Shown here piece after piece: positions 1-64,000 of a DNA stretch of 64,000 nucleotides. Below the pieces are notes generated by a model that worked only from the letters and a program-made list of their open reading frames with translations, was not told the DNA's origin and searched no databases. The translations under genes were made by a program, and so were the position numbers. Each line of letters begins with the position of its first letter. Position 1 is the first letter of the stretch. The DNA comes from a virus. The stretch is taken from the IMG/VR virus record IMGVR_UViG_3300027792_000292, positions 62,001 through 126,000 of that record; one strand, 5' to 3'.

Positions 1-534
1 GAGGAGGTACTAAACAACTTAGCTGTTGAGATAAAATATGATGATCATGAGTATAGAATAAATAACACAAAGCTATATCATTTTCTAAAGAAACATTTCG
101 TTTCTGAGTCCACTAAATCTTATAATGGTAAATTCCCTAAGTGGTTGTTAGAAGCTCCTGTTAAATATCTAAGAGCTTTTATAGAAGCAGCTATAGTAGG
201 CGATGGGAATATACATAGGGTTAATGGGCACAGGGTGATATATTCATCTAATAAGGATTATGCTGATGGGTTTCAAGAAATTTTATCTAAAATTGGTATA
301 TCCTCTAGTATTAGAGTTGATAATAGAGTAGGGGATAAACGTTTTCTAAATGGTACTATTATAGAAAATAAAGTAGTTGGTTATATAGTCTCCATAAATG
401 ATAAGACTGATGAGCACTTATTTAATAAGAAGCTGTGGAGTAGAAAATTATATAAAGGCAAAGTTTATTGTGTGACAGTACCTAATGGAACTCTGTATGT
501 AAGAAGAAATGGCAAACCTATGTGGTCTGGCAAC
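1..534 (+). other. Intein (C-terminal part) with LAGLIDADG-like homing endonuclease domain inside thyX
   Basis: The translated segment contains FIEAAIVGDGNIHR, a LAGLIDADG-type helix and catalytic loop, preceded by a helix-rich segment ending FPKWLLEAPVKYLR as in intein endonucleases. It ends with a beta-rich block and the splice junction WSGN/T, with terminal Asn178 (bases 532-534) and Thr as the +1 nucleophile. The usual His before the terminal Asn is replaced by Gly, which is seen in some phage inteins. Only one LAGLIDADG-like motif is visible; the other may lie upstream of the window. Confidence 0.8.
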
Positions 535-1143
535 ACACATGAGATGGTCCGACATCGACTAGCAAGTTATGCTCAGGAGTCTACTCGTTATGTGGATGAG
601 AAGGACTTTGAGTTTATAGTCCCGCCACATAGAGATGAAAATGAATGTATTATTAGCCTTGATGACATAGCTAAACTTCCGTATATTCACGGGAACACAC
701 CAAATAATAACTTTAGTTTTTATACTTGTCTTGATATCATAGGTAAGATGTATAGGAAGTTTAGAGACATAGGATGGAAGCCAGAAGACGTTAGACAGAT
801 ACTCCCTACAGCTATTCAGGCTCAGATAGTTGTTAAAGCTAACATTGCCGAATGGCGACATATCTTTTTTCGTAGGTGTGATAAGTTTGCACATTGGGAG
901 ATACGTGTGGTGATGATTGAACTTCTGAAGTGGTGTCAAAATAATATCCCTGTAGTGTTTGATGATTTTAAATTTTTTAAAACTAATGAAGGCTTGGAGT
1001 ACGCAACAATGGTATTGTCTTCAACACAATTAGCTGAAAAAATCATTTATTACACAGACATTTTTGATTTTAAAGATGTTGTATGTAAATTGGATGAGGC
1101 TACAAGAAATGAATTATTAAAGGCATTGAATAGCCCTGAATAG
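1..1143 (+). CDS. thyX: Flavin-dependent thymidylate synthase ThyX, C-terminal part, with intein (5' end outside window)
   Basis: The frame is open from base 1, so the gene starts upstream. Bases 1-534 encode the C-terminal part of an intein and 535-1143 the C-terminal extein. The extein begins THEMVRHRLASYAQESTR, which carries the ThyX signature RHR-x(7)-S-x-R for dUMP/FAD binding. ThyX makes dTMP from dUMP using methylene-tetrahydrofolate and reduced flavin. A TTG at 145 is only an internal codon, not a start. The intein sits immediately before the conserved His-Glu and RHR motif, so splicing is needed for activity. Family assignment is firm; the N-terminal extein is not seen. Confidence 0.9.
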   Translation, partial: EEVLNNLAVEIKYDDHEYRINNTKLYHFLKKHFVSESTKSYNGKFPKWLLEAPVKYLRAFIEAAIVGDGNIHRVNGHRVIYSSNKDYADGFQEILSKIGISSSIRVDNRVGDKRFLNGTIIENKVVGYIVSINDKTDEHLFNKKLWSRKLYKGKVYCVTVPNGTLYVRRNGKPMWSGNTHEMVRHRLASYAQESTRYVDEKDFEFIVPPHRDENECIISLDDIAKLPYIHGNTPNNNFSFYTCLDIIGKMYRKFRDIGWKPEDVRQILPTAIQAQIVVKANIAEWRHIFFRRCDKFAHWEIRVVMIELLKWCQNNIPVVFDDFKFFKTNEGLEYATMVLSSTQLAEKIIYYTDIFDFKDVVCKLDEATRNELLKALNSPE

Positions 1144-1148
1144 TCACT

Positions 1149-1250
1149 AAATGAGACGGCTGGGGATGAAACATCAGCGTAGTTGTGCAGTACCCCACCG
1201 TAAAAAAGGTACAGAGGTAGGCGCACCTCTTTCCCCAGCTAGTCTCATTT
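1149..1250 (+). ncRNA. Structured intergenic RNA, multi-branched, family unknown
   Basis: A closing stem pairs AAATGAGAC (1149-1157) with GTCTCATTT (1242-1250), then after a small internal loop GCTGGGG (1159-1165) with CCCCAGC (1233-1239). Inside are two hairpins: GTACC (1190-1194) with GGTAC (1208-1212), and AGAGGT (1213-1218) with ACCTCT (1225-1230). The GCGC in the last loop (1221-1224) could pair with GCGT (1177-1180) as a pseudoknot. The element ends 19 nt before the next start codon, so it could be a cis-regulatory leader or a free RNA. No U-run follows, so it is not a simple terminator. I recognise no family. Confidence 0.6.
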
Positions 1251-1269
1251 CTTACACATAGGAGATAAC

Positions 1270-2397
1270 ATGCTAACTGATTTAGATGAGATATTGATGG
1301 ATGAATCCGTCGTTGAGAAAAAACAAGAAGAAGAACCAATTACACCAGTTACTCCCTCAGGCACAATAGAGCCCGATGATGAGGCTATTAAATTAGCTGT
1401 AAGATTGGAAGGTTGGAATAAATCATGTAGAGACTTATTCCTTGATCTTAGAGCTATTAATTTTGAAGCTACAGATGAGGATATGAAGCTGGAGTTTAAA
1501 GACAAAAATTTTTATGATAAGCCTATATATTTTAAAATGGACCCAGATGATAACAAATCAGATAAGATTACACTCTCAAGAAAACAGCTATGCAAATTAA
1601 TTGGCATCCCTTATAACTTCTTCATGAGTAATAGACCTACCATGAGGGTTGATATATTTAAGGCATGGCAAGCTAGCTTAGGGGCAGAGGATAACAAAGG
1701 TAAATGCTTATCTAGAATTAGAGAATCAAAAGAGTGCTGTATAATACGTGCTCTAGTTCCTGATACGTACTCCCCTATTCAGAATCATGAGATAATCAAG
1801 TTGGTGAATGAGACTATAAATGTTCCATATAAACTAGAAATGGTATCAGGGGATGAACGAGATGACCTTGTTATGCACGCACGATTTATATTTGGAGATA
1901 CCTTTGAGGTTATCGGTCAAAAGGTATGCCTGGGCTTTGCTATTACTGCCTCAGAGTTTGGGGAGAGTCCTTTAATTGTAGATTCTTTTCTATATCATAT
2001 TGAAAGTAAAACGGCATACTTTGCGACATACGGTAAGGAACCCTACTTCAAATCCAAATATGAGGGCATCCAGCCTAAAACCTTCAAAGAGTTACTTCCT
2101 GCTATGATAAAGCGAATGCAGGAAGAATCAGGTGAGTATAAAGAGAGAATAGAGTCCATAAGCGGTAAAGTAATCCCTTTAGATGAGTGTCTTAAATTGA
2201 AAGACTGGAAGGGGCTTCCCGGAAAGTTTAAGAAAGCTATCTTTCAAGAGGCATATAAAAATGAAGAAGTAATGGCTAATACTTTCGGGTTTGCTATGCA
2301 TATGTCTCTTATGGCAAAAGACTATGACATTCATAAGCGCGTAGAAATCGAGAGAGCCACAGGTAGATACCTTAATCTTGTTTTCAGCAAGCAATAA
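1270..2397 (+). CDS. DUF932-like phage/plasmid protein
   Basis: A 375-residue soluble protein starting at an ATG 8 nt after AGGAGA. After an acidic N-terminus, residues of about 90-300 resemble the DUF932 family found in phages and plasmids, including a block reading IIRALVPDTYSPIQNHEI. No enzymatic motif is visible. Function of the family is not established; several members sit near replication or recombination genes. The gene follows the folded intergenic RNA and may be controlled by it. Assignment is by overall look, not by search. Confidence 0.5.
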   Translation: MLTDLDEILMDESVVEKKQEEEPITPVTPSGTIEPDDEAIKLAVRLEGWNKSCRDLFLDLRAINFEATDEDMKLEFKDKNFYDKPIYFKMDPDDNKSDKITLSRKQLCKLIGIPYNFFMSNRPTMRVDIFKAWQASLGAEDNKGKCLSRIRESKECCIIRALVPDTYSPIQNHEIIKLVNETINVPYKLEMVSGDERDDLVMHARFIFGDTFEVIGQKVCLGFAITASEFGESPLIVDSFLYHIESKTAYFATYGKEPYFKSKYEGIQPKTFKELLPAMIKRMQEESGEYKERIESISGKVIPLDECLKLKDWKGLPGKFKKAIFQEAYKNEEVMANTFGFAMHMSLMAKDYDIHKRVEIERATGRYLNLVFSKQ

Positions 2398-2427
2398 CTT
2401 GAATATTTTATTTTAAAAAAGTATATT
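2398..2427 (+). promoter_or_regulatory. Phage-type promoter (CTTGAA-18-TATATT)
   Basis: CTTGAA at 2398-2403 and TATATT at 2422-2427 are separated by exactly 18 bp, the same spacing as the promoters at 9355, 15255, 15470 and 15922. The -10 box continues TATATTAG as in the others. It directs transcription toward the gene starting at 2441. Confidence 0.6.
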
Positions 2428-2440
2428 AGGAGAATAGGTC

Positions 2441-2731
2441 ATGGAAACTGCGGTTACAGAAAAAGTCCAAATAGATAATAAGCCTCTTATAGATGTTCTT
2501 CCTATAGCTATTTTGAACAATGTTCTTAATGAGCTATATGAAAAAAGAAGTCCAGAGGGGTACCCTGAAGTTACCAGGATGGTTGATACGCAAAAGTACA
2601 CCATCAAGGCTACAGACTACGACCTTAATAAAGTCATGTCTAACGCAAGTAGGTCATGTAAGATGTGTTCTTATGGCAAAGGATATTATGTAAGTTATAT
2701 AGCAAAAGCTAAGTATCCTAACCCATCATGA
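2441..2731 (+). CDS. Small zinc-ribbon protein, upstream half (ends at in-frame TGA)
   Basis: 96 codons from an ATG with AGGAGAATA upstream to a TGA at 2729-2731. It holds CKMC near the C-terminus, half of what looks like a zinc ribbon. The next open segment (2735-2971) is in the same reading frame, separated only by TGA-TTT, and holds the matching CSC motif. I think the two were one protein of about 176 residues. Either a nonsense mutation split it or the stop is read through. Function unknown. Confidence 0.6.
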   Translation: METAVTEKVQIDNKPLIDVLPIAILNNVLNELYEKRSPEGYPEVTRMVDTQKYTIKATDYDLNKVMSNASRSCKMCSYGKGYYVSYIAKAKYPNPS

Positions 2732-2734
2732 TTT

Positions 2735-2971
2735 ATGACTTTTAAGCCTGAGATGGAAGTACCGGAAGGGTTACCAGAGGAACAGTATAAGTTGCTCTTG
2801 GAGATGGCGAAGAAGAGGCATACTGAGAGTCCTAACTGGAAAGTTCTTAATGTGTGTAGTTGTGCAGTAAAGAATACCTTGAAGAAAAATAGAGATGTTG
2901 TTTCCAATACACAGGGTAATATTTTTATAATGTTGAATTACGAAGTAACTGAAACAGGGGGTAATATTTGA
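2735..2971 (+). CDS. Small zinc-ribbon protein, downstream half (same frame as preceding ORF)
   Basis: 78 codons in the frame of the preceding ORF, directly after its TGA. It contains VCSCAVKN, the likely second half of a zinc-binding site started by CKMC upstream. The ATG at 2735 has no Shine-Dalgarno sequence, which argues against independent translation and for read-through or a broken gene. No known function. Confidence 0.45.
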   Translation: MTFKPEMEVPEGLPEEQYKLLLEMAKKRHTESPNWKVLNVCSCAVKNTLKKNRDVVSNTQGNIFIMLNYEVTETGGNI

Positions 2972-2976
2972 TTACT

Positions 2977-3117
2977 ATGACTCGTGCGGAGAAGAGAGAT
3001 TCTGAATTTCAGCTTATTTACAAGGAGTTTATGAGCAAGGGAGAACGTCCTAATGTGTCCCTGCGAGAAACTCGTAGAATTATAAAAGAAAAAAGAATTA
3101 GAGCTAAGATATACTGA
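2977..3117 (+). CDS. Small basic hypothetical protein
   Basis: 46 residues, rich in Arg/Lys, reading MTRAEKRDSEFQLIYKE at the N-terminus. A TTG at 2968 lies 6 nt after AGGGGG and overlaps the previous stop, so translation may begin there instead and add three residues. No motif recognised; helical and charged, possibly nucleic-acid binding. Confidence 0.5.
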   Translation: MTRAEKRDSEFQLIYKEFMSKGERPNVSLRETRRIIKEKRIRAKIY

Positions 3118-3118
3118 A

Positions 3119-3337
3119 ATGAAATACATAGTAAAACTTTGGCAACCTTCAGGCATGTGTTATTCTTATTGTATAACTAAAGATAAGATAATCACACTAA
3201 ATGACGGTATTGAAATACAGACATTATTTGAAATATCTAATTTTGGGGTTCTTCATATTATAGATGACTCTGGAATAGAAATATATAGTAACGGTATTTA
3301 TTTTATAACATCTGAGGAAGGGCGCTATGAATATTGA
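3119..3337 (+). CDS. Hypothetical protein, 72 aa
   Basis: A short beta-rich protein that starts one base after the preceding stop. No domain, signal or membrane segment. The 179 bp after it, up to the endonuclease at 3517, hold no convincing gene; an open stretch in the endonuclease frame runs back to about 3382 but lacks a usable start codon. Confidence 0.5.
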   Translation: MKYIVKLWQPSGMCYSYCITKDKIITLNDGIEIQTLFEISNFGVLHIIDDSGIEIYSNGIYFITSEEGRYEY

Positions 3338-3516
3338 TAATCTATTAGTATCTACTAAGTAATAGAAAGGTCTGTCACTAAAGAGAAAAAGAAAAAATTA
3401 AAATTAGTTACTATTACCTAAAGGGGTACATAAATAAATATAGAAAGCTTTCTGAGGGATCAGAGGTACTAGTAAGTGCTTTACTAAGAATAACTTTTAC
3501 AGAATATTTTGAAAAA

Positions 3517-4521
3517 ATGAGAAAAAATTATAAAAATTTAGAACGAAATTATTATTGTAGCTATTGTAGCAAAGCAGTAGCTAATTTAACTCGTTTGGTA
3601 CATCACACTGTTAGATGCATAAAAGGCCCTGGAGGAGACAAAGCCTTTGAGGAGTTTTATGTACAATATTATAAATATAAAAAAGAAGACTTTATAAAAG
3701 ACTATACTATTTTTAAGAAAGGTTTGATGACGATAAGTGCAGAAAAAAATATACCTTTTAAAGTTCTTGATTTTTTAGCTATTTATTATAAGATTAAAAG
3801 AACAAAAAAAGAAAGTAGCATAATATCTATACAAAATACTAAAAATACAATAAAAAATAGATATAGTGTAGATAATCCTTTAGATATACCTAATGTACGT
3901 ATAAGTATTGATAACAAGAAACGATATGCTAAATCTTCTATTTCTATGAAGCAGGTGTGGTCAGATAAGATATACAGAAAAAATACTATTATTAAAATAA
4001 AAAAAAGTTTACAAGATAGATATGGAGTTGATAACATATTTTCATTAAAAGAATATCAAGATAAAGCAAAAGAGTCTATAATAAACAGGTTTGGTGTAGA
4101 TAATATTTCAAAGTCAGAGTATAAGAGAAATATTTTAGCTAGTAGGAAGTTAAGAACCTTATTAGAGGATGTCGGATATAAAGCATATAAAAATAGAGTG
4201 AGGCAGTTAACTAAAAAACACATAATAAGTGTACTTGAATCATGGAAGGCTTATAATCCTATATGTTACTATACTGGAGAGCAACTTTTGAATGTAGATG
4301 GGTCACACTTATCCGATAGACTAATGTATCCTACTATAGACCATAAGGTTAGTGTACTATTTGGATATCTAAATGACATACCAGTAGAAATAATAAGTAG
4401 TTTAAAAAATTTGTGTGTATGCTCAAGGAAGATTAATAGTATAAAAAGTCAGCTAACTGAAGAAGAGTTTTACATAAAAAAACCAAAAAATATAACATTT
4501 TTAAAGGATCTGTTTAAATGA
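3517..4521 (+). CDS. HNH-type homing endonuclease with zinc finger and RYGVDN repeats
   Basis: 334 residues. The N-terminus has a C2H2-like finger (CSYCSKAVANLTRLVHH...C). The middle has three copies of a motif like RYGVDNIFSLKEYQDK (RYSVDNPLDIPNV, RYGVDNIF, RFGVDNIS), a DNA-binding repeat usual in phage homing endonucleases. The C-terminus reads CYYTGEQL...PTIDHKVSVLFGY, an HNH core. The gene is very AT-rich and overlaps ligA by ATGA, consistent with a mobile gene slotted between others. Confidence 0.75.
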   Translation: MRKNYKNLERNYYCSYCSKAVANLTRLVHHTVRCIKGPGGDKAFEEFYVQYYKYKKEDFIKDYTIFKKGLMTISAEKNIPFKVLDFLAIYYKIKRTKKESSIISIQNTKNTIKNRYSVDNPLDIPNVRISIDNKKRYAKSSISMKQVWSDKIYRKNTIIKIKKSLQDRYGVDNIFSLKEYQDKAKESIINRFGVDNISKSEYKRNILASRKLRTLLEDVGYKAYKNRVRQLTKKHIISVLESWKAYNPICYYTGEQLLNVDGSHLSDRLMYPTIDHKVSVLFGYLNDIPVEIISSLKNLCVCSRKINSIKSQLTEEEFYIKKPKNITFLKDLFK

Positions 4522-6497
4522 CTAATTTTAAAATTGAAGAAGCTATAATTCAGCTAAATAAATATGACGATGCCTATTATAATGGGGAGTCTATTATCTC
4601 AGACAACGCCTATGATGCTTTTAAAAAAAGCATATTAGATATTTTGCCTGAAGATCATATATTAAGGCATAAAGTTGGTCATATAACATCTTCAGCATGG
4701 CCAAAGAAATCTCATAAAATATTTATGGGTTCTCAGAATAAGGTGTCAGATGAGAATAGCATAATAGAATGGGTAGAGAGCATATATGAAAAACTTAAAA
4801 ATAGAAATATTAAGTTTATAGTACAGTATAAAATAGACGGGCTATCCCTAGGTTGCTATTATAAAAAGGGTGTAATTCAAGATGTACTAACTAGGGGGGA
4901 TGGTTTTTCTGGGGAGTCGATTGTAAATAATGCTATAAATTTTAGAGAGCTGCCATATTCCTTAGCAGTACTAAAAGATATTAATGTAAGAGGTGAAGGA
5001 TATTTATTAAATAAATATTTTGATATTATTCAAAAAAGGACACAAAATAAATATAAAAACGCAAGAAATGCTGTATCTGGTATATGCCGTAGGTTAGACG
5101 GCGATTGTTCTCATTTTGTAGATGTTTTCGCATTTGATATAAATGCTGAGGTTAAAACTGAAACAGAAAAAATTGAAGTTCTTAAAAAGTTAGGCTTTAA
5201 TGTTGTACCGACTATAAGTTGCAGTACAATAGATGATATTTTAAAAATATATAGAGATGTACGGGATAATAAAAGAAAAAATTTATTATTCGGGATAGAC
5301 GGGCTAGTTTTAAAGGTTGATAATTTAGATTTTCAAAAAGAACTTGGTATAGAGCATAACAGACCAGTAGCCCAAATAGCTTTAAAATTTGACTCCGAAG
5401 AAGAAACAACTACTATAGAAGATATAAGATTACAGGTAGGTAGGACGGGGAAGATTGTACCTATCGCTATTCTAACCCCCGTAGAACTTATGGGAAGTAC
5501 GGTAAAGAAAGCTTCTCTTCATAATTTTAGATATATAGAAGAATGTCAGATTGGAATAGGTGCTGTAGTATCTATAGAAAAATGCGGAGATATAATTCCA
5601 CAAGTTTCAGATTTAGTTTTAGCAGGTAAAAATTATATAAAACCAGAAGTATGTCCCTCTTGTGGGAAACCTGTTGATGATGATGGAGTGAATCTTTGGT
5701 GTAAGAATAAAAGCTGTAAAGAAAAAGAAATTAATCGTATAAATTATTGGATGAGTGTTTTAGATATAAAAGGCTTCTCTAATAAGTTTATAGAGAAATT
5801 ATGGGATTTAGGGAAAATTAATTGTGCGGGAGACTTATACAAGCTTAAACCAGAAGATTTTGAAGAGGTAGCGGGTATTGGTTCTAAAACCATAAAGAAT
5901 TTTTTTAAAGTACTTGAAGATACCTCCGAGATGTATCTTGAAACTTTTATAAGAGCCCTAGGAATTTCTTCTTGCTCTGTATCTACTTCCGCTACTCTTG
6001 TTCACAATTTTAAAGATTGGGATACTATAAAAAACATAAAACCTGAAGATTTAGCAAAAATACCTGGATACGGGATTTCATCTGCTACAACTATTTGTGA
6101 GGATATGAGAGAGATTTTTGATATGGCAGATGAACTATTATCTGTGATTAAAATTAAACATAAAAAAATAGGTAGCCTAAATAATAAGTCTTTTTGTGCT
6201 ACAGGTGCTTTTAATAGCATGTCACGTAAATCTTTTCAAGACTTAGTTACTGAAAATGGTGGTATAGCTAAAAATGATGTAGGTAAAGGATTAGATTATT
6301 TAGTTTCAAATGATAGTAACTCTGGATCTTCAAAAAATGAAAAAGCCAAAAAATTCGGAGTAAAAGTTATCAGTGAAAAGGACTTTATGGCTTTAGTAGG
6401 TACTACTGTTGAGGCCAAAGCAGAAGAGAAAAAAGAGAAAGAAAAAAAAGATAGCGGAGTAGCATTGGTGTATAATAATATCTTTGAGGAAGATTGA
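4518..6497 (+). CDS. ligA: NAD+-dependent DNA ligase LigA
   Basis: 659 residues, full length for the family. In order: Ia-like N-terminus, nucleotidyltransferase domain with adenylated Lys105 in YKIDG, OB fold (LQVGRTGKIVPIAILTPV), four-Cys zinc finger (CPSCGKP...CKNKSC), helix-hairpin-helix segment (VAGIGSKTIKNFF and IPGYGISSATT) and a BRCT domain near residues 550-630. It seals nicks in replication and repair using NAD+. All key motifs are intact. An extra Lys/Glu-rich tail follows BRCT. Confidence 0.95.
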   Translation: MTNFKIEEAIIQLNKYDDAYYNGESIISDNAYDAFKKSILDILPEDHILRHKVGHITSSAWPKKSHKIFMGSQNKVSDENSIIEWVESIYEKLKNRNIKFIVQYKIDGLSLGCYYKKGVIQDVLTRGDGFSGESIVNNAINFRELPYSLAVLKDINVRGEGYLLNKYFDIIQKRTQNKYKNARNAVSGICRRLDGDCSHFVDVFAFDINAEVKTETEKIEVLKKLGFNVVPTISCSTIDDILKIYRDVRDNKRKNLLFGIDGLVLKVDNLDFQKELGIEHNRPVAQIALKFDSEEETTTIEDIRLQVGRTGKIVPIAILTPVELMGSTVKKASLHNFRYIEECQIGIGAVVSIEKCGDIIPQVSDLVLAGKNYIKPEVCPSCGKPVDDDGVNLWCKNKSCKEKEINRINYWMSVLDIKGFSNKFIEKLWDLGKINCAGDLYKLKPEDFEEVAGIGSKTIKNFFKVLEDTSEMYLETFIRALGISSCSVSTSATLVHNFKDWDTIKNIKPEDLAKIPGYGISSATTICEDMREIFDMADELLSVIKIKHKKIGSLNNKSFCATGAFNSMSRKSFQDLVTENGGIAKNDVGKGLDYLVSNDSNSGSSKNEKAKKFGVKVISEKDFMALVGTTVEAKAEEKKEKEKKDSGVALVYNNIFEED

Positions 6498-6573
6498 TTA
6501 GTATACCTTGTTACAAACTTAATTTATTTTCTTATAAAAGTAAAAATAATTAAACACGTTCTGGAGGAAAAAG

Positions 6574-7461
6574 ATGATTAAACTAAAAGATATTTCAATA
6601 TCAGACATAAACATGAGAGATATTGGTACAGAAGATTTAGATATAAAAGAACTAGAAAATTCTATATGTAACATGGGCCTACTTAGTAGGATCATTCTTA
6701 AAAAAAACGGAGAGCACATAGAGCTTATTACCGGGGCTCGAAGGTTACGAGCTTTGATAGGTATAAGAGGAGAGATGGGAGAACTTGAAGATTCTGAATA
6801 TATCTTCTTTGACAAATTATCAGAAATGGAATTGTTCTGTGTATCCCTTGATGAAAATACTAAAAGAAAAAATTTATCCCCCTTTGAGTTATGCAAAGCT
6901 ATTTTATGGTTAAATAATCACGGTAAAAAAGATAAAGAGATTGCTGAGATCCTTGGAGTTACCCCTCATAGGCTAAAAAGGCTTAGCCAACTAAGTGCCG
7001 ATAAGAATAAAATGTTACCTGAGATAATAGATGAGTTAAAGAAGAGTAATGGAAAAATTAATGACCTTCATTGGGATAAGATGCGGGAAGTAGAAGATCG
7101 AGAGGTTGTTAAGGATGTTTATGAGCAGATAGTAGAGAAAGAGTTGCCTCCTAGAGACGTACCTCAAATAGTTAATGCTGTACAGAAGGCTAGGAAAGCA
7201 GAGGAGGAGGCAACAGCACCGCCCCCTGCTTCTGATGTCGCCAAGTTAGATGGGGCTCCTGAAGACGTTGGAGGCCCTATAGTTTACTCTCATAAGGGAG
7301 ACCTATTACTTATTGAGGAGAGCGGTAAGATGAAGTTCCAAGTTATCGGTAAAGGTGAAGATAGTGAAGTTCCAGTAGACCAGTATTTGGAATATTTAAG
7401 GCATCCAGACAAATTCAAATGTAAGGTTAAATTGGAGTTAAAGTTTATTCCCATAGAATAA
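6574..7461 (+). CDS. ParB/Spo0J-like protein
   Basis: 295 residues. Residues of about 8-90 match the ParB N-terminal domain, including LITGARRLRAL, the GxRRxxA nucleotide-binding motif (here GARRLRA). Residues of about 105-140 (KEIAEILGVTPHRLKRLSQL) form a helix-turn-helix. The C-terminal part is Pro/Ala-rich and then beta-rich. There is no adjacent ParA, so a segregation role is not supported; phage ParB-like proteins can be regulators or nucleases. ParB-like proteins also occur in ThiF-linked cassettes, and a ThiF gene lies at 22.3 kb. Confidence 0.8.
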   Translation: MIKLKDISISDINMRDIGTEDLDIKELENSICNMGLLSRIILKKNGEHIELITGARRLRALIGIRGEMGELEDSEYIFFDKLSEMELFCVSLDENTKRKNLSPFELCKAILWLNNHGKKDKEIAEILGVTPHRLKRLSQLSADKNKMLPEIIDELKKSNGKINDLHWDKMREVEDREVVKDVYEQIVEKELPPRDVPQIVNAVQKARKAEEEATAPPPASDVAKLDGAPEDVGGPIVYSHKGDLLLIEESGKMKFQVIGKGEDSEVPVDQYLEYLRHPDKFKCKVKLELKFIPIE

Positions 7462-7483
7462 ATCTCTAATAATCTATTAATTA

Positions 7484-7527
7484 AGAGCATACTTACATAA
7501 AGATTAAGTATGCCTCTCATTTTTTTA
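7484..7527 (+). terminator. Rho-independent terminator after the ParB-like gene
   Basis: AGAG-CATACTTA pairs with TAAGTATG-C-CTCT (one bulged C), loop CATAAAGAT, followed by a run of seven T. It ends the ligA-parB block 15 nt before the next start. Confidence 0.8.
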
Positions 7528-7542
7528 TAATTGGAGATATTT

Positions 7543-8862
7543 ATGGCTGATTATACCTCTCCTTATGCTGATATACCATCTTATGGTAAGGGTCCTAAGT
7601 CCCTTTACTCAACAAATAATGAGGAGATCTTTGAGGTAATTCTTAATGTCCCTCAAATGGATGACGATGATGAGTGGGGTAAAACGGAGACTATTGCATT
7701 ACGCCAGATTATTGATAGAGTTACTACTATTGTTCAGGAAGTGGAAGATCCTAATGCTACGGGTACTAGTGGATTAGTGAACCAGGTTACTGCCCTTAGA
7801 AGAGTTATTCTATTAGATAATAATGTATTCACATCTGGTATTACAAATGGTTGTTCATTAAGTATAGGTAGCACCCAAATATCCTCAACCGTAGCGGCTT
7901 TTGGAGGGTCAGTCACAGCACTGGGTACTGTATCCGCTGTAGGATCTTTAAATAGTGGATCAGGATTAAATATTACTGGTAGTAGCATACTATGGGGTGA
8001 CCTAACTGCTTGCGGTAATGTTAGTACCTATGGTATTAGCGTAAATGGTCCTTTAAATGTGGTAGATGGTGATGGTGGTAGTGCAGCATTAAGCATTGCA
8101 GGACCTATAGCTGGAGAGTCTGTAACCGCTGGATCAGGAAGATTTAATTATCTTGTAACAGAAGATCCGGGAACTAGTACCTTTTGTGGTAATGTTCGTG
8201 TAGAAAGCGTTGCTGGATTACCTGATGATACAGGGAGTCTTACAGTTGATAAACAAATTACTACGGGGTCTTTAACTGCTACTTCTGTAATTGCTGGAGT
8301 AGCGTCATTTAGTGCTATTTCAGTAGCCGAGGCCGATCAGGATACTAGTACTTTTTTCGGGGCAGTTAATATAGTTAAAGTTACTGGTGTTCCTGATACT
8401 GGGTTTCTTACTGTAGAAGATACATTGACGACTCTTGCTCTTAATGTACTAGATGTGTCTCATTTCTATGGTGTATCAAACTTTTGTGGGTCTGTATTCA
8501 TAGGGACTGATGGGATTACTAATACAGTAACACATAAAGGGAACTACATATTGAGTAATGGATACGCTACCATACCAATTATAGCTGGAAATACAAGTTT
8601 TAGTAATAACGTAACTATAACTGGTACGTTAAATCTTGATGCTCTAGCTTGGACACAGACTATAGCTCCTTCTGTAAGTGGGGGGTATTCTTTAGGTAGT
8701 GCGGACTCAGCTTATTTAGGAGTTTACCTGACAGATAGAAATAGTGCGGTACCTAATCCCTATCTTTTCTTTTTCTATCAAGGTGCTACTACACCATATC
8801 TTGGAGTGAGGATTGGTGCTACAAACTATTATGTTGCGCTGACTAATTTAAGTCCGGCATAA
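7543..8862 (+). CDS. Tail-fibre/adhesin-like repetitive structural protein
   Basis: 439 residues from the ATG at 7543, which follows TTGGAGA; the TTG at 7531 is part of that ribosome-binding site. The protein is Gly/Ser/Thr/Val-rich with short beta-strand repeats, including recurrent STFCGNV, STFFGAVN and SNFCGSV blocks spaced about 60-80 residues, as in beta-helical fibres or baseplate spikes. The C-terminus ends in YLGVRIGATNYYVAL-type strands seen in trimeric fibres. Probably a virion surface component; the family is not identified. Confidence 0.5.
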   Translation: MADYTSPYADIPSYGKGPKSLYSTNNEEIFEVILNVPQMDDDDEWGKTETIALRQIIDRVTTIVQEVEDPNATGTSGLVNQVTALRRVILLDNNVFTSGITNGCSLSIGSTQISSTVAAFGGSVTALGTVSAVGSLNSGSGLNITGSSILWGDLTACGNVSTYGISVNGPLNVVDGDGGSAALSIAGPIAGESVTAGSGRFNYLVTEDPGTSTFCGNVRVESVAGLPDDTGSLTVDKQITTGSLTATSVIAGVASFSAISVAEADQDTSTFFGAVNIVKVTGVPDTGFLTVEDTLTTLALNVLDVSHFYGVSNFCGSVFIGTDGITNTVTHKGNYILSNGYATIPIIAGNTSFSNNVTITGTLNLDALAWTQTIAPSVSGGYSLGSADSAYLGVYLTDRNSAVPNPYLFFFYQGATTPYLGVRIGATNYYVALTNLSPA

Positions 8863-8893
8863 AATATAACACATCATATTGAAGGAGATTCAG

Positions 8894-9325
8894 ATGAAGA
8901 TTAAGAATGGTTTTATTGCAGATCCAAATTTCAAAGTAGCTTTTCAGTCCCTGTTCTCAAGACCTGTGACAGCTAAACAGTGCTTGGAACTAAATCAGTC
9001 TGCCGATGAACTTGATTCCCATTTAAGAATTATACTAAAATCTAAGTTCCAGATAATGGAAAAATACGGAAAAAAAGACGAATCTGGTAAGCTGATGACG
9101 GAAGCTAATGGAGATGTATTATTTCCTAATGCTGAGGTTAAAGAAAAATGCGCAAAAGAAGTAATGGAGATACTTAATGAAGAATATGATATCCCACTCA
9201 CATCTAAAATTATTATGTTCGAGGATGAGATTATTCTTCCAGTACATTATAGTCTTTTGAGGGATTTGATAGAAATCAAAGAACGTCCAAAATTGCCAGA
9301 TGCTAAGGTAGAAGTTAAAGTATAA
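8894..9325 (+). CDS. Hypothetical protein, DUF1617-like
   Basis: 143 residues from an ATG preceded by AAGGAGATT; a TTG at 8879 lies ahead of that site. Mostly helical, with a pattern (LNQSADELDSHLRIILKS, then KYGKKDESGKLM) that recalls the small phage DUF1617 proteins of tail operons. It follows the fibre-like gene by 31 bp, so it may act with it. Low certainty. Confidence 0.4.
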   Translation: MKIKNGFIADPNFKVAFQSLFSRPVTAKQCLELNQSADELDSHLRIILKSKFQIMEKYGKKDESGKLMTEANGDVLFPNAEVKEKCAKEVMEILNEEYDIPLTSKIIMFEDEIILPVHYSLLRDLIEIKERPKLPDAKVEVKV

Positions 9326-9353
9326 AGAGAGGGGGAAATCCCCCTCTCTTTTT
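9324..9353 (+). terminator. Rho-independent terminator
   Basis: AAAGAGAGGGGG, loop AAAT, CCCCCTCTCTTT and a T-run. A strong GC stem that overlaps the stop of the preceding gene. Confidence 0.9.
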
Positions 9354-9354
9354 A

Positions 9355-9384
9355 CTTGATCCATAATTCTAAAAGTTGTATATT
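9355..9384 (+). promoter_or_regulatory. Phage-type promoter (CTTGAT-18-TATATT)
   Basis: CTTGAT at 9355-9360 and TATATT at 9379-9384 with an 18-bp spacer, directly after a terminator and before the gene at 9491. Same layout as the promoters of the RNA array. Confidence 0.75.
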
Positions 9385-9393
9385 AGTTTTATA

Positions 9394-9457
9394 ACCGAAC
9401 ATGCAGGTTGAAACGCATGTGTGGAAGAGACCATCACTCCCAGGTTTCAAAATCGGT
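9394..9457 (+). promoter_or_regulatory. Possible folded 5' leader
   Basis: The roughly 100-nt untranslated region contains ACCGA (9394-9398) pairing with TCGGT (9453-9457) around a hairpin ACATGC (9399-9404) with GCATGT (9415-9420). It lies between promoter and start codon, so could regulate the gene at 9491. Stems are short; modest support. Confidence 0.3.
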
Positions 9458-9490
9458 AACTGTAGAATGTTGCCAAATTTGGAGGTTAGT

Positions 9491-10438
9491 ATGTCTGACG
9501 TATCTGTTTTTATGTCCCGCGTTATTGAAGTTTCTCGCATCCTCAAAGTTACAGAATCGGAAATCCTTGAAGCTCTGCAAGAAGAAGGCATTGAAGACAA
9601 CGATGAGGGTTTGATGCTATTGGATGCAGAAACCACATCAGAAGATTATCTGGCAGAATGCATTAAGACCGCATTAGAAAGTCCGAAGTACAACAGAAAA
9701 GTCCCATTACTCAAGTTGAGAGCAGCTGCCGCTATTCTTAAAGGTAAGAATCCATTTGCAAAGCCTGAAATGGCTACTAAAGAGGTACCCGAGGGAACTC
9801 TCACGAGTACTATAGTAGAGGCACTCAAAGCCCAACGCCCAATCGAACAACTGAAAGATAAAGAGCTTATCGAACTCTTTCAGGAAGATCGAGATGATAA
9901 AATTGCTCAAGAGTTAAATCGTAGAGCCAATGGTCTTCCCTTCATCGTACTTGCTCCAGGTAAGACAAATGCTGGGCAGGAGAAGATCAATATAGATGCT
10001 ACTGCCGATTTGCTTAAGAGAGCACGTAAAGGTGCGGCTCAGCAAAACATAGTAATAGAAGAGGGCTCGGTCCCAGTCTATAAGATTTCTGAACTTGACC
10101 CGGAATCTTTAGTGAATGAAGTGTGTTCTATTTGCGAAGAGAGAGACTTATACAGAGGTTACTGTGATAAATGTAATATGCTCTTTACAGGACTCAGTGA
10201 TGATGTAAAGAAGTTCATGATACTTGTTGCAAGATCCTCAGGGTTTAGTCGCAAAACGGCATCAGACAGAAAAAGCTTGTATGAGACAGCTAAGAAAGGT
10301 CTCGAAGCTCTAATGTCAGAATGGCCTACAGTAACGAAAGAGTTTAAGAGACTCCAAGCTATTGATGAACTTCCGAAGTTTCGAAGAGCGAGAAGTACTC
10401 CCAGTATTCTCAAAGATCCATTCTATATTGCAAAATAA
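9491..10438 (+). CDS. Zinc-finger protein of unknown function, 315 aa
   Basis: The start at 9491 follows GGAGG with 5-nt spacing; upstream in-frame ATG 9401 lies inside the leader. A largely helical protein with one zinc ribbon CSICEERDLYRGYCDKC at about residues 217-233. No catalytic motif seen. It has its own promoter and folded leader, and uses CGT/CGC Arg codons more than its AT-rich neighbours. It precedes the coupled pair at 10499 and 11704 and may work with it. Confidence 0.7.
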   Translation: MSDVSVFMSRVIEVSRILKVTESEILEALQEEGIEDNDEGLMLLDAETTSEDYLAECIKTALESPKYNRKVPLLKLRAAAAILKGKNPFAKPEMATKEVPEGTLTSTIVEALKAQRPIEQLKDKELIELFQEDRDDKIAQELNRRANGLPFIVLAPGKTNAGQEKINIDATADLLKRARKGAAQQNIVIEEGSVPVYKISELDPESLVNEVCSICEERDLYRGYCDKCNMLFTGLSDDVKKFMILVARSSGFSRKTASDRKSLYETAKKGLEALMSEWPTVTKEFKRLQAIDELPKFRRARSTPSILKDPFYIAK

Positions 10439-10443
10439 TTCAT

Positions 10444-10464
10444 AGGGGCCTTTATAGACCCCCT
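10444..10464 (+). terminator. Weak hairpin after the 9491 gene
   Basis: AGGGG (10444-10448) can pair with CCCCT (10460-10464). No T-run follows, so it may be an mRNA 3' end or attenuator rather than a true terminator. Confidence 0.35.
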
Positions 10465-10498
10465 TCAAATTTCAAAAAAAAAATAACGAGGAGATAAT

Positions 10499-11707
10499 AT
10501 GAGTATGCTAAATGCGTCTGTTTTTTCCATAACTCCTCATATGCAAAGAGTTATGGATATCAATGGTTGTTATGCTTCAATAATGAGGGCAGAAAAGAAA
10601 CAAGAAGAGAGTAGTGATGGGTTACCCTCAGGTATACCTATACCAGTTCTTCCTGTAGATTACCTGAAAGATCGCCCCAAGGAATGGGTTGGCGGAGAGG
10701 GGTCTTACGTAGTACCTGTAGATTCTGATTGGGGTCTTTGGTTCAATTGGACTATGAATAATCCAATGGATACATCTGTTCTCGTTTCAGTAAAAGGGAT
10801 GAATCCATTGACCGGACAGAAAATAAATGGGTACACTCTTGAAGAGACTGGGAATGAATGCCCTATTCATAAGACTCCTTTTAAGAGGGGCAAGCTTTGT
10901 ACTGAGTGTGGATTTAAGTGGCCATCACAGAATTTTATTTCAGCCCCCAACCCACTTTATCTCGATGGTTTTAGACAAGCAGATGGAAATGTTCGTCAGT
11001 TCTTCTTCACTGAAGATATGGCACGTTCAATACCAGAGTTGGTAATTGGTAAAGAAGATACTGTGCCAGCGTTTGGATTCTGCTTTTATCGAAGAAAGAA
11101 GTATGAGATAACGTATGAGGGAGGGAATAGATGTAAGAACGAATTTCCAAAAATTCAAGATATAAATGTAAGTTACCTAATAGGAGAAACAGGCGCACTA
11201 TGTACTTCCTGTGATTCTTTAGAATACGAACGTAGAACTTCTGGAGCCAGGCTCAGAGGCGGTGGCGTAGGGTCTACGAAGCGTTTTGGGCATCTATATA
11301 GTAAAGGACTCAGTAGTAGCTACGAGGCTTCCTATAGTACTTTATGTTGTGCTGCTGATGCCTCAGTTTCTTCATCAGAGCCAGAATTAAGGGCTTTCTA
11401 TGCGGATTCTGATGTAGCACATACTATCAATCTTGTAGACTCCTTTAGTGATGCTATAGAAGACCGTAGCGAAGTAAGGCTATATAAAAGTGCTGATGTG
11501 GGTATCGGCGCTGGAGCTAGGATAAAACAGGACTTCATAAAATCTATAGTTCCTTTAGAGGATTGGAAGGAAAAACCCGAAGGTACACTCAGGTTATATT
11601 TTGTCTTCCAGGAACAGTTTGAGGCTATGGCTGAAGCAGGCTTTAACGACCTTAGCGGAGCTAAGGAAGGATATTTGGTAAATCTTCCCGTAGGAGGTAG
11701 CAAATGA
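10499..11707 (+). CDS. Zinc-containing protein of unknown function coupled to a vWA protein
   Basis: 402 residues starting after CGAGGAG. A four-Cys/His cluster (CPIHKTPFKRGKLCTECGFKW, about residues 121-140) precedes a conserved-looking segment LYLDGFRQADGNVRQFFFT. I have an impression of a similar W/Y-LDGF...VRQF signature in bacterial and fungal proteins near ubiquitin-type genes, but I cannot verify it. Its stop overlaps the start of the vWA gene (ATGA), so both are translated together and probably act as partners. Confidence 0.6.
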   Translation: MSMLNASVFSITPHMQRVMDINGCYASIMRAEKKQEESSDGLPSGIPIPVLPVDYLKDRPKEWVGGEGSYVVPVDSDWGLWFNWTMNNPMDTSVLVSVKGMNPLTGQKINGYTLEETGNECPIHKTPFKRGKLCTECGFKWPSQNFISAPNPLYLDGFRQADGNVRQFFFTEDMARSIPELVIGKEDTVPAFGFCFYRRKKYEITYEGGNRCKNEFPKIQDINVSYLIGETGALCTSCDSLEYERRTSGARLRGGGVGSTKRFGHLYSKGLSSSYEASYSTLCCAADASVSSSEPELRAFYADSDVAHTINLVDSFSDAIEDRSEVRLYKSADVGIGAGARIKQDFIKSIVPLEDWKEKPEGTLRLYFVFQEQFEAMAEAGFNDLSGAKEGYLVNLPVGGSK

Positions 11708-12309
11708 ATAAAGTAGATTTGTTATTTATAGTAGATATAACAGGATCTATGGGGAATCTTATTACAGAAGCAAAAAGAAGGATGAAGGATATTTTAGATA
11801 GGATAGTTAAAGAATATAATATCGATTTAAAAGTTGGGTTAAGCTTTTATAGAGATCACCCATCGCAGGAAAGCACCTTTGTTACTGTTACATATGACTT
11901 AGATGATGTTGGTAAGACTGTAAAAGTGTTTGATACAGTTACAGCTTCAGGTGGAGGAGATACACCAGAAGCAGGTTTAGATGGAATTATTGATGGTATA
12001 AGTGACATGAAGTGGAGAGAGGGTTCCAGAAGAGTAGCTTTTCTTATTGGGGATGCTCCACTACACGGTATGTATGGTGATGAGGGTTGCTGTATGTGTG
12101 GGAAGACTTGGGGAGATGCTATTTCTATAGCACAGTCTAAAGAAGTTACTATTTATTCTATCGTGTTAGGCGGAAATAGTGAAGCTCAGGATAATTTCAA
12201 AACATTAGCTATTTTTTCTGGTGGCCTTTATATCAAGACGGAAGATGCTATTGGTGCTATTTTTAATACACTAAAAGTTACTATGGAAGACCTTTCTATA
12301 AAAAGATAA
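11704..12309 (+). CDS. von Willebrand factor A (vWA) domain protein
   Basis: 201 residues, essentially one vWA domain. The MIDAS motif D-x-T-G-S is seen as VDITGSM near residue 10, followed by GGGDTPEAGLDG, carrying the MIDAS Thr, and LIGDAP, the third metal loop. It should bind a divalent metal and a protein ligand. A CCMCGK segment may add a zinc site. Coupled by a 4-nt overlap to the gene before it. No MoxR ATPase is adjacent. Confidence 0.85.
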   Translation: MNKVDLLFIVDITGSMGNLITEAKRRMKDILDRIVKEYNIDLKVGLSFYRDHPSQESTFVTVTYDLDDVGKTVKVFDTVTASGGGDTPEAGLDGIIDGISDMKWREGSRRVAFLIGDAPLHGMYGDEGCCMCGKTWGDAISIAQSKEVTIYSIVLGGNSEAQDNFKTLAIFSGGLYIKTEDAIGAIFNTLKVTMEDLSIKR

Positions 12310-12335
12310 TTACTTTTAGAGTGTAATAATTTATT

Positions 12336-12375
12336 AATACGGGATGCTTCTAAAAGGAAGTGTCCCGTATTTTTT
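12336..12375 (+). terminator. Rho-independent terminator after the vWA gene
   Basis: AATACGGGATGCTTC pairs with GAAGTGTCCCGTATT, allowing a small internal mismatch, loop TAAAAG, then six T. Ends the 9491-12309 block. Confidence 0.85.
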
Positions 12376-12388
12376 AAGGAGACTTAAT

Positions 12389-13174
12389 ATGGAATTATTA
12401 ATATCCATGTTAGATAAAGTAGCTAATGCTATCCAAGCTGAAGGATTACTCAAAGAGGCAGAGATGATAGATATAGTTTCAAATACTTTAGATATTTTGA
12501 ATAAGAAATGTAGTTGGTGTGGTGGTTTTCATGGTCAGTGGCAGGGGCCTGATCCTAAAAAAGGGGATAAGGTAAAAGCTGTCAAAAAAGGTGGTTTGTC
12601 AGCTCCCTATGCCGATGGTACTTTTGAAGTTTCTAAAGTTATCTCTAATTTTAGAGGCACGGATAGACCTGGAGTTGAAGCTGTTGGAAGTTCTGGCTTA
12701 GAATATTTTCCTTTAGATTGTTGTACTAATGCTATAGCAAAAGAAGCTTCAAAAAAGAAGAAAAAGTGGATTCCTAAAAAGTTAGAAGAAGGTCGTCTTA
12801 GTAAGTATAAGAAGCCAGGTGAGAGCCTGGCTGACGCGGCTCATAGGGCGCTTAAATCAGACGATCATAGTCTTCGTGGCGCTGGGAGTTTATATTTGAA
12901 TGTATTTCATAAGAAAGAAGCTGTAGAGCTTTCTGAGGTAGAACGCACAGACTTTGTATTTGCAGCTAACAATCCTAAAGTAAAAGATAAAAGAGGGCAT
13001 TTTCCTATACCAGATAAAGCTCATGGTCAGAATGCTTTAGCTAGAGTTAATCAATACGGTTCAGTACCATCTTGGTATGACGGTTCTCTGGAGGACTTAA
13101 AGAAGACTGTTGTAGATAAGGTTGAGGCTAGGTTTCCAACGATGGAAATAGAAGAAGAGAAGTTTGATAAATAA
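12389..13174 (+). CDS. DUF6582-like phage protein
   Basis: 261 residues from the ATG after AAGGAGA; the in-frame ATG at 12344 lies inside the terminator. Residues of about 40-110 contain CSWCGGFHG and a small beta domain; a basic linker follows. The C-terminus (HFPIPDKAHGQNALARVNQYG) matches the short motif of DUF6582 proteins, often found in phage head or protease genes. Function unknown. Confidence 0.5.
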   Translation: MELLISMLDKVANAIQAEGLLKEAEMIDIVSNTLDILNKKCSWCGGFHGQWQGPDPKKGDKVKAVKKGGLSAPYADGTFEVSKVISNFRGTDRPGVEAVGSSGLEYFPLDCCTNAIAKEASKKKKKWIPKKLEEGRLSKYKKPGESLADAAHRALKSDDHSLRGAGSLYLNVFHKKEAVELSEVERTDFVFAANNPKVKDKRGHFPIPDKAHGQNALARVNQYGSVPSWYDGSLEDLKKTVVDKVEARFPTMEIEEEKFDK

Positions 13175-13234
13175 TCTTGATGACCATACTTCTTAGTGGA
13201 AGTTATAGGCAGACTTTAGAATACCCTATAAATA

Positions 13235-13290
13235 TTTTGAATACGAGGAAACATTCAAAATACAGTGCCCAGATTGCATCGTCGAAGAAT
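13235..13290. terminator. Hairpins between convergent genes
   Basis: Two inverted repeats lie between the + gene ending at 13174 and the minus-strand gene ending at 13306: TTTTGAAT (13235-13242) with ATTCAAAA (13253-13260), and TGCCCAGATT with AATCCGGGCA (about 13263-13287, one mismatch). They probably terminate transcription from one or both sides. Confidence 0.45.
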
Positions 13291-13305
13291 CCGGGCAGCT
13301 ATAGT

Positions 13306-13722
13306 CTATTTTTTTGTAATTTTTTTCTGCATAGCTTTGGCTTTCGCAGCTTTTATTTTTATTCCAGCTTCTTTAGCTTTAGCATTTTTTACATCATTAG
13401 AGATACCTATATTGTGTTTAATCTCCTCGTAAGCTCCACGTACAGCTCCGCTAACAACATCCATATGAGCATGCTCAAGCACAAACAGCTCTTTTTTATC
13501 CGGGAAAAATCTTTGATATGCACAAGCATTCAAAAACAAAGAGCCTTCCATAAGTTCATGATGTAGATAATCCAAAAAAGTTTCTGTATCGTAATCTTTA
13601 TTTATGTATATTTTCTTGTTTCCGATATCACACTCTCCACCAAATCCTATCTCTTCTGGTCTCCCCTCTCTAATGCAAGTCCAAGTATTACCGAATAAGG
13701 TAAATGAACATTGTGTTTTCAT
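13306..13722 (-). CDS. Metallopeptidase-like protein on the minus strand
   Basis: 138 residues, the only convincing gene on the minus strand. Its start has GAAGGAAC upstream. It contains FLDYLHHELMEGSL, an HExxx helix of the kind found in compact zinc metallopeptidases related to ImmA/IrrE and SprT, and later HAHMDVVSGAV with further His. The C-terminal 35 residues are Lys/Ala-rich and helical. The + strand ORF over the same bases looks like an artefact. Substrate unknown. Confidence 0.65.
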   Translation of the reverse strand: MKTQCSFTLFGNTWTCIREGRPEEIGFGGECDIGNKKIYINKDYDTETFLDYLHHELMEGSLFLNACAYQRFFPDKKELFVLEHAHMDVVSGAVRGAYEEIKHNIGISNDVKNAKAKEAGIKIKAAKAKAMQKKITKK

Positions 13723-13853
13723 AATAGTTCCTTCCAGGCAGAGTTTAGTAGCTTAATTAATAAACCGTCACTAATTAGTAGATTATCACCATTTATACGG
13801 CCATAATCTATTCATACATAACTACAATTAATTGGCCGTAGATAAAATATTTA
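13723..13853. promoter_or_regulatory. Divergent intergenic region with palindromes
   Basis: The AT-rich region between the minus-strand gene and the phosphoesterase contains an 8-bp inverted repeat TACGGCCA (13796-13803) and TGGCCGTA (13843-13850), 39 bp apart, plus the palindromes TTAATTAA and CTAATTAG. The layout suggests operators for a regulator, perhaps controlling both directions. Confidence 0.4.
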
Positions 13854-13883
13854 CTTTAAGATACAACTGTAAGTTATTATATT
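13854..13883 (+). promoter_or_regulatory. Phage-type promoter (CTTTAA-18-TATATT)
   Basis: TATATTAC at 13878-13885 with CTTTAA 18 bp upstream, the same spacing as the other promoters. Drives the phosphoesterase at 13917. Confidence 0.5.
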
Positions 13884-13916
13884 ACATTAATATTTTAAAA
13901 TTTGAGAGGAGATTCT

Positions 13917-15074
13917 ATGAGACCTCGTACAAAAAGTTCTAATCCTAAACATCAAATTCTGGCCCGTCCTGATGTGGAAACCGAGGAAGAGGCTGACATT
14001 GATAGCGGTATCTTAAGGCTTCAAGATGAGAATCATAAGCTACGGTCTAAACTGAAAGACTTACAAAGAGAGAGCACTCTTTTCAAATCTCTTGCTGCGA
14101 TCATTAAAGACCAAGCCCCCTTCTCTACTTTTGCCCCTTGTAAATTACCGAAGATAACTAGAAAAGTCACTGAGTCTGCAATGCTCGTTCTCTCCGATAG
14201 TCATGGAGACCAGGAGATCCTAGGTAAGAGAGTTCAGAGTCTGGAAGAATATAATTTTGATGTCGCTTGTCGTAGAGCTGAGAGAATAGTTGATACTACT
14301 ATAAGTCATCTAATTGACAATCTGAAAGGATATACTTTCGAGCGGCTATACATAGCCGGGCTTGGAGATTATGTTAATGGTGAGATTCATTCAGCACTTG
14401 AGCACTCCAAATGGAAAAATGCAATGAAGAATGCTATGGGCATGGGCGAATTAATGGCTATGATGATCACGGATTTATCTCGTTATTTTCCTGAGATAGT
14501 TTTCTGTTCAGTTTCAGGTAATCATGGTAGAAAAAGTATAAAGAAGGATTATAGAGGAGCGCAGGATAATTGGGACTATCTTGTAGGTATGCACACAGCT
14601 ACAAGACTAAAGCCTCTTATAGAAGAGGGAAGAGTAAAGATACACATACCAGATTCTTGGTCTATGGGGTTGAGTGTTTATAATTGGAATTTCGTATTAA
14701 ATCACGGAGATGATATAAAGAGCTGGAATAGTCTCCCATGGTATGGGATTGAAAGAAAAACAAGAAGATTAAATGCTATTGGTTCAATAACTGGTAAAAT
14801 GCCAAATTACTTTTTATTTGGACACTTTCATAATATGGCTACTCAACAGCATACCACAGGAGAGACTCTCATCAATGGTAGCTGGAATGCTACCGATGAG
14901 TTTGCCTTGGAAGGATTAGGAGCATACTCCGAACCTTTTCAGTGGTTATTTGGTATTCACCCAAAATATGGGATAACCTGGAGACTTCCAGTAAAGTTAA
15001 GAGTTCCTAATTGGGCAGATGCTGAAAGTAAATCAGGACGTTATAACATAAGTCTATTTGAAGATTTTGAGTGA
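13917..15074 (+). CDS. Calcineurin-like metallophosphoesterase with coiled-coil N-terminus
   Basis: 385 residues from the ATG that follows GAGGAG. Residues of about 40-70 look like a coiled coil. The metallophosphoesterase metal ligands are seen in order: LVLSDSHGD, GLGDYVNG, SGNHGR, NHGDD and FGHFH. It probably hydrolyses phosphodiester or phosphomonoester bonds in nucleic acid or nucleotides; the family includes SbcD-like and phage enzymes. It lies just upstream of the RNA array, so an RNA or DNA end-processing role is possible but unproven. Confidence 0.8.
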   Translation: MRPRTKSSNPKHQILARPDVETEEEADIDSGILRLQDENHKLRSKLKDLQRESTLFKSLAAIIKDQAPFSTFAPCKLPKITRKVTESAMLVLSDSHGDQEILGKRVQSLEEYNFDVACRRAERIVDTTISHLIDNLKGYTFERLYIAGLGDYVNGEIHSALEHSKWKNAMKNAMGMGELMAMMITDLSRYFPEIVFCSVSGNHGRKSIKKDYRGAQDNWDYLVGMHTATRLKPLIEEGRVKIHIPDSWSMGLSVYNWNFVLNHGDDIKSWNSLPWYGIERKTRRLNAIGSITGKMPNYFLFGHFHNMATQQHTTGETLINGSWNATDEFALEGLGAYSEPFQWLFGIHPKYGITWRLPVKLRVPNWADAESKSGRYNISLFEDFE

Positions 15075-15078
15075 TACT

Positions 15079-15218
15079 ATGTATAAATTTATTAAGAAAA
15101 TCAAAAATGTCTTTGTTCCTCTCCAGGCTACTATACTTCTATTCAACCTGGAGACATAGTACTTGTACTAAAGGATGGTAAACCATACGGAGTTTGTGGA
15201 TCGGTTTATGCTACGTAG
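15079..15218 (+). pseudogene. Small frameshifted gene
   Basis: An ATG at 15079 opens MYKFIKKIKNVFVPLQ, while another frame from about 15111 to a TAG at 15216-15218 encodes PGYYTSIQPGDIVLVLKDGK and on to GVCGSVYAT, which reads like a real small protein. Joining the two near 15120 would give about 46 residues. It is either a decayed gene, a programmed frameshift or a sequencing error. Confidence 0.3.
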
Positions 15219-15254
15219 GTTGATATGTCAAGACAAATAGAATATAAAAAATCA

Positions 15255-15284
15255 CTTGATCTTAAATAAGTGAAATGGTATATT
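15255..15284 (+). promoter_or_regulatory. Promoter of RNA unit A (CTTGAT-18-TATATT)
   Basis: CTTGAT at 15255-15260, 18 bp, TATATT at 15279-15284, extended to TATATTAG. Transcription would start about 15 nt before the outer stem of RNA unit A. Confidence 0.8.
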
Positions 15285-15307
15285 AGTAGTACGATCTTTG
15301 ATAAAAT

Positions 15308-15456
15308 GGGTTCTGCACTCTGACAGATAATGGATGCGTACATTTGCATTTGCATTTAGCTCAGTCGGTAGAGCTGAGGAATAATAATCCTTTGGTCGGC
15401 GGTTCAACTCCGCTAGTGCATTCCTTTCTATCGCATCTGCGACTTGTGCAGAACCC
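15308..15456 (+). ncRNA. Y-RNA-like unit A with tRNA-like module
   Basis: A perfect 11-bp outer stem (GGGTTCTGCAC, 15308-15318, with 15446-15456) encloses an internal loop, then the inner stem GATGCG (15333-15338) with CGCATC (15432-15437), then TACATT and a complete tRNA-like cloverleaf (15350-15422). The inner motif is shared by all seven units here. A Ro60 gene lies 1.7 kb downstream, so I interpret this as a Y RNA of the YrlA type, whose stem binds Ro60 and whose module contacts an effector. An AT-rich tail (TTTTAAAATTTTT) after the outer stem may terminate it. Confidence 0.75.
15350..15422 (+). tRNA. tRNA-like module of unit A (anticodon AAT), embedded in the Y-like RNA
   Basis: Acceptor TTGCATT (15350-15356) pairs with AGTGCAT except for a U-U mismatch at position 1-72. 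D arm GCTC/GAGC with loop AGTCGGTA, anticodon arm GAGGA/TCCTT with loop ATAATAA (anticodon AAT), T arm GGCGG/CCGCT with loop TTCAACT. No CCA is encoded. The A34 anticodon is rare in bacteria, and the module sits inside a larger hairpin, so it is more likely a mimic than a free tRNA. Confidence 0.6.
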
Positions 15457-15469
15457 TTTTAAAATTTTT

Positions 15470-15499
15470 CTTGATCATTGAATACCGAAATGGTATATT
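15470..15499 (+). promoter_or_regulatory. Promoter of RNA unit B (CTTGAT-18-TATATT)
   Basis: CTTGAT at 15470-15475 and TATATT at 15494-15499 with an 18-bp spacer; the spacer end CGAAATGG resembles that of unit A (TGAAATGG). Confidence 0.8.
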
Positions 15500-15536
15500 A
15501 GTGTTACTCAAGTGAAACTTGGAAAGTTCTTTGAAA

Positions 15537-15661
15537 GATACGAAGCATACTCAAACCCTTGATGCATACATTATAGCTCATTGGTAGAGCGTTTGCCATT
15601 TAAGCAAAAGGTACGGTTCAAATCCGTTCGTCCCGCATTAGTAACTCGTGTGCTTTGTATC
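15537..15661 (+). ncRNA. Y-RNA-like unit B with acceptor-less tRNA-like module
   Basis: A 14-bp outer stem with two G-U pairs (15537-15550 with 15648-15661), inner stem GATGC (15561-15565) with GCATT (15635-15639), then TACATT. The module has a D arm GCTC/GAGC with loop ATTGGTA, anticodon-like arm TTTGC/GCAAA with loop CATTTAA, and T arm ACGG/CCGT with loop TTCAAAT. The positions of the acceptor strands (TACATTA and CGTCCCG) do not pair, so the Y stem replaces the acceptor. Position 33 is A rather than the universal U. Cannot be a working tRNA. Confidence 0.75.
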
Positions 15662-15670
15662 TATATATTT

Positions 15671-15735
15671 CGAGAGTTCTCGCTACTCAACGACCACGGA
15701 TTAAAAGACGTATACGAAGAGTAAAGGGTCTCTCG
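15671..15735 (+). ncRNA. Extra folded element between units B and C
   Basis: CGAGAG (15671-15676) pairs with CTCTCG (15730-15735), and inside TACTC (15684-15688) with GAGTA (15719-15723). It lacks the shared Y-like motif and any T arm. It may be a spacer structure, a processing signal or a separate small RNA. Confidence 0.35.
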
Positions 15736-15767
15736 ACTGAAAATAAGTTTTTTGATAATAGATCTTT

Positions 15768-15913
15768 GACATGAGTTACACTCCAACTTTTGATGCGTAC
15801 ATTTGCTTTTTCGTCCAATTGGTAGGACATTACTCTGATAAAGTGATTGTTGGGGGTTCAAGTCCCTCAAAAGCAGCCCAAAACTCGCATTATCAACTTG
15901 TGTAACTCATGTC
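15768..15913 (+). ncRNA. Y-RNA-like unit C with canonical tRNA cloverleaf
   Basis: A perfect 13-bp outer stem GACATGAGTTACA (15768-15780) with 15901-15913, inner stem GATGCG (15792-15797) with CGCATT (15886-15891), then TACATT and a complete tRNA-Ile-like cloverleaf (15804-15876). No strong own promoter is seen; it may be read from the unit B promoter. A T-run follows the outer stem and may terminate it. Confidence 0.75.
15804..15876 (+). tRNA. tRNA-Ile(GAT)-like cloverleaf inside unit C
   Basis: All arms pair: acceptor TGCTTTT/AAAAGCA (7 of 7), D stem GTCC/GGAC with loop AATTGGTA, anticodon stem TTACT/AGTGA with loop CTGATAA (U33, anticodon GAT at 15837-15839), T stem GGGGG/CCCTC with loop TTCAAGT, discriminator G, then CCC instead of CCA. 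Structurally it could be a true tRNA-Ile, but it is enclosed in a 13-bp outer stem and the shared Y-like motif. It may be both, if nucleases free it. Confidence 0.65.
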
Positions 15914-15921
15914 ATTTTTTT

Positions 15922-15951
15922 CTTGATCTTTAATTACCAAAAAGGTATATT
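15922..15951 (+). promoter_or_regulatory. Promoter of RNA unit D (CTTGAT-18-TATATT)
   Basis: CTTGAT at 15922-15927, 18 bp, TATATT at 15946-15951, again extended to TATATTAG. A small hairpin GACCT-GAAA-AGGTC follows at about 15960-15973 before the unit. Confidence 0.8.
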
Positions 15952-15989
15952 AGAATACAGACCTGAAAAGGTCAAGCTCTTTGAAAGAT

Positions 15990-16152
15990 AGAAGCACTCT
16001 CTAATTTTGGATGCATACATTGGTTCAAGCGTTTGCTAACTAAAGCAAAAGATTGTTCGTTCAAGTCGAACTTCCCCCACCAAGTAGATTTTAATGTCTA
16101 CTTGGTGGGGGAAAAGCTTAATAAAAAAAGCATTTATAACTTGAGTGTTTCT
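15990..16152 (+). ncRNA. Y-RNA-like unit D with degenerate tRNA-like module and inserted hairpin
   Basis: Outer stem AGAAGCACTC (15990-15999) with GAGTGTTTCT (16143-16152), inner motif GATGCATACATT paired to GCATTTATAACTT. The module resembles unit B but its D arm is worn away; an anticodon-like arm TTTGC/GCAAA and a T arm GTTCG/CGAAC with loop TTCAAGT remain. A perfect hairpin of about 17 bp (16072-16113) follows the T arm where an acceptor strand would be. Confidence 0.65.
16072..16113 (+). repeat. Long perfect hairpin within unit D
   Basis: CCCCCACCAAGTAGA (16074-16088) pairs with TCTACTTGGTGGGGG (16097-16111), extended by two T-A pairs, with an 8-nt loop. Far more stable than the rest of the unit. 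Because A-rich rather than T-rich sequence follows, it is not a normal + strand terminator. Confidence 0.7.
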
Positions 16153-16196
16153 TCTTTCATTCGTTCCTTGTCCCTATGTAATAGGGGTTGTTCTAT

Positions 16197-16336
16197 GAAA
16201 AGTATCTTCTAACAGTTAGGGCGTACATTATCCTGTAAAGATAAACGCCTGGGCATTAAGCGCTCAGGCATCTGTATTCCTTCCGCCTTAGCGCGGCTGG
16301 GATATAGCACACGCATTGATTACTCGGATACTTCTC
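16197..16336 (+). ncRNA. Y-RNA-like unit E with non-tRNA module
   Basis: Outer stem GAAAAGTATC (16197-16206) with GATACTTCTC (16327-16336), one mismatch. The shared motif appears as GGGCGTACATT and CGCATTGATTACT. The module forms two hairpins: GCCTG/CAGGC with inner GC/GC, and TATTCC/GGGATA enclosing CCGC/GCGG. No T loop is present, so this module is not tRNA-like. A hairpin CCCTAT-GTA-ATAGGG lies upstream, as hairpins do before units B and D. No clear promoter. Confidence 0.6.
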
Positions 16337-16358
16337 TTGTCATACTCTTTGAAATTAT

Positions 16359-16481
16359 AGTGTATTTATCCTCTAATGCTGAGGGCTTACATTTTCTACG
16401 GTTGAAAAACAAGCCTAAGCGCACTCCCGTTTGGTGGGAGGAAGCGATGGGTCGAGCACTTAGGACTCGGATAAATACATT
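16359..16481 (+). ncRNA. Y-RNA-like unit F, most diverged, with hairpin module
   Basis: A perfect 11-bp outer stem TGTATTTATCC (16361-16371) with GGATAAATACA (16469-16479), extendable by two pairs. The shared motif is degenerate: GGGCTTACATT and GCACTTAGGACTCGG, with CTGAGGGC/GCACTTAG pairing but for one mismatch. The module has hairpin CTCCC/GGGAG and no tRNA arms. TCTTTGAAA lies just upstream as for other units. An ORF across this region is spurious. Confidence 0.55.
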
Positions 16482-16501
16482 ATTATATAATTACTATGAG
16501 T

Positions 16502-16652
16502 ATAAGTCTCATCTTCTAACTTTTGATGCGTACATTGTCATGCTGGTTCGAATCCAGTCGCTCTTTTCGGAGAGCGTAGCCGAATGGTAAGGCACCCGTT
16601 TAAGGAACAGGAACAAAACAAACTTCGCATTAGTAACTTGGATGGGATTTAT
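16502..16652 (+). ncRNA. Y-RNA-like unit G with circularly permuted tRNA-like module
   Basis: A 12-bp outer stem with two G-U pairs (16502-16513 with 16641-16652) and the full motif GATGCGTACATT (16525-16536) with CGCATTAGTAACTTG (16626-16640). The module runs in permuted order: T arm GCTGG-TTCGAAT-CCAGT, acceptor strands CGCTCTT and GAGAGCG joined by a TTCG tetraloop, TA, D arm GCC-GAATGGTAA-GGC, then anticodon arm CCCGT/ACAGG (one mismatch) with loop TTAAGGA. T arm before D arm is, as I recall, the YrlA arrangement. The Y stem enters between anticodon and T arms. Confidence 0.8.
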
Positions 16653-16653
16653 T

Positions 16654-16689
16654 AAGAGCCGGGATTCGAAAGGATTCCGGCTCTTTTTT
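16654..16689 (+). terminator. Terminator closing the RNA array
   Basis: AAGAGCCGG (16654-16662) pairs with CCGGCTCTT (16677-16685), followed by a run of T. It separates the RNA array from the Ubl/Ro60 operon. Confidence 0.85.
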
Positions 16690-16701
16690 ATTAAATAATT
16701 A

Positions 16702-16731
16702 TTTTCAATTATTTATGTCAAATAGTATATT
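16702..16731 (+). promoter_or_regulatory. Promoter of the Ubl-Ro60 operon
   Basis: TATATTAC at 16726-16733 with TTTTCA 18 bp upstream (16702-16707). The -35 is weaker than in the RNA array but spacing and -10 agree. A second AT-rich segment TAAATTAG follows at about 16771. Confidence 0.55.
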
Positions 16732-16804
16732 ACTCTGAACATTGAATATTAGCCTATAAGTGATAATTGGTAAATTAGTACCACAATGTAAGAGGAGGTT
16801 CAAG

Positions 16805-17062
16805 ATGGCAAGTGTGCATATTCGTTACGATGGTAGTACCAGGGAAGTCGATTTCGAAAATATTTTTCCAGAAGATCGACTTACAGCTATAGGGATTGCC
16901 AATACCGCGCAGGTTAACTCACGCAACGTGAGCGCCGATAACGTCAAGACTGCCGTAGCGCAGTATCTCGATATCGGATTGGGAGAACTTGATGGGTATA
17001 ACGTCGAGTTCCATAAGAACGGAAACATCACCGTTCGCCCTGATGCTGTATTTGGGAAGTAA
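16805..17062 (+). CDS. Small ubiquitin-like (beta-grasp) candidate
   Basis: 85 residues from the ATG after AGAGGAGG; an in-frame ATA at 16760 is too far upstream. Predicted pattern is strands near residues 2-14, a helix near 43-53 and strands near 63-80, ending VRPDAVFGK. Size and layout fit a beta-grasp/ubiquitin-like protein, and a JAMM protease and an E1-like enzyme are encoded 4-6 kb downstream. There is no C-terminal GG; FGK would need trimming or a different chemistry. Function is inferred. First gene of the Ro60 operon, with CGT-rich codon use. Confidence 0.45.
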   Translation: MASVHIRYDGSTREVDFENIFPEDRLTAIGIANTAQVNSRNVSADNVKTAVAQYLDIGLGELDGYNVEFHKNGNITVRPDAVFGK

Positions 17063-17074
17063 GTTGTCCAACTC

Positions 17075-17094
17075 GGGCCTATAAATTAAGGCCC
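17075..17094 (+). terminator. Hairpin between Ubl candidate and Ro60 gene
   Basis: GGGCCT (17075-17080) pairs with AGGCCC (17089-17094). No T-run, so probably an mRNA-stabilising or attenuating hairpin. Confidence 0.4.
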
Positions 17095-17132
17095 TCAAAC
17101 CTGATAATATAATACTTAAAAGGAGAAACTCC

Positions 17133-18731
17133 ATGAATCGTCAGCGTAACACTCAAACTGTTTCCGCGCCACAAATACCACAGGTTGAACAGGACATCCG
17201 TGTTCAAATGCTCAATAGCTTCATGTCCTGTCCACATCGTGATACTGATGCGATCAGGAAGATACATGAGGATCTGCGACAGCGTGACCCTTCATTCTAC
17301 TCTCATCTTGCTGCCTGGTATGAGAAGAATGGCGAACTTCGCGACCACAAGGAAGTATTCATTTCTATGTTGATCGTAGACCCCTATCTCGATAACCGTG
17401 AGGTTGGTCTTGCCCTGTGGCAGAAAGCTGTGCCTTTCATGAAGACCCGTATCCTTGGTTTCATTAAGGGTAAGAAGGTCAAGATTCGTGAGAAGACAAA
17501 TCAGACACGCCAAGTTGGAAAGAAGAAAATTCCGGTAGTAAACGTGACCGAGAAAGTTGTGGGCCTTTTTAAGAACGTGCCCTCAGCGTTCAAGACTGAG
17601 GTGGTACACTATCTAAAGTGGTTAGAGACCGACCCTGAGCGTTTTGATGGTGTGGCTATGCGCAACTCTGAGGATTTGAGGACGCTCTACGCTTCCTTGA
17701 AAATCCCTCACTCAAAGAGAGTGCAACAAATCCTTTGGGAGAAGAAGTACCCAAAGGAGAGTAAGTTGAATGTTTTCAAGGAGATTACGGATGCGAAGTC
17801 TCCTGAAGAAGCAGCAACGCTCATTGTTAAGAATAAGGTTCCGTATACTACGGCAGTAGGTCTCATTGAGAAGATGACCCCCTCCATCTTGGTTGCTCTC
17901 ATCAATAATATGAGTTCCCAGGAAGTTATTAACAACATTGCTTCTCTTCAGGAGAGTGGTGCATTAGATAACCCTGATACTAAGGCTATGGTTGAAAAGA
18001 AGCTTAAGCAGGCTGAGACCGCAAAGAATGTTACAGCCTTGAAGTCTAAAGCAGCGATTAATACAGGTCGTATCAAGGATGAGGCTGTCGTGGCGCAACT
18101 TGATAAGATTGCAGATGTACAAATAAAGAGCAAAGGTATCATTATGGCTTCTACAGCGATCTTTGTAGATCGCTCTGGATCGATGAGCATTGCTATTGAG
18201 TCAGGGAAGCATTGTGCAGCGATGGTATCCGGTGCTACAGAAGCTCCTTTGTATGTGGTTGCCTTTGATACGCTTCCAATGGAAATCTATCCAGTGTCCG
18301 CACGTCCAAAGGACAGGACCACTACCATGACCGACTGGGAAAGGGCATTTAAGCCTGTGCGCGATGGTGGTTCGACTTCTATGGGATGTGCTTTGGAGTA
18401 TCTGCGTCAAAAGAAGATGTACGTTGAGCAGATTGTTGTTATTACTGATGAGGGTGAGAATGCAACCCCCATGTTCACTGATGTCTATACTCGGTACTCC
18501 GAGGAGATGAAGGTGAAGCCTCATGTGGTTATCATCCGTACACCAAATTCAGGTCATACTTTCAGCACAAACCTGAAGAGGGCTGGTATTAGTTATGATG
18601 TATACACTCCTAATGGGTCAGACTACTATGGTTTACCAGGATTGATTCCACTTCTTGCCCGAACATCGAAGCTGGACCTTCTTATGGAGATCATGGATAC
18701 TCCGCTTCCTACACGTAGGCAGTGGAAGTAA
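17133..18731 (+). CDS. rsr: Ro60/TROVE-vWA protein (Rsr-like)
   Basis: 532 residues, close to the size of bacterial Rsr and animal Ro60. Residues of about 20-330 are a helical-repeat TROVE region (for example AFKTEVVHYLKWL, TAVGLIEKMTPSILVALINNM). The vWA domain begins near residue 340 with the MIDAS motif DRSGSMS (Asp346) and continues with GGSTSMG and VITDEGE. Ro60 is a ring that binds Y RNAs on its outer face and RNA 3' ends in its cavity. The seven Y-like RNAs directly upstream are the obvious ligands. Arg is mostly CGT/CGC, unlike neighbours. Confidence 0.9.
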   Translation: MNRQRNTQTVSAPQIPQVEQDIRVQMLNSFMSCPHRDTDAIRKIHEDLRQRDPSFYSHLAAWYEKNGELRDHKEVFISMLIVDPYLDNREVGLALWQKAVPFMKTRILGFIKGKKVKIREKTNQTRQVGKKKIPVVNVTEKVVGLFKNVPSAFKTEVVHYLKWLETDPERFDGVAMRNSEDLRTLYASLKIPHSKRVQQILWEKKYPKESKLNVFKEITDAKSPEEAATLIVKNKVPYTTAVGLIEKMTPSILVALINNMSSQEVINNIASLQESGALDNPDTKAMVEKKLKQAETAKNVTALKSKAAINTGRIKDEAVVAQLDKIADVQIKSKGIIMASTAIFVDRSGSMSIAIESGKHCAAMVSGATEAPLYVVAFDTLPMEIYPVSARPKDRTTTMTDWERAFKPVRDGGSTSMGCALEYLRQKKMYVEQIVVITDEGENATPMFTDVYTRYSEEMKVKPHVVIIRTPNSGHTFSTNLKRAGISYDVYTPNGSDYYGLPGLIPLLARTSKLDLLMEIMDTPLPTRRQWK

Positions 18732-18738
18732 CGAGATA

Positions 18739-18768
18739 GGGGTGGGCTTCATCAGAAGCCCCTCTTTT
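18739..18768 (+). terminator. Terminator after the Ro60 gene
   Basis: GGGCTTC, loop ATCA, GAAGCCC followed by CTCTTTTC. Probably partial, since the next gene starts at 18786 without a clear promoter. Confidence 0.7.
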
Positions 18769-18785
18769 CTATTTAAGAGGATAAT

Positions 18786-19649
18786 ATGAACGACGTACTA
18801 GCACTTATCAAAAAGATGGGGGAGAAAGAAGATACTATTACTAAGAGTATCTTTATATCTCCTATATATGGGAATGAGTATGTCGTTACTCGTATCAATG
18901 GGTTAGTTCATAAGTTGGGGGTACCCGACTCTACTAAGCCAGGTTGGTACAAGTTGAAGGCTTGTAATTTTAAAAGAGCCAAAGTAGTTGGTAACGCAGA
19001 CTTCATTGAAGTTGAAGAGTATCTCAAGATGCTCACGAAGATACGAGTGATATTAGTCTACAAAAAAGACGAATTGTACTTTGGTGTTCCTTTGAAAAAC
19101 AATTCAGCTGGCTTTGGCGTGTCAGATCTTATCCCGATATATTTAACATCTGATGATCTTGTAGGACCATTTGAGAAGGTCGTTTGCGGTTTTGACGGGG
19201 CTAACCTCTGGTACTATCAGAATGATATCTCTGCTGATCCTGCCAGGACGGAGTATTTAAGGGAGAGCTTTGATAAGTTTGTTCGACCAGATAAGGTACA
19301 GTATACAGGATTAACTCTTGAGGAGAAGATAGCTTACACTCTCAGATTCAATTTGGATAAGAAAGCCAGAGAGTCTTTGAAGGAAGTACTTATACAGAAA
19401 GATGTAGAGTTTGCTGGTGGTGAGTTTGTGAAGTTCGTAGAAAGAAATGATCACTACAGCGTCACCTATAAGATAGGTGGAAATCAATATACGAGTTATG
19501 TAACTAAAGATGAGAGTCATCATGTACTTACTGCAGGGGTATGTTTAAATGGTCACGATAGAGACTATGATTTGACTTCTCTAATAACGGTTCTAAGAGA
19601 AGGACAGAGAAGGGGTCTTATTCATAGATATAACAATACTACAGAATAG
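18786..19649 (+). CDS. Conserved-looking protein of unknown function in the Ro60 locus
   Basis: 287 residues after AAGAGG. Beta-rich N-terminal two thirds, then a helical segment and a C-terminal block HHVLTAGVCLNGHDRDYDL followed by TSLITVLREGQ. The Cys/His/Asp-containing C-terminal block looks like a conserved active or binding site, but I recognise no family. Position between Ro60 and the JAMM gene suggests a role in the same system. Confidence 0.6.
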   Translation: MNDVLALIKKMGEKEDTITKSIFISPIYGNEYVVTRINGLVHKLGVPDSTKPGWYKLKACNFKRAKVVGNADFIEVEEYLKMLTKIRVILVYKKDELYFGVPLKNNSAGFGVSDLIPIYLTSDDLVGPFEKVVCGFDGANLWYYQNDISADPARTEYLRESFDKFVRPDKVQYTGLTLEEKIAYTLRFNLDKKARESLKEVLIQKDVEFAGGEFVKFVERNDHYSVTYKIGGNQYTSYVTKDESHHVLTAGVCLNGHDRDYDLTSLITVLREGQRRGLIHRYNNTTE

Positions 19650-19657
19650 GAGTAGCT

Positions 19658-19837
19658 ATGGATATTCTTACAGAAGAAGAGCGTGCCAAGTTAGAAGAGC
19701 AGGGTTGGATTATAACAAGTGAAAGCCCTCTTGAAATACGGCATGAAGAGAGTGATTCTTTCGCATCTAATGTGGCAGCAGAGATGCTTATACAGGTATT
19801 ATTGGAAGAGGATGAAGAAGAGGACTCTGAGGAATGA
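19658..19837 (+). CDS. Small acidic protein, 59 aa
   Basis: Starts after ATAGGAG and overlaps the next gene by ATGA. MDILTEEERAKLEEQGW is followed by an SPLEIRHEESDSFA segment and a Glu/Asp-rich tail. No known function; the acidic tail and size resemble adaptor-like phage proteins. Confidence 0.6.
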   Translation: MDILTEEERAKLEEQGWIITSESPLEIRHEESDSFASNVAAEMLIQVLLEEDEEEDSEE

Positions 19838-20445
19838 CGGTATATGTTATAGGACCTAAAGATAGAAAACGGATGATAGAGTTTAAAGCTAAGAACATTC
19901 CTATAGTGAATACAACATCCTCCGCAAAGGGATGTTGGTCTATGTTATTGAGTCCTTTTTATCTTGGGCCTGTATATTTGTATGGAGGGTATTCTGCCTG
20001 TAAGATGGAAAGCGCATGGCAGTATAGTAAGGTATACTCCAGTTATATGGATGCTGAAGGAAATCCTACCCCAGCATATTTTGAATGGGCGATGGAAGGG
20101 TGGAAGAGTAAAATAGCAGTCAGGTACCCTATGGGTAAAGAGGCTAAGCCAGAGTACATATGGTGGGATGGTGAGAAGTTAGATTATGTAGCTGCGAGAA
20201 AGAAAGTCTATGCTCCTTTATACATAAAGTGCGTAGTGCCTAAAATATCTTTCACTAAGCTAAAGGAAATGAGGGACAGTAATACCGACATAGTACTTTG
20301 GGATTTTGATGGCTATGATTATATTTCATTAGGTATGACTTTGAGAGATGTACTAAACGATCCGAATCGTAAGATGGGGCATGCTTTTATTTTGGCAATA
20401 CTTTTAACAATGAAAAAAGAAGAAATTTTAGATATACTGAGTTAA
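19834..20445 (+). CDS. DUF6939-like protein
   Basis: 203 residues. Blocks such as LSPFYLGPVYLYGGYSACKM, ESAWQYSKVY, RYPMGKEAKPEYIWW and LWDFDGYD are those of DUF6939, a family found in phages and bacteria. The ESAWQYSK segment recalls NADAR-type folds that act on ADP-ribose derivatives, but that link is only a resemblance. Overlaps the preceding gene by four bases. Confidence 0.65.
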   Translation: MTVYVIGPKDRKRMIEFKAKNIPIVNTTSSAKGCWSMLLSPFYLGPVYLYGGYSACKMESAWQYSKVYSSYMDAEGNPTPAYFEWAMEGWKSKIAVRYPMGKEAKPEYIWWDGEKLDYVAARKKVYAPLYIKCVVPKISFTKLKEMRDSNTDIVLWDFDGYDYISLGMTLRDVLNDPNRKMGHAFILAILLTMKKEEILDILS

Positions 20446-20446
20446 T

Positions 20447-20620
20447 ATGGGAAAAATAATAAAGAATATATGGAGACTGTGGGCTAAGGCGTTAGGTCAG
20501 AAAGCATCGGATGATGATAAAGAAGCAGATATAGTAGCCATTATAAGAACAGTCATAGCTTTAGTTTACATCATAACAAACATAGTCATAGTAGCCGGAG
20601 TTATTAAGCACTGGTATTAA
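20447..20620 (+). CDS. Small single-span membrane protein, 57 aa
   Basis: ATG after the previous stop. Basic/amphipathic N-terminus, then a hydrophobic segment (IVAIIRTVIALVYIITNIVI, about residues 29-52). One transmembrane helix, role unknown. No ribosome-binding site stands out. Confidence 0.5.
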   Translation: MGKIIKNIWRLWAKALGQKASDDDKEADIVAIIRTVIALVYIITNIVIVAGVIKHWY

Positions 20621-20632
20621 TAGGGGGTGACC

Positions 20633-20785
20633 GTGAATTTAAGTAAATCAGACTTTGAAGTATTGGACTGCCCAGATGGTATAGTATACCAAGACGGAAC
20701 TAAATATGAGTTTACGTCAGAAGAAAAGTTAAAAGAAACAGAAAAGATAAAAGAAGCTACTAAGCACACAAGAATGAAAGACTGA
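20633..20785 (+). CDS. Small protein with GTG start, 50 aa
   Basis: A GTG start lies after TAGGGGGTGA. Reads VNLSKSDFEVLDCPDGIVYQ with a Lys/Glu-rich helical C-terminus. Ends three bases before the JAMM gene, so likely cotranslated with it. Function unknown. Confidence 0.5.
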   Translation: MNLSKSDFEVLDCPDGIVYQDGTKYEFTSEEKLKETEKIKEATKHTRMKD

Positions 20786-20788
20786 AAC

Positions 20789-21145
20789 ATGAATGAAAAG
20801 TGTTGGTTTATCTTCGGTAAGAAGGTAAAGAATACATACATCGGATGGTTGAAGTATAGCTCTGAGGGAAATCCAGTAAGTGTAAGTTTTAATTGGTCAG
20901 ATGCAGCAAAGAAGAATCTTCTTGGATTTCATCACACACATCCTGATGGCTGTTTATGGTTTTCTTCAAGAGATGATAAGACAATGAAAGCTTGGGCCAG
21001 GGCAGAGGGAAAACCCCTTATCTGCTCAGTAAGAAGTAGTGGGAAAGATGCAGCAGCGATATGGAAGAGAATGGAAGATAAAAGTGTAGGGCATCTACCG
21101 CTACATGTAATGATAAAAGGTAACCTATTTATGGCATGGGAATAA
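20789..21145 (+). CDS. JAMM/JAB-type metalloprotease (isopeptidase-like)
   Basis: 118 residues, a minimal MPN domain. The metal site H-x-H-x(7)-S-x(2)-D is exact: His49-Thr-His51, Ser59 and Asp62 in HHTHPDGCLWFSSRDD. JAMM enzymes cleave isopeptide or C-terminal peptide bonds of ubiquitin-like proteins; in bacteria they process Ubl precursors or remove Ubl from targets. Paired here with an E1-like protein at 22298 and a Ubl candidate at 16805. It lacks the NlpC domain of tail JAB proteins, which argues against a tail-assembly role. Confidence 0.8.
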   Translation: MNEKCWFIFGKKVKNTYIGWLKYSSEGNPVSVSFNWSDAAKKNLLGFHHTHPDGCLWFSSRDDKTMKAWARAEGKPLICSVRSSGKDAAAIWKRMEDKSVGHLPLHVMIKGNLFMAWE

Positions 21146-21378
21146 GTTATTACTATGCCATACTTGGTGTAAATAGTGTAATACCCTTATTGAAAGGTAT
21201 AGAAGTGAAAATTGAGTCAACTGGTTACTTAATAAAAACAGTTAAATACAAAGGTAAAATCTATCCACCATTGTCTATATTTCGTTGGATCGATTATTTA
21301 CCTGGTAATCAAGTTAAGATACAAATTGATGCGGACATCATAATTGTACATAGCACATCCATTCATATAGGAGGATAA
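21136..21378 (+). CDS. Hypothetical protein, 80 aa
   Basis: Overlaps the end of the JAMM gene by 10 bases in another frame. Beta-rich with no recognised motif. No clear ribosome-binding site other than the coupling. Confidence 0.45.
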   Translation: MGISYYYAILGVNSVIPLLKGIEVKIESTGYLIKTVKYKGKIYPPLSIFRWIDYLPGNQVKIQIDADIIIVHSTSIHIGG

Positions 21379-21380
21379 TT

Positions 21381-22289
21381 ATGGAAAGATCAACTATTCG
21401 GAGACAGCTACATAAAACTGTACGAGAATGGATTAACAGTATCACAGATGTCAAAGTAAAAGAAGCTTGCGAGGCAGATGTGTTAGTTGCAGGTGGATGT
21501 ATCTCTTCAATATTGTTAAAGGAAAAAGTTAACGACTATGATGTATATTTTCGAACAAAAGAAACCGCGAGCCTCGTAGTAGCTTATTATGTTAACTTAT
21601 TTAAAAGCACCTTTCCTACTGCTACACATATAACAGGAAAACCAATCGAAATTTTTACGGATGGTCCAAATATCATAATAAAATCTGCAGGGGTTGCCTC
21701 AGCTACAAGTTCAGATACGCCTTATCAGTACTTTGAAACTGCACCAGAAGATAACGCAGCGGAGTACTTGGATGTAGCGGTAAATGCTAAAATTCCAAAA
21801 GATTTACCTCCATATACTCCTATTTTCTTGTCTGGTAATGCTGTTACCTTGACCAATAGTATTCAATTGGTTACTCGATTTTATGGTGACATTGATTATG
21901 TCAAAACCACCTTTGATTTTGAGCATACAAAATGCATTTATGACTTTGCTGCCAATCGACTGCATTTACCTGAAAATTCGTTATATGCTATTTTAACTCG
22001 ATCATTAATCTATACAGGATCAGCATATCCCATTTGTTCAATGATCAGAACAAATAAGTTTATCCAACGAGGCTGGTCGATTAATGCAGGTAACTATTTA
22101 AAGATTGCTTTCGATATTAACAGTTTAAATCTTAACTCTTTAAATACACTTAGAGATCAACTCATAGGTGTAGATGTAGCATATTTTCAAGAATTGTTGG
22201 AAGTTTTAAAGAAGGATATTACACAAACACCTGGTAAAGTTATATCAGCTACGTATATTGCGGAGCTGTTGGATCGTCTATTCGCATAG
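21381..22289 (+). CDS. Pol-beta-type nucleotidyltransferase-like protein
   Basis: 302 residues after AGGAGG. The segment VLVAGGCISSILLKEKVNDYDVYF (GG, then NDYDVYF) carries the nucleotidyltransferase signature GG...S...DxD, with the Asp pair in DYDVYF. Such enzymes add nucleotides to RNA ends or to proteins. The C-terminal half is helical and unlike CCA-adding enzymes. Located between JAMM and E1-like genes and close to the tRNA-like RNAs, so RNA-end modification is possible. Confidence 0.6.
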   Translation: MERSTIRRQLHKTVREWINSITDVKVKEACEADVLVAGGCISSILLKEKVNDYDVYFRTKETASLVVAYYVNLFKSTFPTATHITGKPIEIFTDGPNIIIKSAGVASATSSDTPYQYFETAPEDNAAEYLDVAVNAKIPKDLPPYTPIFLSGNAVTLTNSIQLVTRFYGDIDYVKTTFDFEHTKCIYDFAANRLHLPENSLYAILTRSLIYTGSAYPICSMIRTNKFIQRGWSINAGNYLKIAFDINSLNLNSLNTLRDQLIGVDVAYFQELLEVLKKDITQTPGKVISATYIAELLDRLFA

Positions 22290-22297
22290 GAGTACAT

Positions 22298-22936
22298 ATG
22301 AAGACCTTTGTACATGAGGAAGTTTACCGGGGTAAGGAAACCCTGGATAAGATTGCAAAAGCTAAGTTCACTATTTGCGGGCTCGGAGCTATCGGCTCAA
22401 ACCTTGTGATGAACATGGCTCGTCAGAGTTTCACGAATTTCACGGTTATTGATTTTGACCGTATAGAGGATCACAATCGTCATACACAAATTTGGGGTGC
22501 AAAAGAAGTCGGTCAGATGAAGGCTGCTATGATGCAGCGCCGAATGTACGATGAGATGGGTTTGAAGATTCAGATAGAGCCAAAGAAGTTAGATGAGGCC
22601 AACATTAAGAAGCTTGTACAGAAGGACACTATTGTGATAGATGGTTTTGACAATACTGAAGCTCGTGGTCTTGTGACTACGTTCTGTACTGAGAACAAGA
22701 TTCAATGCTTGCACATAGGGATGCGTCAGGACTACGCAGAGGTTATCTGGAATGAAAACTACATAGTCCCTAAGAAGCACGGAAAAGATATCTGTGAGTA
22801 TCCCCTTGCCAGGAATATTATTCTGTTGGCAGTGGCTGTGGGTACAGAAACTATTCTTCGCTATGTGGATACTGGGGTAAAAGAGAACTATGCAATCACC
22901 CTAAAAGACTGCAATATCTCTAAGCTGGAGTATTAA
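22298..22936 (+). CDS. ThiF/MoeB/E1-like adenylyltransferase
   Basis: 212 residues, a compact E1-type Rossmann domain. Seen: nucleotide-binding GLGAIG (residues 28-33), VIDFDRIEDHNRHTQ with the Asp and the Arg-finger-like residues, AKEVGQMKA with the ATP-contacting Lys, and VIDGFDN. These enzymes adenylate the C-terminus of a ubiquitin-like protein. No C-x2-C zinc pairs occur; a Cys in DICEYP lies about where a catalytic Cys could sit. Codon use is CGT-rich as in the Ro60 gene. With the JAMM protein and Ubl candidate it makes a minimal Ubl module; no E2 is seen. Confidence 0.85.
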   Translation: MKTFVHEEVYRGKETLDKIAKAKFTICGLGAIGSNLVMNMARQSFTNFTVIDFDRIEDHNRHTQIWGAKEVGQMKAAMMQRRMYDEMGLKIQIEPKKLDEANIKKLVQKDTIVIDGFDNTEARGLVTTFCTENKIQCLHIGMRQDYAEVIWNENYIVPKKHGKDICEYPLARNIILLAVAVGTETILRYVDTGVKENYAITLKDCNISKLEY

Positions 22937-23000
22937 GAGTTTGATATTTTTTTATAACTAAAAGAAAATCAATGAGTTACACAAGGTAATGTCGTATAAT

Positions 23001-23016
23001 GGACGTTGGTTGCAAT
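23001..23016 (+). repeat. 16-bp direct repeat, copy 1
   Basis: GGACGTTGGTTGCAAT occurs here and exactly at 23634-23649, each a short way upstream of a small Cys-rich gene. It may be a regulatory site or a trace of duplication. Confidence 0.6.
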
Positions 23017-23037
23017 AAATTTTTCACTGGAGGTTAT

Positions 23038-23256
23038 ATGCAGCAGATTTTATCACACATTCAGAACGCTAGATTAGCCTTAAGTGTTGGGGATATAGGT
23101 AGTGCAGAAACGGCACTTAGTTGTGCTGCTAAACTGGTGGAAGAAAAATTTACAACAACCAACAACGAAAGTGCGCCATGCTGTCAAGTTACAAGGGTTG
23201 CAAATATAAGTGGCTTGGGTTGGAAAACGTGTCCTCGTTGCAGTAAGTCGCTGTAG
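23038..23256 (+). CDS. Small zinc-ribbon protein, 72 aa
   Basis: ATG after CTGGAGG. A helical N-terminal half (QQILSHIQNARLALSVGD...) and a C-terminal CPRC pair with an earlier CC. A small nucleic-acid or protein-binding zinc protein of unknown role. First of a run of Cys-rich genes. Confidence 0.55.
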   Translation: MQQILSHIQNARLALSVGDIGSAETALSCAAKLVEEKFTTTNNESAPCCQVTRVANISGLGWKTCPRCSKSL

Positions 23257-23334
23257 CACAGCGCACATTTCGCACACGTTGTAGTCAATTTGGCGCGCTT
23301 TGAAATTATAAGCCGCCGCAAAGAAAGGAAAATC

Positions 23335-23598
23335 ATGAGCAAGCAGTCTGATGCAAAGCTGGTCCAGTCGTGGCGAAAGAAATTTGAGTGGCCAGTGTGT
23401 GGCAACTGTACAAATTTCAAGTTTGATCGCGTTGACAACGGTTATGGGTATATGCAGGAAAAGGAGCTTCGTTGCTCTATTGGTGGTTTCAAGGTTGGGC
23501 GTATGGACACATGCAAAAGGCATGCGGCGGCGGGAAATCAAGGAGGCGCGCCAAACAGCCTACAACAAATGCATGGCAAAATAATCGCAGCAATGTAG
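23335..23598 (+). CDS. Small Cys-rich phage protein, 87 aa
   Basis: ATG after AAAGGAAA. Four Cys in CGNC...ELRCSIGGFKV...DTCKRH form a likely zinc site; this C-x2-C, C-x-GGF, C pattern is common in short phage proteins. Function unknown. Confidence 0.6.
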   Translation: MSKQSDAKLVQSWRKKFEWPVCGNCTNFKFDRVDNGYGYMQEKELRCSIGGFKVGRMDTCKRHAAAGNQGGAPNSLQQMHGKIIAAM

Positions 23599-23633
23599 GA
23601 AGTGGTTTGTAGGCGATTACTTCGCCATGCATC

Positions 23634-23649
23634 GGACGTTGGTTGCAAT
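23634..23649 (+). repeat. 16-bp direct repeat, copy 2
   Basis: Exact copy of GGACGTTGGTTGCAAT at 23001-23016. It lies 34 bp upstream of the next small gene, as copy 1 lies about 20 bp upstream of its gene. Confidence 0.6.
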
Positions 23650-23682
23650 TCACTCTTTTAAGAATAGATAGGCGGTTTGCTA

Positions 23683-24006
23683 ATGCGTTTAATAAAAGTT
23701 TTGTGTTGTAGACGATGCCCTTATTTTGTAGAAAATAGCCACAACACTCAGTACCCTCACAGTTCTGCTTGTGGGTATCTAATTGCAGGTCGGAGAACTT
23801 TGATACTAAGTAATACAGATAAAATTCAGGATTGGTGTCCTCTCGATACTCCGCAAACCGCAGGATTTGTGGAAGCGAGCAAACAGAAACGTCAGCCCCG
23901 TGCTGTTCGGTTGAAGACTCCCACATTTCTGAAACAGAAACGTCAGCATAGGGCAAACGTTATGCGCAAGTTTAAAAATTCTTGTATCATAGGCGGTGAA
24001 AAATGA
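23683..24006 (+). CDS. Small Cys-rich protein with DWCPL motif, 107 aa
   Basis: Residues of about 8-55 hold CCRRCPYF, ACGYL and IQDWCPLD, a four-Cys pattern ending in WCPL found in many phage and bacterial small proteins. The C-terminal tail has a duplicated KQKRQ element encoded by a 16-bp repeat (AAACAGAAACGTCAGC). Function unknown. Confidence 0.55.
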   Translation: MRLIKVLCCRRCPYFVENSHNTQYPHSSACGYLIAGRRTLILSNTDKIQDWCPLDTPQTAGFVEASKQKRQPRAVRLKTPTFLKQKRQHRANVMRKFKNSCIIGGEK

Positions 24007-24088
24007 ACATTTATCCCATGTTGCGTAGACGTTATAAGAAATGCTTACTATCTTGAACTTTATAGGTAGGAGCAAGAATGGAGTAAAT

Positions 24089-24274
24089 ATGGCGAAATGT
24101 GAATCTGAGTGCTGGTATCTATATCCCCACCGTTTAACTAACCGTGAAGGTTATAGGTGTCACTGTCCTCCACGGTGTCCAGCACACTGTGGTAATTGTA
24201 AAACAGACTGTAAAGTTTCTAAGACCTACGGATGGTGTATAAAATTTGAAATGAAAGATGCGCCCACAGAATAA
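24089..24274 (+). CDS. Small Cys-rich protein, 61 aa
   Basis: ATG 5 nt after GGAG. Ten Cys in 61 residues (CESECWYLY, CHCPPRCPAHCGNCKTDC), likely binding more than one zinc. Same class as its neighbours; function unknown. Confidence 0.55.
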   Translation: MAKCESECWYLYPHRLTNREGYRCHCPPRCPAHCGNCKTDCKVSKTYGWCIKFEMKDAPTE

Positions 24275-24308
24275 TAAGGAAATGGTGGCGCAAAGCCTAA
24301 ATCGTGAG

Positions 24309-24342
24309 TACACTATTTCACTAATTATCAAGCTATAGTGTA
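24309..24342 (+). terminator. Hairpin between Cys-rich genes
   Basis: TACACTAT (24309-24316) pairs with ATAGTGTA (24335-24342). AT-rich sequence with several T follows. Weak terminator or regulatory hairpin. Confidence 0.4.
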
Positions 24343-24376
24343 AATAAGTTATATTTTTTATATAAGGAGGTACGGC

Positions 24377-24790
24377 ATGTCAGATAACTGTGAGTGTGAA
24401 TATTGTATTAACCAAGATAAGAGGGACAAATGCTGGGTGTCTGAGAGGGTTGATACACTTAAATCTAAGGTGACAGAACTTACAGCTACCAACAGCGCTA
24501 TAAGCCACAGCCTACAACAGATAAAGGCTGAAATTGCCGCTATAGCTAATAGGCTTGAGTATTGCCACAATCCGGGCAGTAATGATCAGCTTTCAGACAT
24601 TATCGAAGAGATGCGGCAACTATCAGCCGACAACAGTAGTATGGATGTCCTTAAGCCAAGAGCAAGATCATGTACTACCTGCCGTTACCACCTTAAGGAT
24701 AGAAATAAATGCTCAGATTGTTGTCAATCTTGCTATTCTAATTGGGAGCCCTGTCAACAGCCAAAGAATAATGAGAACAGTGGACAATGA
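24377..24790 (+). CDS. Cys-rich protein with central coiled coil, 137 aa
   Basis: ATG after AAGGAGG. An N-terminal CECEYC...C cluster, a coiled coil of about residues 25-65 (LKSKVTELTATNSAISHSL), and a C-terminal CTTCRYH...CSDCCQSC cluster. Two zinc clusters joined by a coiled coil suggests a dimeric scaffold or DNA-binding protein. Function unknown. Confidence 0.55.
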   Translation: MSDNCECEYCINQDKRDKCWVSERVDTLKSKVTELTATNSAISHSLQQIKAEIAAIANRLEYCHNPGSNDQLSDIIEEMRQLSADNSSMDVLKPRARSCTTCRYHLKDRNKCSDCCQSCYSNWEPCQQPKNNENSGQ

Positions 24791-24869
24791 GCAGCTTGCC
24801 CTGATAGTTGTTATAGGTTGGCCTGTTATGGCGGTAATCACAAGTATTGTAAGTAACTTTTTTATTTAG
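24771..24869 (+). CDS. Very small membrane protein, 32 aa
   Basis: Overlaps the end of the preceding gene by 20 bases in another frame. MRTVDNEQLALIVVIGWPVM then a continuing hydrophobic stretch makes one transmembrane helix. No clear ribosome-binding site; could be spurious. Confidence 0.35.
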   Translation: MRTVDNEQLALIVVIGWPVMAVITSIVSNFFI

Positions 24870-24887
24870 GTAAGATTCCTCTTTTCT

Positions 24888-24917
24888 TTTTAAACTATAC
24901 CTGCCAATTAGTATATT
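24888..24917 (+). promoter_or_regulatory. Phage-type promoter
   Basis: TATATTAT at 24912-24919 with AT-rich TTTTAA 18 bp upstream. The -10 matches the set but the -35 is poor. Would drive the radical SAM operon. Confidence 0.45.
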
Positions 24918-24953
24918 ATTGAGTATTTAATATAACTACAGGAATGTTTAAAA

Positions 24954-25019
24954 ATGCCTAAACTAAATATAGTAGGAAAGACTTTTGGGAGACTAACTAA
25001 GGAATATAGTTATGTCTAA
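24954..25019 (+). pseudogene. Fragment resembling the N-terminus of an HNH/AP2 endonuclease
   Basis: A 21-codon ORF reads MPKLNIVGKTFGRLTKEYSY. The GKTFGRLT block is the usual N-terminal motif of phage HNH/AP2 homing endonucleases, which continue FGRLTV. Here it stops at TAA, so it may be a remnant, or a leader peptide coupled to the radical SAM gene it overlaps. Confidence 0.3.
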
Positions 25020-25887
25020 AATATTTTTGGCATATCCAATCGCAAAGGATTGCAACTTAAGATGCTATTACTGTTATCATACAGAGCACTTCGAATCCAA
25101 CTTTGAAGAGAAACAAAGATTCACCTTCAAAGATTATGTACGTTTCCGAGATACCCATTTGAGCGATGCCTCTGAAATCATTGTGCATTTTCACGGTGGA
25201 GAACCCTTTATCCCAGGCAACTCAAACACTATCTGTTCCTTCCTGAGAAGTACACGATTGGAGAAGGCAGACCTGCTTACGAACGGGCTACAGGATAGAG
25301 CGAACTATGAAAAGCTTCTACCTTTGAAAGATCGGATACATAGAGTAGGATTCACTTTTCATAGGCAGATCATAGGCGGGGTCAAATCTTATATACAGAA
25401 ATATGAAGACAACGTAAAGTGGCTACATAGTCAGGGTATTCCAGTTTATGTGAAAGAGCTAATGTTCCCAAAGCTGAGAGATGATATTTTGAGTTATAAA
25501 CGTTATTGGAAATCTCTTGGGATACCATACAAGATACAAGACTTCCGTGGATCGGATAGAGGATTCAGTAGAGAGGCTTATGGGGATTATACTCCCTTAG
25601 ATATCCTTCTTGTGGATTCTGAGTACAAGCACGGAGGAGAATTCTGTTCTTGTATGAAGGGGTATAAGAATGTTCTAATACGCGGGGGATGGATGAGCGG
25701 CCAAATAATAGCGTGTTTTGAAGACCCTAAGTGTATCGGATCGCTATTAGATAATACATATAATCCAAACTATAAAATATGTAGAGATACTAATTTAGGT
25801 AGAATAAATGTCACAGGAGTACCGGAAGTATATCTTGGGGCATATGAAAGAGATTTACCAAAGCCTAAGTATTGTGGGCAGGACTAA
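25012..25887 (+). CDS. Radical SAM protein
   Basis: 291 residues. CNLRCYYC at residues 15-22 is the C-x3-C-x2-C site for the 4Fe-4S cluster; HFHGGEP matches the SAM-binding GGEP motif. Further Cys near the C-terminus (FCSCMKGYK, CFEDPKC) could hold a second cluster. Family members modify peptides, nucleotides or RNA. Substrate unknown. Confidence 0.8.
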   Translation: MSKIFLAYPIAKDCNLRCYYCYHTEHFESNFEEKQRFTFKDYVRFRDTHLSDASEIIVHFHGGEPFIPGNSNTICSFLRSTRLEKADLLTNGLQDRANYEKLLPLKDRIHRVGFTFHRQIIGGVKSYIQKYEDNVKWLHSQGIPVYVKELMFPKLRDDILSYKRYWKSLGIPYKIQDFRGSDRGFSREAYGDYTPLDILLVDSEYKHGGEFCSCMKGYKNVLIRGGWMSGQIIACFEDPKCIGSLLDNTYNPNYKICRDTNLGRINVTGVPEVYLGAYERDLPKPKYCGQD

Positions 25888-25888
25888 T

Positions 25889-26311
25889 ATGATATTAAAT
25901 AATGAAGACACAGAATATTTGAAAGAGCTGTCTGTAAGATGGGGTTTGAAATATCGTGAGCCGATTACGATAGGGACGTACCGATGGTATCTATTTATGT
26001 ACACAAACTTATACGATTGTTTACCTGAGTATAAGATAGATGATAGGGATAGAAGAATTTTAACGAGTATATTTATAAAGCTTAAGCCAGAACATAAGCT
26101 TACTTGGATAAGGCATAAGCTTTATGAAGCCTCTGAGGATATAGAAAATATTAAAGAGGAAGAAATGAACTCTACTGTTATAGGTCAATTAACCAATATT
26201 AGGGAATTTAGAGTAGCTTTATTTCTAATGTACTGTTTGGAAACTAAAGATTACATTTTAGATGATTATGTTTTAGATACTTTCAAATATTTAGAAAAGT
26301 ATAGGAGCTAA
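25889..26311 (+). CDS. Hypothetical helical protein, 140 aa
   Basis: Starts at the ATG directly after the radical SAM stop; an upstream in-frame start lies within that gene. Helical, with many Tyr/Leu, no motif found. May be partner of the radical SAM enzyme because of the tight spacing. Confidence 0.5.
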   Translation: MILNNEDTEYLKELSVRWGLKYREPITIGTYRWYLFMYTNLYDCLPEYKIDDRDRRILTSIFIKLKPEHKLTWIRHKLYEASEDIENIKEEEMNSTVIGQLTNIREFRVALFLMYCLETKDYILDDYVLDTFKYLEKYRS

Positions 26312-26312
26312 C

Positions 26313-26960
26313 ATGGAGTACCAATTTGATTTCTCAACTAAGTTTGAGTTCTGGAATCATGACCATTGGGAAAATTTTGAAGAGATAGTTACACGATTCT
26401 CTGGGAGAGAGAATCTTAATTTCCTTGAGATAGGTGTTTGTGAAGGGTGGACAACGACTAAACTATTAGATAGTGTATTAACAGAAGATGGTTGTACCAT
26501 ACATTGTATTGATCCTGATCCTTCCCCCCTATTTGAGCAGAATATGAAGGAGCATTCTGGGAGATATGTTCTGTATAAAGATTACTCAATTAACGTACTA
26601 CCGAGGCTTTTACAGATAGGGTCAAAATTTGATTTAGTTTATGTAGATGGAGATCACACAGCCTTCGCTGTATTGGAGGATATGGTTTTGTCCTGGAAGC
26701 TTCTAAAGAAGGGTGGACTTCTTCTTGTGGATGACTATGAGATGAAGATAAAGGACCAGTGGTTCTATAAATGCCATAAAGAATTCAAGGATACGCCACG
26801 TCTTTTGTTCATTCATCCTATGGTAGCTATAAGTGCGTTTATGACCATATACAGAGGCTGTTACGAACTATGTATAAATAATTACCAGATAGGTTTGATA
26901 AAAACGGTAGACCTATGTGAGCAGAACATAAATAGCGGTGACGGGCTAACAACATATTGA
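26313..26960 (+). CDS. Class I SAM-dependent methyltransferase
   Basis: 215 residues. Motif I is seen in LNFLEIGVCEGWTT, followed by an acidic residue in IHCIDPD and a motif IV-like LVYVDGDHTAFAV, as in Methyltransf_24-type proteins. Similar enzymes in the glycan cluster methylate sugars; substrate here is unknown. Confidence 0.75.
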   Translation: MEYQFDFSTKFEFWNHDHWENFEEIVTRFSGRENLNFLEIGVCEGWTTTKLLDSVLTEDGCTIHCIDPDPSPLFEQNMKEHSGRYVLYKDYSINVLPRLLQIGSKFDLVYVDGDHTAFAVLEDMVLSWKLLKKGGLLLVDDYEMKIKDQWFYKCHKEFKDTPRLLFIHPMVAISAFMTIYRGCYELCINNYQIGLIKTVDLCEQNINSGDGLTTY

Positions 26961-26967
26961 GGGTGAT

Positions 26968-27303
26968 ATGTTTTCTAAAGGTTTGATGAAAAGTAATGGT
27001 ATTGATATCACTATAAAAAGTAATCCTGGGCATGTATTATCCCCCGATGACTGGACTATGGTATTGGATGTTAAATTTGGAAAAATCAGCCCAGAAGCTT
27101 ATAAGATGTATTATTTAGAGTTACTCAAAAAAAGATGGGTAACACGTAAAGACGAATTTGTGACGCTAGCTCGACAAGGGGCTGAGCAGGATATACTTTT
27201 AAAGTGTTATTGTCCAAAGACGGATACTTTCTGCCATGCTTTCTTAGCGGCTAAGTTCATGAACAACTTGATAGATAAAATAAGGCAAACTGGGAATTCT
27301 TAA
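26968..27303 (+). CDS. Hypothetical protein, 111 aa
   Basis: ATG after GAGGGTG. C-terminal block LKCYCPKTDTFCHAFLAAKFM resembles the Cys/His motif of small phage proteins of the DUF4326/DUF488-like group (CxCP...CHa..La). Possibly zinc-binding. Function unknown. Confidence 0.5.
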   Translation: MFSKGLMKSNGIDITIKSNPGHVLSPDDWTMVLDVKFGKISPEAYKMYYLELLKKRWVTRKDEFVTLARQGAEQDILLKCYCPKTDTFCHAFLAAKFMNNLIDKIRQTGNS

Positions 27304-27343
27304 GATGCCTGATAGCCCTCTGCTTTTGAAAATTTGAATTAGA

Positions 27344-27373
27344 TTTTTCATTTCTTATTACAAAAAGTATATT
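27344..27373 (+). promoter_or_regulatory. Phage-type promoter
   Basis: TATATTAG with -10 TATATT at 27368-27373 and T-rich TTTTTC 18 bp upstream. It lies only 17 bp before the next start codon, leaving a very short leader with no ribosome-binding site. Confidence 0.55.
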
Positions 27374-27390
27374 AGAGAGATTCTTATTTT

Positions 27391-27669
27391 ATGAATAACG
27401 AGTTAAGTTGTCAGATATGTAGAAGGAGTACTCCAAAGCCTTATCAAGAAAAGCATCATCTAAAGCCGTGCCGAGATAGCTTAACTATAGATGTATGTTG
27501 CGATTGTGGGGACCAGATACATAATATGTTTGAGAACTACATCATCAGGAAAGAGCTTGATACGTTAGAAAAGCTCCTTGCTAATGATGGCATAAAGAAG
27601 TGGATAAAGTTTATTAGGAAGAAGACAGAGTTTAGTACAATTTGTATGAAACAAAAAAAGAAGCGTTAG
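27391..27669 (+). CDS. Small HNH-type protein, 92 aa
   Basis: CQICRR, then KHHLKPCRDSL and CCDCGDQIHNMF: two C-x2-C pairs around His-His and Asp-x-x-His, a compact HNH fold. May be a nicking endonuclease or a DNA-binding relative. Expressed from the promoter just upstream, with a near-leaderless mRNA. Confidence 0.65.
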   Translation: MNNELSCQICRRSTPKPYQEKHHLKPCRDSLTIDVCCDCGDQIHNMFENYIIRKELDTLEKLLANDGIKKWIKFIRKKTEFSTICMKQKKKR

Positions 27670-27670
27670 A

Positions 27671-27880
27671 ATGAATAGAGGTGGTGGGCTAATAAGCGGG
27701 TATGGGCAACGGCAAATGGAGAGAGATGTTGTAGAACATATTCATCCAAGAGAACTTGGCAAATGGGTAAATCACAAGTGGCAGTTTGAGGATAATGAAG
27801 CTTTATACAGGGAAAGATGTGGAGAGGCTTACTACGAATTGGAGAAAGAAAAAAATGATAGTGGAGTCAGCAATACGTAA
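27671..27880 (+). CDS. Hypothetical protein, 69 aa
   Basis: Starts one base after the HNH-type stop. Charged, with HIHPRELGKWVNHKWQFEDN-like content; no motif. Overlaps the next gene by about 25 bases. Confidence 0.5.
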   Translation: MNRGGGLISGYGQRQMERDVVEHIHPRELGKWVNHKWQFEDNEALYRERCGEAYYELEKEKNDSGVSNT

Positions 27881-28085
27881 GGATGGTATTGTATATAAGG
27901 GACGTAGGCATAATAATATTCTATGTGATACCTCTCGTCCCTTTGGTTTTTTGAAAAATGGAGAACAAGGTTTTGTAACGGATATGGGAAACTTTCTTTC
28001 TCGTAGGGCAGCGGCTGAACATGCTTTCGAGTGTGGTCAGTTGAAGGAGAAAAAGAGAATCTTATGCAGTGAAGATCTTTGGTAA
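27855..28085 (+). CDS. Conserved-type small phage protein, 76 aa
   Basis: ATG 27855 follows GGAGAAAG; an upstream in-frame start is less likely. The pattern GRRHNNIL...GFLKNGEQGFVT...FLSRRAAAEHAFECGQ...CSEDLW is that of a widespread small phage protein whose function is not known. Confidence 0.6.
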   Translation: MIVESAIRKDGIVYKGRRHNNILCDTSRPFGFLKNGEQGFVTDMGNFLSRRAAAEHAFECGQLKEKKRILCSEDLW

Positions 28086-28092
28086 AGACCTA

Positions 28093-28581
28093 ATGGAAGA
28101 AATAAAATATAGGAAACCAAGTTATTTTCACTATTTGGCGAACAAACTAATCTTTGGTGATAATAACGCAGTAACAGGAGATACATTCAAGATATATACT
28201 TATGAGCCTCATAGAGAAGGATTAGAAGTTACAGAGATTATTTATAGTTATTTAGGTAGATTTAGAATTTTGGAGATAGGGAGTATCGGATACTTAAGGT
28301 CCTTACATATAGAGGGTAATGGGATAGCTAATATAATAGGTTTATTTTTAAAAATTAAAGAAACGGAATATAGAGTATATGATACTCTATTTTCTAATGT
28401 GAATTTTGAAAGATATGATGAAAATTTTAAAAGGGTAGCACAGCGTGCCATAGTTTCAGTATCTATGCTTATTGAGGCTATGGAAACAAAGTCATTTTAT
28501 AACATACCAATGATAGTAAATGACTTACCAGAAATAGCACAGCTACTAATACTTTATCGTGAGAACTGGACAAAGGAATAG
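28093..28581 (+). CDS. Hypothetical protein, 162 aa
   Basis: ATG 28093 chosen over a GTG at 28069 inside the previous gene; both are possible. Mixed alpha/beta protein with no recognised motif. It precedes RNA ligase by 10 bp. Confidence 0.5.
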   Translation: MEEIKYRKPSYFHYLANKLIFGDNNAVTGDTFKIYTYEPHREGLEVTEIIYSYLGRFRILEIGSIGYLRSLHIEGNGIANIIGLFLKIKETEYRVYDTLFSNVNFERYDENFKRVAQRAIVSVSMLIEAMETKSFYNIPMIVNDLPEIAQLLILYRENWTKE

Positions 28582-28591
28582 GAGTTAAATA

Positions 28592-29710
28592 ATGCTTGAG
28601 ATACTTAAATTTTTAAATGAGCATCCTTATGATTGGAAGCAGGTTCTGGAAGCAGAACCATATTGTATGACCATACGGGAGAAGGGTAACTTTGTACTTT
28701 TTATGTACAATCAAATCGAATCCGATTTCAATATTCCTTTAGTACAGGAATGCCGTGGAATCGTATTAGAGAAGGATACCTGGAAAGTTCTATGTTTTCC
28801 TTTTACCAAATTCTGGAATGCCGGGGAATCCAAGGCAGCGGTACTTGATTGGGGCTCTGCGCGAGTACAGGAGAAAATAGATGGTTCCATGATAAAGCTT
28901 TGGTGGTACGAACCAGAGTGGAGAGTATCTACCATGTCCATGATAGATGCAAAAGATTGTACCTTACAGAACGATTTAGATGTCAGATACAATACTTTCT
29001 ATGATTTGTTTATGGAAGGCGCAAATAAAAGAGCTTTAGACTTTGAAGCTTTAAATAAAGATTATACGCATATGTTTGAGTTAGTAGGACCTTACAATCG
29101 AGTGGTTGTGCCATATAAAGACATTGCTATAACCCACACGGGAACTAGAGATAACAGAACTCTCGAAGAGTTAGATATCGACCTTGGGGTTCCTAAGCCT
29201 AAGTCTTATGGGTTCAAGGCCCCAGAAGATGTTCTGGCTATGGCAGCTGCCTTGCCTTTCTCTGAAGAGGGCTATGTGGTTGTAGATGCTAATTGGAATC
29301 GAATAAAAATCAAAGGCCCGGCCTATGTAGCTGTGCATCACCTCAAAAATAATGGTGACATAAATAAGAAAAGGGCTTTAGCGCTTGTCATGCTTAATGA
29401 GCAGGAAGAGTTCCTGTCCTATTTCCCGGAGTACAAAACATACTTCGATGTTATCACTGATGCTTTCAATACCTATTTAGGTAAGGTAAAAGCTGATATA
29501 GATTCTATTGAGGGAAAGGTATTTGAAACCAGGAAGGAATATGCTCTAACTGTTAAGGGTATGACTAACTCCGCCCTTATGTTCTTTATTATGGACGGTA
29601 GAGTTAAGAAGGAAGATTGGGAAAAGCATATACGTTCTTTGCCCTCAGATAAAGTAGTAGAGTATCTACATTTAAAAAATATAAAAGAGTCATTGGAGGT
29701 AAAAGAGTAA
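28592..29710 (+). CDS. RNA ligase (T4 Rnl1-like)
   Basis: 372 residues, near the size of T4 RnlA. The adenylated Lys95 is in EKIDGSM (motif I), preceded by ECRGIVLE; FELVGPYN (motif IIIa-like), EEGYVVVD (motif IV) and KIKGPAY (motif V) follow in order. ATP-dependent ligases of this group seal RNA breaks, typically tRNAs cut by host anti-phage nucleases. No polynucleotide kinase is seen in the window. Confidence 0.85.
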   Translation: MLEILKFLNEHPYDWKQVLEAEPYCMTIREKGNFVLFMYNQIESDFNIPLVQECRGIVLEKDTWKVLCFPFTKFWNAGESKAAVLDWGSARVQEKIDGSMIKLWWYEPEWRVSTMSMIDAKDCTLQNDLDVRYNTFYDLFMEGANKRALDFEALNKDYTHMFELVGPYNRVVVPYKDIAITHTGTRDNRTLEELDIDLGVPKPKSYGFKAPEDVLAMAAALPFSEEGYVVVDANWNRIKIKGPAYVAVHHLKNNGDINKKRALALVMLNEQEEFLSYFPEYKTYFDVITDAFNTYLGKVKADIDSIEGKVFETRKEYALTVKGMTNSALMFFIMDGRVKKEDWEKHIRSLPSDKVVEYLHLKNIKESLEVKE

Positions 29711-29859
29711 TGGCTAAGTGTCCTTATGAAGATTGTATGCGTCATAGAGATTGTACTATACTGGATATAACAGGGAAAATTCCAAAGTCAAAAGACAAAT
29801 GTTCCTATTATACTAAAGAGTCACATAAAAAGGCGGATAACTTAAAGAAGGAGGAATAA
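29710..29859 (+). CDS. Small Cys-containing protein, 49 aa
   Basis: Overlaps the RNA ligase stop by one base (TAATG). MAKCPYEDCMRHRDCT has C-x4-C-x5-C and a later KCSYYTK, a small zinc site. Function unknown. Confidence 0.5.
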   Translation: MAKCPYEDCMRHRDCTILDITGKIPKSKDKCSYYTKESHKKADNLKKEE

Positions 29860-29860
29860 T

Positions 29861-30235
29861 ATGGGATACTCAGTTTATGATTGGTTCGATGATCTCTTAG
29901 CTCCGAAACTCAAAGAAGTCTTAGAAACTTTTGAAAAAAATGAGGATGAAAAGGATAACTCTTGCGACCTAAACAAAGTGAGCGTGTACTCTTATGATGT
30001 TTTTATAAAAGCACTAAAAGACGCGCTTAGAGGGCACCATGACGAAAGATTTACCTCTCAAATGCTTCATTTGATTTTAAATCCTGAAGAGGAAGAGATG
30101 GATTTGATAGAGGGTGTGAAGAAGGCTTTTTATATGCTTACTTCTTGTGGTGAGACTCTTCATAAGATAGAATACAGAAAAGACGCAGCTACAACAGTTG
30201 TTGCTAATTATCAAGACTTTGAAAGTGAGGAGTAA
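29861..30235 (+). CDS. Hypothetical acidic protein, 124 aa
   Basis: ATG after AAGGAGG. Acidic and helical, no motif seen. Followed two bases later by another small gene in the same operon. Confidence 0.5.
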   Translation: MGYSVYDWFDDLLAPKLKEVLETFEKNEDEKDNSCDLNKVSVYSYDVFIKALKDALRGHHDERFTSQMLHLILNPEEEEMDLIEGVKKAFYMLTSCGETLHKIEYRKDAATTVVANYQDFESEE

Positions 30236-30237
30236 GA

Positions 30238-30393
30238 ATGGGTAAAGGAAGCGATAGGAGACCAATGGATGAAGAACGTTGTAGCCATGAAGAGTTCAGA
30301 AAAAGATGGGACCGTATCTTTAGTTCCAGTATATCAGAAAAAACTGAAAAAGATAATCTGCTGGAAGGTAATGAAGATAAGAAGAAATCATAA
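30238..30393 (+). CDS. Small charged protein, 51 aa
   Basis: ATG after GAGGAGTAAG. Highly charged, with CSHEEFRKRWDRIF; no known function. Sits just before the membrane-protein gene. Confidence 0.45.
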   Translation: MGKGSDRRPMDEERCSHEEFRKRWDRIFSSSISEKTEKDNLLEGNEDKKKS

Positions 30394-30405
30394 ATAGGAG
30401 GAAGT

Positions 30406-30777
30406 ATGTCCTGGGAGATACTCGGACTTATTATTGTATTAATCATAGGTATTATGTTATTTGTTTTTCGTAAGAATCCTTTTGTAGAGAAATATTGGAA
30501 ATATGCTATCATATTGGTTCCTGCAACTGTTGTCTTGATTCTTATATTGGTAAATAAAAGAAAAGGCGATCAAGGCAGGCAGCATGGCCAAGCGGACGCT
30601 CTTACTGGGGCTATTAGTAAAATTAGAGATGACCTTACAGAAACTAATCACATAGCGGCAATTAAAACAGCAGCCGCTAAGACTGAGCAAGCTCAGGTAG
30701 TTAAGAAGCTGGAAGATATTAAGCAAATAGAGGATCAAAAAGAAAGGCTCAAACAATTAGCGGATATGTTGGGGTAA
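30406..30777 (+). CDS. Membrane protein with two spans and coiled coil, 123 aa
   Basis: Hydrophobic segments at about residues 4-21 (ILGLIIVLIIGIMLFVF) and 31-49 (YAIILVPATVVLILILV), then a helical, Lys/Gln-rich coiled coil to the end. The order resembles phage holins or Rz-type lysis proteins. A u-spanin-like gene lies 0.5 kb on, so a lysis role is plausible but not shown. Confidence 0.55.
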   Translation: MSWEILGLIIVLIIGIMLFVFRKNPFVEKYWKYAIILVPATVVLILILVNKRKGDQGRQHGQADALTGAISKIRDDLTETNHIAAIKTAAAKTEQAQVVKKLEDIKQIEDQKERLKQLADMLG

Positions 30778-30779
30778 CC

Positions 30780-31034
30780 ATGAAACTAAATAAGAAAGAA
30801 AAGTATTATTCTATTGTATGTACTGATGGGCCAGAAGATGATGGATATTGGATGGCGCATGAGGGGTCACTAAGGAAAGCAAGAGTAGAGTACAAGAAAG
30901 CTTCAAAACACTTTTTGAAGGATAAAGGAGGATTTATTGGTAGTAAACCAGAAATTCTCCTTGTTAAAGTAGAAAAAATAGAGAAAATAACTATATTGAA
31001 CTCTATACCACTTAAAAAGATGGGTGAGGTATAA
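30780..31034 (+). CDS. Hypothetical protein, 84 aa
   Basis: Basic soluble protein starting two bases after the membrane-protein stop. No motif recognised. Confidence 0.45.
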   Translation: MKLNKKEKYYSIVCTDGPEDDGYWMAHEGSLRKARVEYKKASKHFLKDKGGFIGSKPEILLVKVEKIEKITILNSIPLKKMGEV

Positions 31035-31082
31035 ATAATATTCGGCAAATATTGTAAGAAATAAAAAGTTTAAGGAGATAAA

Positions 31083-31289
31083 ATGTACATATCAGAAGTA
31101 ATCGCTAAGTTATCGGATATTCAAAAACAACATGGGGACCTTATTTGTGTAGTGAGGGCAGATCATGAATATTGGGGATGTGTTGATTCAGTATTTGATG
31201 AGTCTTCTTTATATGTTAAAGAAAATTGCCAACCTGATGGCCCTAAAAGCGGAAAATCCGAAAAAGGTGTTGTTTTTTATGCAGATTAA
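31083..31289 (+). CDS. Small phage protein, 68 aa
   Basis: ATG after AAGGAGATAAA. Pattern VIAKLSDIQKQHGDLICVVR is common in short phage proteins of unknown function. Confidence 0.5.
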   Translation: MYISEVIAKLSDIQKQHGDLICVVRADHEYWGCVDSVFDESSLYVKENCQPDGPKSGKSEKGVVFYAD

Positions 31290-31313
31290 ACTTCGAACAG
31301 CAGCGTGAGGCAT

Positions 31314-31826
31314 ATGTTAAAATATATATTGATATCATTAATCATGCTCTATTTCATAGGGTGCTCTCCCAAACAAACTATCAATGAACCGTACAGCTTC
31401 ATGCCTAAGTACATGAATCTAGATAGTATAGGATTATCGCTACCCGCACTCCCGGATAGTTTAGCTAACAAAAACGCTTTGGGGTACAAAGCAAAGCCTC
31501 TCTTTGGTGGTAAATACATAGAAGGAAAAGATACTTCTATGTTGCCTCCTGGAGTCCTTATCAGTGAAAAGAATGCAGTACAATATATCTTCTATGAAGC
31601 AGCTTATAAAAGAGTCAGCCTTGAATTAGACTATTCTAAGTTTCTATGTAAGGACTATTATGATAAGTCTTTAGCAGCTGAGAAGCTGTACCAGGGTGAA
31701 ATCAAGAGGCTCAGAAAAGAAGTAAAGCGCTCTTGGGCAGAACAGAATATCCCCTACATAGCTTTCATTTGTGGTATTACTTCAGCTATTCTTACGGAAT
31801 GGGCAGTTTTACATGTTTCTAAATAG
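31314..31826 (+). CDS. u-spanin-like lipoprotein
   Basis: 170 residues from the ATG after GTGAGG; a GTG at 31305 overlaps that site. The N-terminus is a signal peptide ending in YFIGC, with lipid-bearing Cys17. The middle is helical, and a second hydrophobic segment near residues 145-165 (IAFICGITSAILTEWAVL) ends the protein. A lipoprotein with a C-terminal membrane segment is the layout of unimolecular spanins, which fuse inner and outer membranes at lysis. This points to a Gram-negative host. Confidence 0.6.
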   Translation: MLKYILISLIMLYFIGCSPKQTINEPYSFMPKYMNLDSIGLSLPALPDSLANKNALGYKAKPLFGGKYIEGKDTSMLPPGVLISEKNAVQYIFYEAAYKRVSLELDYSKFLCKDYYDKSLAAEKLYQGEIKRLRKEVKRSWAEQNIPYIAFICGITSAILTEWAVLHVSK

Positions 31827-31839
31827 TGAAATTATTTCA

Positions 31840-31869
31840 ATTTAAAAAGTTATAACCAAATAGTACATT
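31840..31869 (+). promoter_or_regulatory. Weak phage-type promoter
   Basis: TACATTAC at 31864-31871, a variant of the TATATTA box, in an AT-rich region upstream of the AAA+ gene. No good -35 at 18 bp. Confidence 0.35.
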
Positions 31870-31902
31870 ACATAGCTATTCTTTATACAAAGAAAGGGAT
31901 TT

Positions 31903-33660
31903 ATGGATACTGTAAAGAACTCCTCCTTGAATAGAACCTCTGTAGCAGATACGTTTTTTTCTCAAATAAAACAAACTTTGGATAAAAAAAGAAAGGCTGC
32001 AAAAAGGGGGAAGACCTTGGCATCCTTATTTGGCGAGCTTAGAAAAAGAGAGGATAGTGATGATGAGAAAGTAGCAGAAAACCATATTTCCCCTACTTCT
32101 AAATCAAATAAAATTTTAGCCCTTGCTAACTTTCTTCTTGAAGAATACGGCGGACCTCGATTCCTAATAGAATTAGCGGATACTGTCTTAGACTTTGCTG
32201 GTGAGCTACTTCCAGAGAAGAAAAAGTACCAATCCATTGTTGACGCTTTGAAATATACACTTCCTGGTACTATTGCTACGTATGACCTATATAAGAGGGT
32301 TAATAAGTTTCTAAATAGGCAAGATAAAAATACTACATATGATGACCAGCTATTTAAGATTCTAACGTTACTTGGTCTTTCTTTAGAGAACTATGATTAC
32401 ATAGCTAGTTATGATGTAGATAAAATTGGAAGAGAGGTAGTCGCTTGGATATTGAATAAGCCTAAAACAGAAGGGTTTAAGATACTGGGGTATTTTGGGA
32501 CTACACTTGAACCTATAGATCCAAAGTCTTTGGGGGAGAAGACCACTGAGGTATTCATATTAATAGAGATTGGTAATACAAAACTTGTATGGTATCTTGA
32601 GGTAAAGAACAATGACTTCGGTATTATTTTATACCAGTCTTCTATATACGGAATAGCTGATAAGACTATATCTAAAAAGAAGACTATAGAATTTAGGATT
32701 TCTATTATAAAGGAATTTATTAAGAGTTTTGATATCAAGAACAATGTTCTGATATACAAGACCGGGTTGATACCTAGAGAAAGGATAGTTATCGAAGAGG
32801 GCATTAATCAATTTGATGTTCACGGGTTAGCTACTGAGATAAGGAAGGTTCTTGCTATAGGGAAGAAGAGAGGCTATGCTTTAGTTGGTCTCCCTGGGAC
32901 AGGTAAGACTTCTATAGTGCTGAAGCTGGAGGATATGATTAGAGAATACCCCTTTATTTATTTATCTCCTTCTGAATTTGAGTATAAAGAAGAAATTAAA
33001 GAAGTTTTTTCTATTATACGTTGTATACAGCCTTGTATTGTAGTTCTTGAGGATTTAGATTCCTACAATTTTAAATCAAAGACAGAGAGACTAGGTATTT
33101 TCCTTAACGAAATAGACGCTGTACGTGGGGACCTGAATGTCGCTTTTATAGCATCAGTAAACGATACTAGTAATGTTCATTATTCTTTGATAAATCGTCC
33201 AGGGCGTTTTGACCAAGTTATGATGATACATCCTCCTTTGGAACAAACTGAGGTCTATCAAATCATGAGAACAAAGTTTCATAAAGAACTAAGGCAGTTT
33301 CACAAAGAGGCATCGGAATGTTTTTTAGTATCTTGGGAGGATATTAATAAAGACCTATTACAGAAGGCACTAACTAATAGATTGACTCAAGTAGATGTAT
33401 GTGATATTATTGAGAGATGCTTGCTTGAATCTACATCTATAGATAATAACCTGATAGAAAAAAGTTTGAATGCTTTGCTTTCTACTAAGAAAGCTATAAA
33501 AGAGTGCAACTTCAAGGACCAAGACCCAAATAGTGTTATTATTATTGAGGCTGAAGATAATGGTATAACTGAGGCTCCTTGTCAGGCTATAAATACAAGG
33601 GAATATGCCGAAGAACAAGCATCAGAAGAAGCAGAGATCCAATCAATTTTTAGTAAATAG
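31903..33660 (+). CDS. AAA+ ATPase
   Basis: 585 residues. N-terminal 320 residues are of unknown fold. The AAA domain has Walker A GLPGTGKT (Lys335), Walker B CIVVLEDLDSY, sensor region FIASVNDTSN and the Arg finger-like INRPGRFDQV, as in FtsH/BCS1-type AAA proteins. No protease motif follows, so it is probably a remodelling ATPase. Its target is unknown. Confidence 0.8.
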   Translation: MDTVKNSSLNRTSVADTFFSQIKQTLDKKRKAAKRGKTLASLFGELRKREDSDDEKVAENHISPTSKSNKILALANFLLEEYGGPRFLIELADTVLDFAGELLPEKKKYQSIVDALKYTLPGTIATYDLYKRVNKFLNRQDKNTTYDDQLFKILTLLGLSLENYDYIASYDVDKIGREVVAWILNKPKTEGFKILGYFGTTLEPIDPKSLGEKTTEVFILIEIGNTKLVWYLEVKNNDFGIILYQSSIYGIADKTISKKKTIEFRISIIKEFIKSFDIKNNVLIYKTGLIPRERIVIEEGINQFDVHGLATEIRKVLAIGKKRGYALVGLPGTGKTSIVLKLEDMIREYPFIYLSPSEFEYKEEIKEVFSIIRCIQPCIVVLEDLDSYNFKSKTERLGIFLNEIDAVRGDLNVAFIASVNDTSNVHYSLINRPGRFDQVMMIHPPLEQTEVYQIMRTKFHKELRQFHKEASECFLVSWEDINKDLLQKALTNRLTQVDVCDIIERCLLESTSIDNNLIEKSLNALLSTKKAIKECNFKDQDPNSVIIIEAEDNGITEAPCQAINTREYAEEQASEEAEIQSIFSK

Positions 33661-33716
33661 TCTACTGCTATTTGGAGAACTTTTGATTAACGTATATAAG
33701 AGTAAGGATGGTAAAA

Positions 33717-34577
33717 ATGAATGACAGGTTAAAACGCTATGAGTTAGTTACCGATGTGTGCCTACCTAGGCGAATACCGATAATTGCAAGATTAGATGGG
33801 AAGGCATTCCATACTTATACACAAGGAATGAAGCGTCCTTTTGATGAAGATTTTAGGAGCATAATGGAGTATACAGCATATAGATGCTGTAAGCTTGTCG
33901 AAGGCTGTAGATTTGGTTATACACAATCAGATGAGATATCTTTGTTACTTGTAGATTATGCCACTCACGATACAGAAGCTTGGTTCGATTATAGACTATC
34001 TAAAATGATTAGCGTGCTTAGTTCCATATGCACGGGGGCTTTCATTCAGGCTAGCTTATTAAAGATGCCCGAAGTATTTCTTAATAAAGGTCCGGCAGCA
34101 TTTGATTGTCGGGTATTTTCCCTCCCTCGGGAAGAAGTTTTAGACTATTTTCTGGACAGGCAGAGGGATAGTGAGCGTAATGCTATCAATTCTTTAGCTC
34201 AGTCTCATTTCTCTCATAATGAGTTACAGGGAAAGAACTGCAGTGAGATGCAGGATATGTTGATGCTCCAAAAGGGTGTAAACTATAATGACCTTGAAGC
34301 AAAGTACAAAAGAGGAGTAGCTTTTTATAAGAGTAAGTTTTATGTACACAAGGTTAATGCACTTAGGACTTTGTGGGTAAAAGATTCCACTATGCCTATA
34401 CTGACGCAGAATAGATACTATGTAGAACGATGGGTAGAACCTAATCCGATAGATTATACTCCAGATATAAAAGACGTATCTATTTGTGAAGACTTGGATA
34501 TGAAGAGTTTACTTAAAATAGATATGATAGGGTCTTTAGAAGAATCAAGCACTATTGTATCAGCACAGGATAAATAA
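33717..34577 (+). CDS. Thg1-like protein (tRNA 3'-5' polymerase/guanylyltransferase)
   Basis: 286 residues from ATG 33717, which has AAGG 9 nt upstream; ATG 33708 is an alternative. ARLDGKAFHTYTQGM carries metal ligand Asp27 and the Thg1 signature; GYTQSDEISLLL carries the second acidic pair. Thg1 adds G-1 to tRNA-His; Thg1-like proteins repair or edit 5' ends of tRNAs by templated 3'-5' addition. In a genome with tRNA-like RNAs and an RNA ligase, 5'-end repair is a likely role. Confidence 0.9.
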   Translation: MNDRLKRYELVTDVCLPRRIPIIARLDGKAFHTYTQGMKRPFDEDFRSIMEYTAYRCCKLVEGCRFGYTQSDEISLLLVDYATHDTEAWFDYRLSKMISVLSSICTGAFIQASLLKMPEVFLNKGPAAFDCRVFSLPREEVLDYFLDRQRDSERNAINSLAQSHFSHNELQGKNCSEMQDMLMLQKGVNYNDLEAKYKRGVAFYKSKFYVHKVNALRTLWVKDSTMPILTQNRYYVERWVEPNPIDYTPDIKDVSICEDLDMKSLLKIDMIGSLEESSTIVSAQDK

Positions 34578-35233
34578 TGATAGGTTTTATTGGTGATATA
34601 CACGGCAATTTTGATTTGTTGTTCGATAGAATGGAACAGCATAAAGAAATTGATACATGGGTCCAGGTAGGAGACTTTGGAGGAGAGACTAAAATATATA
34701 AGGCTTCTCCTAAACCTATTTATTTTATTTCAGGTAATCATGAGAACTGGGATGAGATAGAAAAGATGGATAATGGTAATTATCTTAATAATTTATATCA
34801 TATTAAAAATGGTGGGTATGTAGATGTAGGCCCCTGCGGTATTAGAGTACTTGGGTTAGGAGGAAACTATTCACCTTCCTACTACGACAAAAAGCGAAAA
34901 GACTTATGTGGCGAACGAAGAAGGCATTTTGTAAAAGAAGACTTTGATAAAGTGAAAGATTTGATTGTCAACTTAGATAGAGGTATAGATATATTGATTA
35001 CTCATGAAGCTCCATCTCCTTATATAAAGGGGGAGGGAAAGAGAAACATGGGACAACCACTTATAAATGAACTAATTAATATAGTTAAACCTAAAATGTA
35101 CTTCTTTGGGCATCACCACTATGATTCTATTACAGAATACGAAGGAGTACCCAGTATCGGGCTGGGATTTGGTTTTAAAACATTTATAAAGTTTGATCCT
35201 GTAGAGTTTTCGATTAAAAGAATATCAATATAA
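34577..35233 (+). CDS. Calcineurin-like phosphoesterase
   Basis: 218 residues, overlapping the Thg1-like gene by one base. Metal-site motifs in order: GDIHGN, GDFGG, GNHE, LITHEAP and FGHHH. Compact enzymes of this kind hydrolyse phosphomonoesters or dinucleotides. Coupling to the Thg1-like gene suggests a shared RNA-end function. Confidence 0.85.
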   Translation: MIGFIGDIHGNFDLLFDRMEQHKEIDTWVQVGDFGGETKIYKASPKPIYFISGNHENWDEIEKMDNGNYLNNLYHIKNGGYVDVGPCGIRVLGLGGNYSPSYYDKKRKDLCGERRRHFVKEDFDKVKDLIVNLDRGIDILITHEAPSPYIKGEGKRNMGQPLINELINIVKPKMYFFGHHHYDSITEYEGVPSIGLGFGFKTFIKFDPVEFSIKRISI

Positions 35234-35266
35234 TAATTCATTAATATCAAAAACTAAGGAGATAAG

Positions 35267-36181
35267 ATGCTATATAGAAAATTTAGAGTTGCCGTAATAA
35301 ACTCCACGTTGCCTGACCCGTATCTTTCATATGGTGATCATTGGCGTGACGGATTTATAGATTTAGGTTGTGATGTAGAAGTCATACCGTATGATAAGAT
35401 AGACCATATACCTCCGAAGTTCGACCTCTACTTTTTTGTAGAGATTAGATATAATGCAAAAACGATACCTTGGTATTTATATCCTAGGGTATTATATTCA
35501 TGGGATTCTCATATAGTAGGCCCAGACATTTATGAATCGATAGCTAATTGCTTTGATCGTATTTTTCTGGCAAGTAAAGTTGATGTGCAAACACTAAGGG
35601 AGAAAGTTAAAGGCGATGCCTTCAGATTTGAATGGCTACCAGAGGCGGGTAATCCTCGTGTCCATAGAGACATAGTTAATGTTTTTGATAGACCCTATGA
35701 TTTGGGTTTTGTGGGAAACTATAATAGGACACTGAAAAGAAAGAATTTCAGCCGGGATGAGTTTAACGACTTTCTAACAATCAACTATAAGTTTCTTCGA
35801 GCCTGTACTATTTATGGAGATAAGTATAATGAAGCACAGAATAGGATCAAAATAATGTTTGATAGACCAGTTACGCATAATTTGGGTACTCGTATTTTTG
35901 AATCCGCTTGTGCTGGGTGCGTGCCTCTATATCCAAGAACAGAAATAGACAATGGGTTGGACTCCTTGTTTACTGAGAACGTGCATTATGCTTCTTATGA
36001 CGATACCGTTGAGGGTATGCACAGAATTATTCAGGACTTATTAAAGGACCCTATGAGTATAAAGATGATTGCTGACTCAGCTAAGAAGCATGTACTAGAG
36101 AACCATACGTATTCTCATAGGGCCATGCAAGTAATAAGAAACCTGGGTATTAGTGACGTTGCTATATTGGATAAAGTGTAA
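35267..36181 (+). CDS. CgeB-like glycosyltransferase
   Basis: 304 residues after AAGGAGAT. The C-terminal half carries HNLGTRIFESACAGCVPLYP and a VLENHTYSHRAMQVI ending, the pattern of CgeB/Glyco_trans_1_2 proteins (GT-B fold). It would transfer a sugar from a nucleotide donor. First gene of the large glycan cluster. Confidence 0.75.
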   Translation: MLYRKFRVAVINSTLPDPYLSYGDHWRDGFIDLGCDVEVIPYDKIDHIPPKFDLYFFVEIRYNAKTIPWYLYPRVLYSWDSHIVGPDIYESIANCFDRIFLASKVDVQTLREKVKGDAFRFEWLPEAGNPRVHRDIVNVFDRPYDLGFVGNYNRTLKRKNFSRDEFNDFLTINYKFLRACTIYGDKYNEAQNRIKIMFDRPVTHNLGTRIFESACAGCVPLYPRTEIDNGLDSLFTENVHYASYDDTVEGMHRIIQDLLKDPMSIKMIADSAKKHVLENHTYSHRAMQVIRNLGISDVAILDKV

Positions 36182-36200
36182 AAATGGAGTATGCATATAT

Positions 36201-36947
36201 ATGACTATAACTAAAAAAGTTCAGATATTTATGACTAGCTGGAATCGTATAGAATTTACCTTAAAATCTATAAATTTAATACATGAACGAACAGAGCCTG
36301 GGACTTTTGAGATTGTAGTATATGATAATGGTAGCTCTATAAATGTTCAGGACCGACTTTATGCTTTATTGGGTATGGGTAAAATCTCTACATTAATATT
36401 AGATTCTCGTAATACTGGATGTCTTTATAATAAACTAGTCTTTAATTCTATGGTTGAGTCAGATAATGATTATTTTTGCATTACAGATAATGACATCTTT
36501 CCTCCAAAGCTATCTCCCTCGTGGCTTAGTAGAATGCTTACTATAATGGATATGCACCCTGAGGTGGCTATGCTATCTCCTCAGCTCCCTCCTCAAGCCC
36601 TTCAAACACCTTATCAGATATTAGATGATATCGTGTATTGCAAAGCGATAGGCAATACCCTAAAAGTCTGTAGAAGAGAGGCTATGGTTAAAATTATAAA
36701 TAAGATAGAACAAAAATTGGGGGCCTACGGTGATGACGGGTTAGTTAGTGAGCTATTAGAGAAAGAAGGGTATAAAATTGCTTTCTGTAAAGATATCTAT
36801 TGTTGGCATGCTGGGCAATGCTTAAACTGGGGGTATAAACCTGAAGAAGTGAACCAAGACCCCCGTAAGTCAGGGTATGGACAGCCTTTTTCTTATAGTC
36901 TTGCTAATGAGGGTACTTTTGAGCCCGAAGCTAAATGGAAAATATAA
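36201..36947 (+). CDS. GT2-type glycosyltransferase
   Basis: 248 residues from the ATG 10 nt after GGAG. MTSWNR, VVYDNGSS and the DxD-like ITDNDIFPP are the GT-A nucleotide-sugar motifs. A 5' in-frame extension overlapping the previous gene is unlikely to be translated. Confidence 0.7.
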   Translation: MTITKKVQIFMTSWNRIEFTLKSINLIHERTEPGTFEIVVYDNGSSINVQDRLYALLGMGKISTLILDSRNTGCLYNKLVFNSMVESDNDYFCITDNDIFPPKLSPSWLSRMLTIMDMHPEVAMLSPQLPPQALQTPYQILDDIVYCKAIGNTLKVCRREAMVKIINKIEQKLGAYGDDGLVSELLEKEGYKIAFCKDIYCWHAGQCLNWGYKPEEVNQDPRKSGYGQPFSYSLANEGTFEPEAKWKI

Positions 36948-36965
36948 CAATAACATGAAGTACGA

Positions 36966-36993
36966 GAAGAGCTAATTTTGGCTCTTCCTTTTT
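36966..36993 (+). terminator. Rho-independent terminator
   Basis: GAAGAGC (36966-36972) pairs with GCTCTTC (36981-36987), followed by CTTTTT. Confidence 0.75.
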
Positions 36994-37013
36994 AAATAGA
37001 TAGGATAGTTTGT

Positions 37014-37292
37014 ATGATTCAGGTCTCTCTTAGTTTGGGTATAAACCCTAAACTTCCTAATGGACGGTATATTTTAGGCCCAAAGACTATTTGGATAGTT
37101 AATGGGATGCTACACAGAGAACAAGGTCCCGCTGAAATCCATAGAGATGGCTATAAAGCATGGTTCAAAAATGGAAAGCTTCATCGGGTTGGTGGTCCTG
37201 CGGTTCAGTACCCAAATGGGGACATAGAGTATTGGGCGGAAGGGAAGCTATTAAGTGTCCAAAAAGGAGCTAAGAGAGACGACATGCCTTAG
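37014..37292 (+). CDS. MORN-like repeat protein, 92 aa
   Basis: Three short WxxxGxxHRxxGPA-type repeats: IVNGMLHREQGPAEI, WFKNGKLHRVGGPAV and YPNGDIEYW. Such repeats occur in many phage proteins of unknown role. Confidence 0.6.
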   Translation: MIQVSLSLGINPKLPNGRYILGPKTIWIVNGMLHREQGPAEIHRDGYKAWFKNGKLHRVGGPAVQYPNGDIEYWAEGKLLSVQKGAKRDDMP

Positions 37293-37306
37293 TGAGAGGA
37301 GCTATT

Positions 37307-38092
37307 ATGGTTAAATTGAATTCTAAGGTCACCAGTGTGACCTCATATGTGAAGAAGATTAGTTTAGTAAAGTGGTCGGTACTAATAACATGTACGGTGA
37401 TCACAATATCAGTATCGATGTTGACGGTTCAGTTTTATAAGCATCTACAGAACCAAATACATCAGATATCAAGAACTCAGGAAGAGCAAAGACAAAAGCA
37501 AACAGAAACTAATCAATTTCTTTTATCTACAGTTGATTGGGCATCTAAGAGACAAAAGTTAATTTTGTTTATGACAAAACAAATAACCTACGAATGGGAA
37601 AAAGCAAGGATAAAACCAGAGGTTGGGCTAGCATATAATATGGCGGAAGCAATTGAGTATGAAGCAGAGAAGTACCCCACGATAGATCCTTTATTTATGT
37701 TCGCTTTAAGTGGCGTAGAATCAACATTTAATAGGGGGGCTTTAAGTAAAGCAGGGGCAATAGGGTTATTCCAGATTATGCCTGCAACAGGGAGACTTTT
37801 GTGCGAAAGCTTTAACATGACTTATCGTGATACCTTATTATATAACTTTCGTATAAATGCTAAGCTTGCAGCTAAATTATTAGACGTTTTATATGCTCAG
37901 TATTCATCCAGTAGTATGGTACTAGCAGCGTATAATGGGGGGCCTTATCAGGCATATTACTACCAGAGCTACAAAGACAAGTTATCAGAGGAAACAAAAG
38001 CCTTTGTACCATCGGTAGAAAAAAAGTATGAGGTATATAAAAAGCTATTTAGTGCCTATAAGGTAGATTCTACTTTGATATCCTCAAAATAA
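37307..38092 (+). CDS. Membrane-anchored lytic transglycosylase (SLT fold)
   Basis: 261 residues from the ATG after GAGGAG. An N-terminal transmembrane helix (about residues 23-45), a coiled coil, then an SLT domain with catalytic Glu138 in GVESTFNRGALSKAGAIG, followed by LFQIMPATG and AAYNGGP. It cleaves peptidoglycan glycan strands; the anchor suggests a signal-anchor-release endolysin or a virion-independent murein enzyme. Confidence 0.85.
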   Translation: MVKLNSKVTSVTSYVKKISLVKWSVLITCTVITISVSMLTVQFYKHLQNQIHQISRTQEEQRQKQTETNQFLLSTVDWASKRQKLILFMTKQITYEWEKARIKPEVGLAYNMAEAIEYEAEKYPTIDPLFMFALSGVESTFNRGALSKAGAIGLFQIMPATGRLLCESFNMTYRDTLLYNFRINAKLAAKLLDVLYAQYSSSSMVLAAYNGGPYQAYYYQSYKDKLSEETKAFVPSVEKKYEVYKKLFSAYKVDSTLISSK

Positions 38093-38101
38093 GATAAGTA
38101 T

Positions 38102-38123
38102 GAGGGGCATAAGCCCCTCTTTA
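38102..38123 (+). terminator. Terminator after the transglycosylase gene
   Basis: GAGGGGC, loop ATAA, GCCCCTC, then TTTAT. Confidence 0.75.
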
Positions 38124-38150
38124 TAGATTATAAAATAAAGGAGAGATAAT

Positions 38151-38756
38151 ATGTTTATAGTGTTTGAAGGAATTGATGGCAGCGGTAAAAGCACACTATC
38201 AGTTAAATTCGCGGAGTATCTCAATAACAAATACCGGGATGAGTTTGGACTCCTTAAAATAGATCCCCATCTTGGTGATTTTGTTTGGACGAAAGAACCT
38301 CTTTTCACAACAGAGGAGGCTGATCGTCTGAATTCCCCGGAGTACAAAAATCAGTATAAACGAGAAGCTTTATTTTTCGAGTCCAGGTTGAACCATCAGG
38401 AGACAATAGCAGGTAAAAATGTTATATGTGACCGTTATATATGGACTGGATTAGCATACTCAACTTTGTTTTCGCCAGCCTGCCTTGGTTTTGCTACAGA
38501 ACTATACCTTGACACTTCAATCTTTATCCAGCCTGACTTGTATATCTTTGTAGATACTCCAGTAGAAGTATGCTATACTCGTAGAGATTCTGAAGTCCCG
38601 AAAGATAGATTGGATGGTATACGGAATGCCTATCTTGCAACTAAAGGGCTGCTTAAATCTCCAGTTCTAACTGTGAGTAATGAGTATGAGGAGAACGTAT
38701 CTTTTCAGAAGCTTGTAGAAAGCTTCGACCTCTTTATTAAAAATCGTATTGAGTGA
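38151..38756 (+). CDS. tmk: Thymidylate kinase
   Basis: 201 residues. P-loop EGIDGSGKST at residues 6-15, KEPLFTTEEA after it (the DRX-equivalent region), and CDRYIWTGLAYS, the dTMP-binding DRY motif. It phosphorylates dTMP to dTDP and so follows ThyX in nucleotide supply. Confidence 0.9.
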   Translation: MFIVFEGIDGSGKSTLSVKFAEYLNNKYRDEFGLLKIDPHLGDFVWTKEPLFTTEEADRLNSPEYKNQYKREALFFESRLNHQETIAGKNVICDRYIWTGLAYSTLFSPACLGFATELYLDTSIFIQPDLYIFVDTPVEVCYTRRDSEVPKDRLDGIRNAYLATKGLLKSPVLTVSNEYEENVSFQKLVESFDLFIKNRIE

Positions 38757-38762
38757 GGTACT

Positions 38763-40769
38763 ATGAAAAAGTACATAGTAGATAAAGTAAAAATTATTTA
38801 TAATAATATTAATAGTAATACTATTCCTCTTAGTTTGAGAGATGAGCTGGCTTTAAATATTGAAGTAGATGATAAGGCTACGTTAGAATACATAGACTTA
38901 TTATTTGCAACATATAAAAGACAGCATGAAGGGACTCTTTTAATAAAGGTAGCAATAGAAGAGAGATTTATTGAGTTTGCTATAGACCTCCTTCAAATAA
39001 AAGATAATGCTCCTATACGTTTATCATTTGATGAAAAAGTTACTATACATAAAACACTGACGATATATTTTGATATAAAGTATGCACAGGGATACGGGCC
39101 TATTGCTCTTTGGATGAATACTGCAGGACCCTGTATTAAATTAGCAGCTAAAGTTAAAGAAGAAATTTCAATAGAGAATCGTCCTCTGATAAGTGTTCTT
39201 GTTCCAGTATATAAGCCAGATTTGAAGCACTTGAGAGAAACTGTAAAATCGGTAATGTCTCAAGTGTATGATAACTGGGAATTATGCCTTGTTGATGATG
39301 GCTCAAATGATATGTCAATAGGGTCTTATCTTGAAAAGATTAACAATGACTCCAGAATCAAAGTAAAAATAAACTCTGAGAACCGAGGGATATCAAGTAC
39401 CTCCGCAGAAGCTCTTAAAATGGCAACTGGGGAATTTGTCTCTTTTTTAGACCATGATGATTTATTGGAACCAGATGCACTTTTAGAAGTCGTCAAATCT
39501 ATAAATGAAAATCCTACAGCAAAGCTAATATATACAGATGAGGATAAAGTTCAAGGTAAAGATACTTTTGTACAGCCCTTCTATAAGCCTGACTGGTCTC
39601 TTGATATGCTCCTCTCTCAGAATTATATATGTCACTTAGCTACATATAAAAAGAGCGCTATAGAAAATATTGGTGGTTTTACGGGCCTTTATGAGGGATC
39701 TCAGGATTACGGGCTGGCTTTGAGAGTAACGGACACAATAGATGAGAAAGATATAGTACATATACCGAAGATTCTTTATCATTGGAGGATCGTAGATGGA
39801 TCAGCGGCAGGTAACATCAATAGCAAGCCCTATGCACATATTAGTGCTTTGAAAGCAATAAGTCGTAGGATAAATGCAAAGAATAAAGGATGTGTATATA
39901 GTGGTATCTTTCCAGGGACATATAGAGTAAACTACCTAAATACAGGTAACAGAAAAATTCAGATTATTATACCTACTAAGAACAATTATAGTTATTTAGA
40001 ATCTTGTTTATTTTCTGTTAGACAATCACAGTATCCAAACTACCATATTACTGTGATAGATAATGATAATAATGAAGAAATTAGAGAATATCTTAAATCT
40101 TTGGAGGCATCCTCATACCCTTTAATTGATATCGTTAGATATGATAAGCCATTCAATTTTTCAGATATGAATAACTGTGCTGTGGATGACTCCTATGACT
40201 TACTTCTTTTTCTTAATGACGATACGGAGGTGATAACATCAGATTGGTTGGAGCAACTCTCACAGCATATTGGTAAGAATGGGGTTGTAGCAAGCGGTGC
40301 TAAGCTATTATACCGGAACGGGACGATACAGCACGCAGGAGTTGTAATTGGAATAGGTGGAATAAATGGGGTTGCAGGGCATTCACATAAATACTTAGAT
40401 AATGGACATCCAGGGTATTTTTCAAGACCGCACATAACTCATAATGTAAGCGCAGTAACCGGGGCTTGTATGATGGTAGATAGAAAAGTATTTAGAGAAG
40501 TGGGGGGTTTTGACACAAATCTTCCAAAAGCATTTAATGATGTGGATTTATGTCTTAAGCTTAGAAAAAAAGGTCATAAGATAGTCTACAACCCACATGC
40601 TATTTTATACCATTATGAATCTGTATCAAGAGGGTTAGATAATTATAAAGACCCAGATTTTGCTAAATCTGTCCAATACATGCAAAATAAATGGGATTGC
40701 CAGAATTATAAAGACCCCTATTATAATCCAAACCTAACATTACAGCATGAAGACTTTTCAATAAGGTGA
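38763..40769 (+). CDS. Two-domain GT2 glycosyltransferase
   Basis: 668 residues with two GT-A domains. The first begins ISVLVPVYKPDLKHLRETV with VDDGSND and DHDDLLEPDAL; the second begins IIIPTKNNYSYLESCLFSV with LLFLNDDTEVI. Tandem GT2 enzymes build glycan chains by alternating transfers. Follows tmk by six bases. Confidence 0.8.
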   Translation: MKKYIVDKVKIIYNNINSNTIPLSLRDELALNIEVDDKATLEYIDLLFATYKRQHEGTLLIKVAIEERFIEFAIDLLQIKDNAPIRLSFDEKVTIHKTLTIYFDIKYAQGYGPIALWMNTAGPCIKLAAKVKEEISIENRPLISVLVPVYKPDLKHLRETVKSVMSQVYDNWELCLVDDGSNDMSIGSYLEKINNDSRIKVKINSENRGISSTSAEALKMATGEFVSFLDHDDLLEPDALLEVVKSINENPTAKLIYTDEDKVQGKDTFVQPFYKPDWSLDMLLSQNYICHLATYKKSAIENIGGFTGLYEGSQDYGLALRVTDTIDEKDIVHIPKILYHWRIVDGSAAGNINSKPYAHISALKAISRRINAKNKGCVYSGIFPGTYRVNYLNTGNRKIQIIIPTKNNYSYLESCLFSVRQSQYPNYHITVIDNDNNEEIREYLKSLEASSYPLIDIVRYDKPFNFSDMNNCAVDDSYDLLLFLNDDTEVITSDWLEQLSQHIGKNGVVASGAKLLYRNGTIQHAGVVIGIGGINGVAGHSHKYLDNGHPGYFSRPHITHNVSAVTGACMMVDRKVFREVGGFDTNLPKAFNDVDLCLKLRKKGHKIVYNPHAILYHYESVSRGLDNYKDPDFAKSVQYMQNKWDCQNYKDPYYNPNLTLQHEDFSIR

Positions 40770-40772
40770 GGT

Positions 40773-41519
40773 ATGATTAAGAAAAAAGTTGGCATATTTA
40801 TCCCAGTATATCATAGAGCTAATAAAGTAAAAGATAGTTTAAATAGTTTGTTACTAACTAATATTAAAAATATTGAGTTATTTATTTATGTTGGAGTAAA
40901 CGGCGCTTCCCCTGACCTAATGGAGTATATAGATAGTATTAAACAGGATTTTGTTAATAAAGATATACAGTATGAGGTATTTAAGAGCAAAACCAATATC
41001 GGTAAACCAAAGATAATTAATATTATGGTTGAGTGTATAGCTGTAGAGATAGATTATGTAATTAGTTTTGATTCTGATATGATAGTGACCGACCCAGATT
41101 GGGTACTTAAGTTCATAGAGGTATTTGAAACCTATATAGGAGATAAGAAAATAGGGGCATTATGTTCTCAACAAACTGGTAACTGTTGCCACGTTTTGGA
41201 CAAAGATCCTTTTGAAATTAAAGTAGGAGAGTTTACCCTTCGATATCGGCACGGAAATGAGGGCAGCGCTGGAGGTGTGTTAATAACACAATTTACTACA
41301 TGGGATATGCTTAACGGATATAGAGCTTTTTCTAAATATGGATCTGACGACGGGCATATGGCATTAGATCTTTCTAATAATGATTTAATAATGCCTGTCG
41401 TATTAGAAATTGAATTATTTCACCCTTTTGAGGAGAACTCTGGATATGCTGATTGGAAAGTGCGGGCCTGTAGAGGTCAGTTAAAGCCCGAAGAATTGGA
41501 TGGCTATTTTTTTACTTAG
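40773..41519 (+). CDS. GT2-type glycosyltransferase
   Basis: 248 residues. VGIFIPVYHRANKVKDSL, then ISFDSDMIV (DxD) and a C-terminal acceptor region. GT-A fold. Starts three bases after the preceding stop. Confidence 0.75.
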   Translation: MIKKKVGIFIPVYHRANKVKDSLNSLLLTNIKNIELFIYVGVNGASPDLMEYIDSIKQDFVNKDIQYEVFKSKTNIGKPKIINIMVECIAVEIDYVISFDSDMIVTDPDWVLKFIEVFETYIGDKKIGALCSQQTGNCCHVLDKDPFEIKVGEFTLRYRHGNEGSAGGVLITQFTTWDMLNGYRAFSKYGSDDGHMALDLSNNDLIMPVVLEIELFHPFEENSGYADWKVRACRGQLKPEELDGYFFT

Positions 41520-41583
41520 TCCTTTAAAAAAGTATTTCCATTTATTACATTATCACACACTTAAATATAATAGGAGATCTTAT

Positions 41584-42300
41584 ATGGGTTTTTATAATCG
41601 AATTAATCTTCTCATTCCAACCTACCGCAGAATCAAGTGTGGTCGTTTCTTGAAATTTATTCGGTCTGCTATAGCTCAGGCAGACGATATAAAAAATATC
41701 TGCGTAACTATCCTTATTAATGAGGATGATGAAGAATCTCAAGAATACTTCAAAAATCCTGTAGACATTACCTGCGATTATCATGTCCTAACTACAAATA
41801 CATTCCCACCCAGTCTTGCTAAGTTTTTCAATCAACTATATGACCAAACAAAATTTAACAGTCCTCAAATCCTGGTATCTATGGTAGGTGATGATATGGT
41901 ATTCACTACCAAAGGGTACGATACAGCAATTCTGAACAAGATTAATGAGATAGATGGAGTTGGTATGGTGTACTGCGATGATGACTACTGCCAACATGAC
42001 AATCTCTGTGTGAATCTATTTACCACAAGAAAACTTATAGCAGCAACGGGAAAGCCCTTCATGTGCGAACTCTTCCCCGTGGATTTCATAGATACTGTTT
42101 GGATGAACCTGGTAAGAAGAATGGGATTATGTCATTATTTGGGTGATGTTAAAATAAAACACGAGCACTCACCTAACACTGATACTTGGCAACGCCTAAG
42201 AAACTTTTATTTTGAGGCAGCACAGAACGTTCATCTATTAAATGGGTATGTAGATGAGATGTGTAATAATGTAATTAGAAGTGGAATAATGGTAAGGTAG
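41584..42300 (+). CDS. GT-A glycosyltransferase-like protein
   Basis: 238 residues from the ATG after AGGAGATCT; an upstream in-frame start overlaps the previous gene. INLLIPTYRRIKCGRFLKF and VGDDMVF (DxD-like) support a GT2-like fold. Acceptor unknown. Confidence 0.65.
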   Translation: MGFYNRINLLIPTYRRIKCGRFLKFIRSAIAQADDIKNICVTILINEDDEESQEYFKNPVDITCDYHVLTTNTFPPSLAKFFNQLYDQTKFNSPQILVSMVGDDMVFTTKGYDTAILNKINEIDGVGMVYCDDDYCQHDNLCVNLFTTRKLIAATGKPFMCELFPVDFIDTVWMNLVRRMGLCHYLGDVKIKHEHSPNTDTWQRLRNFYFEAAQNVHLLNGYVDEMCNNVIRSGIMVR

Positions 42301-42303
42301 TAT

Positions 42304-43209
42304 ATGAAAATCTATATATGCGTTCCTAATATATTGAATAATGGCGGTATAAAGGTAGCAGCTCAGTGGACTAAGTTTCTTTGTGACCATGGGTATGATG
42401 CTATCCTTGCTAATGGTCCAGGGAATCCCTGCATGGGATATTGGAACTTTACAGTTCCTACTTGCAGCTTTGCTCAGATAGAAGACCATCCCGAGAATAA
42501 GATAGTGCATAACTGGGGACCAGATATTCTTCAGACACAGCGTCTACATCTATCACAGATTTATTACTATGCTCAGGATTGTGCTCAACCTTATTATCCT
42601 CTCAATGAGCAGTATATGCCATTGATGTTGAAAATGCGATTTATCACAATCGGGCATCATAGTCATTTCTACTACCTATATAATTACAAAGTCCAATCTA
42701 AGATGGTGAACAACTTTGTAGACCAGGAAGTATTTTATCCAAGAGAGAAGATAAAGAATAGGGTATGTTTTCTTAAGCATAGAGAGCACTATATTGAAGG
42801 AATCGAAAAGTCTTTTGAATCTCTTGGTTTTAGTACTGTTGTGGCATGTGGCACCCAACAAGAGGTGGCTGAGATATTGGGGACTGCAGAATACTTTGTG
42901 TCTTTTGCACCTGGAATATACGATGGCTATGAAAAATCTGAGGGATTTCCTCTCCCTCCTGCTGAGGCCATGTCTAGTGGATGTGTTGTTTTTTGTATGG
43001 ATAGTAATGGCATAAATGAATATGTACTTAACAGGGTTAATGCTATTTATCATGGTGGTGGCTTTAATGATGCTGCAACAAAGCTCCTTGAAATAAAGGA
43101 TAATGAACCCTATAAGAGATGGCTATCTGATAATGCCTTTAATACATTCAAATATAGATTCAATAAGGAGAATACGTGGAATCAAATCAAGGCCGCATTG
43201 GACTTATGA
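42304..43209 (+). CDS. GT4-type glycosyltransferase
   Basis: 301 residues. NILNNGGIKVAAQWTKFL at the N-terminus and KSEGFPLPPAEAMSSGCVVF, the E-x7-E motif of retaining GT-B enzymes. Transfers sugar from a nucleotide donor. Confidence 0.8.
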   Translation: MKIYICVPNILNNGGIKVAAQWTKFLCDHGYDAILANGPGNPCMGYWNFTVPTCSFAQIEDHPENKIVHNWGPDILQTQRLHLSQIYYYAQDCAQPYYPLNEQYMPLMLKMRFITIGHHSHFYYLYNYKVQSKMVNNFVDQEVFYPREKIKNRVCFLKHREHYIEGIEKSFESLGFSTVVACGTQQEVAEILGTAEYFVSFAPGIYDGYEKSEGFPLPPAEAMSSGCVVFCMDSNGINEYVLNRVNAIYHGGGFNDAATKLLEIKDNEPYKRWLSDNAFNTFKYRFNKENTWNQIKAALDL

Positions 43210-43397
43210 AGTGTGGAGACTGCAAACTTTGTGTTTTTAGTGGCGAGGGAGCGCCTGATTTTTGTAGTATTACGGCACATGCCTGTTATGAAGGGACTCC
43301 TGATAGCTGCCCTGTAAATAATGGGGAAATAGACTATGACAAAGAACCCTCTTGGGTAGAGGCGTATGAAGCGGGACTAAAAGAAGATGTCAGATAA
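43206..43397 (+). CDS. Small zinc protein, 63 aa
   Basis: Overlaps the preceding GT by ATGA. CGDCKLCVF, DFCSITAHAC and SCPV make a likely zinc site. Function unknown; not typical for a glycan cluster. Confidence 0.5.
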   Translation: MKCGDCKLCVFSGEGAPDFCSITAHACYEGTPDSCPVNNGEIDYDKEPSWVEAYEAGLKEDVR

Positions 43398-43518
43398 AGA
43401 TATAAGTATAATTCCTAAGGGAGATTGGGAAGAATCCTGGACTATGCCTCTTTTTGACCAAGTAAAGGAATGCGGGATTAATAATGATGCCAACAATGAC
43501 GACAAGGAAATGATATGA
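43387..43518 (+). CDS. Small acidic protein, 43 aa
   Basis: Overlaps both neighbours by a few bases (43387-43397 and ATGA at 43515). Acidic with one Trp pair; no motif. Supported mainly by the tight coupling. Confidence 0.4.
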   Translation: MSDKDISIIPKGDWEESWTMPLFDQVKECGINNDANNDDKEMI

Positions 43519-44570
43519 GTAAGATAAAGATAATATACTATACTCATCACTGGGATTATGCCGGAACTGCTCGTGCTCATGAAAATATTGTGTATTCTTT
43601 AAATAGGAATATATTTGAACCTTTTATAATGTACTGGGATGAGGGTGATAATAGTAGATTACCTGAGATAGGGAAGTTTATGGATAGAGATCACCTAATA
43701 CCTTTTAAACGTAGCAAAGAGAAAACAGGACCTGAATGCGGGTACACTCCTTTATGGACAGATTTTCATGAAGTAGCAAAAAGAGTACGACCTGATATAA
43801 TTCATTTCTGTCGGTCAGGCTATTATGAGTGGCCTTTTAATATGAGGCTTGCTCCTCTTCAGATAGAAACTAATATTTTTGCTGCTACTGACATTTCAGG
43901 ATACATGGACAAAAGTATTAGTCTTTGTGATTATAATGCAAAGATTCGTAAAGCTTCAGATGCGATTATCGCCAATCCAGTCCCGGAAGCAAAGCTAAAA
44001 GGACCAAACTTTCGAAAAGAATTTAATATACCTGAAGATGCTATAGTTTGTGGTCGTATAGGTCGCCCTAGAGGATTCGATCCTATAGCCATAGCAGCAT
44101 TTAAAAGATTGGTTTATTCTAATCCGAAAGTCTACTATATTGTTATTGCTCCGTGTGATGAGTTCAAAGCTGAGGCGCGAGGAATACCTAACGTCATCCT
44201 TATGCCTCAAACATCTGATGATGTAACCATTGAAGCTTTTCATAGGACATTGGATATTTACCTTCATTACAGAATAGATGGTGAGATCCAAAGCACTGCA
44301 ATAGCACAGGCTATGATGTACGGTATCCCAATCATAAGTCATATATCAAAGTTTAATAATGGTCAGATAGAGACTATTTCAGATGGAGGCTTTGTAGCAA
44401 GCGATGAAGAGCAGTATTATCAATTTCTATGCTATCTTGTATCAAATAAAGAAATGAGACAGGAGATAGGTAGAAAGGCAAGATCACATGCTTTAGAAAA
44501 TTTCGAACAAGAAAAAGTAGTGCGAAAAATAGAAGACTGTTATATTAGGTGTTTACATCCTTTGATTTGA
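43515..44570 (+). CDS. GT4-type glycosyltransferase
   Basis: 351 residues. THHWDYAGTARAHENIVYSL at the N-terminus and a GT-B core with CGRIGRPRGFDPIAIAAF and AQAMMYGIPIISH. Retaining GT-B enzyme. Confidence 0.8.
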   Translation: MSKIKIIYYTHHWDYAGTARAHENIVYSLNRNIFEPFIMYWDEGDNSRLPEIGKFMDRDHLIPFKRSKEKTGPECGYTPLWTDFHEVAKRVRPDIIHFCRSGYYEWPFNMRLAPLQIETNIFAATDISGYMDKSISLCDYNAKIRKASDAIIANPVPEAKLKGPNFRKEFNIPEDAIVCGRIGRPRGFDPIAIAAFKRLVYSNPKVYYIVIAPCDEFKAEARGIPNVILMPQTSDDVTIEAFHRTLDIYLHYRIDGEIQSTAIAQAMMYGIPIISHISKFNNGQIETISDGGFVASDEEQYYQFLCYLVSNKEMRQEIGRKARSHALENFEQEKVVRKIEDCYIRCLHPLI

Positions 44571-44580
44571 GGTAAAGTAT

Positions 44581-45210
44581 ATGAAATATCATTTAGGTTG
44601 TGGTGGGACATATTTAAACGGGTATGTGAATGTAGATTTTCCTCCAACAGAGCATACTATACAGCAATCGTTAAGAGCAGATATATATGCGGATATTCTA
44701 ACTATGAATTATCAACCTTGCGAGGAAATTCGTTCTCGTCATTTCTTTGAGCATTTCAACTATATAGATAGTATGGTATTACTCTATAGATGGACTAAAG
44801 CTTTAGATATTGGTGGAAGACTATTTATAGACCTCCCAGATATTGATGCTCTATGTAGGGCTATGTTGAACGGGAGTATAGAAAAAAAATTCAGGACTAT
44901 AAGATATATGTATGGCTCTCATGAAGCTAAGTGGGCATATCACATAAATGGGTGGTCGTCTGAAACTCTTGAATATACTCTGAGCAGGTTAGGGTATACA
45001 ATCAAAGAGGTTAGAAAATATGGAGACCCAAATAGTGACTTTCCTAATTGTGGGGTAGAAGTTTTTGCAACAGTACAACAAAAAAAGTCAGATGACGAAC
45101 TTAAACATATTGTAAGGGATATTTTGTCTTTATATCGTAATGGGGATAATGAGACAGAGAACAATCTTTGGAATATTTTTAACACTCAGTTTTTAGCAAA
45201 GGCAAAATAA
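44581..45210 (+). CDS. SAM-dependent methyltransferase (Methyltransf_11-like)
   Basis: 209 residues. MKYHLGCGGTYLNGYVNVD carries motif I, then ADILTMNY and SRHFFEHF, and GRLFIDLPD. These proteins in glycan clusters methylate sugars or act as O-antigen accessory enzymes. Confidence 0.7.
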   Translation: MKYHLGCGGTYLNGYVNVDFPPTEHTIQQSLRADIYADILTMNYQPCEEIRSRHFFEHFNYIDSMVLLYRWTKALDIGGRLFIDLPDIDALCRAMLNGSIEKKFRTIRYMYGSHEAKWAYHINGWSSETLEYTLSRLGYTIKEVRKYGDPNSDFPNCGVEVFATVQQKKSDDELKHIVRDILSLYRNGDNETENNLWNIFNTQFLAKAK

Positions 45211-45211
45211 T

Positions 45212-45937
45212 ATGAAAGTATCAATGGTAATTCCTTGTGCCCCTAAAGATTTTTACAAGCTTTGTAATGTTCTTAATTTTACTGCGAGCTGTTCTAAGAA
45301 ACCAGATGAAGTTATTCTAGGTATTTCTCAGATTCATATGTTTCAACAAGATGAACTAGAGAAGGTACAGAAGTTAGGTCCTACCTTATTTAATGAGTTC
45401 AAGATAACAGGGGTAGTAGATAAACACTGGCCTGGGCCTAATAGACAGCGTGCTTCTGAGGTGGCTACTGGAGATATCATTATTTATCAGGATGCGGATG
45501 ACCTTCCTCATTTTCAAAGAGTAGAACATATAAGTAGATTTTTTGAAGAAATGGATATTGTTCATCTAAATAGTGCCTATTTTCATAGTGCCTTTACTTA
45601 CGAGCATAGAGTTAACTATGAGGACGTTAAAACAGTAGAGTCAAATACAATATATAAACGATACTTTCCAAGTGGTGACCTAAAAGAATGTACAAAGGTA
45701 ACTTGGTCCTATGGGGATAATTTAGGATTCAAGTTTCCACTTATACATGTAGGAGCAACTTCCATAAGAAGGTCGGTACTTGAGAAGATTCAGTGGAAAG
45801 ACGTAAAAGACCTGACTTTATGTGATGACCAAGGATTCAAGCACAGAACAGAAGATTACGAGTTCTGTATGAGTTTACTACATACTTTCAACAAGTCTCT
45901 TTTAATTGATGCACCCTTATACTATTACTATACATGA
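45212..45937 (+). CDS. GT2-like glycosyltransferase
   Basis: 241 residues. VSMVIPCAPKDFYKLCNV, GPNRQRASEVATGDII and YQDADDLPH (DxDD) mark a GT-A enzyme. Confidence 0.7.
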   Translation: MKVSMVIPCAPKDFYKLCNVLNFTASCSKKPDEVILGISQIHMFQQDELEKVQKLGPTLFNEFKITGVVDKHWPGPNRQRASEVATGDIIIYQDADDLPHFQRVEHISRFFEEMDIVHLNSAYFHSAFTYEHRVNYEDVKTVESNTIYKRYFPSGDLKECTKVTWSYGDNLGFKFPLIHVGATSIRRSVLEKIQWKDVKDLTLCDDQGFKHRTEDYEFCMSLLHTFNKSLLIDAPLYYYYT

Positions 45938-45943
45938 GGTAAT

Positions 45944-46732
45944 ATGATTAACATTATTATATTTAGTCGAGATAGAGCATGCCAATTGGATGCTTTATTA
46001 AGAAGTTTAAAAGACAATATGAGGATACCTCACAAAATATCTATATTGTATAAAGCTAGTACTGATTCCTATATGGATGGATATAGTAAACTAGTGGCAT
46101 ACAACATTCTTGATTTTTGTACATATTACAGTGAAAGTGACTTCAAGAATAATCTCAACTATCTTTATACCCCTACTCCTGAGTATCCTCTTTCAATGTT
46201 CTTTGTGGATGACAATATACTAAAAGAACCTTTAGTGGAGATAGATCTTATAAATGAGTTTTATGGAGATTCAAATGTCTTTGCTCTATCTACCAGATTA
46301 GGAAGAAATACTGAATACTGTTATCCGGTAAGTAGACATACTGGAGTACCAAACATAGTAAACAATCGGTATAATAGGTATGTTAGTGATGGGGATTTTT
46401 CTTATGTATGGTCTGTAGATGGTAACATATATAGAACAAGAGACATGCTTAACTGCGTAGAAAAGGGTCAGTATAAAAACCCTAATGAGTTCGAGGGGCA
46501 TATGGGGGAATATATGGATACTCCTTCTTTTATGATGTGCTTTGAAAAGTCAAAGACTATCAATATACCATGTAATAGAGTTCAAGATACTTTCCCTAAT
46601 AGGCACGGTAGTTTATATACTCCAGGTGACCTTAATGCCTTGTATCTATCTGGTAAGAGGATTAAGCTGCAGCCTATATACGAAATAAATAATAATTCAT
46701 GTCATTTTGAATACAGGTATGAGTTCGAATAA
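45944..46732 (+). CDS. GT-A glycosyltransferase-like protein
   Basis: 262 residues. INIIIFSRDRACQLDALLRSL at the N-terminus, FVDDNIL (DxD-like) and a C-terminal His-rich acceptor region. Similar proteins are found in O-antigen loci. Confidence 0.65.
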   Translation: MINIIIFSRDRACQLDALLRSLKDNMRIPHKISILYKASTDSYMDGYSKLVAYNILDFCTYYSESDFKNNLNYLYTPTPEYPLSMFFVDDNILKEPLVEIDLINEFYGDSNVFALSTRLGRNTEYCYPVSRHTGVPNIVNNRYNRYVSDGDFSYVWSVDGNIYRTRDMLNCVEKGQYKNPNEFEGHMGEYMDTPSFMMCFEKSKTINIPCNRVQDTFPNRHGSLYTPGDLNALYLSGKRIKLQPIYEINNNSCHFEYRYEFE

Positions 46733-46754
46733 GTTAAAATATAAAGGATATATA

Positions 46755-47645
46755 ATGAAAATTATAATTATACAAGAAAAGGGTCGGCACCCTGCAAACT
46801 GGATATTCAGAGAAGCTCTTAATCTACAAAGAGCTTTTGAGCGCCAAGGACATACCTGTATCGTATGGGGATTAGGATACGCTAATTTCTCTATCCCTTT
46901 TGACCAAATATCTCAGGATTGCGATGCCATTTTACTCATGGAGAACTATGATGGTACTGGTTGGCTTCCAGACCTCTCTAAATGTAACAAGATAAAGCTA
47001 TTCTGGAGTATAGACTCTCATTGCATTTTAGATCATCATATAAACTATTGTAGGCGTTTTGGTATTAATATCCTTTTGAATGCTACTGAGGGATATCTTC
47101 CTCAATTCAACGGCTTAGTAGATAAGGCTTTTTGGTTTCCAAACTGTTATCCCAGTGACCTTATCTATCCTATTCCAAATGCCCAAAGGATATATAACTT
47201 AGGTTTTGTAGGTAACTATTGTAATCGCAAACCTTGGATAGATGAATTGACTCGTAGGTTTGGTATGAAGGCTGTCATATTCCAGACAGATAGTGGGTTG
47301 GATTATGGGGCTATAGGAATAGGGATGGTTCAATGGTTGAACTCTTTTAAGGTAGGTTTCAATAGAAATATATCAAGTGATATAAATTATCGCACATTTG
47401 AGACCCTTGGTTGCAAAACATTATTATTTACTAATTATACTTCAGGATTAGAAAAACTCTTCGAAATCGATAAACACTTAATAGTATATAATGACCTATC
47501 TGATTTTGAATTAAAATTTAATTATTATATAAATAACTGGGAAGTATCTCAAGGTATCATAGATGCAGGATATGAGCATGTAATGAAGAATCATACTTTT
47601 GATATAAGAGCAAAGCAAATGGCTGAGATAATAGAGAGGTTTTAA
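46755..47645 (+). CDS. CgeB-like glycosyltransferase
   Basis: 296 residues from the ATG after AAAGGATAT; an upstream in-frame ATG overlaps the previous gene. YNLGFVGNYCNRKPW, INYRTFETLGCKTLLFTNY and VMKNHTFDIRAKQM match CgeB-type GT-B proteins, as in the gene at 35267. Confidence 0.75.
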   Translation: MKIIIIQEKGRHPANWIFREALNLQRAFERQGHTCIVWGLGYANFSIPFDQISQDCDAILLMENYDGTGWLPDLSKCNKIKLFWSIDSHCILDHHINYCRRFGINILLNATEGYLPQFNGLVDKAFWFPNCYPSDLIYPIPNAQRIYNLGFVGNYCNRKPWIDELTRRFGMKAVIFQTDSGLDYGAIGIGMVQWLNSFKVGFNRNISSDINYRTFETLGCKTLLFTNYTSGLEKLFEIDKHLIVYNDLSDFELKFNYYINNWEVSQGIIDAGYEHVMKNHTFDIRAKQMAEIIERF

Positions 47646-48463
47646 TGAAAATAGGTCTATTTGTAGGTAATGATAAAGAAGTAAGAGGTCCTTATAAGGT
47701 TGCCGCTAACTTATTAGCAGGATTATCCAAAATAGGAGTAGAAGTATCTATAGGTAAAACCGAAGAACTTACAGGATGCCTAAGGTCTGGTATTAAGGGA
47801 TACTATGATCTTCCAAGAGATACTCTCATGGGACCGAATCTTATTGTTCTTCCTACAGATGATTCTATAATCTGGACTTTATACAAGAACTTTGTAGTAC
47901 CCTCTGAATGGGTTAAGAATTTGTACAAATCATGCTATCTATGCGATGAATCTAATATCTCAGTGTGGTCAGTAGGGATAGATACCGAGAAGTTCAATGA
48001 CCTAAACAGAAAAAAAGATATAGATTGCCTAATATATGCAAAAGGAAGAGAAGTAGGAGAACTTGGGAGTCTGCTAGATAAAAACGGGCTATCTAGTGTA
48101 GTTCTCACATACGGATTATATAAAGAAGAACAGCTTATAGAATATACAAAAAGGTGTAAATTCTGTATCCTTCTGACAGGGACTGAAAGTCAGGGGATTG
48201 CTTACATGGAGATCCTTTCTTCTGGGCTTCCTTGTTTTGTTCTTGATACTAAGACATGGCGTGGTGCTCCAGCCACCTCTGTACCGTATTTCTCAGACAG
48301 GTGCGGTATGACATGTGGTTCTGATCCCTGCAAGGATTTTGATGAGTTCTTGATAAACCTTGATAACTATAATCCTCGTCAGTATATAACCGATTACCAC
48401 ACTTTAGAGAAGTCAGCTATGAGATATATAGATTTATTGATAGAAGGAAAAGAGCATGTCTAA
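47645..48463 (+). CDS. GT-B glycosyltransferase
   Basis: 272 residues, one-base overlap with the previous gene (TAATG). GPYKVAANLLAGL at the N-terminus and LTGTESQGIAYMEILSSGLP, the retaining GT E-x7-E-like motif. Confidence 0.7.
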   Translation: MKIGLFVGNDKEVRGPYKVAANLLAGLSKIGVEVSIGKTEELTGCLRSGIKGYYDLPRDTLMGPNLIVLPTDDSIIWTLYKNFVVPSEWVKNLYKSCYLCDESNISVWSVGIDTEKFNDLNRKKDIDCLIYAKGREVGELGSLLDKNGLSSVVLTYGLYKEEQLIEYTKRCKFCILLTGTESQGIAYMEILSSGLPCFVLDTKTWRGAPATSVPYFSDRCGMTCGSDPCKDFDEFLINLDNYNPRQYITDYHTLEKSAMRYIDLLIEGKEHV

Positions 48464-49133
48464 ATATTTAATTACATACATAGATCCTATAGAAAAATAT
48501 AAAGATACAAGACAGAGGTTATTGGATAGCTGTGATGGGGCAGGATTTGATTATATTATTAACTATGATCGTTCACATCTTATGACAACTGAATTCTATT
48601 CAGAGCATAAACATATTCTTGACCAACCCAGAGGCGCTGGGTATTGGTTATGGAAACCTTTTTATGTGTGGTATACACTTAATCAAGTAAAAGAAAATGA
48701 CATGGTAATGATTATTGACTCAGATCATTTTATTAAGAGCACAGGGATGCTGAATATGATTGATGACCTGATGGACCCTAGAGGAATATTTATTACTCAT
48801 CTGGATTATCTTACAAATAGAAGATGGATAAAACGGGACTGTTTTGTTTATACGGGCTGCAATGAAGAAAGCTACTGGGATGGGCATCATGTTGAGGCAG
48901 GTAAATGTGCTTATGTAAAAAATGATTTTGTTATGGGATTTGTTAAAGAATGGCTAGAAAATTGTAGTAATGAGCACATTATCACAGACCTTCCTAATGT
49001 ATGCGGAATACCAAATGATCCTGAGTTTAGTGACCATAGACATGACCAAGCAGTCCTATCTCTTATGGCAATCAAGTATGGTATTAAAACAGTAGATTCT
49101 TTAGAACTTTGGAAATATCTCATATACACCTAA
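48456..49133 (+). CDS. Glycosyltransferase-like protein
   Basis: 225 residues. GAGYWLWKPFYVWYTL and MVMIIDSDHF (DxD) recall a family of hypothetical sugar transferases in bacterial capsule loci. GT-A fold likely. Confidence 0.6.
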   Translation: MSKYLITYIDPIEKYKDTRQRLLDSCDGAGFDYIINYDRSHLMTTEFYSEHKHILDQPRGAGYWLWKPFYVWYTLNQVKENDMVMIIDSDHFIKSTGMLNMIDDLMDPRGIFITHLDYLTNRRWIKRDCFVYTGCNEESYWDGHHVEAGKCAYVKNDFVMGFVKEWLENCSNEHIITDLPNVCGIPNDPEFSDHRHDQAVLSLMAIKYGIKTVDSLELWKYLIYT

Positions 49134-49142
49134 GGAGTTATA

Positions 49143-49766
49143 ATGTACCCAGTATTTGGAGACGTAAAAGATAAGTTAGTGTTTGATTGTGGAGCCAATG
49201 TAGGAGAGTTTACTCATTATTTTACAAGTAGAGGGGCTAGGGTAATTGCTATAGAGCCGCAAGCGGAACTCACAGTGAATAATCCTAAATTTGATGGGGC
49301 TATTATTGAGAACGTCTGTATTTCAGATACAGAGGGATACTTAAATTTATATGAGTGTGATGCTAATACTATAGCTACATGTAGTACCGATTGGAAAGAT
49401 AAAGGTAGATTCAAGGGATCACCCTGGACAAAATCTCGAACAGTTCAATCTACTACATTAGATGCTTTGATACTAAAGTATGGAAAACCAGATATTATTA
49501 AGATGGATGTAGAAGGCTTCGAAAATGTAGCATTGAGAGGCTTAAGTGAAAGAGTGGGTATCATCTCATTTGAGTTTACTCAAGAGTTTACGGATAAAGC
49601 AATAGAATGTCTTACTCGATTAGAGTTACTTGGTTTTAAACAAATCTATGCATACCCGTGGAATAAGATAGAAAGTCAATTATTTTTTGGTCCATTTTTT
49701 GATTCAGCCAAGGCGTACCTCAAACAATTACCATCAGGAGATATGGGAGATTTTGTATTGTTATGA
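49143..49766 (+). CDS. FkbM-type methyltransferase
   Basis: 207 residues. VFDCGANVGEFTHYF (motif I), IAIEPQ, and IKMDVEGFENVALRGL, the FkbM signature. O-methyltransferase acting on sugars in glycan loci. Confidence 0.85.
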   Translation: MYPVFGDVKDKLVFDCGANVGEFTHYFTSRGARVIAIEPQAELTVNNPKFDGAIIENVCISDTEGYLNLYECDANTIATCSTDWKDKGRFKGSPWTKSRTVQSTTLDALILKYGKPDIIKMDVEGFENVALRGLSERVGIISFEFTQEFTDKAIECLTRLELLGFKQIYAYPWNKIESQLFFGPFFDSAKAYLKQLPSGDMGDFVLL

Positions 49767-50341
49767 AAATACTATATACGGCTGCTTATAGTCCTGACTG
49801 TCAGGATATCAGAAAGTGTGAATATAGCTGTAGTCTTAAATGGTTTAAAAGTCATGGATATGATCCATATATTGTAGAGTGTTACCAAACGCAAGGACCT
49901 TTGGTTTATGAGGAGTACACAAATAAAGTATTTTATGCCTGCGTAAATAATACTTCTTTAAAAAATAAAGGAGTGAATGAAGCACAGGCTATACTTAAGG
50001 CTTTAGATCACTACAAATTTAGTGATGATGAGATGATTGTAAAAGTTACTGGTAGGTATCAACCTAGAGAGACTGTCTTTCTTGATATAGCCTCAAACGC
50101 CAAAGAAGATGTAGTATGTATGTATATAGAGGATCAAATATTTACAGGAGTTGTAGCTCTCAGATGTGGTCTCTTTAGACAGATGCTTAATAGCTTTGAT
50201 TATAAAGAGATGGAAGAAAAGACAATAAATATAGAAAGAAAAGTTGCCAGATATATAGAAAATAATAAGGTATCTGTGCAATGCGTAGGTAAGGTACATT
50301 TTTTGTGTAATATAGCTTTTCAAGGAGATGCCTATTTATGA
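49763..50341 (+). CDS. Hypothetical glycan-cluster protein, possible GT-A
   Basis: 192 residues, ATGA overlap with the FkbM gene. KGVNEAQAILKALDHYKFSD and MIVKVTGRY resemble small GT-A-like proteins in polysaccharide loci. Weak assignment. Confidence 0.5.
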   Translation: MKILYTAAYSPDCQDIRKCEYSCSLKWFKSHGYDPYIVECYQTQGPLVYEEYTNKVFYACVNNTSLKNKGVNEAQAILKALDHYKFSDDEMIVKVTGRYQPRETVFLDIASNAKEDVVCMYIEDQIFTGVVALRCGLFRQMLNSFDYKEMEEKTINIERKVARYIENNKVSVQCVGKVHFLCNIAFQGDAYL

Positions 50342-50991
50342 ATTTAGATAATTTAGCCCTAAAGTATCAAACTGATAAATCAAGCAAAGTACATTATTAC
50401 ACAAGGTGGTATGAAAAGTACTTTGATAACATTAGAGATAAAGAGTTGAAGATATTAGAAATCGGAGTGCTACATGGCAGCTCTACAAAAATGTGGGAAG
50501 AATATTTTCCTAATTCTGACATCTTTGGATTAGACATTTTAGATTTAAAGCATTTAGATACTAAAAGACTAACTACTATACAAGGGAGTCAGTCAGATAA
50601 ATATTTCTTGAGAAAAGTAATAGACCAATATGGTCCATTTGATATCATTATAGATGATGGTAGCCATAAAGGTTCGGATATGAGAACCTCTTTCGAAGAG
50701 CTATTTCCGTTACTTAAAAATGATGGATATTACGTTATAGAAGATCTTTGTACAAACTATTTTCAATTTGATGAGCATAGTAGTGCACATAGATTTACAA
50801 CGGATTTAAAGAACCTGGTTGATAGCGTGAATGGTAATGGTAAAACATGCTATGGGTGCAAATCAAATGCAATTAAAAACGGAGATGACTATTATCCCAG
50901 TAAAGGAGAATTTACCTATATAGAGGATGCAATAGAATTCATCCATTTTTATAGAGGTATCTGCTTCATAAAAAAATGGGAAGTAGTATGA
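50338..50991 (+). CDS. Class I methyltransferase (MycE/cephalosporin-hydroxylase-like)
   Basis: 217 residues. LALKYQTDKSSKVHYYTRWY, LKILEIGVLHGSSTKMWEEYF and FDIIIDDGSHKGSD are hallmarks of this group, with IIDDGSH holding metal-binding acidic residues. Sugar O-methylation is the likely role. Confidence 0.8.
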   Translation: MNLDNLALKYQTDKSSKVHYYTRWYEKYFDNIRDKELKILEIGVLHGSSTKMWEEYFPNSDIFGLDILDLKHLDTKRLTTIQGSQSDKYFLRKVIDQYGPFDIIIDDGSHKGSDMRTSFEELFPLLKNDGYYVIEDLCTNYFQFDEHSSAHRFTTDLKNLVDSVNGNGKTCYGCKSNAIKNGDDYYPSKGEFTYIEDAIEFIHFYRGICFIKKWEVV

Positions 50992-51758
50992 TAGAGTTTC
51001 ACCAATCCAAAGAGACTCTGAATAAGATCCGTGAAATCATTTCCAAAAAAGAAAAGGGAGCATACTTTCGTTTTGGGGACGGAGATATTAGATTGGCTAA
51101 CAATATTACGGATCTTATGCAGGACCCTATACCAGAGCTTGCCGAAGAGATGAGGGAAGCCCTGGCTATTAATCATCCTACTGTTTTAAAGACGCTCCCG
51201 CTATATTGTAAAAAGTATGGGGGTTTAGAAGCCGGGATGTTTCCAGGGAACCACGAATGTCCCGAGGATTGGTGTGAAGATATTATAGCGAAAGCTAAAC
51301 CATTTTGGGGAGGTGAGATAGAGGATGTCTATAGTCATGTAGCTTTGTCACATCTGGCTTGTATAGAGTCGGATTTTGCAGTTTCTTTTTTGAGAGATAT
51401 AGCGCAGCATGAGACCTTCTTTATAGGGAACGAAAAGATATCAAATGTTCTGATTGAGAAAATATTCCCTGAAGCCACTTCTTTTGTTCCTACGTACCCG
51501 AGAGACTCATACGAAAGAGCTTGTGAAGACTACCCTGAATGGGTAGATCGCTTAAAAAATAGTTACAAGGAGTACACTCTCATAGTAACCTGTATGGGGT
51601 GCTCAGGGAGGGCTATCCAGAAACGATTATACAAAGATTTAGACAATGTATTTCTTTTTGATTTTGGTAGTCTTATGGATGCTTTGTGCGGGTGGAATAC
51701 AAGAGCTTGGATAGAGCTTACAAAATTTGATAAAGAGGAATTTTTAAAGAAGCTATGA
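50988..51758 (+). CDS. GT-D-fold glycosyltransferase (DUF1792-like)
   Basis: 256 residues, overlapping the preceding stop (ATGA). AYFRFGDGDIRLA is the GT-D metal/nucleotide motif, and LIVTCMGCSGRAIQK fits the C-terminal Rossmann half. GT-D enzymes add hexoses to glycans on Ser-rich adhesins or similar acceptors. Confidence 0.75.
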   Translation: MIEFHQSKETLNKIREIISKKEKGAYFRFGDGDIRLANNITDLMQDPIPELAEEMREALAINHPTVLKTLPLYCKKYGGLEAGMFPGNHECPEDWCEDIIAKAKPFWGGEIEDVYSHVALSHLACIESDFAVSFLRDIAQHETFFIGNEKISNVLIEKIFPEATSFVPTYPRDSYERACEDYPEWVDRLKNSYKEYTLIVTCMGCSGRAIQKRLYKDLDNVFLFDFGSLMDALCGWNTRAWIELTKFDKEEFLKKL

Positions 51759-52561
51759 TAGTTACTAATATAATAGGTGGGTTAGGTAACCAGCTATTCC
51801 AGTATGCCATAGGAAAAGCTTTAGCCTTAAAAAATAATACTGAACTAAAAATAGATATAAGGGGTTTCAACGGCTATTTCAGAACCTTTCTTTTGGATAA
51901 GTTCAATATTAGATTAGACATCGCTTCTGAAAAAGAGATACAAGCCTGTAGAGTAATACAGGAGAAACAAAGTTTTATACATGATCCTGAAGTACTCTCT
52001 TCTGGGGATAACGTATATCTCCAGGGATATTGGCAATCAGATAAGTATTTCAAAGACGTAGAAGATATTATAAGAAGAGAACTTAAGCCTATACTAATAG
52101 AAGACCCTGGGATGTCATATGTTGAAGCGCCTAAAAGTACGGACTCCTCTAAATTTGGTAAATGCACCTATGTGGCCATACACTATAGAAGAACGGACTA
52201 TCTTAACATCGCTGATGTAGCAGGAGTCTGTAGTGAAGAGTACTATCAGAGGGCTAAGGCATACATATATAGATATACAAAGATGCCTCCAATCTTTTTA
52301 TATTTTTCTGATGACTCTAATTGGCTATTAGAAAATAAAAAAGAATTTGATAAAGACGGTTACATTGTAAATACAGGGGACCCTTTAAAAGATCTAAAAC
52401 AAATGATAGAATGCGACCACCACATCATAGCAAATAGTACGTTTAGTTGGTGGGGAGCGTGGTTAAATAATAAAGATGATAAGATAGTCATAGCGCCAAG
52501 GAAGTGGCATAGAAGATTACCGACACCTAATATTTACCCAGAGAAATGGAAGGTAATGTGA
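51755..52561 (+). CDS. GT11 alpha-1,2-fucosyltransferase-like
   Basis: 268 residues. IIGGLGNQLFQYAIGKALA at the N-terminus and YVAIHYRRTDYLN, the HxRRxDY donor motif of alpha-1,2/alpha-1,6 fucosyltransferases, then IANSTFSWWGAWLN. It would transfer fucose from GDP-fucose; a GDP-fucose synthase is encoded at 62855. Confidence 0.9.
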   Translation: MIVTNIIGGLGNQLFQYAIGKALALKNNTELKIDIRGFNGYFRTFLLDKFNIRLDIASEKEIQACRVIQEKQSFIHDPEVLSSGDNVYLQGYWQSDKYFKDVEDIIRRELKPILIEDPGMSYVEAPKSTDSSKFGKCTYVAIHYRRTDYLNIADVAGVCSEEYYQRAKAYIYRYTKMPPIFLYFSDDSNWLLENKKEFDKDGYIVNTGDPLKDLKQMIECDHHIIANSTFSWWGAWLNNKDDKIVIAPRKWHRRLPTPNIYPEKWKVM

Positions 52562-53229
52562 ATTTTACGTTTGGGATAATAACCGATGGTAATAAAGATC
52601 TTAGCTTTTTGTTATCCTCTATACAAAGCCAAATAATCCCTGAATACCAAATAATAATTGTTGGGGGAGATTCCTCATATGAAGGGACAGTTCATATACC
52701 ATTTGATGAGACTATAAAAAGAGCATGGATAACAAGGAAGAAAAACATAATAACAGAGACAGCTAAGTACGACAATATAGTATATCTACATGATTATATA
52801 AGTCTAAGAGAGGGTTGGTATCAAGGATACCTTAAATTTGGGGATCAATTTGATATCTGTATGAATCCTATAATAAATTATGATGGGACTCGTTTTAGGG
52901 ATTGGACTCTCTTCCCTACTTTCTTACCCCCTGAGTTTCATTCACGTAGGGATTTGCTCCTCCCTTATAACATAACAGGTCTTACTAAATTTCAGTATAT
53001 CTCAGGAGCTTATTGGGTAGCAAAGAAGAAGGTGATGCAAGAGTGCCCTCTTAAAGAAGAACTTTGTTGGGGACAAGAGGAAGATTTGGAGTGGAGTAAA
53101 AGAGTATTAGGTAGATACCTATATTCTATTAATATTCACTCTCTTGTTCAGATAACCAAGACAGGTAAAGATCGAGCTTTTTCAGAAGCTCAAGAAGATA
53201 TTATATCAAATCTTATATCAAGGAAATAA
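52558..53229 (+). CDS. GT2-like glycosyltransferase
   Basis: 223 residues from the GTG at 52558, which overlaps the previous stop and follows GGAAGG; ATG 52546 is an alternative. FTFGIITDGNKDLSFLLSSI, IIIVGGDSSY and YLHDYISL mark a GT-A protein. Confidence 0.65.
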   Translation: MNFTFGIITDGNKDLSFLLSSIQSQIIPEYQIIIVGGDSSYEGTVHIPFDETIKRAWITRKKNIITETAKYDNIVYLHDYISLREGWYQGYLKFGDQFDICMNPIINYDGTRFRDWTLFPTFLPPEFHSRRDLLLPYNITGLTKFQYISGAYWVAKKKVMQECPLKEELCWGQEEDLEWSKRVLGRYLYSINIHSLVQITKTGKDRAFSEAQEDIISNLISRK

Positions 53230-53230
53230 T

Positions 53231-54181
53231 ATGAATGTTCTAATAACTGGAGGATTAGGTTTTATAGGTAGTAATCTTTCAGAGTTCTATTATAGGAATG
53301 GAGATAATGTTACTATCCTAAGTAGAACAAGTACGAAGCAGTACAACATTAGACCATTTAAAGATAATGTTACATTCATACAAAAAGATATAAGAGATAT
53401 ATCTGAAGATGATGTAAAAGATAAAGATGTCATATTTCACTGTGCCTCTACGGTAGATAACTACAATATTCTTACAGATCCTTACCTCGACGTTAATGTA
53501 AACTGTATAGGAACTATTGCCCTCTTAGAAGCTTGTAGGAAAGTTAATAAAGAAGTTCCTATAGTGTACACCAGCACCTTTTTTGTTAATGGTAATCCTC
53601 CTTCACTTCCTGTTACCGCAAGTATGAAACCAGAACCACTAGGAGTTTATGGAGCTACTAAATTGGCAGCAGAGCACATACTAAAGACATATCAAAAGGT
53701 ATACGGATTAAAGCCTATCATTGCCCGTCTTTCTAATGTTTTTGGGCTAAAAGAGCAGGAGAATAACAATAAGAAGGCAGCATTCAATCGTATGATATAT
53801 ACAGCAATAAATAATGGTACTATAAAATTGTACGATAATGGAAAGATAACCAGGGATTATATATACATAGATGATGTTGTTTCTGCTTTGGATGTACTAT
53901 CCAAAAAGGGAGAATCAGGGAAAATCTATTATGTAGGAACGGGGAAAGGACACACTTTTAGAGAGATGGTAGATATCATCCTCGAAGAAGCTGCCTCGGG
54001 AAATGTGGAAGTTATCCCCCCTCCAGTATTTCATTCCAATGTAGGAATAGATGATTTCGTCTGTGACGTACAAGATTTGAAGGCTTTAGGATGGGAACAA
54101 AAGGTATCCCTCCGAGAAGGAATAAAAAAGATTGTAGAACAATATAAGTTAGAATACCTATATACAGGTTATGGTGAATAA
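53231..54181 (+). CDS. NAD-dependent sugar epimerase/dehydratase (extended SDR)
   Basis: 316 residues. NVLITGGLGFIGSN (GxxGxxG NAD site), FHCAST, the YxxxK pair in YGATK, and RDYIYIDDVV. Acts on a nucleotide-sugar to supply the local glycosyltransferases. Precise sugar unknown. Confidence 0.85.
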   Translation: MNVLITGGLGFIGSNLSEFYYRNGDNVTILSRTSTKQYNIRPFKDNVTFIQKDIRDISEDDVKDKDVIFHCASTVDNYNILTDPYLDVNVNCIGTIALLEACRKVNKEVPIVYTSTFFVNGNPPSLPVTASMKPEPLGVYGATKLAAEHILKTYQKVYGLKPIIARLSNVFGLKEQENNNKKAAFNRMIYTAINNGTIKLYDNGKITRDYIYIDDVVSALDVLSKKGESGKIYYVGTGKGHTFREMVDIILEEAASGNVEVIPPPVFHSNVGIDDFVCDVQDLKALGWEQKVSLREGIKKIVEQYKLEYLYTGYGE

Positions 54182-55233
54182 TGATTAATAAATATGTAGA
54201 GTTCTCAAAGGATAATCCTTTTAGTTCTCAAGCTAAAATGCTTATCCATATAGATAGACTGTATGAGTACATGACTATGAATGATACTCATCCTATTTTT
54301 ATGGAATTAAATCTTACTGACTTCTGCAACCTTAAATGTGAATGGTGTATAAGTGGTAATCGTGTAGGTACCGCCTCTCTGGATATAGAGGACTTAAAAA
54401 AGTTCCTTAAAGACTTCCATAGTATGGGAGGAAAAGCAGTAACCTTCAGCGGTGGTGGTGAGCCAACTACTTATAAACATTTTATAGAAGCCTCCGAATA
54501 TGCAAAAAGTATTGGATTGGATTTAGGGCTAATGACTAATGGGGTATTCAACCCTAAACTGATAGAATGTATAGGCACTATGTTCGATTGGGTACGAATA
54601 TCTTTAGATACAGTAAACAGAGAAACATATAAGAACTTAAAAAAAGTTGATGGGGTGGATATAGTATTGAGGAATTTAAAAGACCTAGTAGCCTATCCTG
54701 TTAAAGTAGGAGTAAATAGTAATATAATAAAAGAGTATACTGTTGATGACATCAAGACCTTAATAGACGAGGTTCTACCATATGCCTCATATCTTCAATT
54801 TAGACCTGTTCTTCCTTGCTACTTCAGGTCGGAGAGGCCGGACCTGAATCAACCTGTATGGGATTACTTAATAAATAACCATAGCGATAATGAAAAAATT
54901 AACTTAAGTAATGACAAATTAAATGACATACGCTATCAAAGAGATTTTCCATTTAGGCACTGTGAAGGTCATTTCTTTTCTCCCATACTCAATGCTAACG
55001 GGGATATAGCTATTTGTATGTATCACCCCGGTGATCAGAGATTTGTATTCGGTAACATTTATCTATCATCTTTTAAGGAGATTTGGGAGTCTGATAGAAG
55101 GAAAAAAGCTATAGAATTTGTAAGAAGCCTGGATTATAAAGAGAATTGTCAGATGTGCTGCAAGTTAACCGAGATTAATAAGCTTGTAGATTTCATGAAG
55201 TATTCCAAAATAGAGGATGCTAATTTTCTATGA
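54181..55233 (+). CDS. Radical SAM protein (SPASM-like)
   Basis: 350 residues, one-base overlap with the epimerase. CNLKCEWC (cluster site), FSGGGEPTTY, and a C-terminal CEGH...CMYH...CQMCC set of Cys for auxiliary clusters. In glycan loci such enzymes epimerise or dehydrate sugars; peptide substrates are also possible. Confidence 0.8.
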   Translation: MINKYVEFSKDNPFSSQAKMLIHIDRLYEYMTMNDTHPIFMELNLTDFCNLKCEWCISGNRVGTASLDIEDLKKFLKDFHSMGGKAVTFSGGGEPTTYKHFIEASEYAKSIGLDLGLMTNGVFNPKLIECIGTMFDWVRISLDTVNRETYKNLKKVDGVDIVLRNLKDLVAYPVKVGVNSNIIKEYTVDDIKTLIDEVLPYASYLQFRPVLPCYFRSERPDLNQPVWDYLINNHSDNEKINLSNDKLNDIRYQRDFPFRHCEGHFFSPILNANGDIAICMYHPGDQRFVFGNIYLSSFKEIWESDRRKKAIEFVRSLDYKENCQMCCKLTEINKLVDFMKYSKIEDANFL

Positions 55234-56612
55234 GTATAAAATTAATTATTTTTGATTTGGATGGTGTTTTAATAGATAGCCCTGATGTCCATTACGAGTC
55301 TTTGAACAAAGCCCTTTTGTATTATAAAGAAGACCCGATCTCTTATAAGGACCATATATCTAAATATGATGGTAAACCTACTAGAGAAAAGTTAATTCTT
55401 AAAGGTATTAAGAAAGAAAAACATGATTTAATAAATAAGAAAAAGCAAGAATATACCTTTAATCTATTAGAAACTAAAATTGTCAAAAGTGAAAAGTTTA
55501 TTGATATCTTTAAACGATTGAAATCAGAGGGATACATAATAAATATTGCCTCAAATTCTATTAGGTATACTATACAGTTGGTTCTATTTAAAATGGGAGT
55601 TATGCAGTATATAGACTACATTGTTTCTAATGAGGATGTAGAAAATGGGAAGCCTCACCCAGAGATATATTTAAAGTGTATGATACACTCTAAAGTAGGC
55701 CCTAGAGATACAATAATCATCGAAGATTCTTATGTAGGCAGGAAAGGTGCTTTTAACTCAGGGGCTTATTTATGCGCCGTTAAAAACCCAGAAGAAGTAA
55801 CTTACGAGCTTATTAAGGCTACAGTAGCTAAATATAATGGAGATAAACCTAAATGGAAAGGTAATAGTATGAATATTGTAGTTCCAATGGCAGGAGCAGG
55901 TTCCCGTTTTGTAGAAGCAGGTTACACTTTTCCTAAGCCATTGATAGACGTGAATGGAAAGCCTATGATTCAGGTCGTAGTTGATAATCTGAATATAGAA
56001 GGACACTATATTTTTTTAGTGAGGAAAGAGCATTACGAAAAATATGACTTAAAGCATATGCTACAAATAATAGCTCCTGGGTGTGATATAATAACGGTTG
56101 ATAAAGTTACGGAAGGGGCAGCCTGTACAGTATTACTTGCTAAAGAATTTATTAATAATAATGACCAACTTTTAATAGCTAATTCTGATCAATATATAGA
56201 GTGGGATAGTTCACATTTTATGTATATGATGCAGAATGATTATATTGATGGAGGAGTGCCTACATTTCATAATACTCATGTTAAATGGTCATATGCTAAA
56301 GTAGATTCTGAAGGATTTATAGAAGAGATTAGAGAAAAGACTGTAATATCAAATCATGCTACCTGTGGGATATATCACTTTAAAAAAGGTAGCGACTTTG
56401 TGAAGTACGCTGAACAAATGATTAAAAAAGATATAAGAGTTAATAGTGAGTTTTACTGTGCTCCAGTATATAATGAAGCTATACAAGATGGAAAGAAATT
56501 TAAAATATATGATATTAACATTATGAAAGGACTAGGAGATCCTAATGATTTGATGTACTTTTTAGAATATATTAAAGGAAGAGAGCAGTATGATAAGTTG
56601 CCTGCTATGTGA
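55230..56612 (+). CDS. HAD phosphatase - sugar nucleotidyltransferase fusion
   Basis: 460 residues in two domains. Residues 1-200: HAD hydrolase with IIFDLDGVLIDS, KPHPEIY and IIEDSYVGRKGA. Residues of about 213-455: NTP-transferase with IVVPMAGAGSRFVEAGY, FPKPLIDVNGKPMI and IANSDQYIEW. It could dephosphorylate a sugar bisphosphate and then activate the product as an NDP-sugar in one chain. ATGA overlap with the radical SAM gene. Confidence 0.85.
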   Translation: MSIKLIIFDLDGVLIDSPDVHYESLNKALLYYKEDPISYKDHISKYDGKPTREKLILKGIKKEKHDLINKKKQEYTFNLLETKIVKSEKFIDIFKRLKSEGYIINIASNSIRYTIQLVLFKMGVMQYIDYIVSNEDVENGKPHPEIYLKCMIHSKVGPRDTIIIEDSYVGRKGAFNSGAYLCAVKNPEEVTYELIKATVAKYNGDKPKWKGNSMNIVVPMAGAGSRFVEAGYTFPKPLIDVNGKPMIQVVVDNLNIEGHYIFLVRKEHYEKYDLKHMLQIIAPGCDIITVDKVTEGAACTVLLAKEFINNNDQLLIANSDQYIEWDSSHFMYMMQNDYIDGGVPTFHNTHVKWSYAKVDSEGFIEEIREKTVISNHATCGIYHFKKGSDFVKYAEQMIKKDIRVNSEFYCAPVYNEAIQDGKKFKIYDINIMKGLGDPNDLMYFLEYIKGREQYDKLPAM

Positions 56613-57465
56613 GGTCAGTGTCAAAAACTATAGGTATTTAAGCCATCATATAAGAAAAGCCCATAATATAAGTGCTAAACAATATGTAGATACCATAAGT
56701 GGTATTGGCTTATGCAAAGAATGCGGTAATCATACTAAATTTAAAAATATACAGATAGGATATAGGAACTTTTGCTCCGTTGCTTGTTTAAATAGGTATA
56801 AATTAAAAGATAAAGATTACATTAATGCACTGTCTATGTCTCAGAAAGGTATACCAAGAAAAAAACACTCGGAAGCCACTAAAAGACTCATCTCTAAAAA
56901 TTCAAAAAATAGCTGGTCTAAAAATAGAGACAAATATTTGTCTATTTTCAGATCTGTAGAGTATAGAGCTAAAGCTTCTAAAAAAACCAGTGAGTTGGGA
57001 CATAGGAAAATAACAGGACAAATAAATGGCATATATTATGAATCAGAGGCTGAAAAATCTTTTATTGAGTTAGCTTTTAATAACAATTTTTTAGTAAGGA
57101 GATTTGGCTCTTCTTTATACGGAGAGAAACCTTATATAGATTTAGGTAATAGGTGTGTAATTCCAGATTTTGTTTCTTCTGAACTAATGGTAGAGGTAAA
57201 AGACTTTCATCATTGGTTTAGAAAAGAACTTTTTTCAGGATTAGAAAAATATAAAAAAATATCAGAGTGGGGAAGAGATCATGATTATTTTTTTATATTT
57301 TGGTTCAAAAAATATGGTTTTATACATCTTGAGGAATTATTATACATAAAAGATGATAATGATTTAAAAAAATTTAAAAATGAAAAATTAATTGAGATAG
57401 AAAATATACGTGAGTACATTGAAAACGAGAAATCAAAAAGCAATCAAAAGAGGAACGCTCTATGA
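56590..57465 (+). CDS. Vsr-like (EDxHD) homing endonuclease with zinc fingers
   Basis: 291 residues, overlapping the previous gene by 23 bases. Two C2H2/C4-type fingers (CLLCEVSVKNYRYLSHHIRKAH with an ISAKQY block, then CKEC...FCSVACLNRY), a NUMOD3-like KGIPRKKHSEATKRLISK, and a nuclease core YESEAEKSFIELA, VIPDFVSSELMVEVKD and FHHWF. Typical of mobile endonucleases of the I-Bth0305I group. AT-rich; inserted between glycan genes. Confidence 0.75.
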   Translation: MISCLLCEVSVKNYRYLSHHIRKAHNISAKQYVDTISGIGLCKECGNHTKFKNIQIGYRNFCSVACLNRYKLKDKDYINALSMSQKGIPRKKHSEATKRLISKNSKNSWSKNRDKYLSIFRSVEYRAKASKKTSELGHRKITGQINGIYYESEAEKSFIELAFNNNFLVRRFGSSLYGEKPYIDLGNRCVIPDFVSSELMVEVKDFHHWFRKELFSGLEKYKKISEWGRDHDYFFIFWFKKYGFIHLEELLYIKDDNDLKKFKNEKLIEIENIREYIENEKSKSNQKRNAL

Positions 57466-58175
57466 ATATAATAGAACAAATAAAACAAGAATTTGGTAAT
57501 GTCTATGTAGATAATGCTCCTGATATAGAGGGAGCAGTTCAAAATTCCAAACCAATTTATGATGGTCGTAGGACGCACTGTAGATCAGGTCTCTATGCCT
57601 TTACTAAAATTAGAAAAGCCAGATATGTCCTTGAAATAGGTTCTTGGCTATATCAAGGTGCCTCTGCTATAGCTAGAGCAATGGATGATCTTTATGGTGA
57701 GGATGGAGAAGGAGTTGTAGACTCAATAGATATTATAGACAATCTAAAATCAAATAATATAGCAGTTACTTTGAATAAAAGAATACGTAGACACTACTGG
57801 CTCCCCCACCATACATCTTACGATATTTGGAAATATGAAAAACAGATAGAGAAGCCAGAATTTAGAGAAATGACTAATGACCAGATATTTGAGAAAAATC
57901 TATCCTACTTAAAGAGTATAGCTCCTAAAGGAGGGTATGATATGATAATGATAGATAGTGATCACTCCTATGAGGGAGCTATGTTTGATTGGCTATACTC
58001 TATGGAAATTTCAAATAATGAAACTCTTATAATAGTAGATGACATATATGATGATAGACACGTAAGAGTGAAGACGTTTTTCGATGAGCTAAAGACTATA
58101 AAGTGGGATTTTAAAGAGTGGAACGATGATATTATAAAACCACTACAAAGTACAGGCGTAACTTTAAAATATTGA
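57462..58175 (+). CDS. Class I methyltransferase (Methyltransf_24-like)
   Basis: 237 residues, ATGA overlap with the endonuclease. YVLEIGSWLYQGASAIARAM (motif I), VDSIDIID and MIMIDSDHSYEGAMFDW. Sugar or lipid methylation likely from context. Confidence 0.7.
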   Translation: MNIIEQIKQEFGNVYVDNAPDIEGAVQNSKPIYDGRRTHCRSGLYAFTKIRKARYVLEIGSWLYQGASAIARAMDDLYGEDGEGVVDSIDIIDNLKSNNIAVTLNKRIRRHYWLPHHTSYDIWKYEKQIEKPEFREMTNDQIFEKNLSYLKSIAPKGGYDMIMIDSDHSYEGAMFDWLYSMEISNNETLIIVDDIYDDRHVRVKTFFDELKTIKWDFKEWNDDIIKPLQSTGVTLKY

Positions 58176-58186
58176 GAAAGGCTATT

Positions 58187-59140
58187 ATGAGATTAATAAC
58201 AATCAATTATTTACCTTGGTATAGACATCATTATTTTAAGTTAGTTTTTCATTTTCTTTCTAAGGTGAAAGAATCTAACAGAAATCTGATGCATTTTAAG
58301 ATACATACGGAACAGAGCCATTTAGGTGTAGTACAACAATTTGTATGGGATTTGAATTCTATTGGTATCACTACTGATGTTCTAACATACCAGGAAGGTA
58401 ATAACTACATAGATAAAGTACAGAACTTCTGTAACCATGACTCCCCTTACAGTGGGAAATTAGATGAAGATTGTTTCATGAATAATTTCCTGTGGGATTT
58501 TATAGTAGATAATCTACAAATTTTAGAGGATACTAAGAATTTTTTGATTACGCCTCAGACCTCAATAGGCATCCCCACAATAGAGGGTTTTTTGGAGGAT
58601 AACATACCTGAAGCTGTACGTATGTTGGTCTATAATATGTTTAAAGGCACAAGGTTAAGCACTCATTGGGGAGTCGATTATAGCTCTCTTAATTCTGCTA
58701 CAGTAGATTATCATGAAAAGGAATGGAATGCAAATCTTTTTTATAAAGCTGCAAGAGACCTTAATCATTATTTTAGAGGGATTCATCCAATTAGGATTAA
58801 TAAAGAACCTAACCTTTTAATACACAAGGCTATACTTAGTAGTCTCTCTTTATTCTGTGCTAATAGAGATTTTAGTTTTTATGAATTGGATAGACCCTAC
58901 CTATGTAATAGCATTTTCTTCATTAAAACAGACGTTTGGAAAACTCTGTTAGGTAGGCAAGATTTGTTTAGAGATCCTTATGATGAGGTACCTTTAAACT
59001 TGTATAAGGATGAAACTGGAGCAAAGATGCTTTCTGTAAAAAATAGTTATTGTATAAATACCATCTATAATACAATAGACAGTCATAGGGATATAGCCAA
59101 TGATTTTGTAAATAGAATTTCACAGGGGATAGGGATATGA
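58187..59140 (+). CDS. Glycan-cluster protein, glycosyltransferase-like
   Basis: 317 residues from the ATG after GAAAGGC. No clear DxD; residues near 60-120 and 220-290 show the mixed alpha/beta layout of GT proteins. Part of a coupled run with the next two genes. Function inferred from position. Confidence 0.45.
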   Translation: MRLITINYLPWYRHHYFKLVFHFLSKVKESNRNLMHFKIHTEQSHLGVVQQFVWDLNSIGITTDVLTYQEGNNYIDKVQNFCNHDSPYSGKLDEDCFMNNFLWDFIVDNLQILEDTKNFLITPQTSIGIPTIEGFLEDNIPEAVRMLVYNMFKGTRLSTHWGVDYSSLNSATVDYHEKEWNANLFYKAARDLNHYFRGIHPIRINKEPNLLIHKAILSSLSLFCANRDFSFYELDRPYLCNSIFFIKTDVWKTLLGRQDLFRDPYDEVPLNLYKDETGAKMLSVKNSYCINTIYNTIDSHRDIANDFVNRISQGIGI

Positions 59141-59796
59141 AGATAGCTTATTTTATGCATATTGGTGCATTAAATAATTTCAGACCTATTTTGGAAGAGC
59201 TTTTGAAGACTTCTAAGCCTCTTCTTGAAAAGTGTAATGATATATTTTTGTGCGCTAATTGTGTAGATGCAGATATAACTGAAGTTAAGATAGTAGTTGA
59301 TAGTTGTGGTATTGAGAATTATAACATAATAGATAATAAGTCGAATGACTGGGAATATCTTACTCTTGAAAGAATGTACGACTATGCCAAAGCTTGTACA
59401 GAAAATACTAAGATAATATATACAATGACTAAGGGAGTTAATCGTATAGGTACTGAAGTATGCATTGAGGAATGGCGACAGTACATGACTTACTTTTTGG
59501 TAGAGAGGTATGACTTAAGCCTAAAGGCTTTAGATGACTATGAGACCATTGGGGTAGATTTAGTTACAGAGCCAGAGAAACACTATTCTGGTAACTTTTG
59601 GGGAGCCACAAGTGACTACATCAAAAGGTTGGAACATCCCAGAGAAGTTCGTTTCTCTAACCTGGATTCATATAGACATAGAAATGAATTCTGGATTTGT
59701 TCTACTGAGGGCAAACATGGATGTTTACATAACTCAGGGATAGGTGTATATGAAAGGCATCTAAAGAGATATCCAAGGGAGATGTATGCGCTTTAG
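59137..59796 (+). CDS. Hypothetical glycan-cluster protein, 219 aa
   Basis: ATGA overlap with the previous gene. IAYFMHIGALNNFRPILEEL, MTKGVNR and FSGNFWGATSDYI recall small proteins encoded beside glycosyltransferases in phage and bacterial loci. Possible GT-A relative. Confidence 0.5.
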   Translation: MKIAYFMHIGALNNFRPILEELLKTSKPLLEKCNDIFLCANCVDADITEVKIVVDSCGIENYNIIDNKSNDWEYLTLERMYDYAKACTENTKIIYTMTKGVNRIGTEVCIEEWRQYMTYFLVERYDLSLKALDDYETIGVDLVTEPEKHYSGNFWGATSDYIKRLEHPREVRFSNLDSYRHRNEFWICSTEGKHGCLHNSGIGVYERHLKRYPREMYAL

Positions 59797-60865
59797 TATT
59801 ATAATATCAACATATCCTCCACATTTTCATAGAGTAAGTAAATTTCTTGCTTCCTGTTATGAGCATATTAAAGATTTGGATAAATTGGATGTAATTCTGG
59901 TGGTATCATCTGGAGAAGAATATCTGATAAGAGGTGCTATAGAAGGATTTGTTCGAAGTGATATAGAAGAAAATAATAGAATAAACTTTAAGATAGTTAC
60001 ATTTAGTAAGCTATTAAAAGACTTTTACGGTATCAATATAACAGAACAAGAAATGCTCACTAATATGTGTGATCCTTTCTCTGGAGGTAAATGGAGTTAT
60101 CAATCTTTAAAGAAACTTATAGGGGTACTATATTCTGATAATCCTTATTCTTTGGTTATTGATTCAGAGACATTAGTTATTCGAGATTGTTATATAGAAG
60201 ATGTATTCCTTAACTTCTTCAATAAGAGTAGGACATATTTCTATACTGATAACTCTTTGGAGAAAAGTCCAAGGTTCAAAAATTTTGGTAATGGGGCTTT
60301 ATATACTTTATCAGGCAATTGTAACAAAATACTTAAAAAAGAGACCCTACCTTTCTATTTTTGGGAAGCAGGAAATTGGTTTTTTGAGAAGGAAAAAGTA
60401 GAAGGGCTGGTAAAATACATAGAAGGACTTCATGGGACAAATATAGTTAATGTAATGCTTTCTATTAAACCTATTTTTGAGTTCTCTTTATATCAATTCT
60501 ATCTATATCACATGCACAGAGACCAATATACTTTTGTATGCGTAAATGATGAGATTAGGTCTTATGTAAATAATGAAGTATATTTTTTACAGCAGAGGGA
60601 TAGGCTTACTGATACTCGTTTAGGTTTTGAAGAGACGCTAACAATACTGGACAATGATAAAATGGCAGACTGCTATCATGCCCTTTTTACAAGGTATGAC
60701 CTGAACTTTTTAATGTTTGGGATATCCTGGGATCGTTGTACTTCTCAGCATGTTCGTTTTATAGAGGAGACCGAAAACATTAAGTTTTTATGTACGCTAG
60801 ATAGCGAGAATGGGCCCATTACCAGAGGATTATCTCTACCAAAACTTAACAAGGTTATAACATGA
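59786..60865 (+). CDS. Glycosyltransferase-like protein, 359 aa
   Basis: FSIIISTYPPHFHRVSKFLAS at the N-terminus, LVIDSETLVI (DxE in place of DxD) and a long C-terminal half rich in aromatic residues. Resembles DUF6492-type transferases. Overlaps the previous gene by 11 bases. Confidence 0.55.
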   Translation: MRFSIIISTYPPHFHRVSKFLASCYEHIKDLDKLDVILVVSSGEEYLIRGAIEGFVRSDIEENNRINFKIVTFSKLLKDFYGINITEQEMLTNMCDPFSGGKWSYQSLKKLIGVLYSDNPYSLVIDSETLVIRDCYIEDVFLNFFNKSRTYFYTDNSLEKSPRFKNFGNGALYTLSGNCNKILKKETLPFYFWEAGNWFFEKEKVEGLVKYIEGLHGTNIVNVMLSIKPIFEFSLYQFYLYHMHRDQYTFVCVNDEIRSYVNNEVYFLQQRDRLTDTRLGFEETLTILDNDKMADCYHALFTRYDLNFLMFGISWDRCTSQHVRFIEETENIKFLCTLDSENGPITRGLSLPKLNKVIT

Positions 60866-61182
60866 AGCTATTCAAATTAGAAGAGATGAAGTTAGGATGG
60901 ATGGTGGGAGATTTTACACCAACGGCATATCAAACGGGTAACTGTGAAGTTGCTGTAAAACATTATCTTAAAGGTGACTACGATAGAAAGCACTACCACA
61001 AGATAGCTACGGAGATTACTACTATTGTAACTGGTAGTGTAAAAATGAATGGTGAGATATATGCTAATGGAGATGTACTTGTTATTGAGCCTAATGAAGC
61101 TACAGACTTTCTTGCTTTAGAGCCAACTACAACTGTTGTTGTTAAAGTACCAGGAGCTAAAAATGATAAATACGAAGTTTAA
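60862..61182 (+). CDS. Cupin-domain protein, 106 aa
   Basis: A single cupin: KHYHKIATEITTIVTGSVKM (motif 1, His-x-His and Glu) and GDVLVIEPNEATDFLA (motif 2). In sugar loci, cupins isomerise or epimerise nucleotide sugars. Confidence 0.7.
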   Translation: MKLFKLEEMKLGWMVGDFTPTAYQTGNCEVAVKHYLKGDYDRKHYHKIATEITTIVTGSVKMNGEIYANGDVLVIEPNEATDFLALEPTTTVVVKVPGAKNDKYEV

Positions 61183-61633
61183 GTATCTTATAAGTCATAG
61201 AGGTAATATTTCAGGCCCTAATTTAAACACAGAAAATACTAGGGAAGCGATAGAGTTTGCCATTTGTATGGGATACTCTTGTGAGATAGATGTATGGAAA
61301 AAAGATAGTAATTTTTATCTGGGTCATGATTGTCCTATGTCTAAGATAGATGTGCAGTTCTTTTTGGATCATTATAATAGTTTGTGGATACACTGCAAAA
61401 ATGTAGAGGCATTGTATTATCTTAGTGATATTAAGCTTCTTAATTGCTTTTTCCATAGCCAGGATGATTGTACTCTTACATCAAAAGGATATCTATGGAC
61501 ATATCCTGGTAAATTCTTAACTTCTAAATCAATATGTGTCCTTCCTGAGTGGGAAAATGGCACGGGAGACATTTCCATAGCATGTGGGATATGTAGCGAC
61601 TACATAGAAAGGTATGCAAATGAACTTAGATAA
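61163..61633 (+). CDS. Glycerophosphodiester phosphodiesterase-like protein
   Basis: 156 residues from the ATG after GGAGCTAAAA, overlapping the cupin gene by 20 bases. LISHRGNISGPN...ENTREAI and GYSCEIDVWKKD..LGHDCP carry the paired His, Asn and Glu/Asp ligands of the GDPD/PI-PLC fold. The protein is short for the family, so perhaps a trimmed enzyme. Confidence 0.65.
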   Translation: MINTKFKYLISHRGNISGPNLNTENTREAIEFAICMGYSCEIDVWKKDSNFYLGHDCPMSKIDVQFFLDHYNSLWIHCKNVEALYYLSDIKLLNCFFHSQDDCTLTSKGYLWTYPGKFLTSKSICVLPEWENGTGDISIACGICSDYIERYANELR

Positions 61634-62264
61634 GAGTTTAGCATTTGATGTTGGAGCCTATACGGGAGATACCGTTACTGCAATAAAGGCGTTAGGATTT
61701 AAAAAGATTATATGTTTTGAACCACATCCCGGAAACTTTTCGGCTCTTATGAGTAACTATGGAAATGATCCTGGAATAGTTATGATTCCAAAAGCTGTAT
61801 CTAATAGTTCAGGGGAAACAGTCGAACTTATGATAAACAATGATCTTCCCTGGTTAAATACTTTGGAATCCTTTTGGATATACGGTTGTAGGCATGAGTC
61901 CCTATTTTCAAACATGAGTAGGGTACAAGTAAAAACGATATCTCTTGATGAATACATTAAAGAGATAGGTGTAATACCATCATATATAAAAATAGATGTT
62001 GAGGGACATACTACAAATGTTCTTAAAGGCTTATCCTATAAGACAGATATGTTAAGTTTTGAATGGGTTTCAGAATTTGCTGAGATGAATGCTGCTAGTT
62101 TAACCCTTGTGCATAAATTAGGATACGACAAATTTATAATTACTGAACATGAGGGAAGTCCTACTGGAGATACCATGAATTTTGAATCATGCTTAAAGAC
62201 TCTTAGAGATATTAGAATGCATGATAATAAGAATGAAAAATGGGGAAGTATATGGTGCTATTAG
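61620..62264 (+). CDS. FkbM-type methyltransferase
   Basis: 214 residues; ATG 61620 chosen over 61614 for better spacing to GAAAGG. LAFDVGAYTGDTVTAI (motif I), CFEPHPGN, and IKIDVEGHTTNVLKGL (FkbM signature). Probable sugar O-methyltransferase. Confidence 0.8.
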   Translation: MNLDKSLAFDVGAYTGDTVTAIKALGFKKIICFEPHPGNFSALMSNYGNDPGIVMIPKAVSNSSGETVELMINNDLPWLNTLESFWIYGCRHESLFSNMSRVQVKTISLDEYIKEIGVIPSYIKIDVEGHTTNVLKGLSYKTDMLSFEWVSEFAEMNAASLTLVHKLGYDKFIITEHEGSPTGDTMNFESCLKTLRDIRMHDNKNEKWGSIWCY

Positions 62265-62722
62265 AAAGTAATAATACACAATATATCGAGCAAAAGTTAT
62301 ACAATGATATACTTAATAATATTCCTATAGCATGTGTAGATATTGCAGTTATAGTTGATGGTAGTATTCTTCTTGTGAGAAGGAAAGATGCTCCAGCCAA
62401 AGGAGAATGGTGGCTTCCTGGGGGGAGAATCTTTAAAGGGGAGACTATGAAGGATGCTGCAAAAAGGAAAGCCCTTGAAGAAGTAGGTTTGATTTGCCAT
62501 GTAGGACCTATCGTACATACTGCTGAAACAATTTTTCCTGATGGTCCTTATGGTATATCAGTTCACTCTATAAATAGCTGCTTTTTTTTGTATCCACATG
62601 ATAATTCACATAATATATGTTTAGACTCACATCATGAGGAATATAAATGGATTACTAATATTCCAGATAATATTCATCCTTATGTTAGAAATTGTCTTCT
62701 TGGGGCTGGATTAGAGTACTAA
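62252..62722 (+). CDS. Nudix hydrolase, GDP-mannose hydrolase-like
   Basis: 156 residues from the ATG after GGGGAAG. Nudix box GGRIFKGETMKDAAKRKALE followed by EVGL, and the N-terminal VRRKDAPAKGEWWLPGGR as in GDP-mannose mannosyl hydrolase (Gmm). It may tune GDP-mannose/GDP-fucose pools for the cluster. Confidence 0.75.
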   Translation: MVLLESNNTQYIEQKLYNDILNNIPIACVDIAVIVDGSILLVRRKDAPAKGEWWLPGGRIFKGETMKDAAKRKALEEVGLICHVGPIVHTAETIFPDGPYGISVHSINSCFFLYPHDNSHNICLDSHHEEYKWITNIPDNIHPYVRNCLLGAGLEY

Positions 62723-62769
62723 TAGTATTAATATTACTGTAATTATAGATAATATTAGTGCTATTTTTA
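62721..62769 (+). terminator. Terminator before the fucose synthase gene
   Basis: AATAGTATTAATATT (62721-62735) pairs with AATATTAGTGCTATT (62751-62765) using two G-U pairs, followed by TTTTAT. The rest of the gap to 62855 is AT-rich with no clear feature. Confidence 0.65.
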
Positions 62770-62854
62770 TAAACATATCTTAACTATCATAGAATTCTAT
62801 AATAACTTATTAATATTTTTGAATTTATATATCTATATCATATAGGAGTATCTT

Positions 62855-63784
62855 ATGAATAAAAATTCGTGGGTATATGTAGCAGGACATCAAGGACTGG
62901 TAGGATCGGCACTGGTTAAATCTCTTAAAAATCAGGGATTTACTAATATCGTATGTCGCACACATGCAGAACTTGATCTAACTCGCCAAGAGCAGGTAGA
63001 GCGATTTTTTAACGATGAAAAGCCTGAGTATGTTTTTTTAGCTGCCGCCAAGGTAGGTGGGATATATGCAAATAATACCTATCCTGCGGAGTTTGCCTAC
63101 TCAAATTTTCAAATACAGTGTAATGTTATTCATTCGGCATATCTTTCGGGAGTAAAAAAGCTTTGCTTTCTTGGTTCCTCATGTATTTATCCTAAATACG
63201 CACTGCAACCCATGCGTGAAGATTTTTTGCTCACCGGAGAGCTTGAACCTACCAATAAAGCCTATGCAATTGCGAAGATTGGGGGGATTGTTCTTTGTGA
63301 AAGCTATAATAAACAATACAAAACTGATTTTATTAGTGTAATGCCCACAAACCTTTATGGGCCTAATGATAACTATCATCCCGAAAACTCACACGTCTTA
63401 CCTGCGATAATTCGGCGTTTTCATGAAGCAAAAGTAAGTAACGCACCTGAAGTAGTTATTTGGGGGACAGGAAATCCAAAACGAGAGTTTATGTTTTCGG
63501 AAGATTTGGCTGATGCATGTATATTTTTAATGAATAATTACAGTGGTAATGATATTGTGAATATTGGAACTGGTATCGAGGTATCTATTAAGGAATTAGC
63601 TCTTACAGTGCAAGAAGTAGTAGGCTACAAAGGAAAGCTTCACTTTGATATGACCAAGCCCGATGGAACTGCCCGTAAGTTACTTGATTGCACAAAGTTG
63701 CATAGTTTAGGGTGGTTCCATAAAACTGAGTTGAAAGAGGGTATTGCAATCGCCTACGAAGATTTTATCAGCAAACTGAAATAA
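62855..63784 (+). CDS. fcl: GDP-L-fucose synthase
   Basis: 309 residues, full length. [15 protein letters not shown] (NADP site), [27 protein letters not shown], and the catalytic YxxxK in AYAIAK, then [19 protein letters not shown]. It converts GDP-4-keto-6-deoxymannose to GDP-L-fucose. The partner GDP-mannose 4,6-dehydratase is not seen in this window. Codon use is less AT-biased than its neighbours. Confidence 0.95.
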
Positions 63785-63896
63785 GATACTTTCTTATCGC
63801 TTATTTATAAGCTTACCATAATTTTATATAACGATTTATTAATTCCTTAATTACTTAATAAATAAATTCTTATTCTAATAATCTTTTAATTATCTC

Positions 63897-63933
63897 CTCT
63901 CTTAAAGTAGACAGACTATCTACTTTAAGAGAG
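63897..63933. terminator. Long hairpin after fcl
   Basis: CTCTCTTAAAGTAGA (63897-63911) pairs perfectly with TCTACTTTAAGAGAG (63919-63933), loop of 7. Possible bidirectional terminator. The 110 bp before it are AT-rich with nothing else recognised. Confidence 0.55.
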
Positions 63934-63966
63934 AATTTAATAGATAAATAATTTTAGGATAACATT

Positions 63967-64000
63967 ATGCCATTGTCTTTAAAAAATATTCAGGTATCAC
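63967..64000 (+). CDS. Start of a gene running out of the window
   Basis: ATG after AGGATAAC, reading MPLSLKNIQVS before the window ends. Too short to identify. Confidence 0.3.
   Translation, partial: MPLSLKNIQVS

What the first reader, a model, noticed from the sequence alone, without database searches (positions are those of the whole stretch)
16525..16640. Circularly permuted tRNA fold in unit G
The order is T arm, acceptor 3' strand, TTCG tetraloop, acceptor 5' strand, TA, D arm, anticodon arm. All five helices pair and the invariant TTCGAAT and GGTAAGGC-type elements are in place. The ends of the tRNA are thus joined at the acceptor and opened beside the variable loop, where the Y stem enters. 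I recall that YrlA RNAs have T before D; this unit keeps a full 7-bp acceptor closed by a tetraloop.
Basis: partly seen in the sequence, partly recalled or inferred. Interest (0 to 1): 0.8.

Follow-up and report, generated by a model that had tools for sequence, protein, structure and literature searches.

The report
Ro60-linked Y RNA, rearranged tRNA mimic
A virus of bacteria carries seven small RNAs next to a Ro60-like ring-protein gene, and one of them holds a complete tRNA shape with its parts in rotated order; the rotation and the sealed end are normal for this known RNA class (YrlA), but the extra anticodon arm and the mixed array around it are a new variant.

Summary
Unit G (16502-16652) folds as Y lower stem, internal loop, Y upper stem, T arm, 7-bp acceptor closed by UUCG, UA, D arm, anticodon arm, Y upper stem, internal loop with ACUUG, Y lower stem. 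Put back in normal order it is called a tRNA by ARAGORN, as are 7 of 7 sister modules; native order 0 of 8, shuffles 0 of 1600. The suspected novelty fails: Rfam YrlA has exactly this T - closed acceptor - UA - D core, and 51 of 57 distinct permuted modules near relatives of this gene pair all 7 acceptor positions. New relative to the YrlA consensus is the full anticodon arm after the D arm, so the tRNA is opened at the variable loop; this form is nearly confined to phage records here. The gene downstream is Ro60-like. Unit G is therefore most likely a Ro60-bound, YrlA-type, non-chargeable tRNA mimic. Its relatives reach cyanobacteria and other bacteria, where arrays of such units carry canonical and permuted tRNA modules and copies of 23S rRNA functional centres. 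Function is inferred, not shown.

The parts
16502..16514 (+). unit G, lower Y stem, 5' strand (ATAAGTCTCATCT), pairs with 16640-16652
16515..16522 (+). 5' side of the Ro-type internal loop (TCTAACTT)
   Evidence: CTAA-type motif shared by most units of the array
16523..16530 (+). upper Y stem, 5' strand (TTGATGCG)
16531..16541 (+). linker TACATTGTCAT; TACA follows the upper stem in the array and in relatives
16542..16558 (+). T arm (5 bp, TTCGAAT loop)
16559..16576 (+). acceptor stem, 3' strand then 5' strand, 7 bp closed by TTCG
16577..16593 (+). U8-A9 and D arm (GCCGAATGGTAAGGC)
16595..16611 (+). anticodon arm, loop TTAAGGA (AAG, U33 kept), 4 of 5 pairs
16612..16625 (+). linker AACAAAACAAACTT
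16626..16652 (+). upper Y stem 3' strand, internal loop TAACTT, lower Y stem 3' strand
   Evidence: ACUUG also in the RF02553 consensus
16654..16685 (+). intrinsic-terminator-like hairpin (14 pairs) with T run, just after unit G
15304..15460 (+). unit A: Y stem holding a canonical-order tRNA-like module (Ile, AAT)
15536..15662 (+). unit B: canonical-order tRNA-like module without its own acceptor stem
15767..15914 (+). unit C: canonical-order tRNA-like module (Ile, GAT)
15990..16152 (+). unit D: anticodon-like arm, T arm (16055-16071), long closed hairpin in the acceptor place; degenerate YrlA-like order (read by eye)
16197..16336 (+). unit E: Y stem with hairpins, not tRNA-like
16357..16483 (+). 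unit F: Y stem with hairpins, not tRNA-like
17133..18731 (+). Ro60-like protein, 532 aa, vWA domain at the C-terminus
   Evidence: profile hits PDB RO60; AlphaFold2 model best matches Ro60/Rsr

Best explanation
Unit G is a Y RNA for the phage's own Ro60-like protein. The lower stem and internal loop are the Ro-binding part. The distal part is a circularly permuted, complete tRNA mimic whose acceptor is sealed by UUCG, so it cannot be charged or end-processed like a tRNA, while its T, D and anticodon arms can still be recognised by tRNA-handling proteins. The most likely job is that of an adaptor, docking such a protein onto the Ro ring, as YrlA is reported to do with PNPase. Shown here: the anatomy, the tRNA likeness, the Ro-like gene. 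Inferred: transcription, Ro binding, the partner and the adaptor role.
For: Y anatomy in all seven units, with lower stems that differ from unit to unit yet pair. The neighbouring protein matches RO60 and TROVE chains by profile (E 5e-4 and 8e-4), and its model's 13 best PDB matches are all Ro60/Rsr. The core matches RF02553 YrlA. De-permutation test. Eight distinct modules of the same order occur in seven viral or phage records, with compensating pair types in acceptor, T and anticodon stems (selection by the parser biases these counts). YrlA and PNPase tethering: PMC8394870; Rsr-PNPase: PMC7790460.
Against: No expression or binding data. The RF02553 score (24.7 bits) is far below gathering (69). 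Pfam TROVE is not hit. The anticodon loop keeps U33 and a purine at 37, more than a plain docking handle needs, which fits the decoy rival as well.
Confidence: 0.55

Rival explanations
1. Decoy or sensor: the Ro-Y array presents copies of translation RNAs (tRNA anticodon arms, 23S centres) to absorb or sense host RNases such as anticodon nucleases; unit G is one of the baits.
For: U33 in 101 of 114 and a purine at 37 in 108 of 114 canonical modules measured without selecting for them; varied anticodons; sister arrays in bacteria carry 23S-like modules (GTPase-associated centre with sarcin-ricin loop, and positions 1909-1941); decoy role proposed for Salmonella YrlA in PMC7790460.
Against: No nuclease tested; Salmonella YrlA was not cut by its nuclease; closed acceptors and linkers are not needed for a decoy.
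Confidence: 0.3
2. Permuted tRNA gene as in red algae and archaea: unit G is ligated across the Y stem, then opened at the acceptor to give a working tRNA-Leu(AAG).
For: Correct 3'-half before 5'-half order; archaeal permuted genes can have intervening sequences of 1 nt (PMC3978253).
Against: The ends meet in 11- and 14-nt linkers and a conserved Ro-type stem, not a bulge-helix-bulge; no RtcB in any of 11 records searched, though several are fragments; C-A mismatch in the anticodon stem; the same order recurs in Ro-linked arrays.
Confidence: 0.03
3. Decayed or chance tRNA-like sequence without a role.
For: Units B and D are degenerate.
Against: 0 of 2065 shuffled modules parse; the same order recurs in independent records with different sequences; Y stems pair in every unit.
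Confidence: 0.02

Closest known systems
YrlA bacterial Y RNA (Rfam RF02553)
   Same: Y stem, T arm, acceptor closed by a short loop, UA, D arm, Y stem; ACUUG on the 3' strand; near a Ro60-type gene
   Different: RF02553 consensus has no anticodon arm and a 6-bp acceptor; unit G adds a full anticodon arm after the D arm, has 7 bp, and scores below the family cut-off
YrlA-like RNAs in other viral contigs (one search set)
   Same: closed acceptor, often with a tetraloop; T before D
   Different: many keep an anticodon-like hairpin before the T arm, so they are opened between D and anticodon arms; unit G is opened at the variable loop
Circularly permuted tRNA genes of algae and archaea (PMC3978253)
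   Same: 3' half precedes 5' half, acceptor ends joined by a short sequence
   Different: no bulge-helix-bulge at the junction, Y stem instead, Ro gene nearby
Ro60/Rsr protein family (2nvo, 1yvp, Thermus phage phiLo Ro60 9l5y)
   Same: predicted fold of the 532-aa protein
   Different: Pfam TROVE does not detect it; 10-15% identity in the structural matches

Membership tests
Bacterial Y RNA | long end-to-end stem with conserved internal loop near the ends | tested here: met
Bacterial Y RNA | encoded beside a Ro60 ortholog | tested here: met
   by profile and fold, not by Pfam TROVE
Bacterial Y RNA | binds the Ro60 protein | not testable with these tools
   needs a binding assay
YrlA (RF02553) | T arm - closed acceptor - UA - D arm order | tested here: met
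   model positions 30-81
YrlA (RF02553) | Rfam gathering score (69 bits) | tested here: not met
   24.7 bits; several other viral YrlA-like RNAs also miss it
YrlA (RF02553) | D arm followed directly by the Y stem, no anticodon arm | tested here: not met
   anticodon arm 16595-16611 against the consensus
YrlA (RF02553) | modified by tRNA enzymes (DusA, TruB) | not testable with these tools
   target loops are present in sequence; literature PMC8394870
Permuted tRNA gene | 3' half upstream of 5' half | tested here: met
Permuted tRNA gene | bulge-helix-bulge at the junction | tested here: not met
   11- and 14-nt linkers and a Y stem at the junction, read by eye
Ro60/TROVE protein | Ro60 fold | tested here: met
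   TM about 0.5-0.6, 13 best matches all Ro60/Rsr
Ro60/TROVE protein | Pfam TROVE (PF05731) match | tested here: not met
   no match in 11 records

The most novel reading that the evidence does not exclude
A Ro60 branch missed by the Pfam TROVE model, in cyanobacteria, other bacteria and huge phages, is served by arrays of Y RNAs that together mimic the RNAs of translation: tRNAs attached at the acceptor, D loop, D/anticodon junction or variable loop, and in bacteria the 23S GTPase-associated centre with the sarcin-ricin loop and helices 69-71. Unit G's order is a phage form of this catalogue, used as adaptor, decoy or sensor.
Probability: 0.4. Interest if true: 0.9.

Novelty: new variant of a known kind. 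Interest (0 to 1): 0.62.

Why it matters
It shows that the known YrlA tRNA mimic exists in several circular orders, with the Y stem attached at different points of the cloverleaf, side by side in one array. It ties a divergent Ro60 branch of phages and cyanobacteria to Y RNA arrays, and these give natural variants with which to ask what the tRNA mimic binds and whether the anticodon arm matters, an open question for bacterial Y RNAs.

Tried and rejected
Closed acceptor as a novelty: rejected by RF02553 and viral YrlA. Permuted tRNA gene: no bulge-helix-bulge, no RtcB found. Phage DNA similarity with the array: only a tRNA-sized match. The single-sequence protein scan of viral contigs found nothing; the two-row alignment worked. 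A pattern for a Y hairpin inside a tRNA found no match. Weak Rfam matches to microRNA and leader families are chance. Chen 2014 (RNA) and Wang 2018 (Structure) are not in the library, so what they already report on anticodon-like arms could not be checked.

Full report
WHAT IS THERE. The window is bases 62001-126000 of a 131-kb IMG/VR virus record. Between 15.3 and 16.65 kb lie seven units, A to G, each with a lower stem of 10-15 bp, an internal loop with ACUU or ACUC on the 3' side, an upper stem, a TACA or ACA motif and a distal module. The lower stems differ in sequence from unit to unit and all pair, which is what a conserved structure gives.

THE PERMUTATION. In unit G the order is T arm, acceptor 3' strand, UUCG, acceptor 5' strand, UA, D arm, anticodon arm. 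Cut at UUCG and joined at the variable loop, with the Y stem left out and ACCA added, it is called tRNA-Leu(AAG) by ARAGORN; so are the other seven distinct modules of this order found in related records, none is called in native order, and none of 1600 shuffles is called. A parser for canonical and permuted orders accepts 175 of 413 modules and none of 2065 shuffled ones. The shuffles keep base composition only, not dinucleotides. The anticodon stem has one C-A mismatch, so 'all five helices pair' is nearly but not fully right.

IS THE CLOSED ACCEPTOR NEW? No. The core of unit G matches positions 30-81 of Rfam RF02553, YrlA, at 24.7 bits (gathering score 69). The consensus printed there and reads Y stem, T arm, 6-bp acceptor closed by 3 nt, UA, D arm, Y stem. 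Among 57 distinct permuted modules near relatives of the window's Ro-like gene, 51 pair at 7 of 7 acceptor positions; loops run from 3 to 15 nt, with one of 49.

WHAT IS DIFFERENT. The RF02553 consensus has no anticodon arm; many YrlA-like RNAs have an anticodon-like hairpin before the T arm (read by eye), so their tRNA is opened between D and anticodon arms. Unit G has the arm after the D arm and is opened at the variable loop. Under the strict parser this order occurs in 9 viral modules (8 distinct) and in none from genome contigs, while the arm-before-T order occurs 17 times in genome contigs and once in viral records. A looser search finds two weak genome cases of the unit G order (L195, L231), so 'phage form' means mostly, not only.

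THE PROTEIN. The 532-aa product at 17133-18731 has no Pfam family at 1e-3 and Pfam TROVE is silent, but a profile of ten homologs matches human RO60 and TROVE chains of the PDB (E 5e-4 and 8e-4), and the AlphaFold2 model (pLDDT 83.7, pTM 0.79) has Ro60/Rsr entries as its 13 best matches, among them Deinococcus Rsr and Thermus phage phiLo Ro60. It is a divergent Ro60.

SURROUNDINGS AND RELATIVES. Homologs lie in other viral contigs, in a 595-kb uncultured phage and, at about 40% identity, in many cyanobacteria and some Acidobacteria, Planctomycetes and others. A search for the Y anatomy finds units at most of these loci, usually several on the strand of the gene; only 16 were found in all in one shuffle each of the loci that have at least one unit. 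In the same arrays modules of canonical order predominate (116 of 175). In some phages the tRNA is outside and the Y hairpin sits inside it, in or beside the D arm (read by eye). The Y stem is thus attached at several points of the cloverleaf, and unit G is one of these arrangements.

MECHANISM. YrlA is described as tethering Rsr to PNPase and as a substrate of tRNA-modifying enzymes (PMC8394870; Rsr-PNPase in PMC7790460). By analogy unit G should bind the phage Ro protein by its lower stem and offer a tRNA shape that cannot be charged. The adaptor reading is preferred because it is the only one with a worked precedent. The decoy reading gains from the well-kept anticodon loops (U33 in 101 of 114, purine 37 in 108 of 114 canonical modules, not selected for these bases) and from 23S-like modules in the bacterial arrays. 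Neither is tested.

LIMITS. No expression, binding or phenotype data. Virus records are fragments, so the lack of RtcB is weak. The parser requires pairing, so pair-type counts are not independent proof of covariation. The two central YrlA papers could not be read.

Noticed in passing
L172:9629-9833, L156:10604-10822, L206:8369-8583 and others: Y units in cyanobacterial loci whose modules resemble the 23S GTPase-associated centre (E. coli 1037-1113, up to 79% over 78 nt) together with the sarcin-ricin sequence AGTACGAGAGGA; the SRL motif is in 10 units.
   Followed up: partly
L171:4820-5010, L185:3377-3561, L164:790-1010 and about 15 more: Y units with a stretch matching 23S positions 1909-1941 (helices 69-71), 22-33 nt at 85-100% identity. 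A weaker 23-nt match lies in phage locus L001 near 4712-4734 (E 0.025).
   Followed up: partly
L001:3789-3915, 5968-6094; L133:7001, 7142, 7660; L136:4592, 6420; L134:7459: tRNA-like sequences with a Y hairpin inserted in the D loop or between D and anticodon arms, the Y part itself closed by a short loop such as GAAA.
   Followed up: partly
16805-17059, 20789-21145, 22298-22936: A small protein also read upstream of the Ro-like gene in L129, L131, L132 and L001 (by eye), a weak JAB-domain match and a ThiF (E1-like) protein: possibly a ubiquitin-like conjugation cassette near the Ro gene.
   Followed up: no
11704-12309: A separate vWA-domain protein.
   Followed up: no
15256-15284, 15471-15499, 15923-15951: Three TTGATC-17-TATATT promoter-like sites ahead of units A, B and D; the number of promoter-like sites is not above chance (6 found, 4.9 expected), but the hexamers repeat exactly.
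   Followed up: no
LR756511.1 250-300 kb (L128): 38 tRNA genes called in 50 kb of a huge phage.
   Followed up: no

What the first reader, a model, noticed from the sequence alone, without database searches (positions are those of the whole stretch)
16805..22936. Ro60 locus contains parts of a ubiquitin-like pathway
Within 6 kb downstream of the RNA array there is a small beta-grasp-like protein, Ro60, a JAMM protease with an exact HxHx7Sx2D site, and a compact E1-like enzyme. Bacterial Ubl-E1-JAMM sets act in anti-phage defence and in conjugation; here a phage-like genome would carry one. Joining it with Ro60 and Y-like RNAs suggests that Ro60, the effector or a host protein is modified. No E2 is recognised; one of the unknown genes (18786, 9491, 10499) might fill that role.
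Basis: partly seen in the sequence, partly recalled or inferred. Interest (0 to 1): 0.8.

Follow-up and report, generated by a model that had tools for sequence, protein, structure and literature searches.

The report
Phage ubiquitin-like system wired to Ro60
Huge phages carry a conserved cassette in which an RNA-quality-control protein (Ro60) and its partner Y RNAs are found with a ubiquitin-like tag, its activating enzyme, a probable transfer enzyme and a tag-removing protease, suggesting that RNA surveillance and protein tagging are coupled in a way not described before.

Summary
The window (part of a 131-kb IMG/VR virus record) holds, on one strand: seven Y-like RNAs (15310-16649), an 85-aa Ubl-like protein, Ro60, an unnamed 287-aa protein (X287), a JAMM protease and a compact E1. 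The same set occurs in 50 representative loci, nearly all huge-phage contigs (Ro60 46, X287 48, E1 47, JAMM 44, Ubl 44), in two main orders, median span 6.2 kb. JAMM catalytic residues are invariant (42/42), as are E1 ATP-site residues and Cys166. The small protein almost always ends at or just after one glycine, is predicted beta-beta-alpha-beta-beta, and is fused in frame to Ro60 in one contig. X287 has an invariant G-x-C-x4-D motif in a domain laid out like an E2 core, behind RNA-binding-like barrels; E2 homology is not shown. Y-like RNAs recur beside the cassette in 35 loci, often within tRNA islands. It matches none of PRTRC, Bil or CBASS. Best reading: a reversible Ubl-conjugation pathway coupled to a Ro60-Y RNA particle. 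Substrate and purpose are unknown. No description was found in the open library searched (no preprints).

The parts
15310..15455 (+). Y-like RNA unit 1, tRNA-like insert
   Evidence: CM R1 60 bits; 15-nt arms 15304-15318/15446-15460 93% complementary; tRNA-Ile-like 15350-15424
15536..15662 (+). Y-like RNA unit 2, 15-bp terminal stem, truncated tRNA-like insert
   Evidence: 80.5 bits
15767..15914 (+). Y-like RNA unit 3, 15-bp perfect terminal stem, tRNA-like insert
   Evidence: 101.7 bits
15990..16152 (+). Y-like RNA unit 4, partial tRNA-like plus long hairpin insert
   Evidence: 75.7 bits
16199..16335 (+). Y-like RNA unit 5 (weakest)
   Evidence: CM R1 33.2 bits, E 8e-5
16357..16483 (+). Y-like RNA unit 6, 15-bp terminal stem
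   Evidence: 43.5 bits
16502..16652 (+). Y-like RNA unit 7, T-arm-first (permuted) tRNA-like insert
   Evidence: 54.2 bits; sub-threshold Rfam YrlA match 16541-16593, 24.7 bits, E 0.023
16805..17062 (+). Ubl-like modifier, 85 aa, ends ...RPDAVFG-K
   Evidence: family A9; Gly84 column 39/40; AF2 pLDDT 80, bb-a-bb
17133..18731 (+). Ro60/TROVE-like protein, 532 aa, vWA MIDAS DxSxS intact
18786..19649 (+). X287, 287 aa: N-terminal OB/S1-like barrels and C-terminal domain with invariant G251-x-C253-x4-D258; candidate E2-like transferase
   Evidence: present in 48/50 loci
20789..21145 (+). JAMM/JAB metalloprotease, 118 aa
   Evidence: HxHP...S..D invariant in 42/42; PF14464 22.7 bits
22298..22936 (+). 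E1/ThiF-like activating enzyme, 212 aa, conserved Cys166
   Evidence: PF00899 83.5 bits; 48-sequence alignment
19834..20445 (+). DUF6939 protein inside the cluster; accessory, not conserved
   Evidence: PF22075 28.2 bits; absent from the three relatives tested
21381..22289 (+). possible nucleotidyltransferase inside the cluster; accessory, unproven
   Evidence: no Pfam hit; assignment by eye from its GG...DYDVYF-like motif; a PolyA_pol/CCA-type enzyme sits between Ro60 and X287 in Kovacikia plasmid pA

Best explanation
The locus encodes a reversible ubiquitin-like conjugation pathway coupled to a Ro60-Y RNA particle. Proposed steps: (1) seven Y-like RNAs bind Ro60 and present tRNA-like modules; (2) JAMM trims the short tail behind Gly84 of the 85-aa modifier, or later removes conjugates; (3) E1 adenylates the modifier and takes it on Cys166; (4) X287, which has RNA-binding-like barrels and an invariant Cys253, accepts it as an E2-like carrier; (5) the modifier is placed on Ro60 or on a protein held by the Ro60-RNA particle. 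Because the cassette often sits in tRNA islands, the likeliest purpose is protection or quality control of phage RNAs, for example tagging host tRNA-cleaving effectors caught on damaged tRNA. Shown: the gene and RNA set, its conservation, intact catalytic residues, the fusion. Inferred: every biochemical step, X287 as E2, substrate and purpose.
For: Co-conservation in 50 representative loci, one strand, two main orders (23 Ro60-X287-JAMM-Ubl-E1; 12 Ubl-Ro60-X287-JAMM-E1), median span 6.2 kb. Pairwise identities of Ro60, X287, JAMM and E1 correlate at r 0.93-0.96. JAMM H49, H51, P52, S59, D62 42/42; E1 GxGxxG, D52, N60, Q64, K75, D118 48/48, Cys166 47/47 covered. Modifier ends 0-2 residues after its glycine in 32/40; it was found without prior assumption by blind clustering of small ORFs in the divergent clade, in 24 of 26 loci. 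In-frame modifier-Ro60 fusion in L054. X287: G251, C253, D258 are the only invariant columns in 43 sequences of 17-51% identity; pLDDT 93.4, helix + four strands + Cys loop + helix. Y-like RNAs: 7/7 hits of the record lie at the locus; full-length hits in 35 of 50 loci, 24 not used to build the model; helix covariation. tRNA islands around the cassette.
Against: No profile similarity of X287 to any E2 family or of the modifier to any known Ubl family (Pfam, NCBIfam, PDB profiles, hhalign). Foldseek of X287 finds OB/S1-type barrels, not E2s; beta-grasp domains lead the modifier's list but at E 0.1-0.9. The E1 lacks the arginine of the N-x-x-R-Q motif (S/T/N instead in 46/48). Four loci lack a detectable JAMM although most of the rest is present. 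L071 has Ala in place of the terminal Gly. The correlation of identities is also expected from simple co-inheritance. No biochemistry exists.
Confidence: 0.62

Rival explanations
1. Ubl conjugation without an E2, as with Urm1 or archaeal SAMPs: E1 passes the modifier directly to Ro60-bound targets, and X287 is an RNA-binding adaptor of the Ro60-Y RNA particle whose cysteine is structural or redox-active.
For: X287 N-terminal barrels resemble S1/OB RNA-binding domains; no sequence or fold hit to E2s; E1 carries its own conserved cysteine; an archaeal SAMP1-JAMM1 system is known (PMC4443979, abstract), and works without an E2 to my knowledge.
Against: The invariant G-x-C-x4-D motif and the helix-4 strand-helix layout are what an E2-like enzyme would show; X287 is as conserved as E1 and nearly always sits with it.
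Confidence: 0.2
2. A sulfur-carrier system that modifies RNA: the small protein is a ThiS/Urm1-like thiocarboxylate carrier, E1 activates it, JAMM trims it, and X287 delivers sulfur to tRNA or Y RNA bound by Ro60.
For: The E1's best families are ThiF/MoeB/TcdA; JAB-ThiS/MoaD-E1 operons exist (PMC1779556); tRNA islands and tRNA-like Y RNAs surround the genes; X287 has a conserved Cys and RNA-binding-like barrels.
Against: No widely conserved sulfur-transfer partner shows up among the neighbours; most carriers end in one Gly rather than Gly-Gly; no profile match to ThiS/MoaD.
Confidence: 0.13
3. Chance or hitch-hiking: unrelated phage cargo genes cluster near tRNA islands, with no shared pathway.
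For: tRNA islands of huge phages are plausible cargo sites; accessory genes in the cluster vary.
Against: The same five genes plus Y-like RNAs persist on one strand in two main orders in 50 loci of widely varying identity, while other neighbours are replaced.
Confidence: 0.05

Closest known systems
Bacterial Ro60 (Rsr)-Y RNA/YrlA particles
   Same: Ro60 homology by profile; Y RNAs with a terminal stem and tRNA-like module encoded next to Ro60
   Different: Known ones pair Ro60 with PNPase or RNA-repair genes (own knowledge; PMC7824862 for jumbo-phage TROVE); none found in the library is linked to a Ubl pathway. The Y RNAs here do not reach Rfam's YrlA cut-off.
PRTRC / type 6d cassettes (Ub-like, JAB, E1, E2, alpha-helical protein; PMC1779556)
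   Same: Same logic of Ubl + E1 + JAB + Cys protein; distant E1 match to PRTRC_ThiF (39 vs cut-off 145 bits)
   Different: No PRTRC B or C model matches; the partner is Ro60 with Y RNAs
Bil operon and type II CBASS (E1-E2 Cap2, JAB Cap3; PMC10097602)
   Same: E1 fold and JAB fold
   Different: No CD-NTase; E1 not fused to E2; only the E1 domain matches Cap2/BilD models; encoded by phages, not against them
Urm1-Uba4 and SAMP-UbaA-JAMM1
   Same: Small modifier, ThiF-type E1, JAMM deconjugase (SAMP case); link to tRNA biology (Urm1 case)
   Different: No sulfurtransferase partner, no sequence similarity of the modifier, an extra conserved Cys protein and Ro60

Membership tests
Ro60/TROVE | Profile similarity to solved Ro60/Rsr | tested here: met
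   9nen 1.1e-11, 1yvp 2.3e-8, 2nvo 3e-4
Ro60/TROVE | Pfam TROVE model | tested here: not met
   No TROVE hit at E <= 1 for four members; only vWA families match
Ro60/TROVE | vWA MIDAS residues | tested here: met
   D346, S348, S350, T415 invariant in 23 sequences
Y RNA (YrlA-like) | Terminal stem, internal loop, inner helix, tRNA-like module, adjacent to Ro60 | tested here: met
Y RNA (YrlA-like) | Rfam YrlA gathering score | tested here: not met
   24.7 vs 69 bits, unit 7 only
Y RNA (YrlA-like) | RNA is made and binds Ro60 | not testable with these tools
   needs RNA sequencing and binding assays
E1/ThiF | ThiF fold and ATP-site residues | tested here: met
   PF00899 83.5 bits; GxGxxG, D52, N60, Q64, K75, D118 48/48
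E1/ThiF | Conserved crossover cysteine | tested here: met
   Cys166 47/47 covered
E1/ThiF | Arg of N-x-x-R-Q | tested here: not met
   S 25, T 17, N 4, A 1, G 1 of 48
JAMM/JAB protease | HxHPx6SxxD zinc site | tested here: met
   42/42
JAMM/JAB protease | Pfam Prok-JAB cut-off | tested here: not met
   22.7 vs 25 bits in the window, 21.3 in L024
Ubiquitin-like modifier | C-terminal glycine at or near the end | tested here: met
   39/40; tail 0-2 residues in 32/40
Ubiquitin-like modifier | Beta-grasp fold | tested here: inconclusive
   AF2 bb-a-bb, pLDDT 80, pTM 0.67; top PDB hits PB1/UBL domains but E 0.1-0.9
Ubiquitin-like modifier | Profile match to a known Ubl family | tested here: not met
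E2 (UBC/Prok-E2) | Invariant cysteine between last strand and helix | tested here: met
   C253 in 43/43, predicted between E246-249 and H263-276
E2 (UBC/Prok-E2) | UBC fold | tested here: inconclusive
   Helix + 4 strands + helix predicted, no E2 among top Foldseek hits
E2 (UBC/Prok-E2) | Sequence-profile similarity to E2 families | tested here: not met
PRTRC system | PRTRC protein B/C/ThiF models over cut-off | tested here: not met
Bil / type II CBASS | Cap2/BilD full-length E1-E2 match and partner genes | tested here: not met
   Only the E1 domain matches; no partner genes

The most novel reading that the evidence does not exclude
An RNA-directed ubiquitin-like conjugation system: phage Y-like RNAs and Ro60 sense aberrant or cleaved tRNAs and direct an E1-E2-like-JAMM pathway to tag the proteins found there, giving huge phages a protein-modification counter-defence against host RNases.
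Probability: 0.3. Interest if true: 0.97.

Novelty: categorically new. Interest (0 to 1): 0.86.

Why it matters
Ro60 and Y RNAs are conserved from bacteria to humans and are major autoantigens, yet what Ro60 does with misfolded RNA remains unsettled. A genetically fixed link to a Ubl pathway would give Ro60 a concrete downstream action and make it testable with six small parts. It would also be a Ubl-conjugation cassette encoded by phages rather than by their hosts, tied to a noncoding RNA, and it defines two protein families (the modifier and X287) that no library searched here names.

Tried and rejected
Single-sequence Ro60 search of viral contigs found nothing; alignments were needed. The other E2 candidates at 9401 and 10499 were rejected: found in only 4 loci. 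PRTRC membership, suggested by weak ParB/ThiF hits, was rejected because no PRTRC B or C model matches. ParB, DUF6939 and the NTase-like ORF were considered as core parts and dropped: not conserved. A search for Prok-E2_B in 195 genomes gave one hit, too few for a profile comparison. The X287 helix at about residues 175-192 resembles a ubiquitin-interacting motif (Rpn10 E 0.34, RAP80 E 0.79), kept only as a lead. The top hit of that search (an antifreeze protein, 3e-4) sums four weak repeats and is ignored. The genome-contig scan with X287 found 2 MAG contigs only, which may be phage DNA in bins. The exact GATGCRTACATT motif is window-specific, so a covariance model was built instead. L004, L014, L032 and L053 lack a detectable modifier.
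Full report
What was checked. The window is bases 62001-126000 of a 131,126-bp IMG/VR virus record. Family libraries name only two: E1 (ThiF, 83.5 bits) and JAMM (Prok-JAB, 22.7 bits against a cut-off of 25). Ro60 shows only a weak vWA signal to Pfam, but a 23-sequence profile of its family matches solved RO60 (9nen) at 1.1e-11, Ro60 of 1yvp at 2.3e-8 and Rsr (2nvo) at 3e-4, so the Ro60 assignment holds. The 85-aa protein and the 287-aa product of 18786 (X287) match nothing convincing in Pfam, NCBIfam, PHROGs or PADLOC.

Co-conservation. The 595-kb huge-phage record LR756511.1 and a 210-kb IMG/VR contig carry all five proteins in the same order at 26-60% identity. Scans with alignments of Ro60, E1 and X287 gave loci L005-L071. 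E1 alone recovers X287 in 38 of 42 loci; two of the other four are cut by a contig end. In a diverged clade the modifier was not seen upstream of Ro60; blind clustering of small ORFs then found a homologue in 24 of 26 loci, placed between JAMM and E1 and mostly ending in RPKTPFG plus a short tail. In 50 representative loci: Ro60 46, X287 48, E1 47, JAMM 44, modifier 44; all on one strand; 23 Ro60-X287-JAMM-Ubl-E1, 12 Ubl-Ro60-X287-JAMM-E1; median span 6.2 kb. Pairwise identities of the four large components correlate at 0.93-0.96, as expected for a unit inherited together. Few other neighbours are widely shared, HNH-type endonucleases being the main ones. These loci were collected through Ro60, E1 or X287, so presence counts for the collecting gene are partly circular; the E1-only retrieval is the cleanest test.

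Distribution. Nearly all loci are IMG/VR contigs up to 536 kb. ORFs matching phrog_2 (which I recall as the terminase large subunit) occur in six of nine records tested, but not in the window's record, so phage identity of the window rests on IMG/VR and on kinship. Beyond phages: a Dolichospermum plasmid and a 1.2-Mb Kovacikia plasmid carry modifier, Ro60, X287 and E1 without a detected JAMM. A specific genome scan found two MAG contigs.

The parts. JAMM: H49, H51, P52, S59 and D62 in 42/42, so it is likely active. E1: ATP-site residues in 48/48 and a cysteine in 47/47 covered sequences, but S/T/N replaces the arginine of N-x-x-R-Q in 46/48, which is unusual and unexplained. Modifier: the glycine column is G in 39/40; 13 end exactly there, 14 one residue later, 5 two later, the pattern of a ubiquitin-like tail that is either exposed or needs light trimming. 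The model is strand-strand-helix-strand-strand, pLDDT 80; PB1 and UBL domains lead the Foldseek list without significance. In L054 the modifier is fused in frame to the N-terminus of Ro60, which follows directly after LRPDSVLG. X287: G251, C253 and D258 are the only invariant columns of 43 sequences. The model (pLDDT 93.4) has N-terminal barrels resembling S1/OB nucleic-acid binders and a C-terminal helix, four strands, a loop with C253 and a helix. That order is the minimal E2 core and the motif recalls the E2 signature G-x-I-C-L (own knowledge), but no search supports E2 homology. I treat X287 as an E2-like candidate only.

The RNA. The array upstream holds units of one plan: a 10-19-bp terminal stem with a different sequence each time, a short internal loop, an inner helix ending GC-N-TACAT, an insert that is usually tRNA-like, and GCA...ACTT before the closing strand. 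A strict scan found 69 units in the fetched loci on the + strand and 15 on the other strand, against 0-1 in shuffled sequence (duplicate loci inflate the count). Pair counts show changes on both sides in all terminal-stem positions, though the stem itself was a selection criterion; inner-helix positions 21-23 also vary on both sides and were not selected. A covariance model finds full-length hits in 35 of 50 loci, 24 not used to build it, next to the modifier/Ro60 or usually 0.3-2 kb after E1; partial hits at model positions 33-109 are plain tRNAs and are not counted. A check of 42 new hits showed paired ends of 8 bp or more in most, but only 13 also keep the exact 5' motif. In the whole record the model hits seven places, all in the array. 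Unit 7 has its T-arm first and matches YrlA below threshold. These are Y RNAs by architecture; expression is untested.

tRNA islands. Many 20-kb loci hold 10-42 tRNA genes, and in five of six contigs above 370 kb the listed tRNAs cluster around the cassette; the contig of L011 is the exception (whose list is truncated).

Mechanism. Conserved Ubl, E1, JAMM and Cys protein beside Ro60 and its Y RNAs, plus a Ubl-Ro60 fusion, are best explained by reversible conjugation at the Ro60 particle. Protection of phage tRNAs or tagging of host RNases is a guess from the tRNA context. E2-less conjugation and sulfur transfer to RNA remain open.

Known or not. Searches of an open full-text library for Ro60/TROVE with Ubl, ThiF or JAB terms returned no description. 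The jumbo-phage survey PMC7824862 mentions ROT/TROVE proteins only as RNA-repair platforms and has no ThiF or JAB term; the passages read of the 2006 survey of prokaryotic Ubl cassettes (PMC1779556) list none with Ro60. Preprints and most subscription papers were not searchable. On that basis I rate the combination categorically new, while the individual E1, JAMM, Ro60 and Y RNA parts belong to known families.

Noticed in passing
window 16502-16652 and L007 9449-9599, L010 9135-9292, L016 9282-9432: Several Y-like RNAs carry a tRNA-like insert in permuted order (T-arm sequence before the D-arm), others in normal tRNA order, within one array.
   Followed up: partly
window 28592-29710: T4 Rnl1-type RNA ligase (PF09511, 47 bits) about 6 kb downstream; a similar ligase-like ORF by eye occurs in L003 18031-19146.
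   Followed up: no
L073 (Kovacikia minuta plasmid pA) 5176-9219: A 33-tRNA array with Y-like RNAs leads into the cassette in a cyanobacterial plasmid, with a PolyA_pol/CCA-type enzyme between Ro60 and X287.
   Followed up: partly
L003 11109-11509; also L014, L027, L035, L071: Phage-encoded tmRNA genes lie in the same 20-kb neighbourhoods.
   Followed up: no
all E1 homologues, window residue T63: The arginine of N-x-x-R-Q, near-universal in E1/MoeB/ThiF by my knowledge, is replaced by Ser/Thr/Asn in nearly the whole family.
   Followed up: partly
X287 window residues about 175-192: Linker segment LTLEEKIAYTLRFNLDKK resembles a ubiquitin-interacting motif (Rpn10 E 0.34); not significant.
   Followed up: no
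window 6574-7461: ParB/Noc-like protein (TIGR04285, 52.7 bits, below cut-off) upstream of the array.
   Followed up: no
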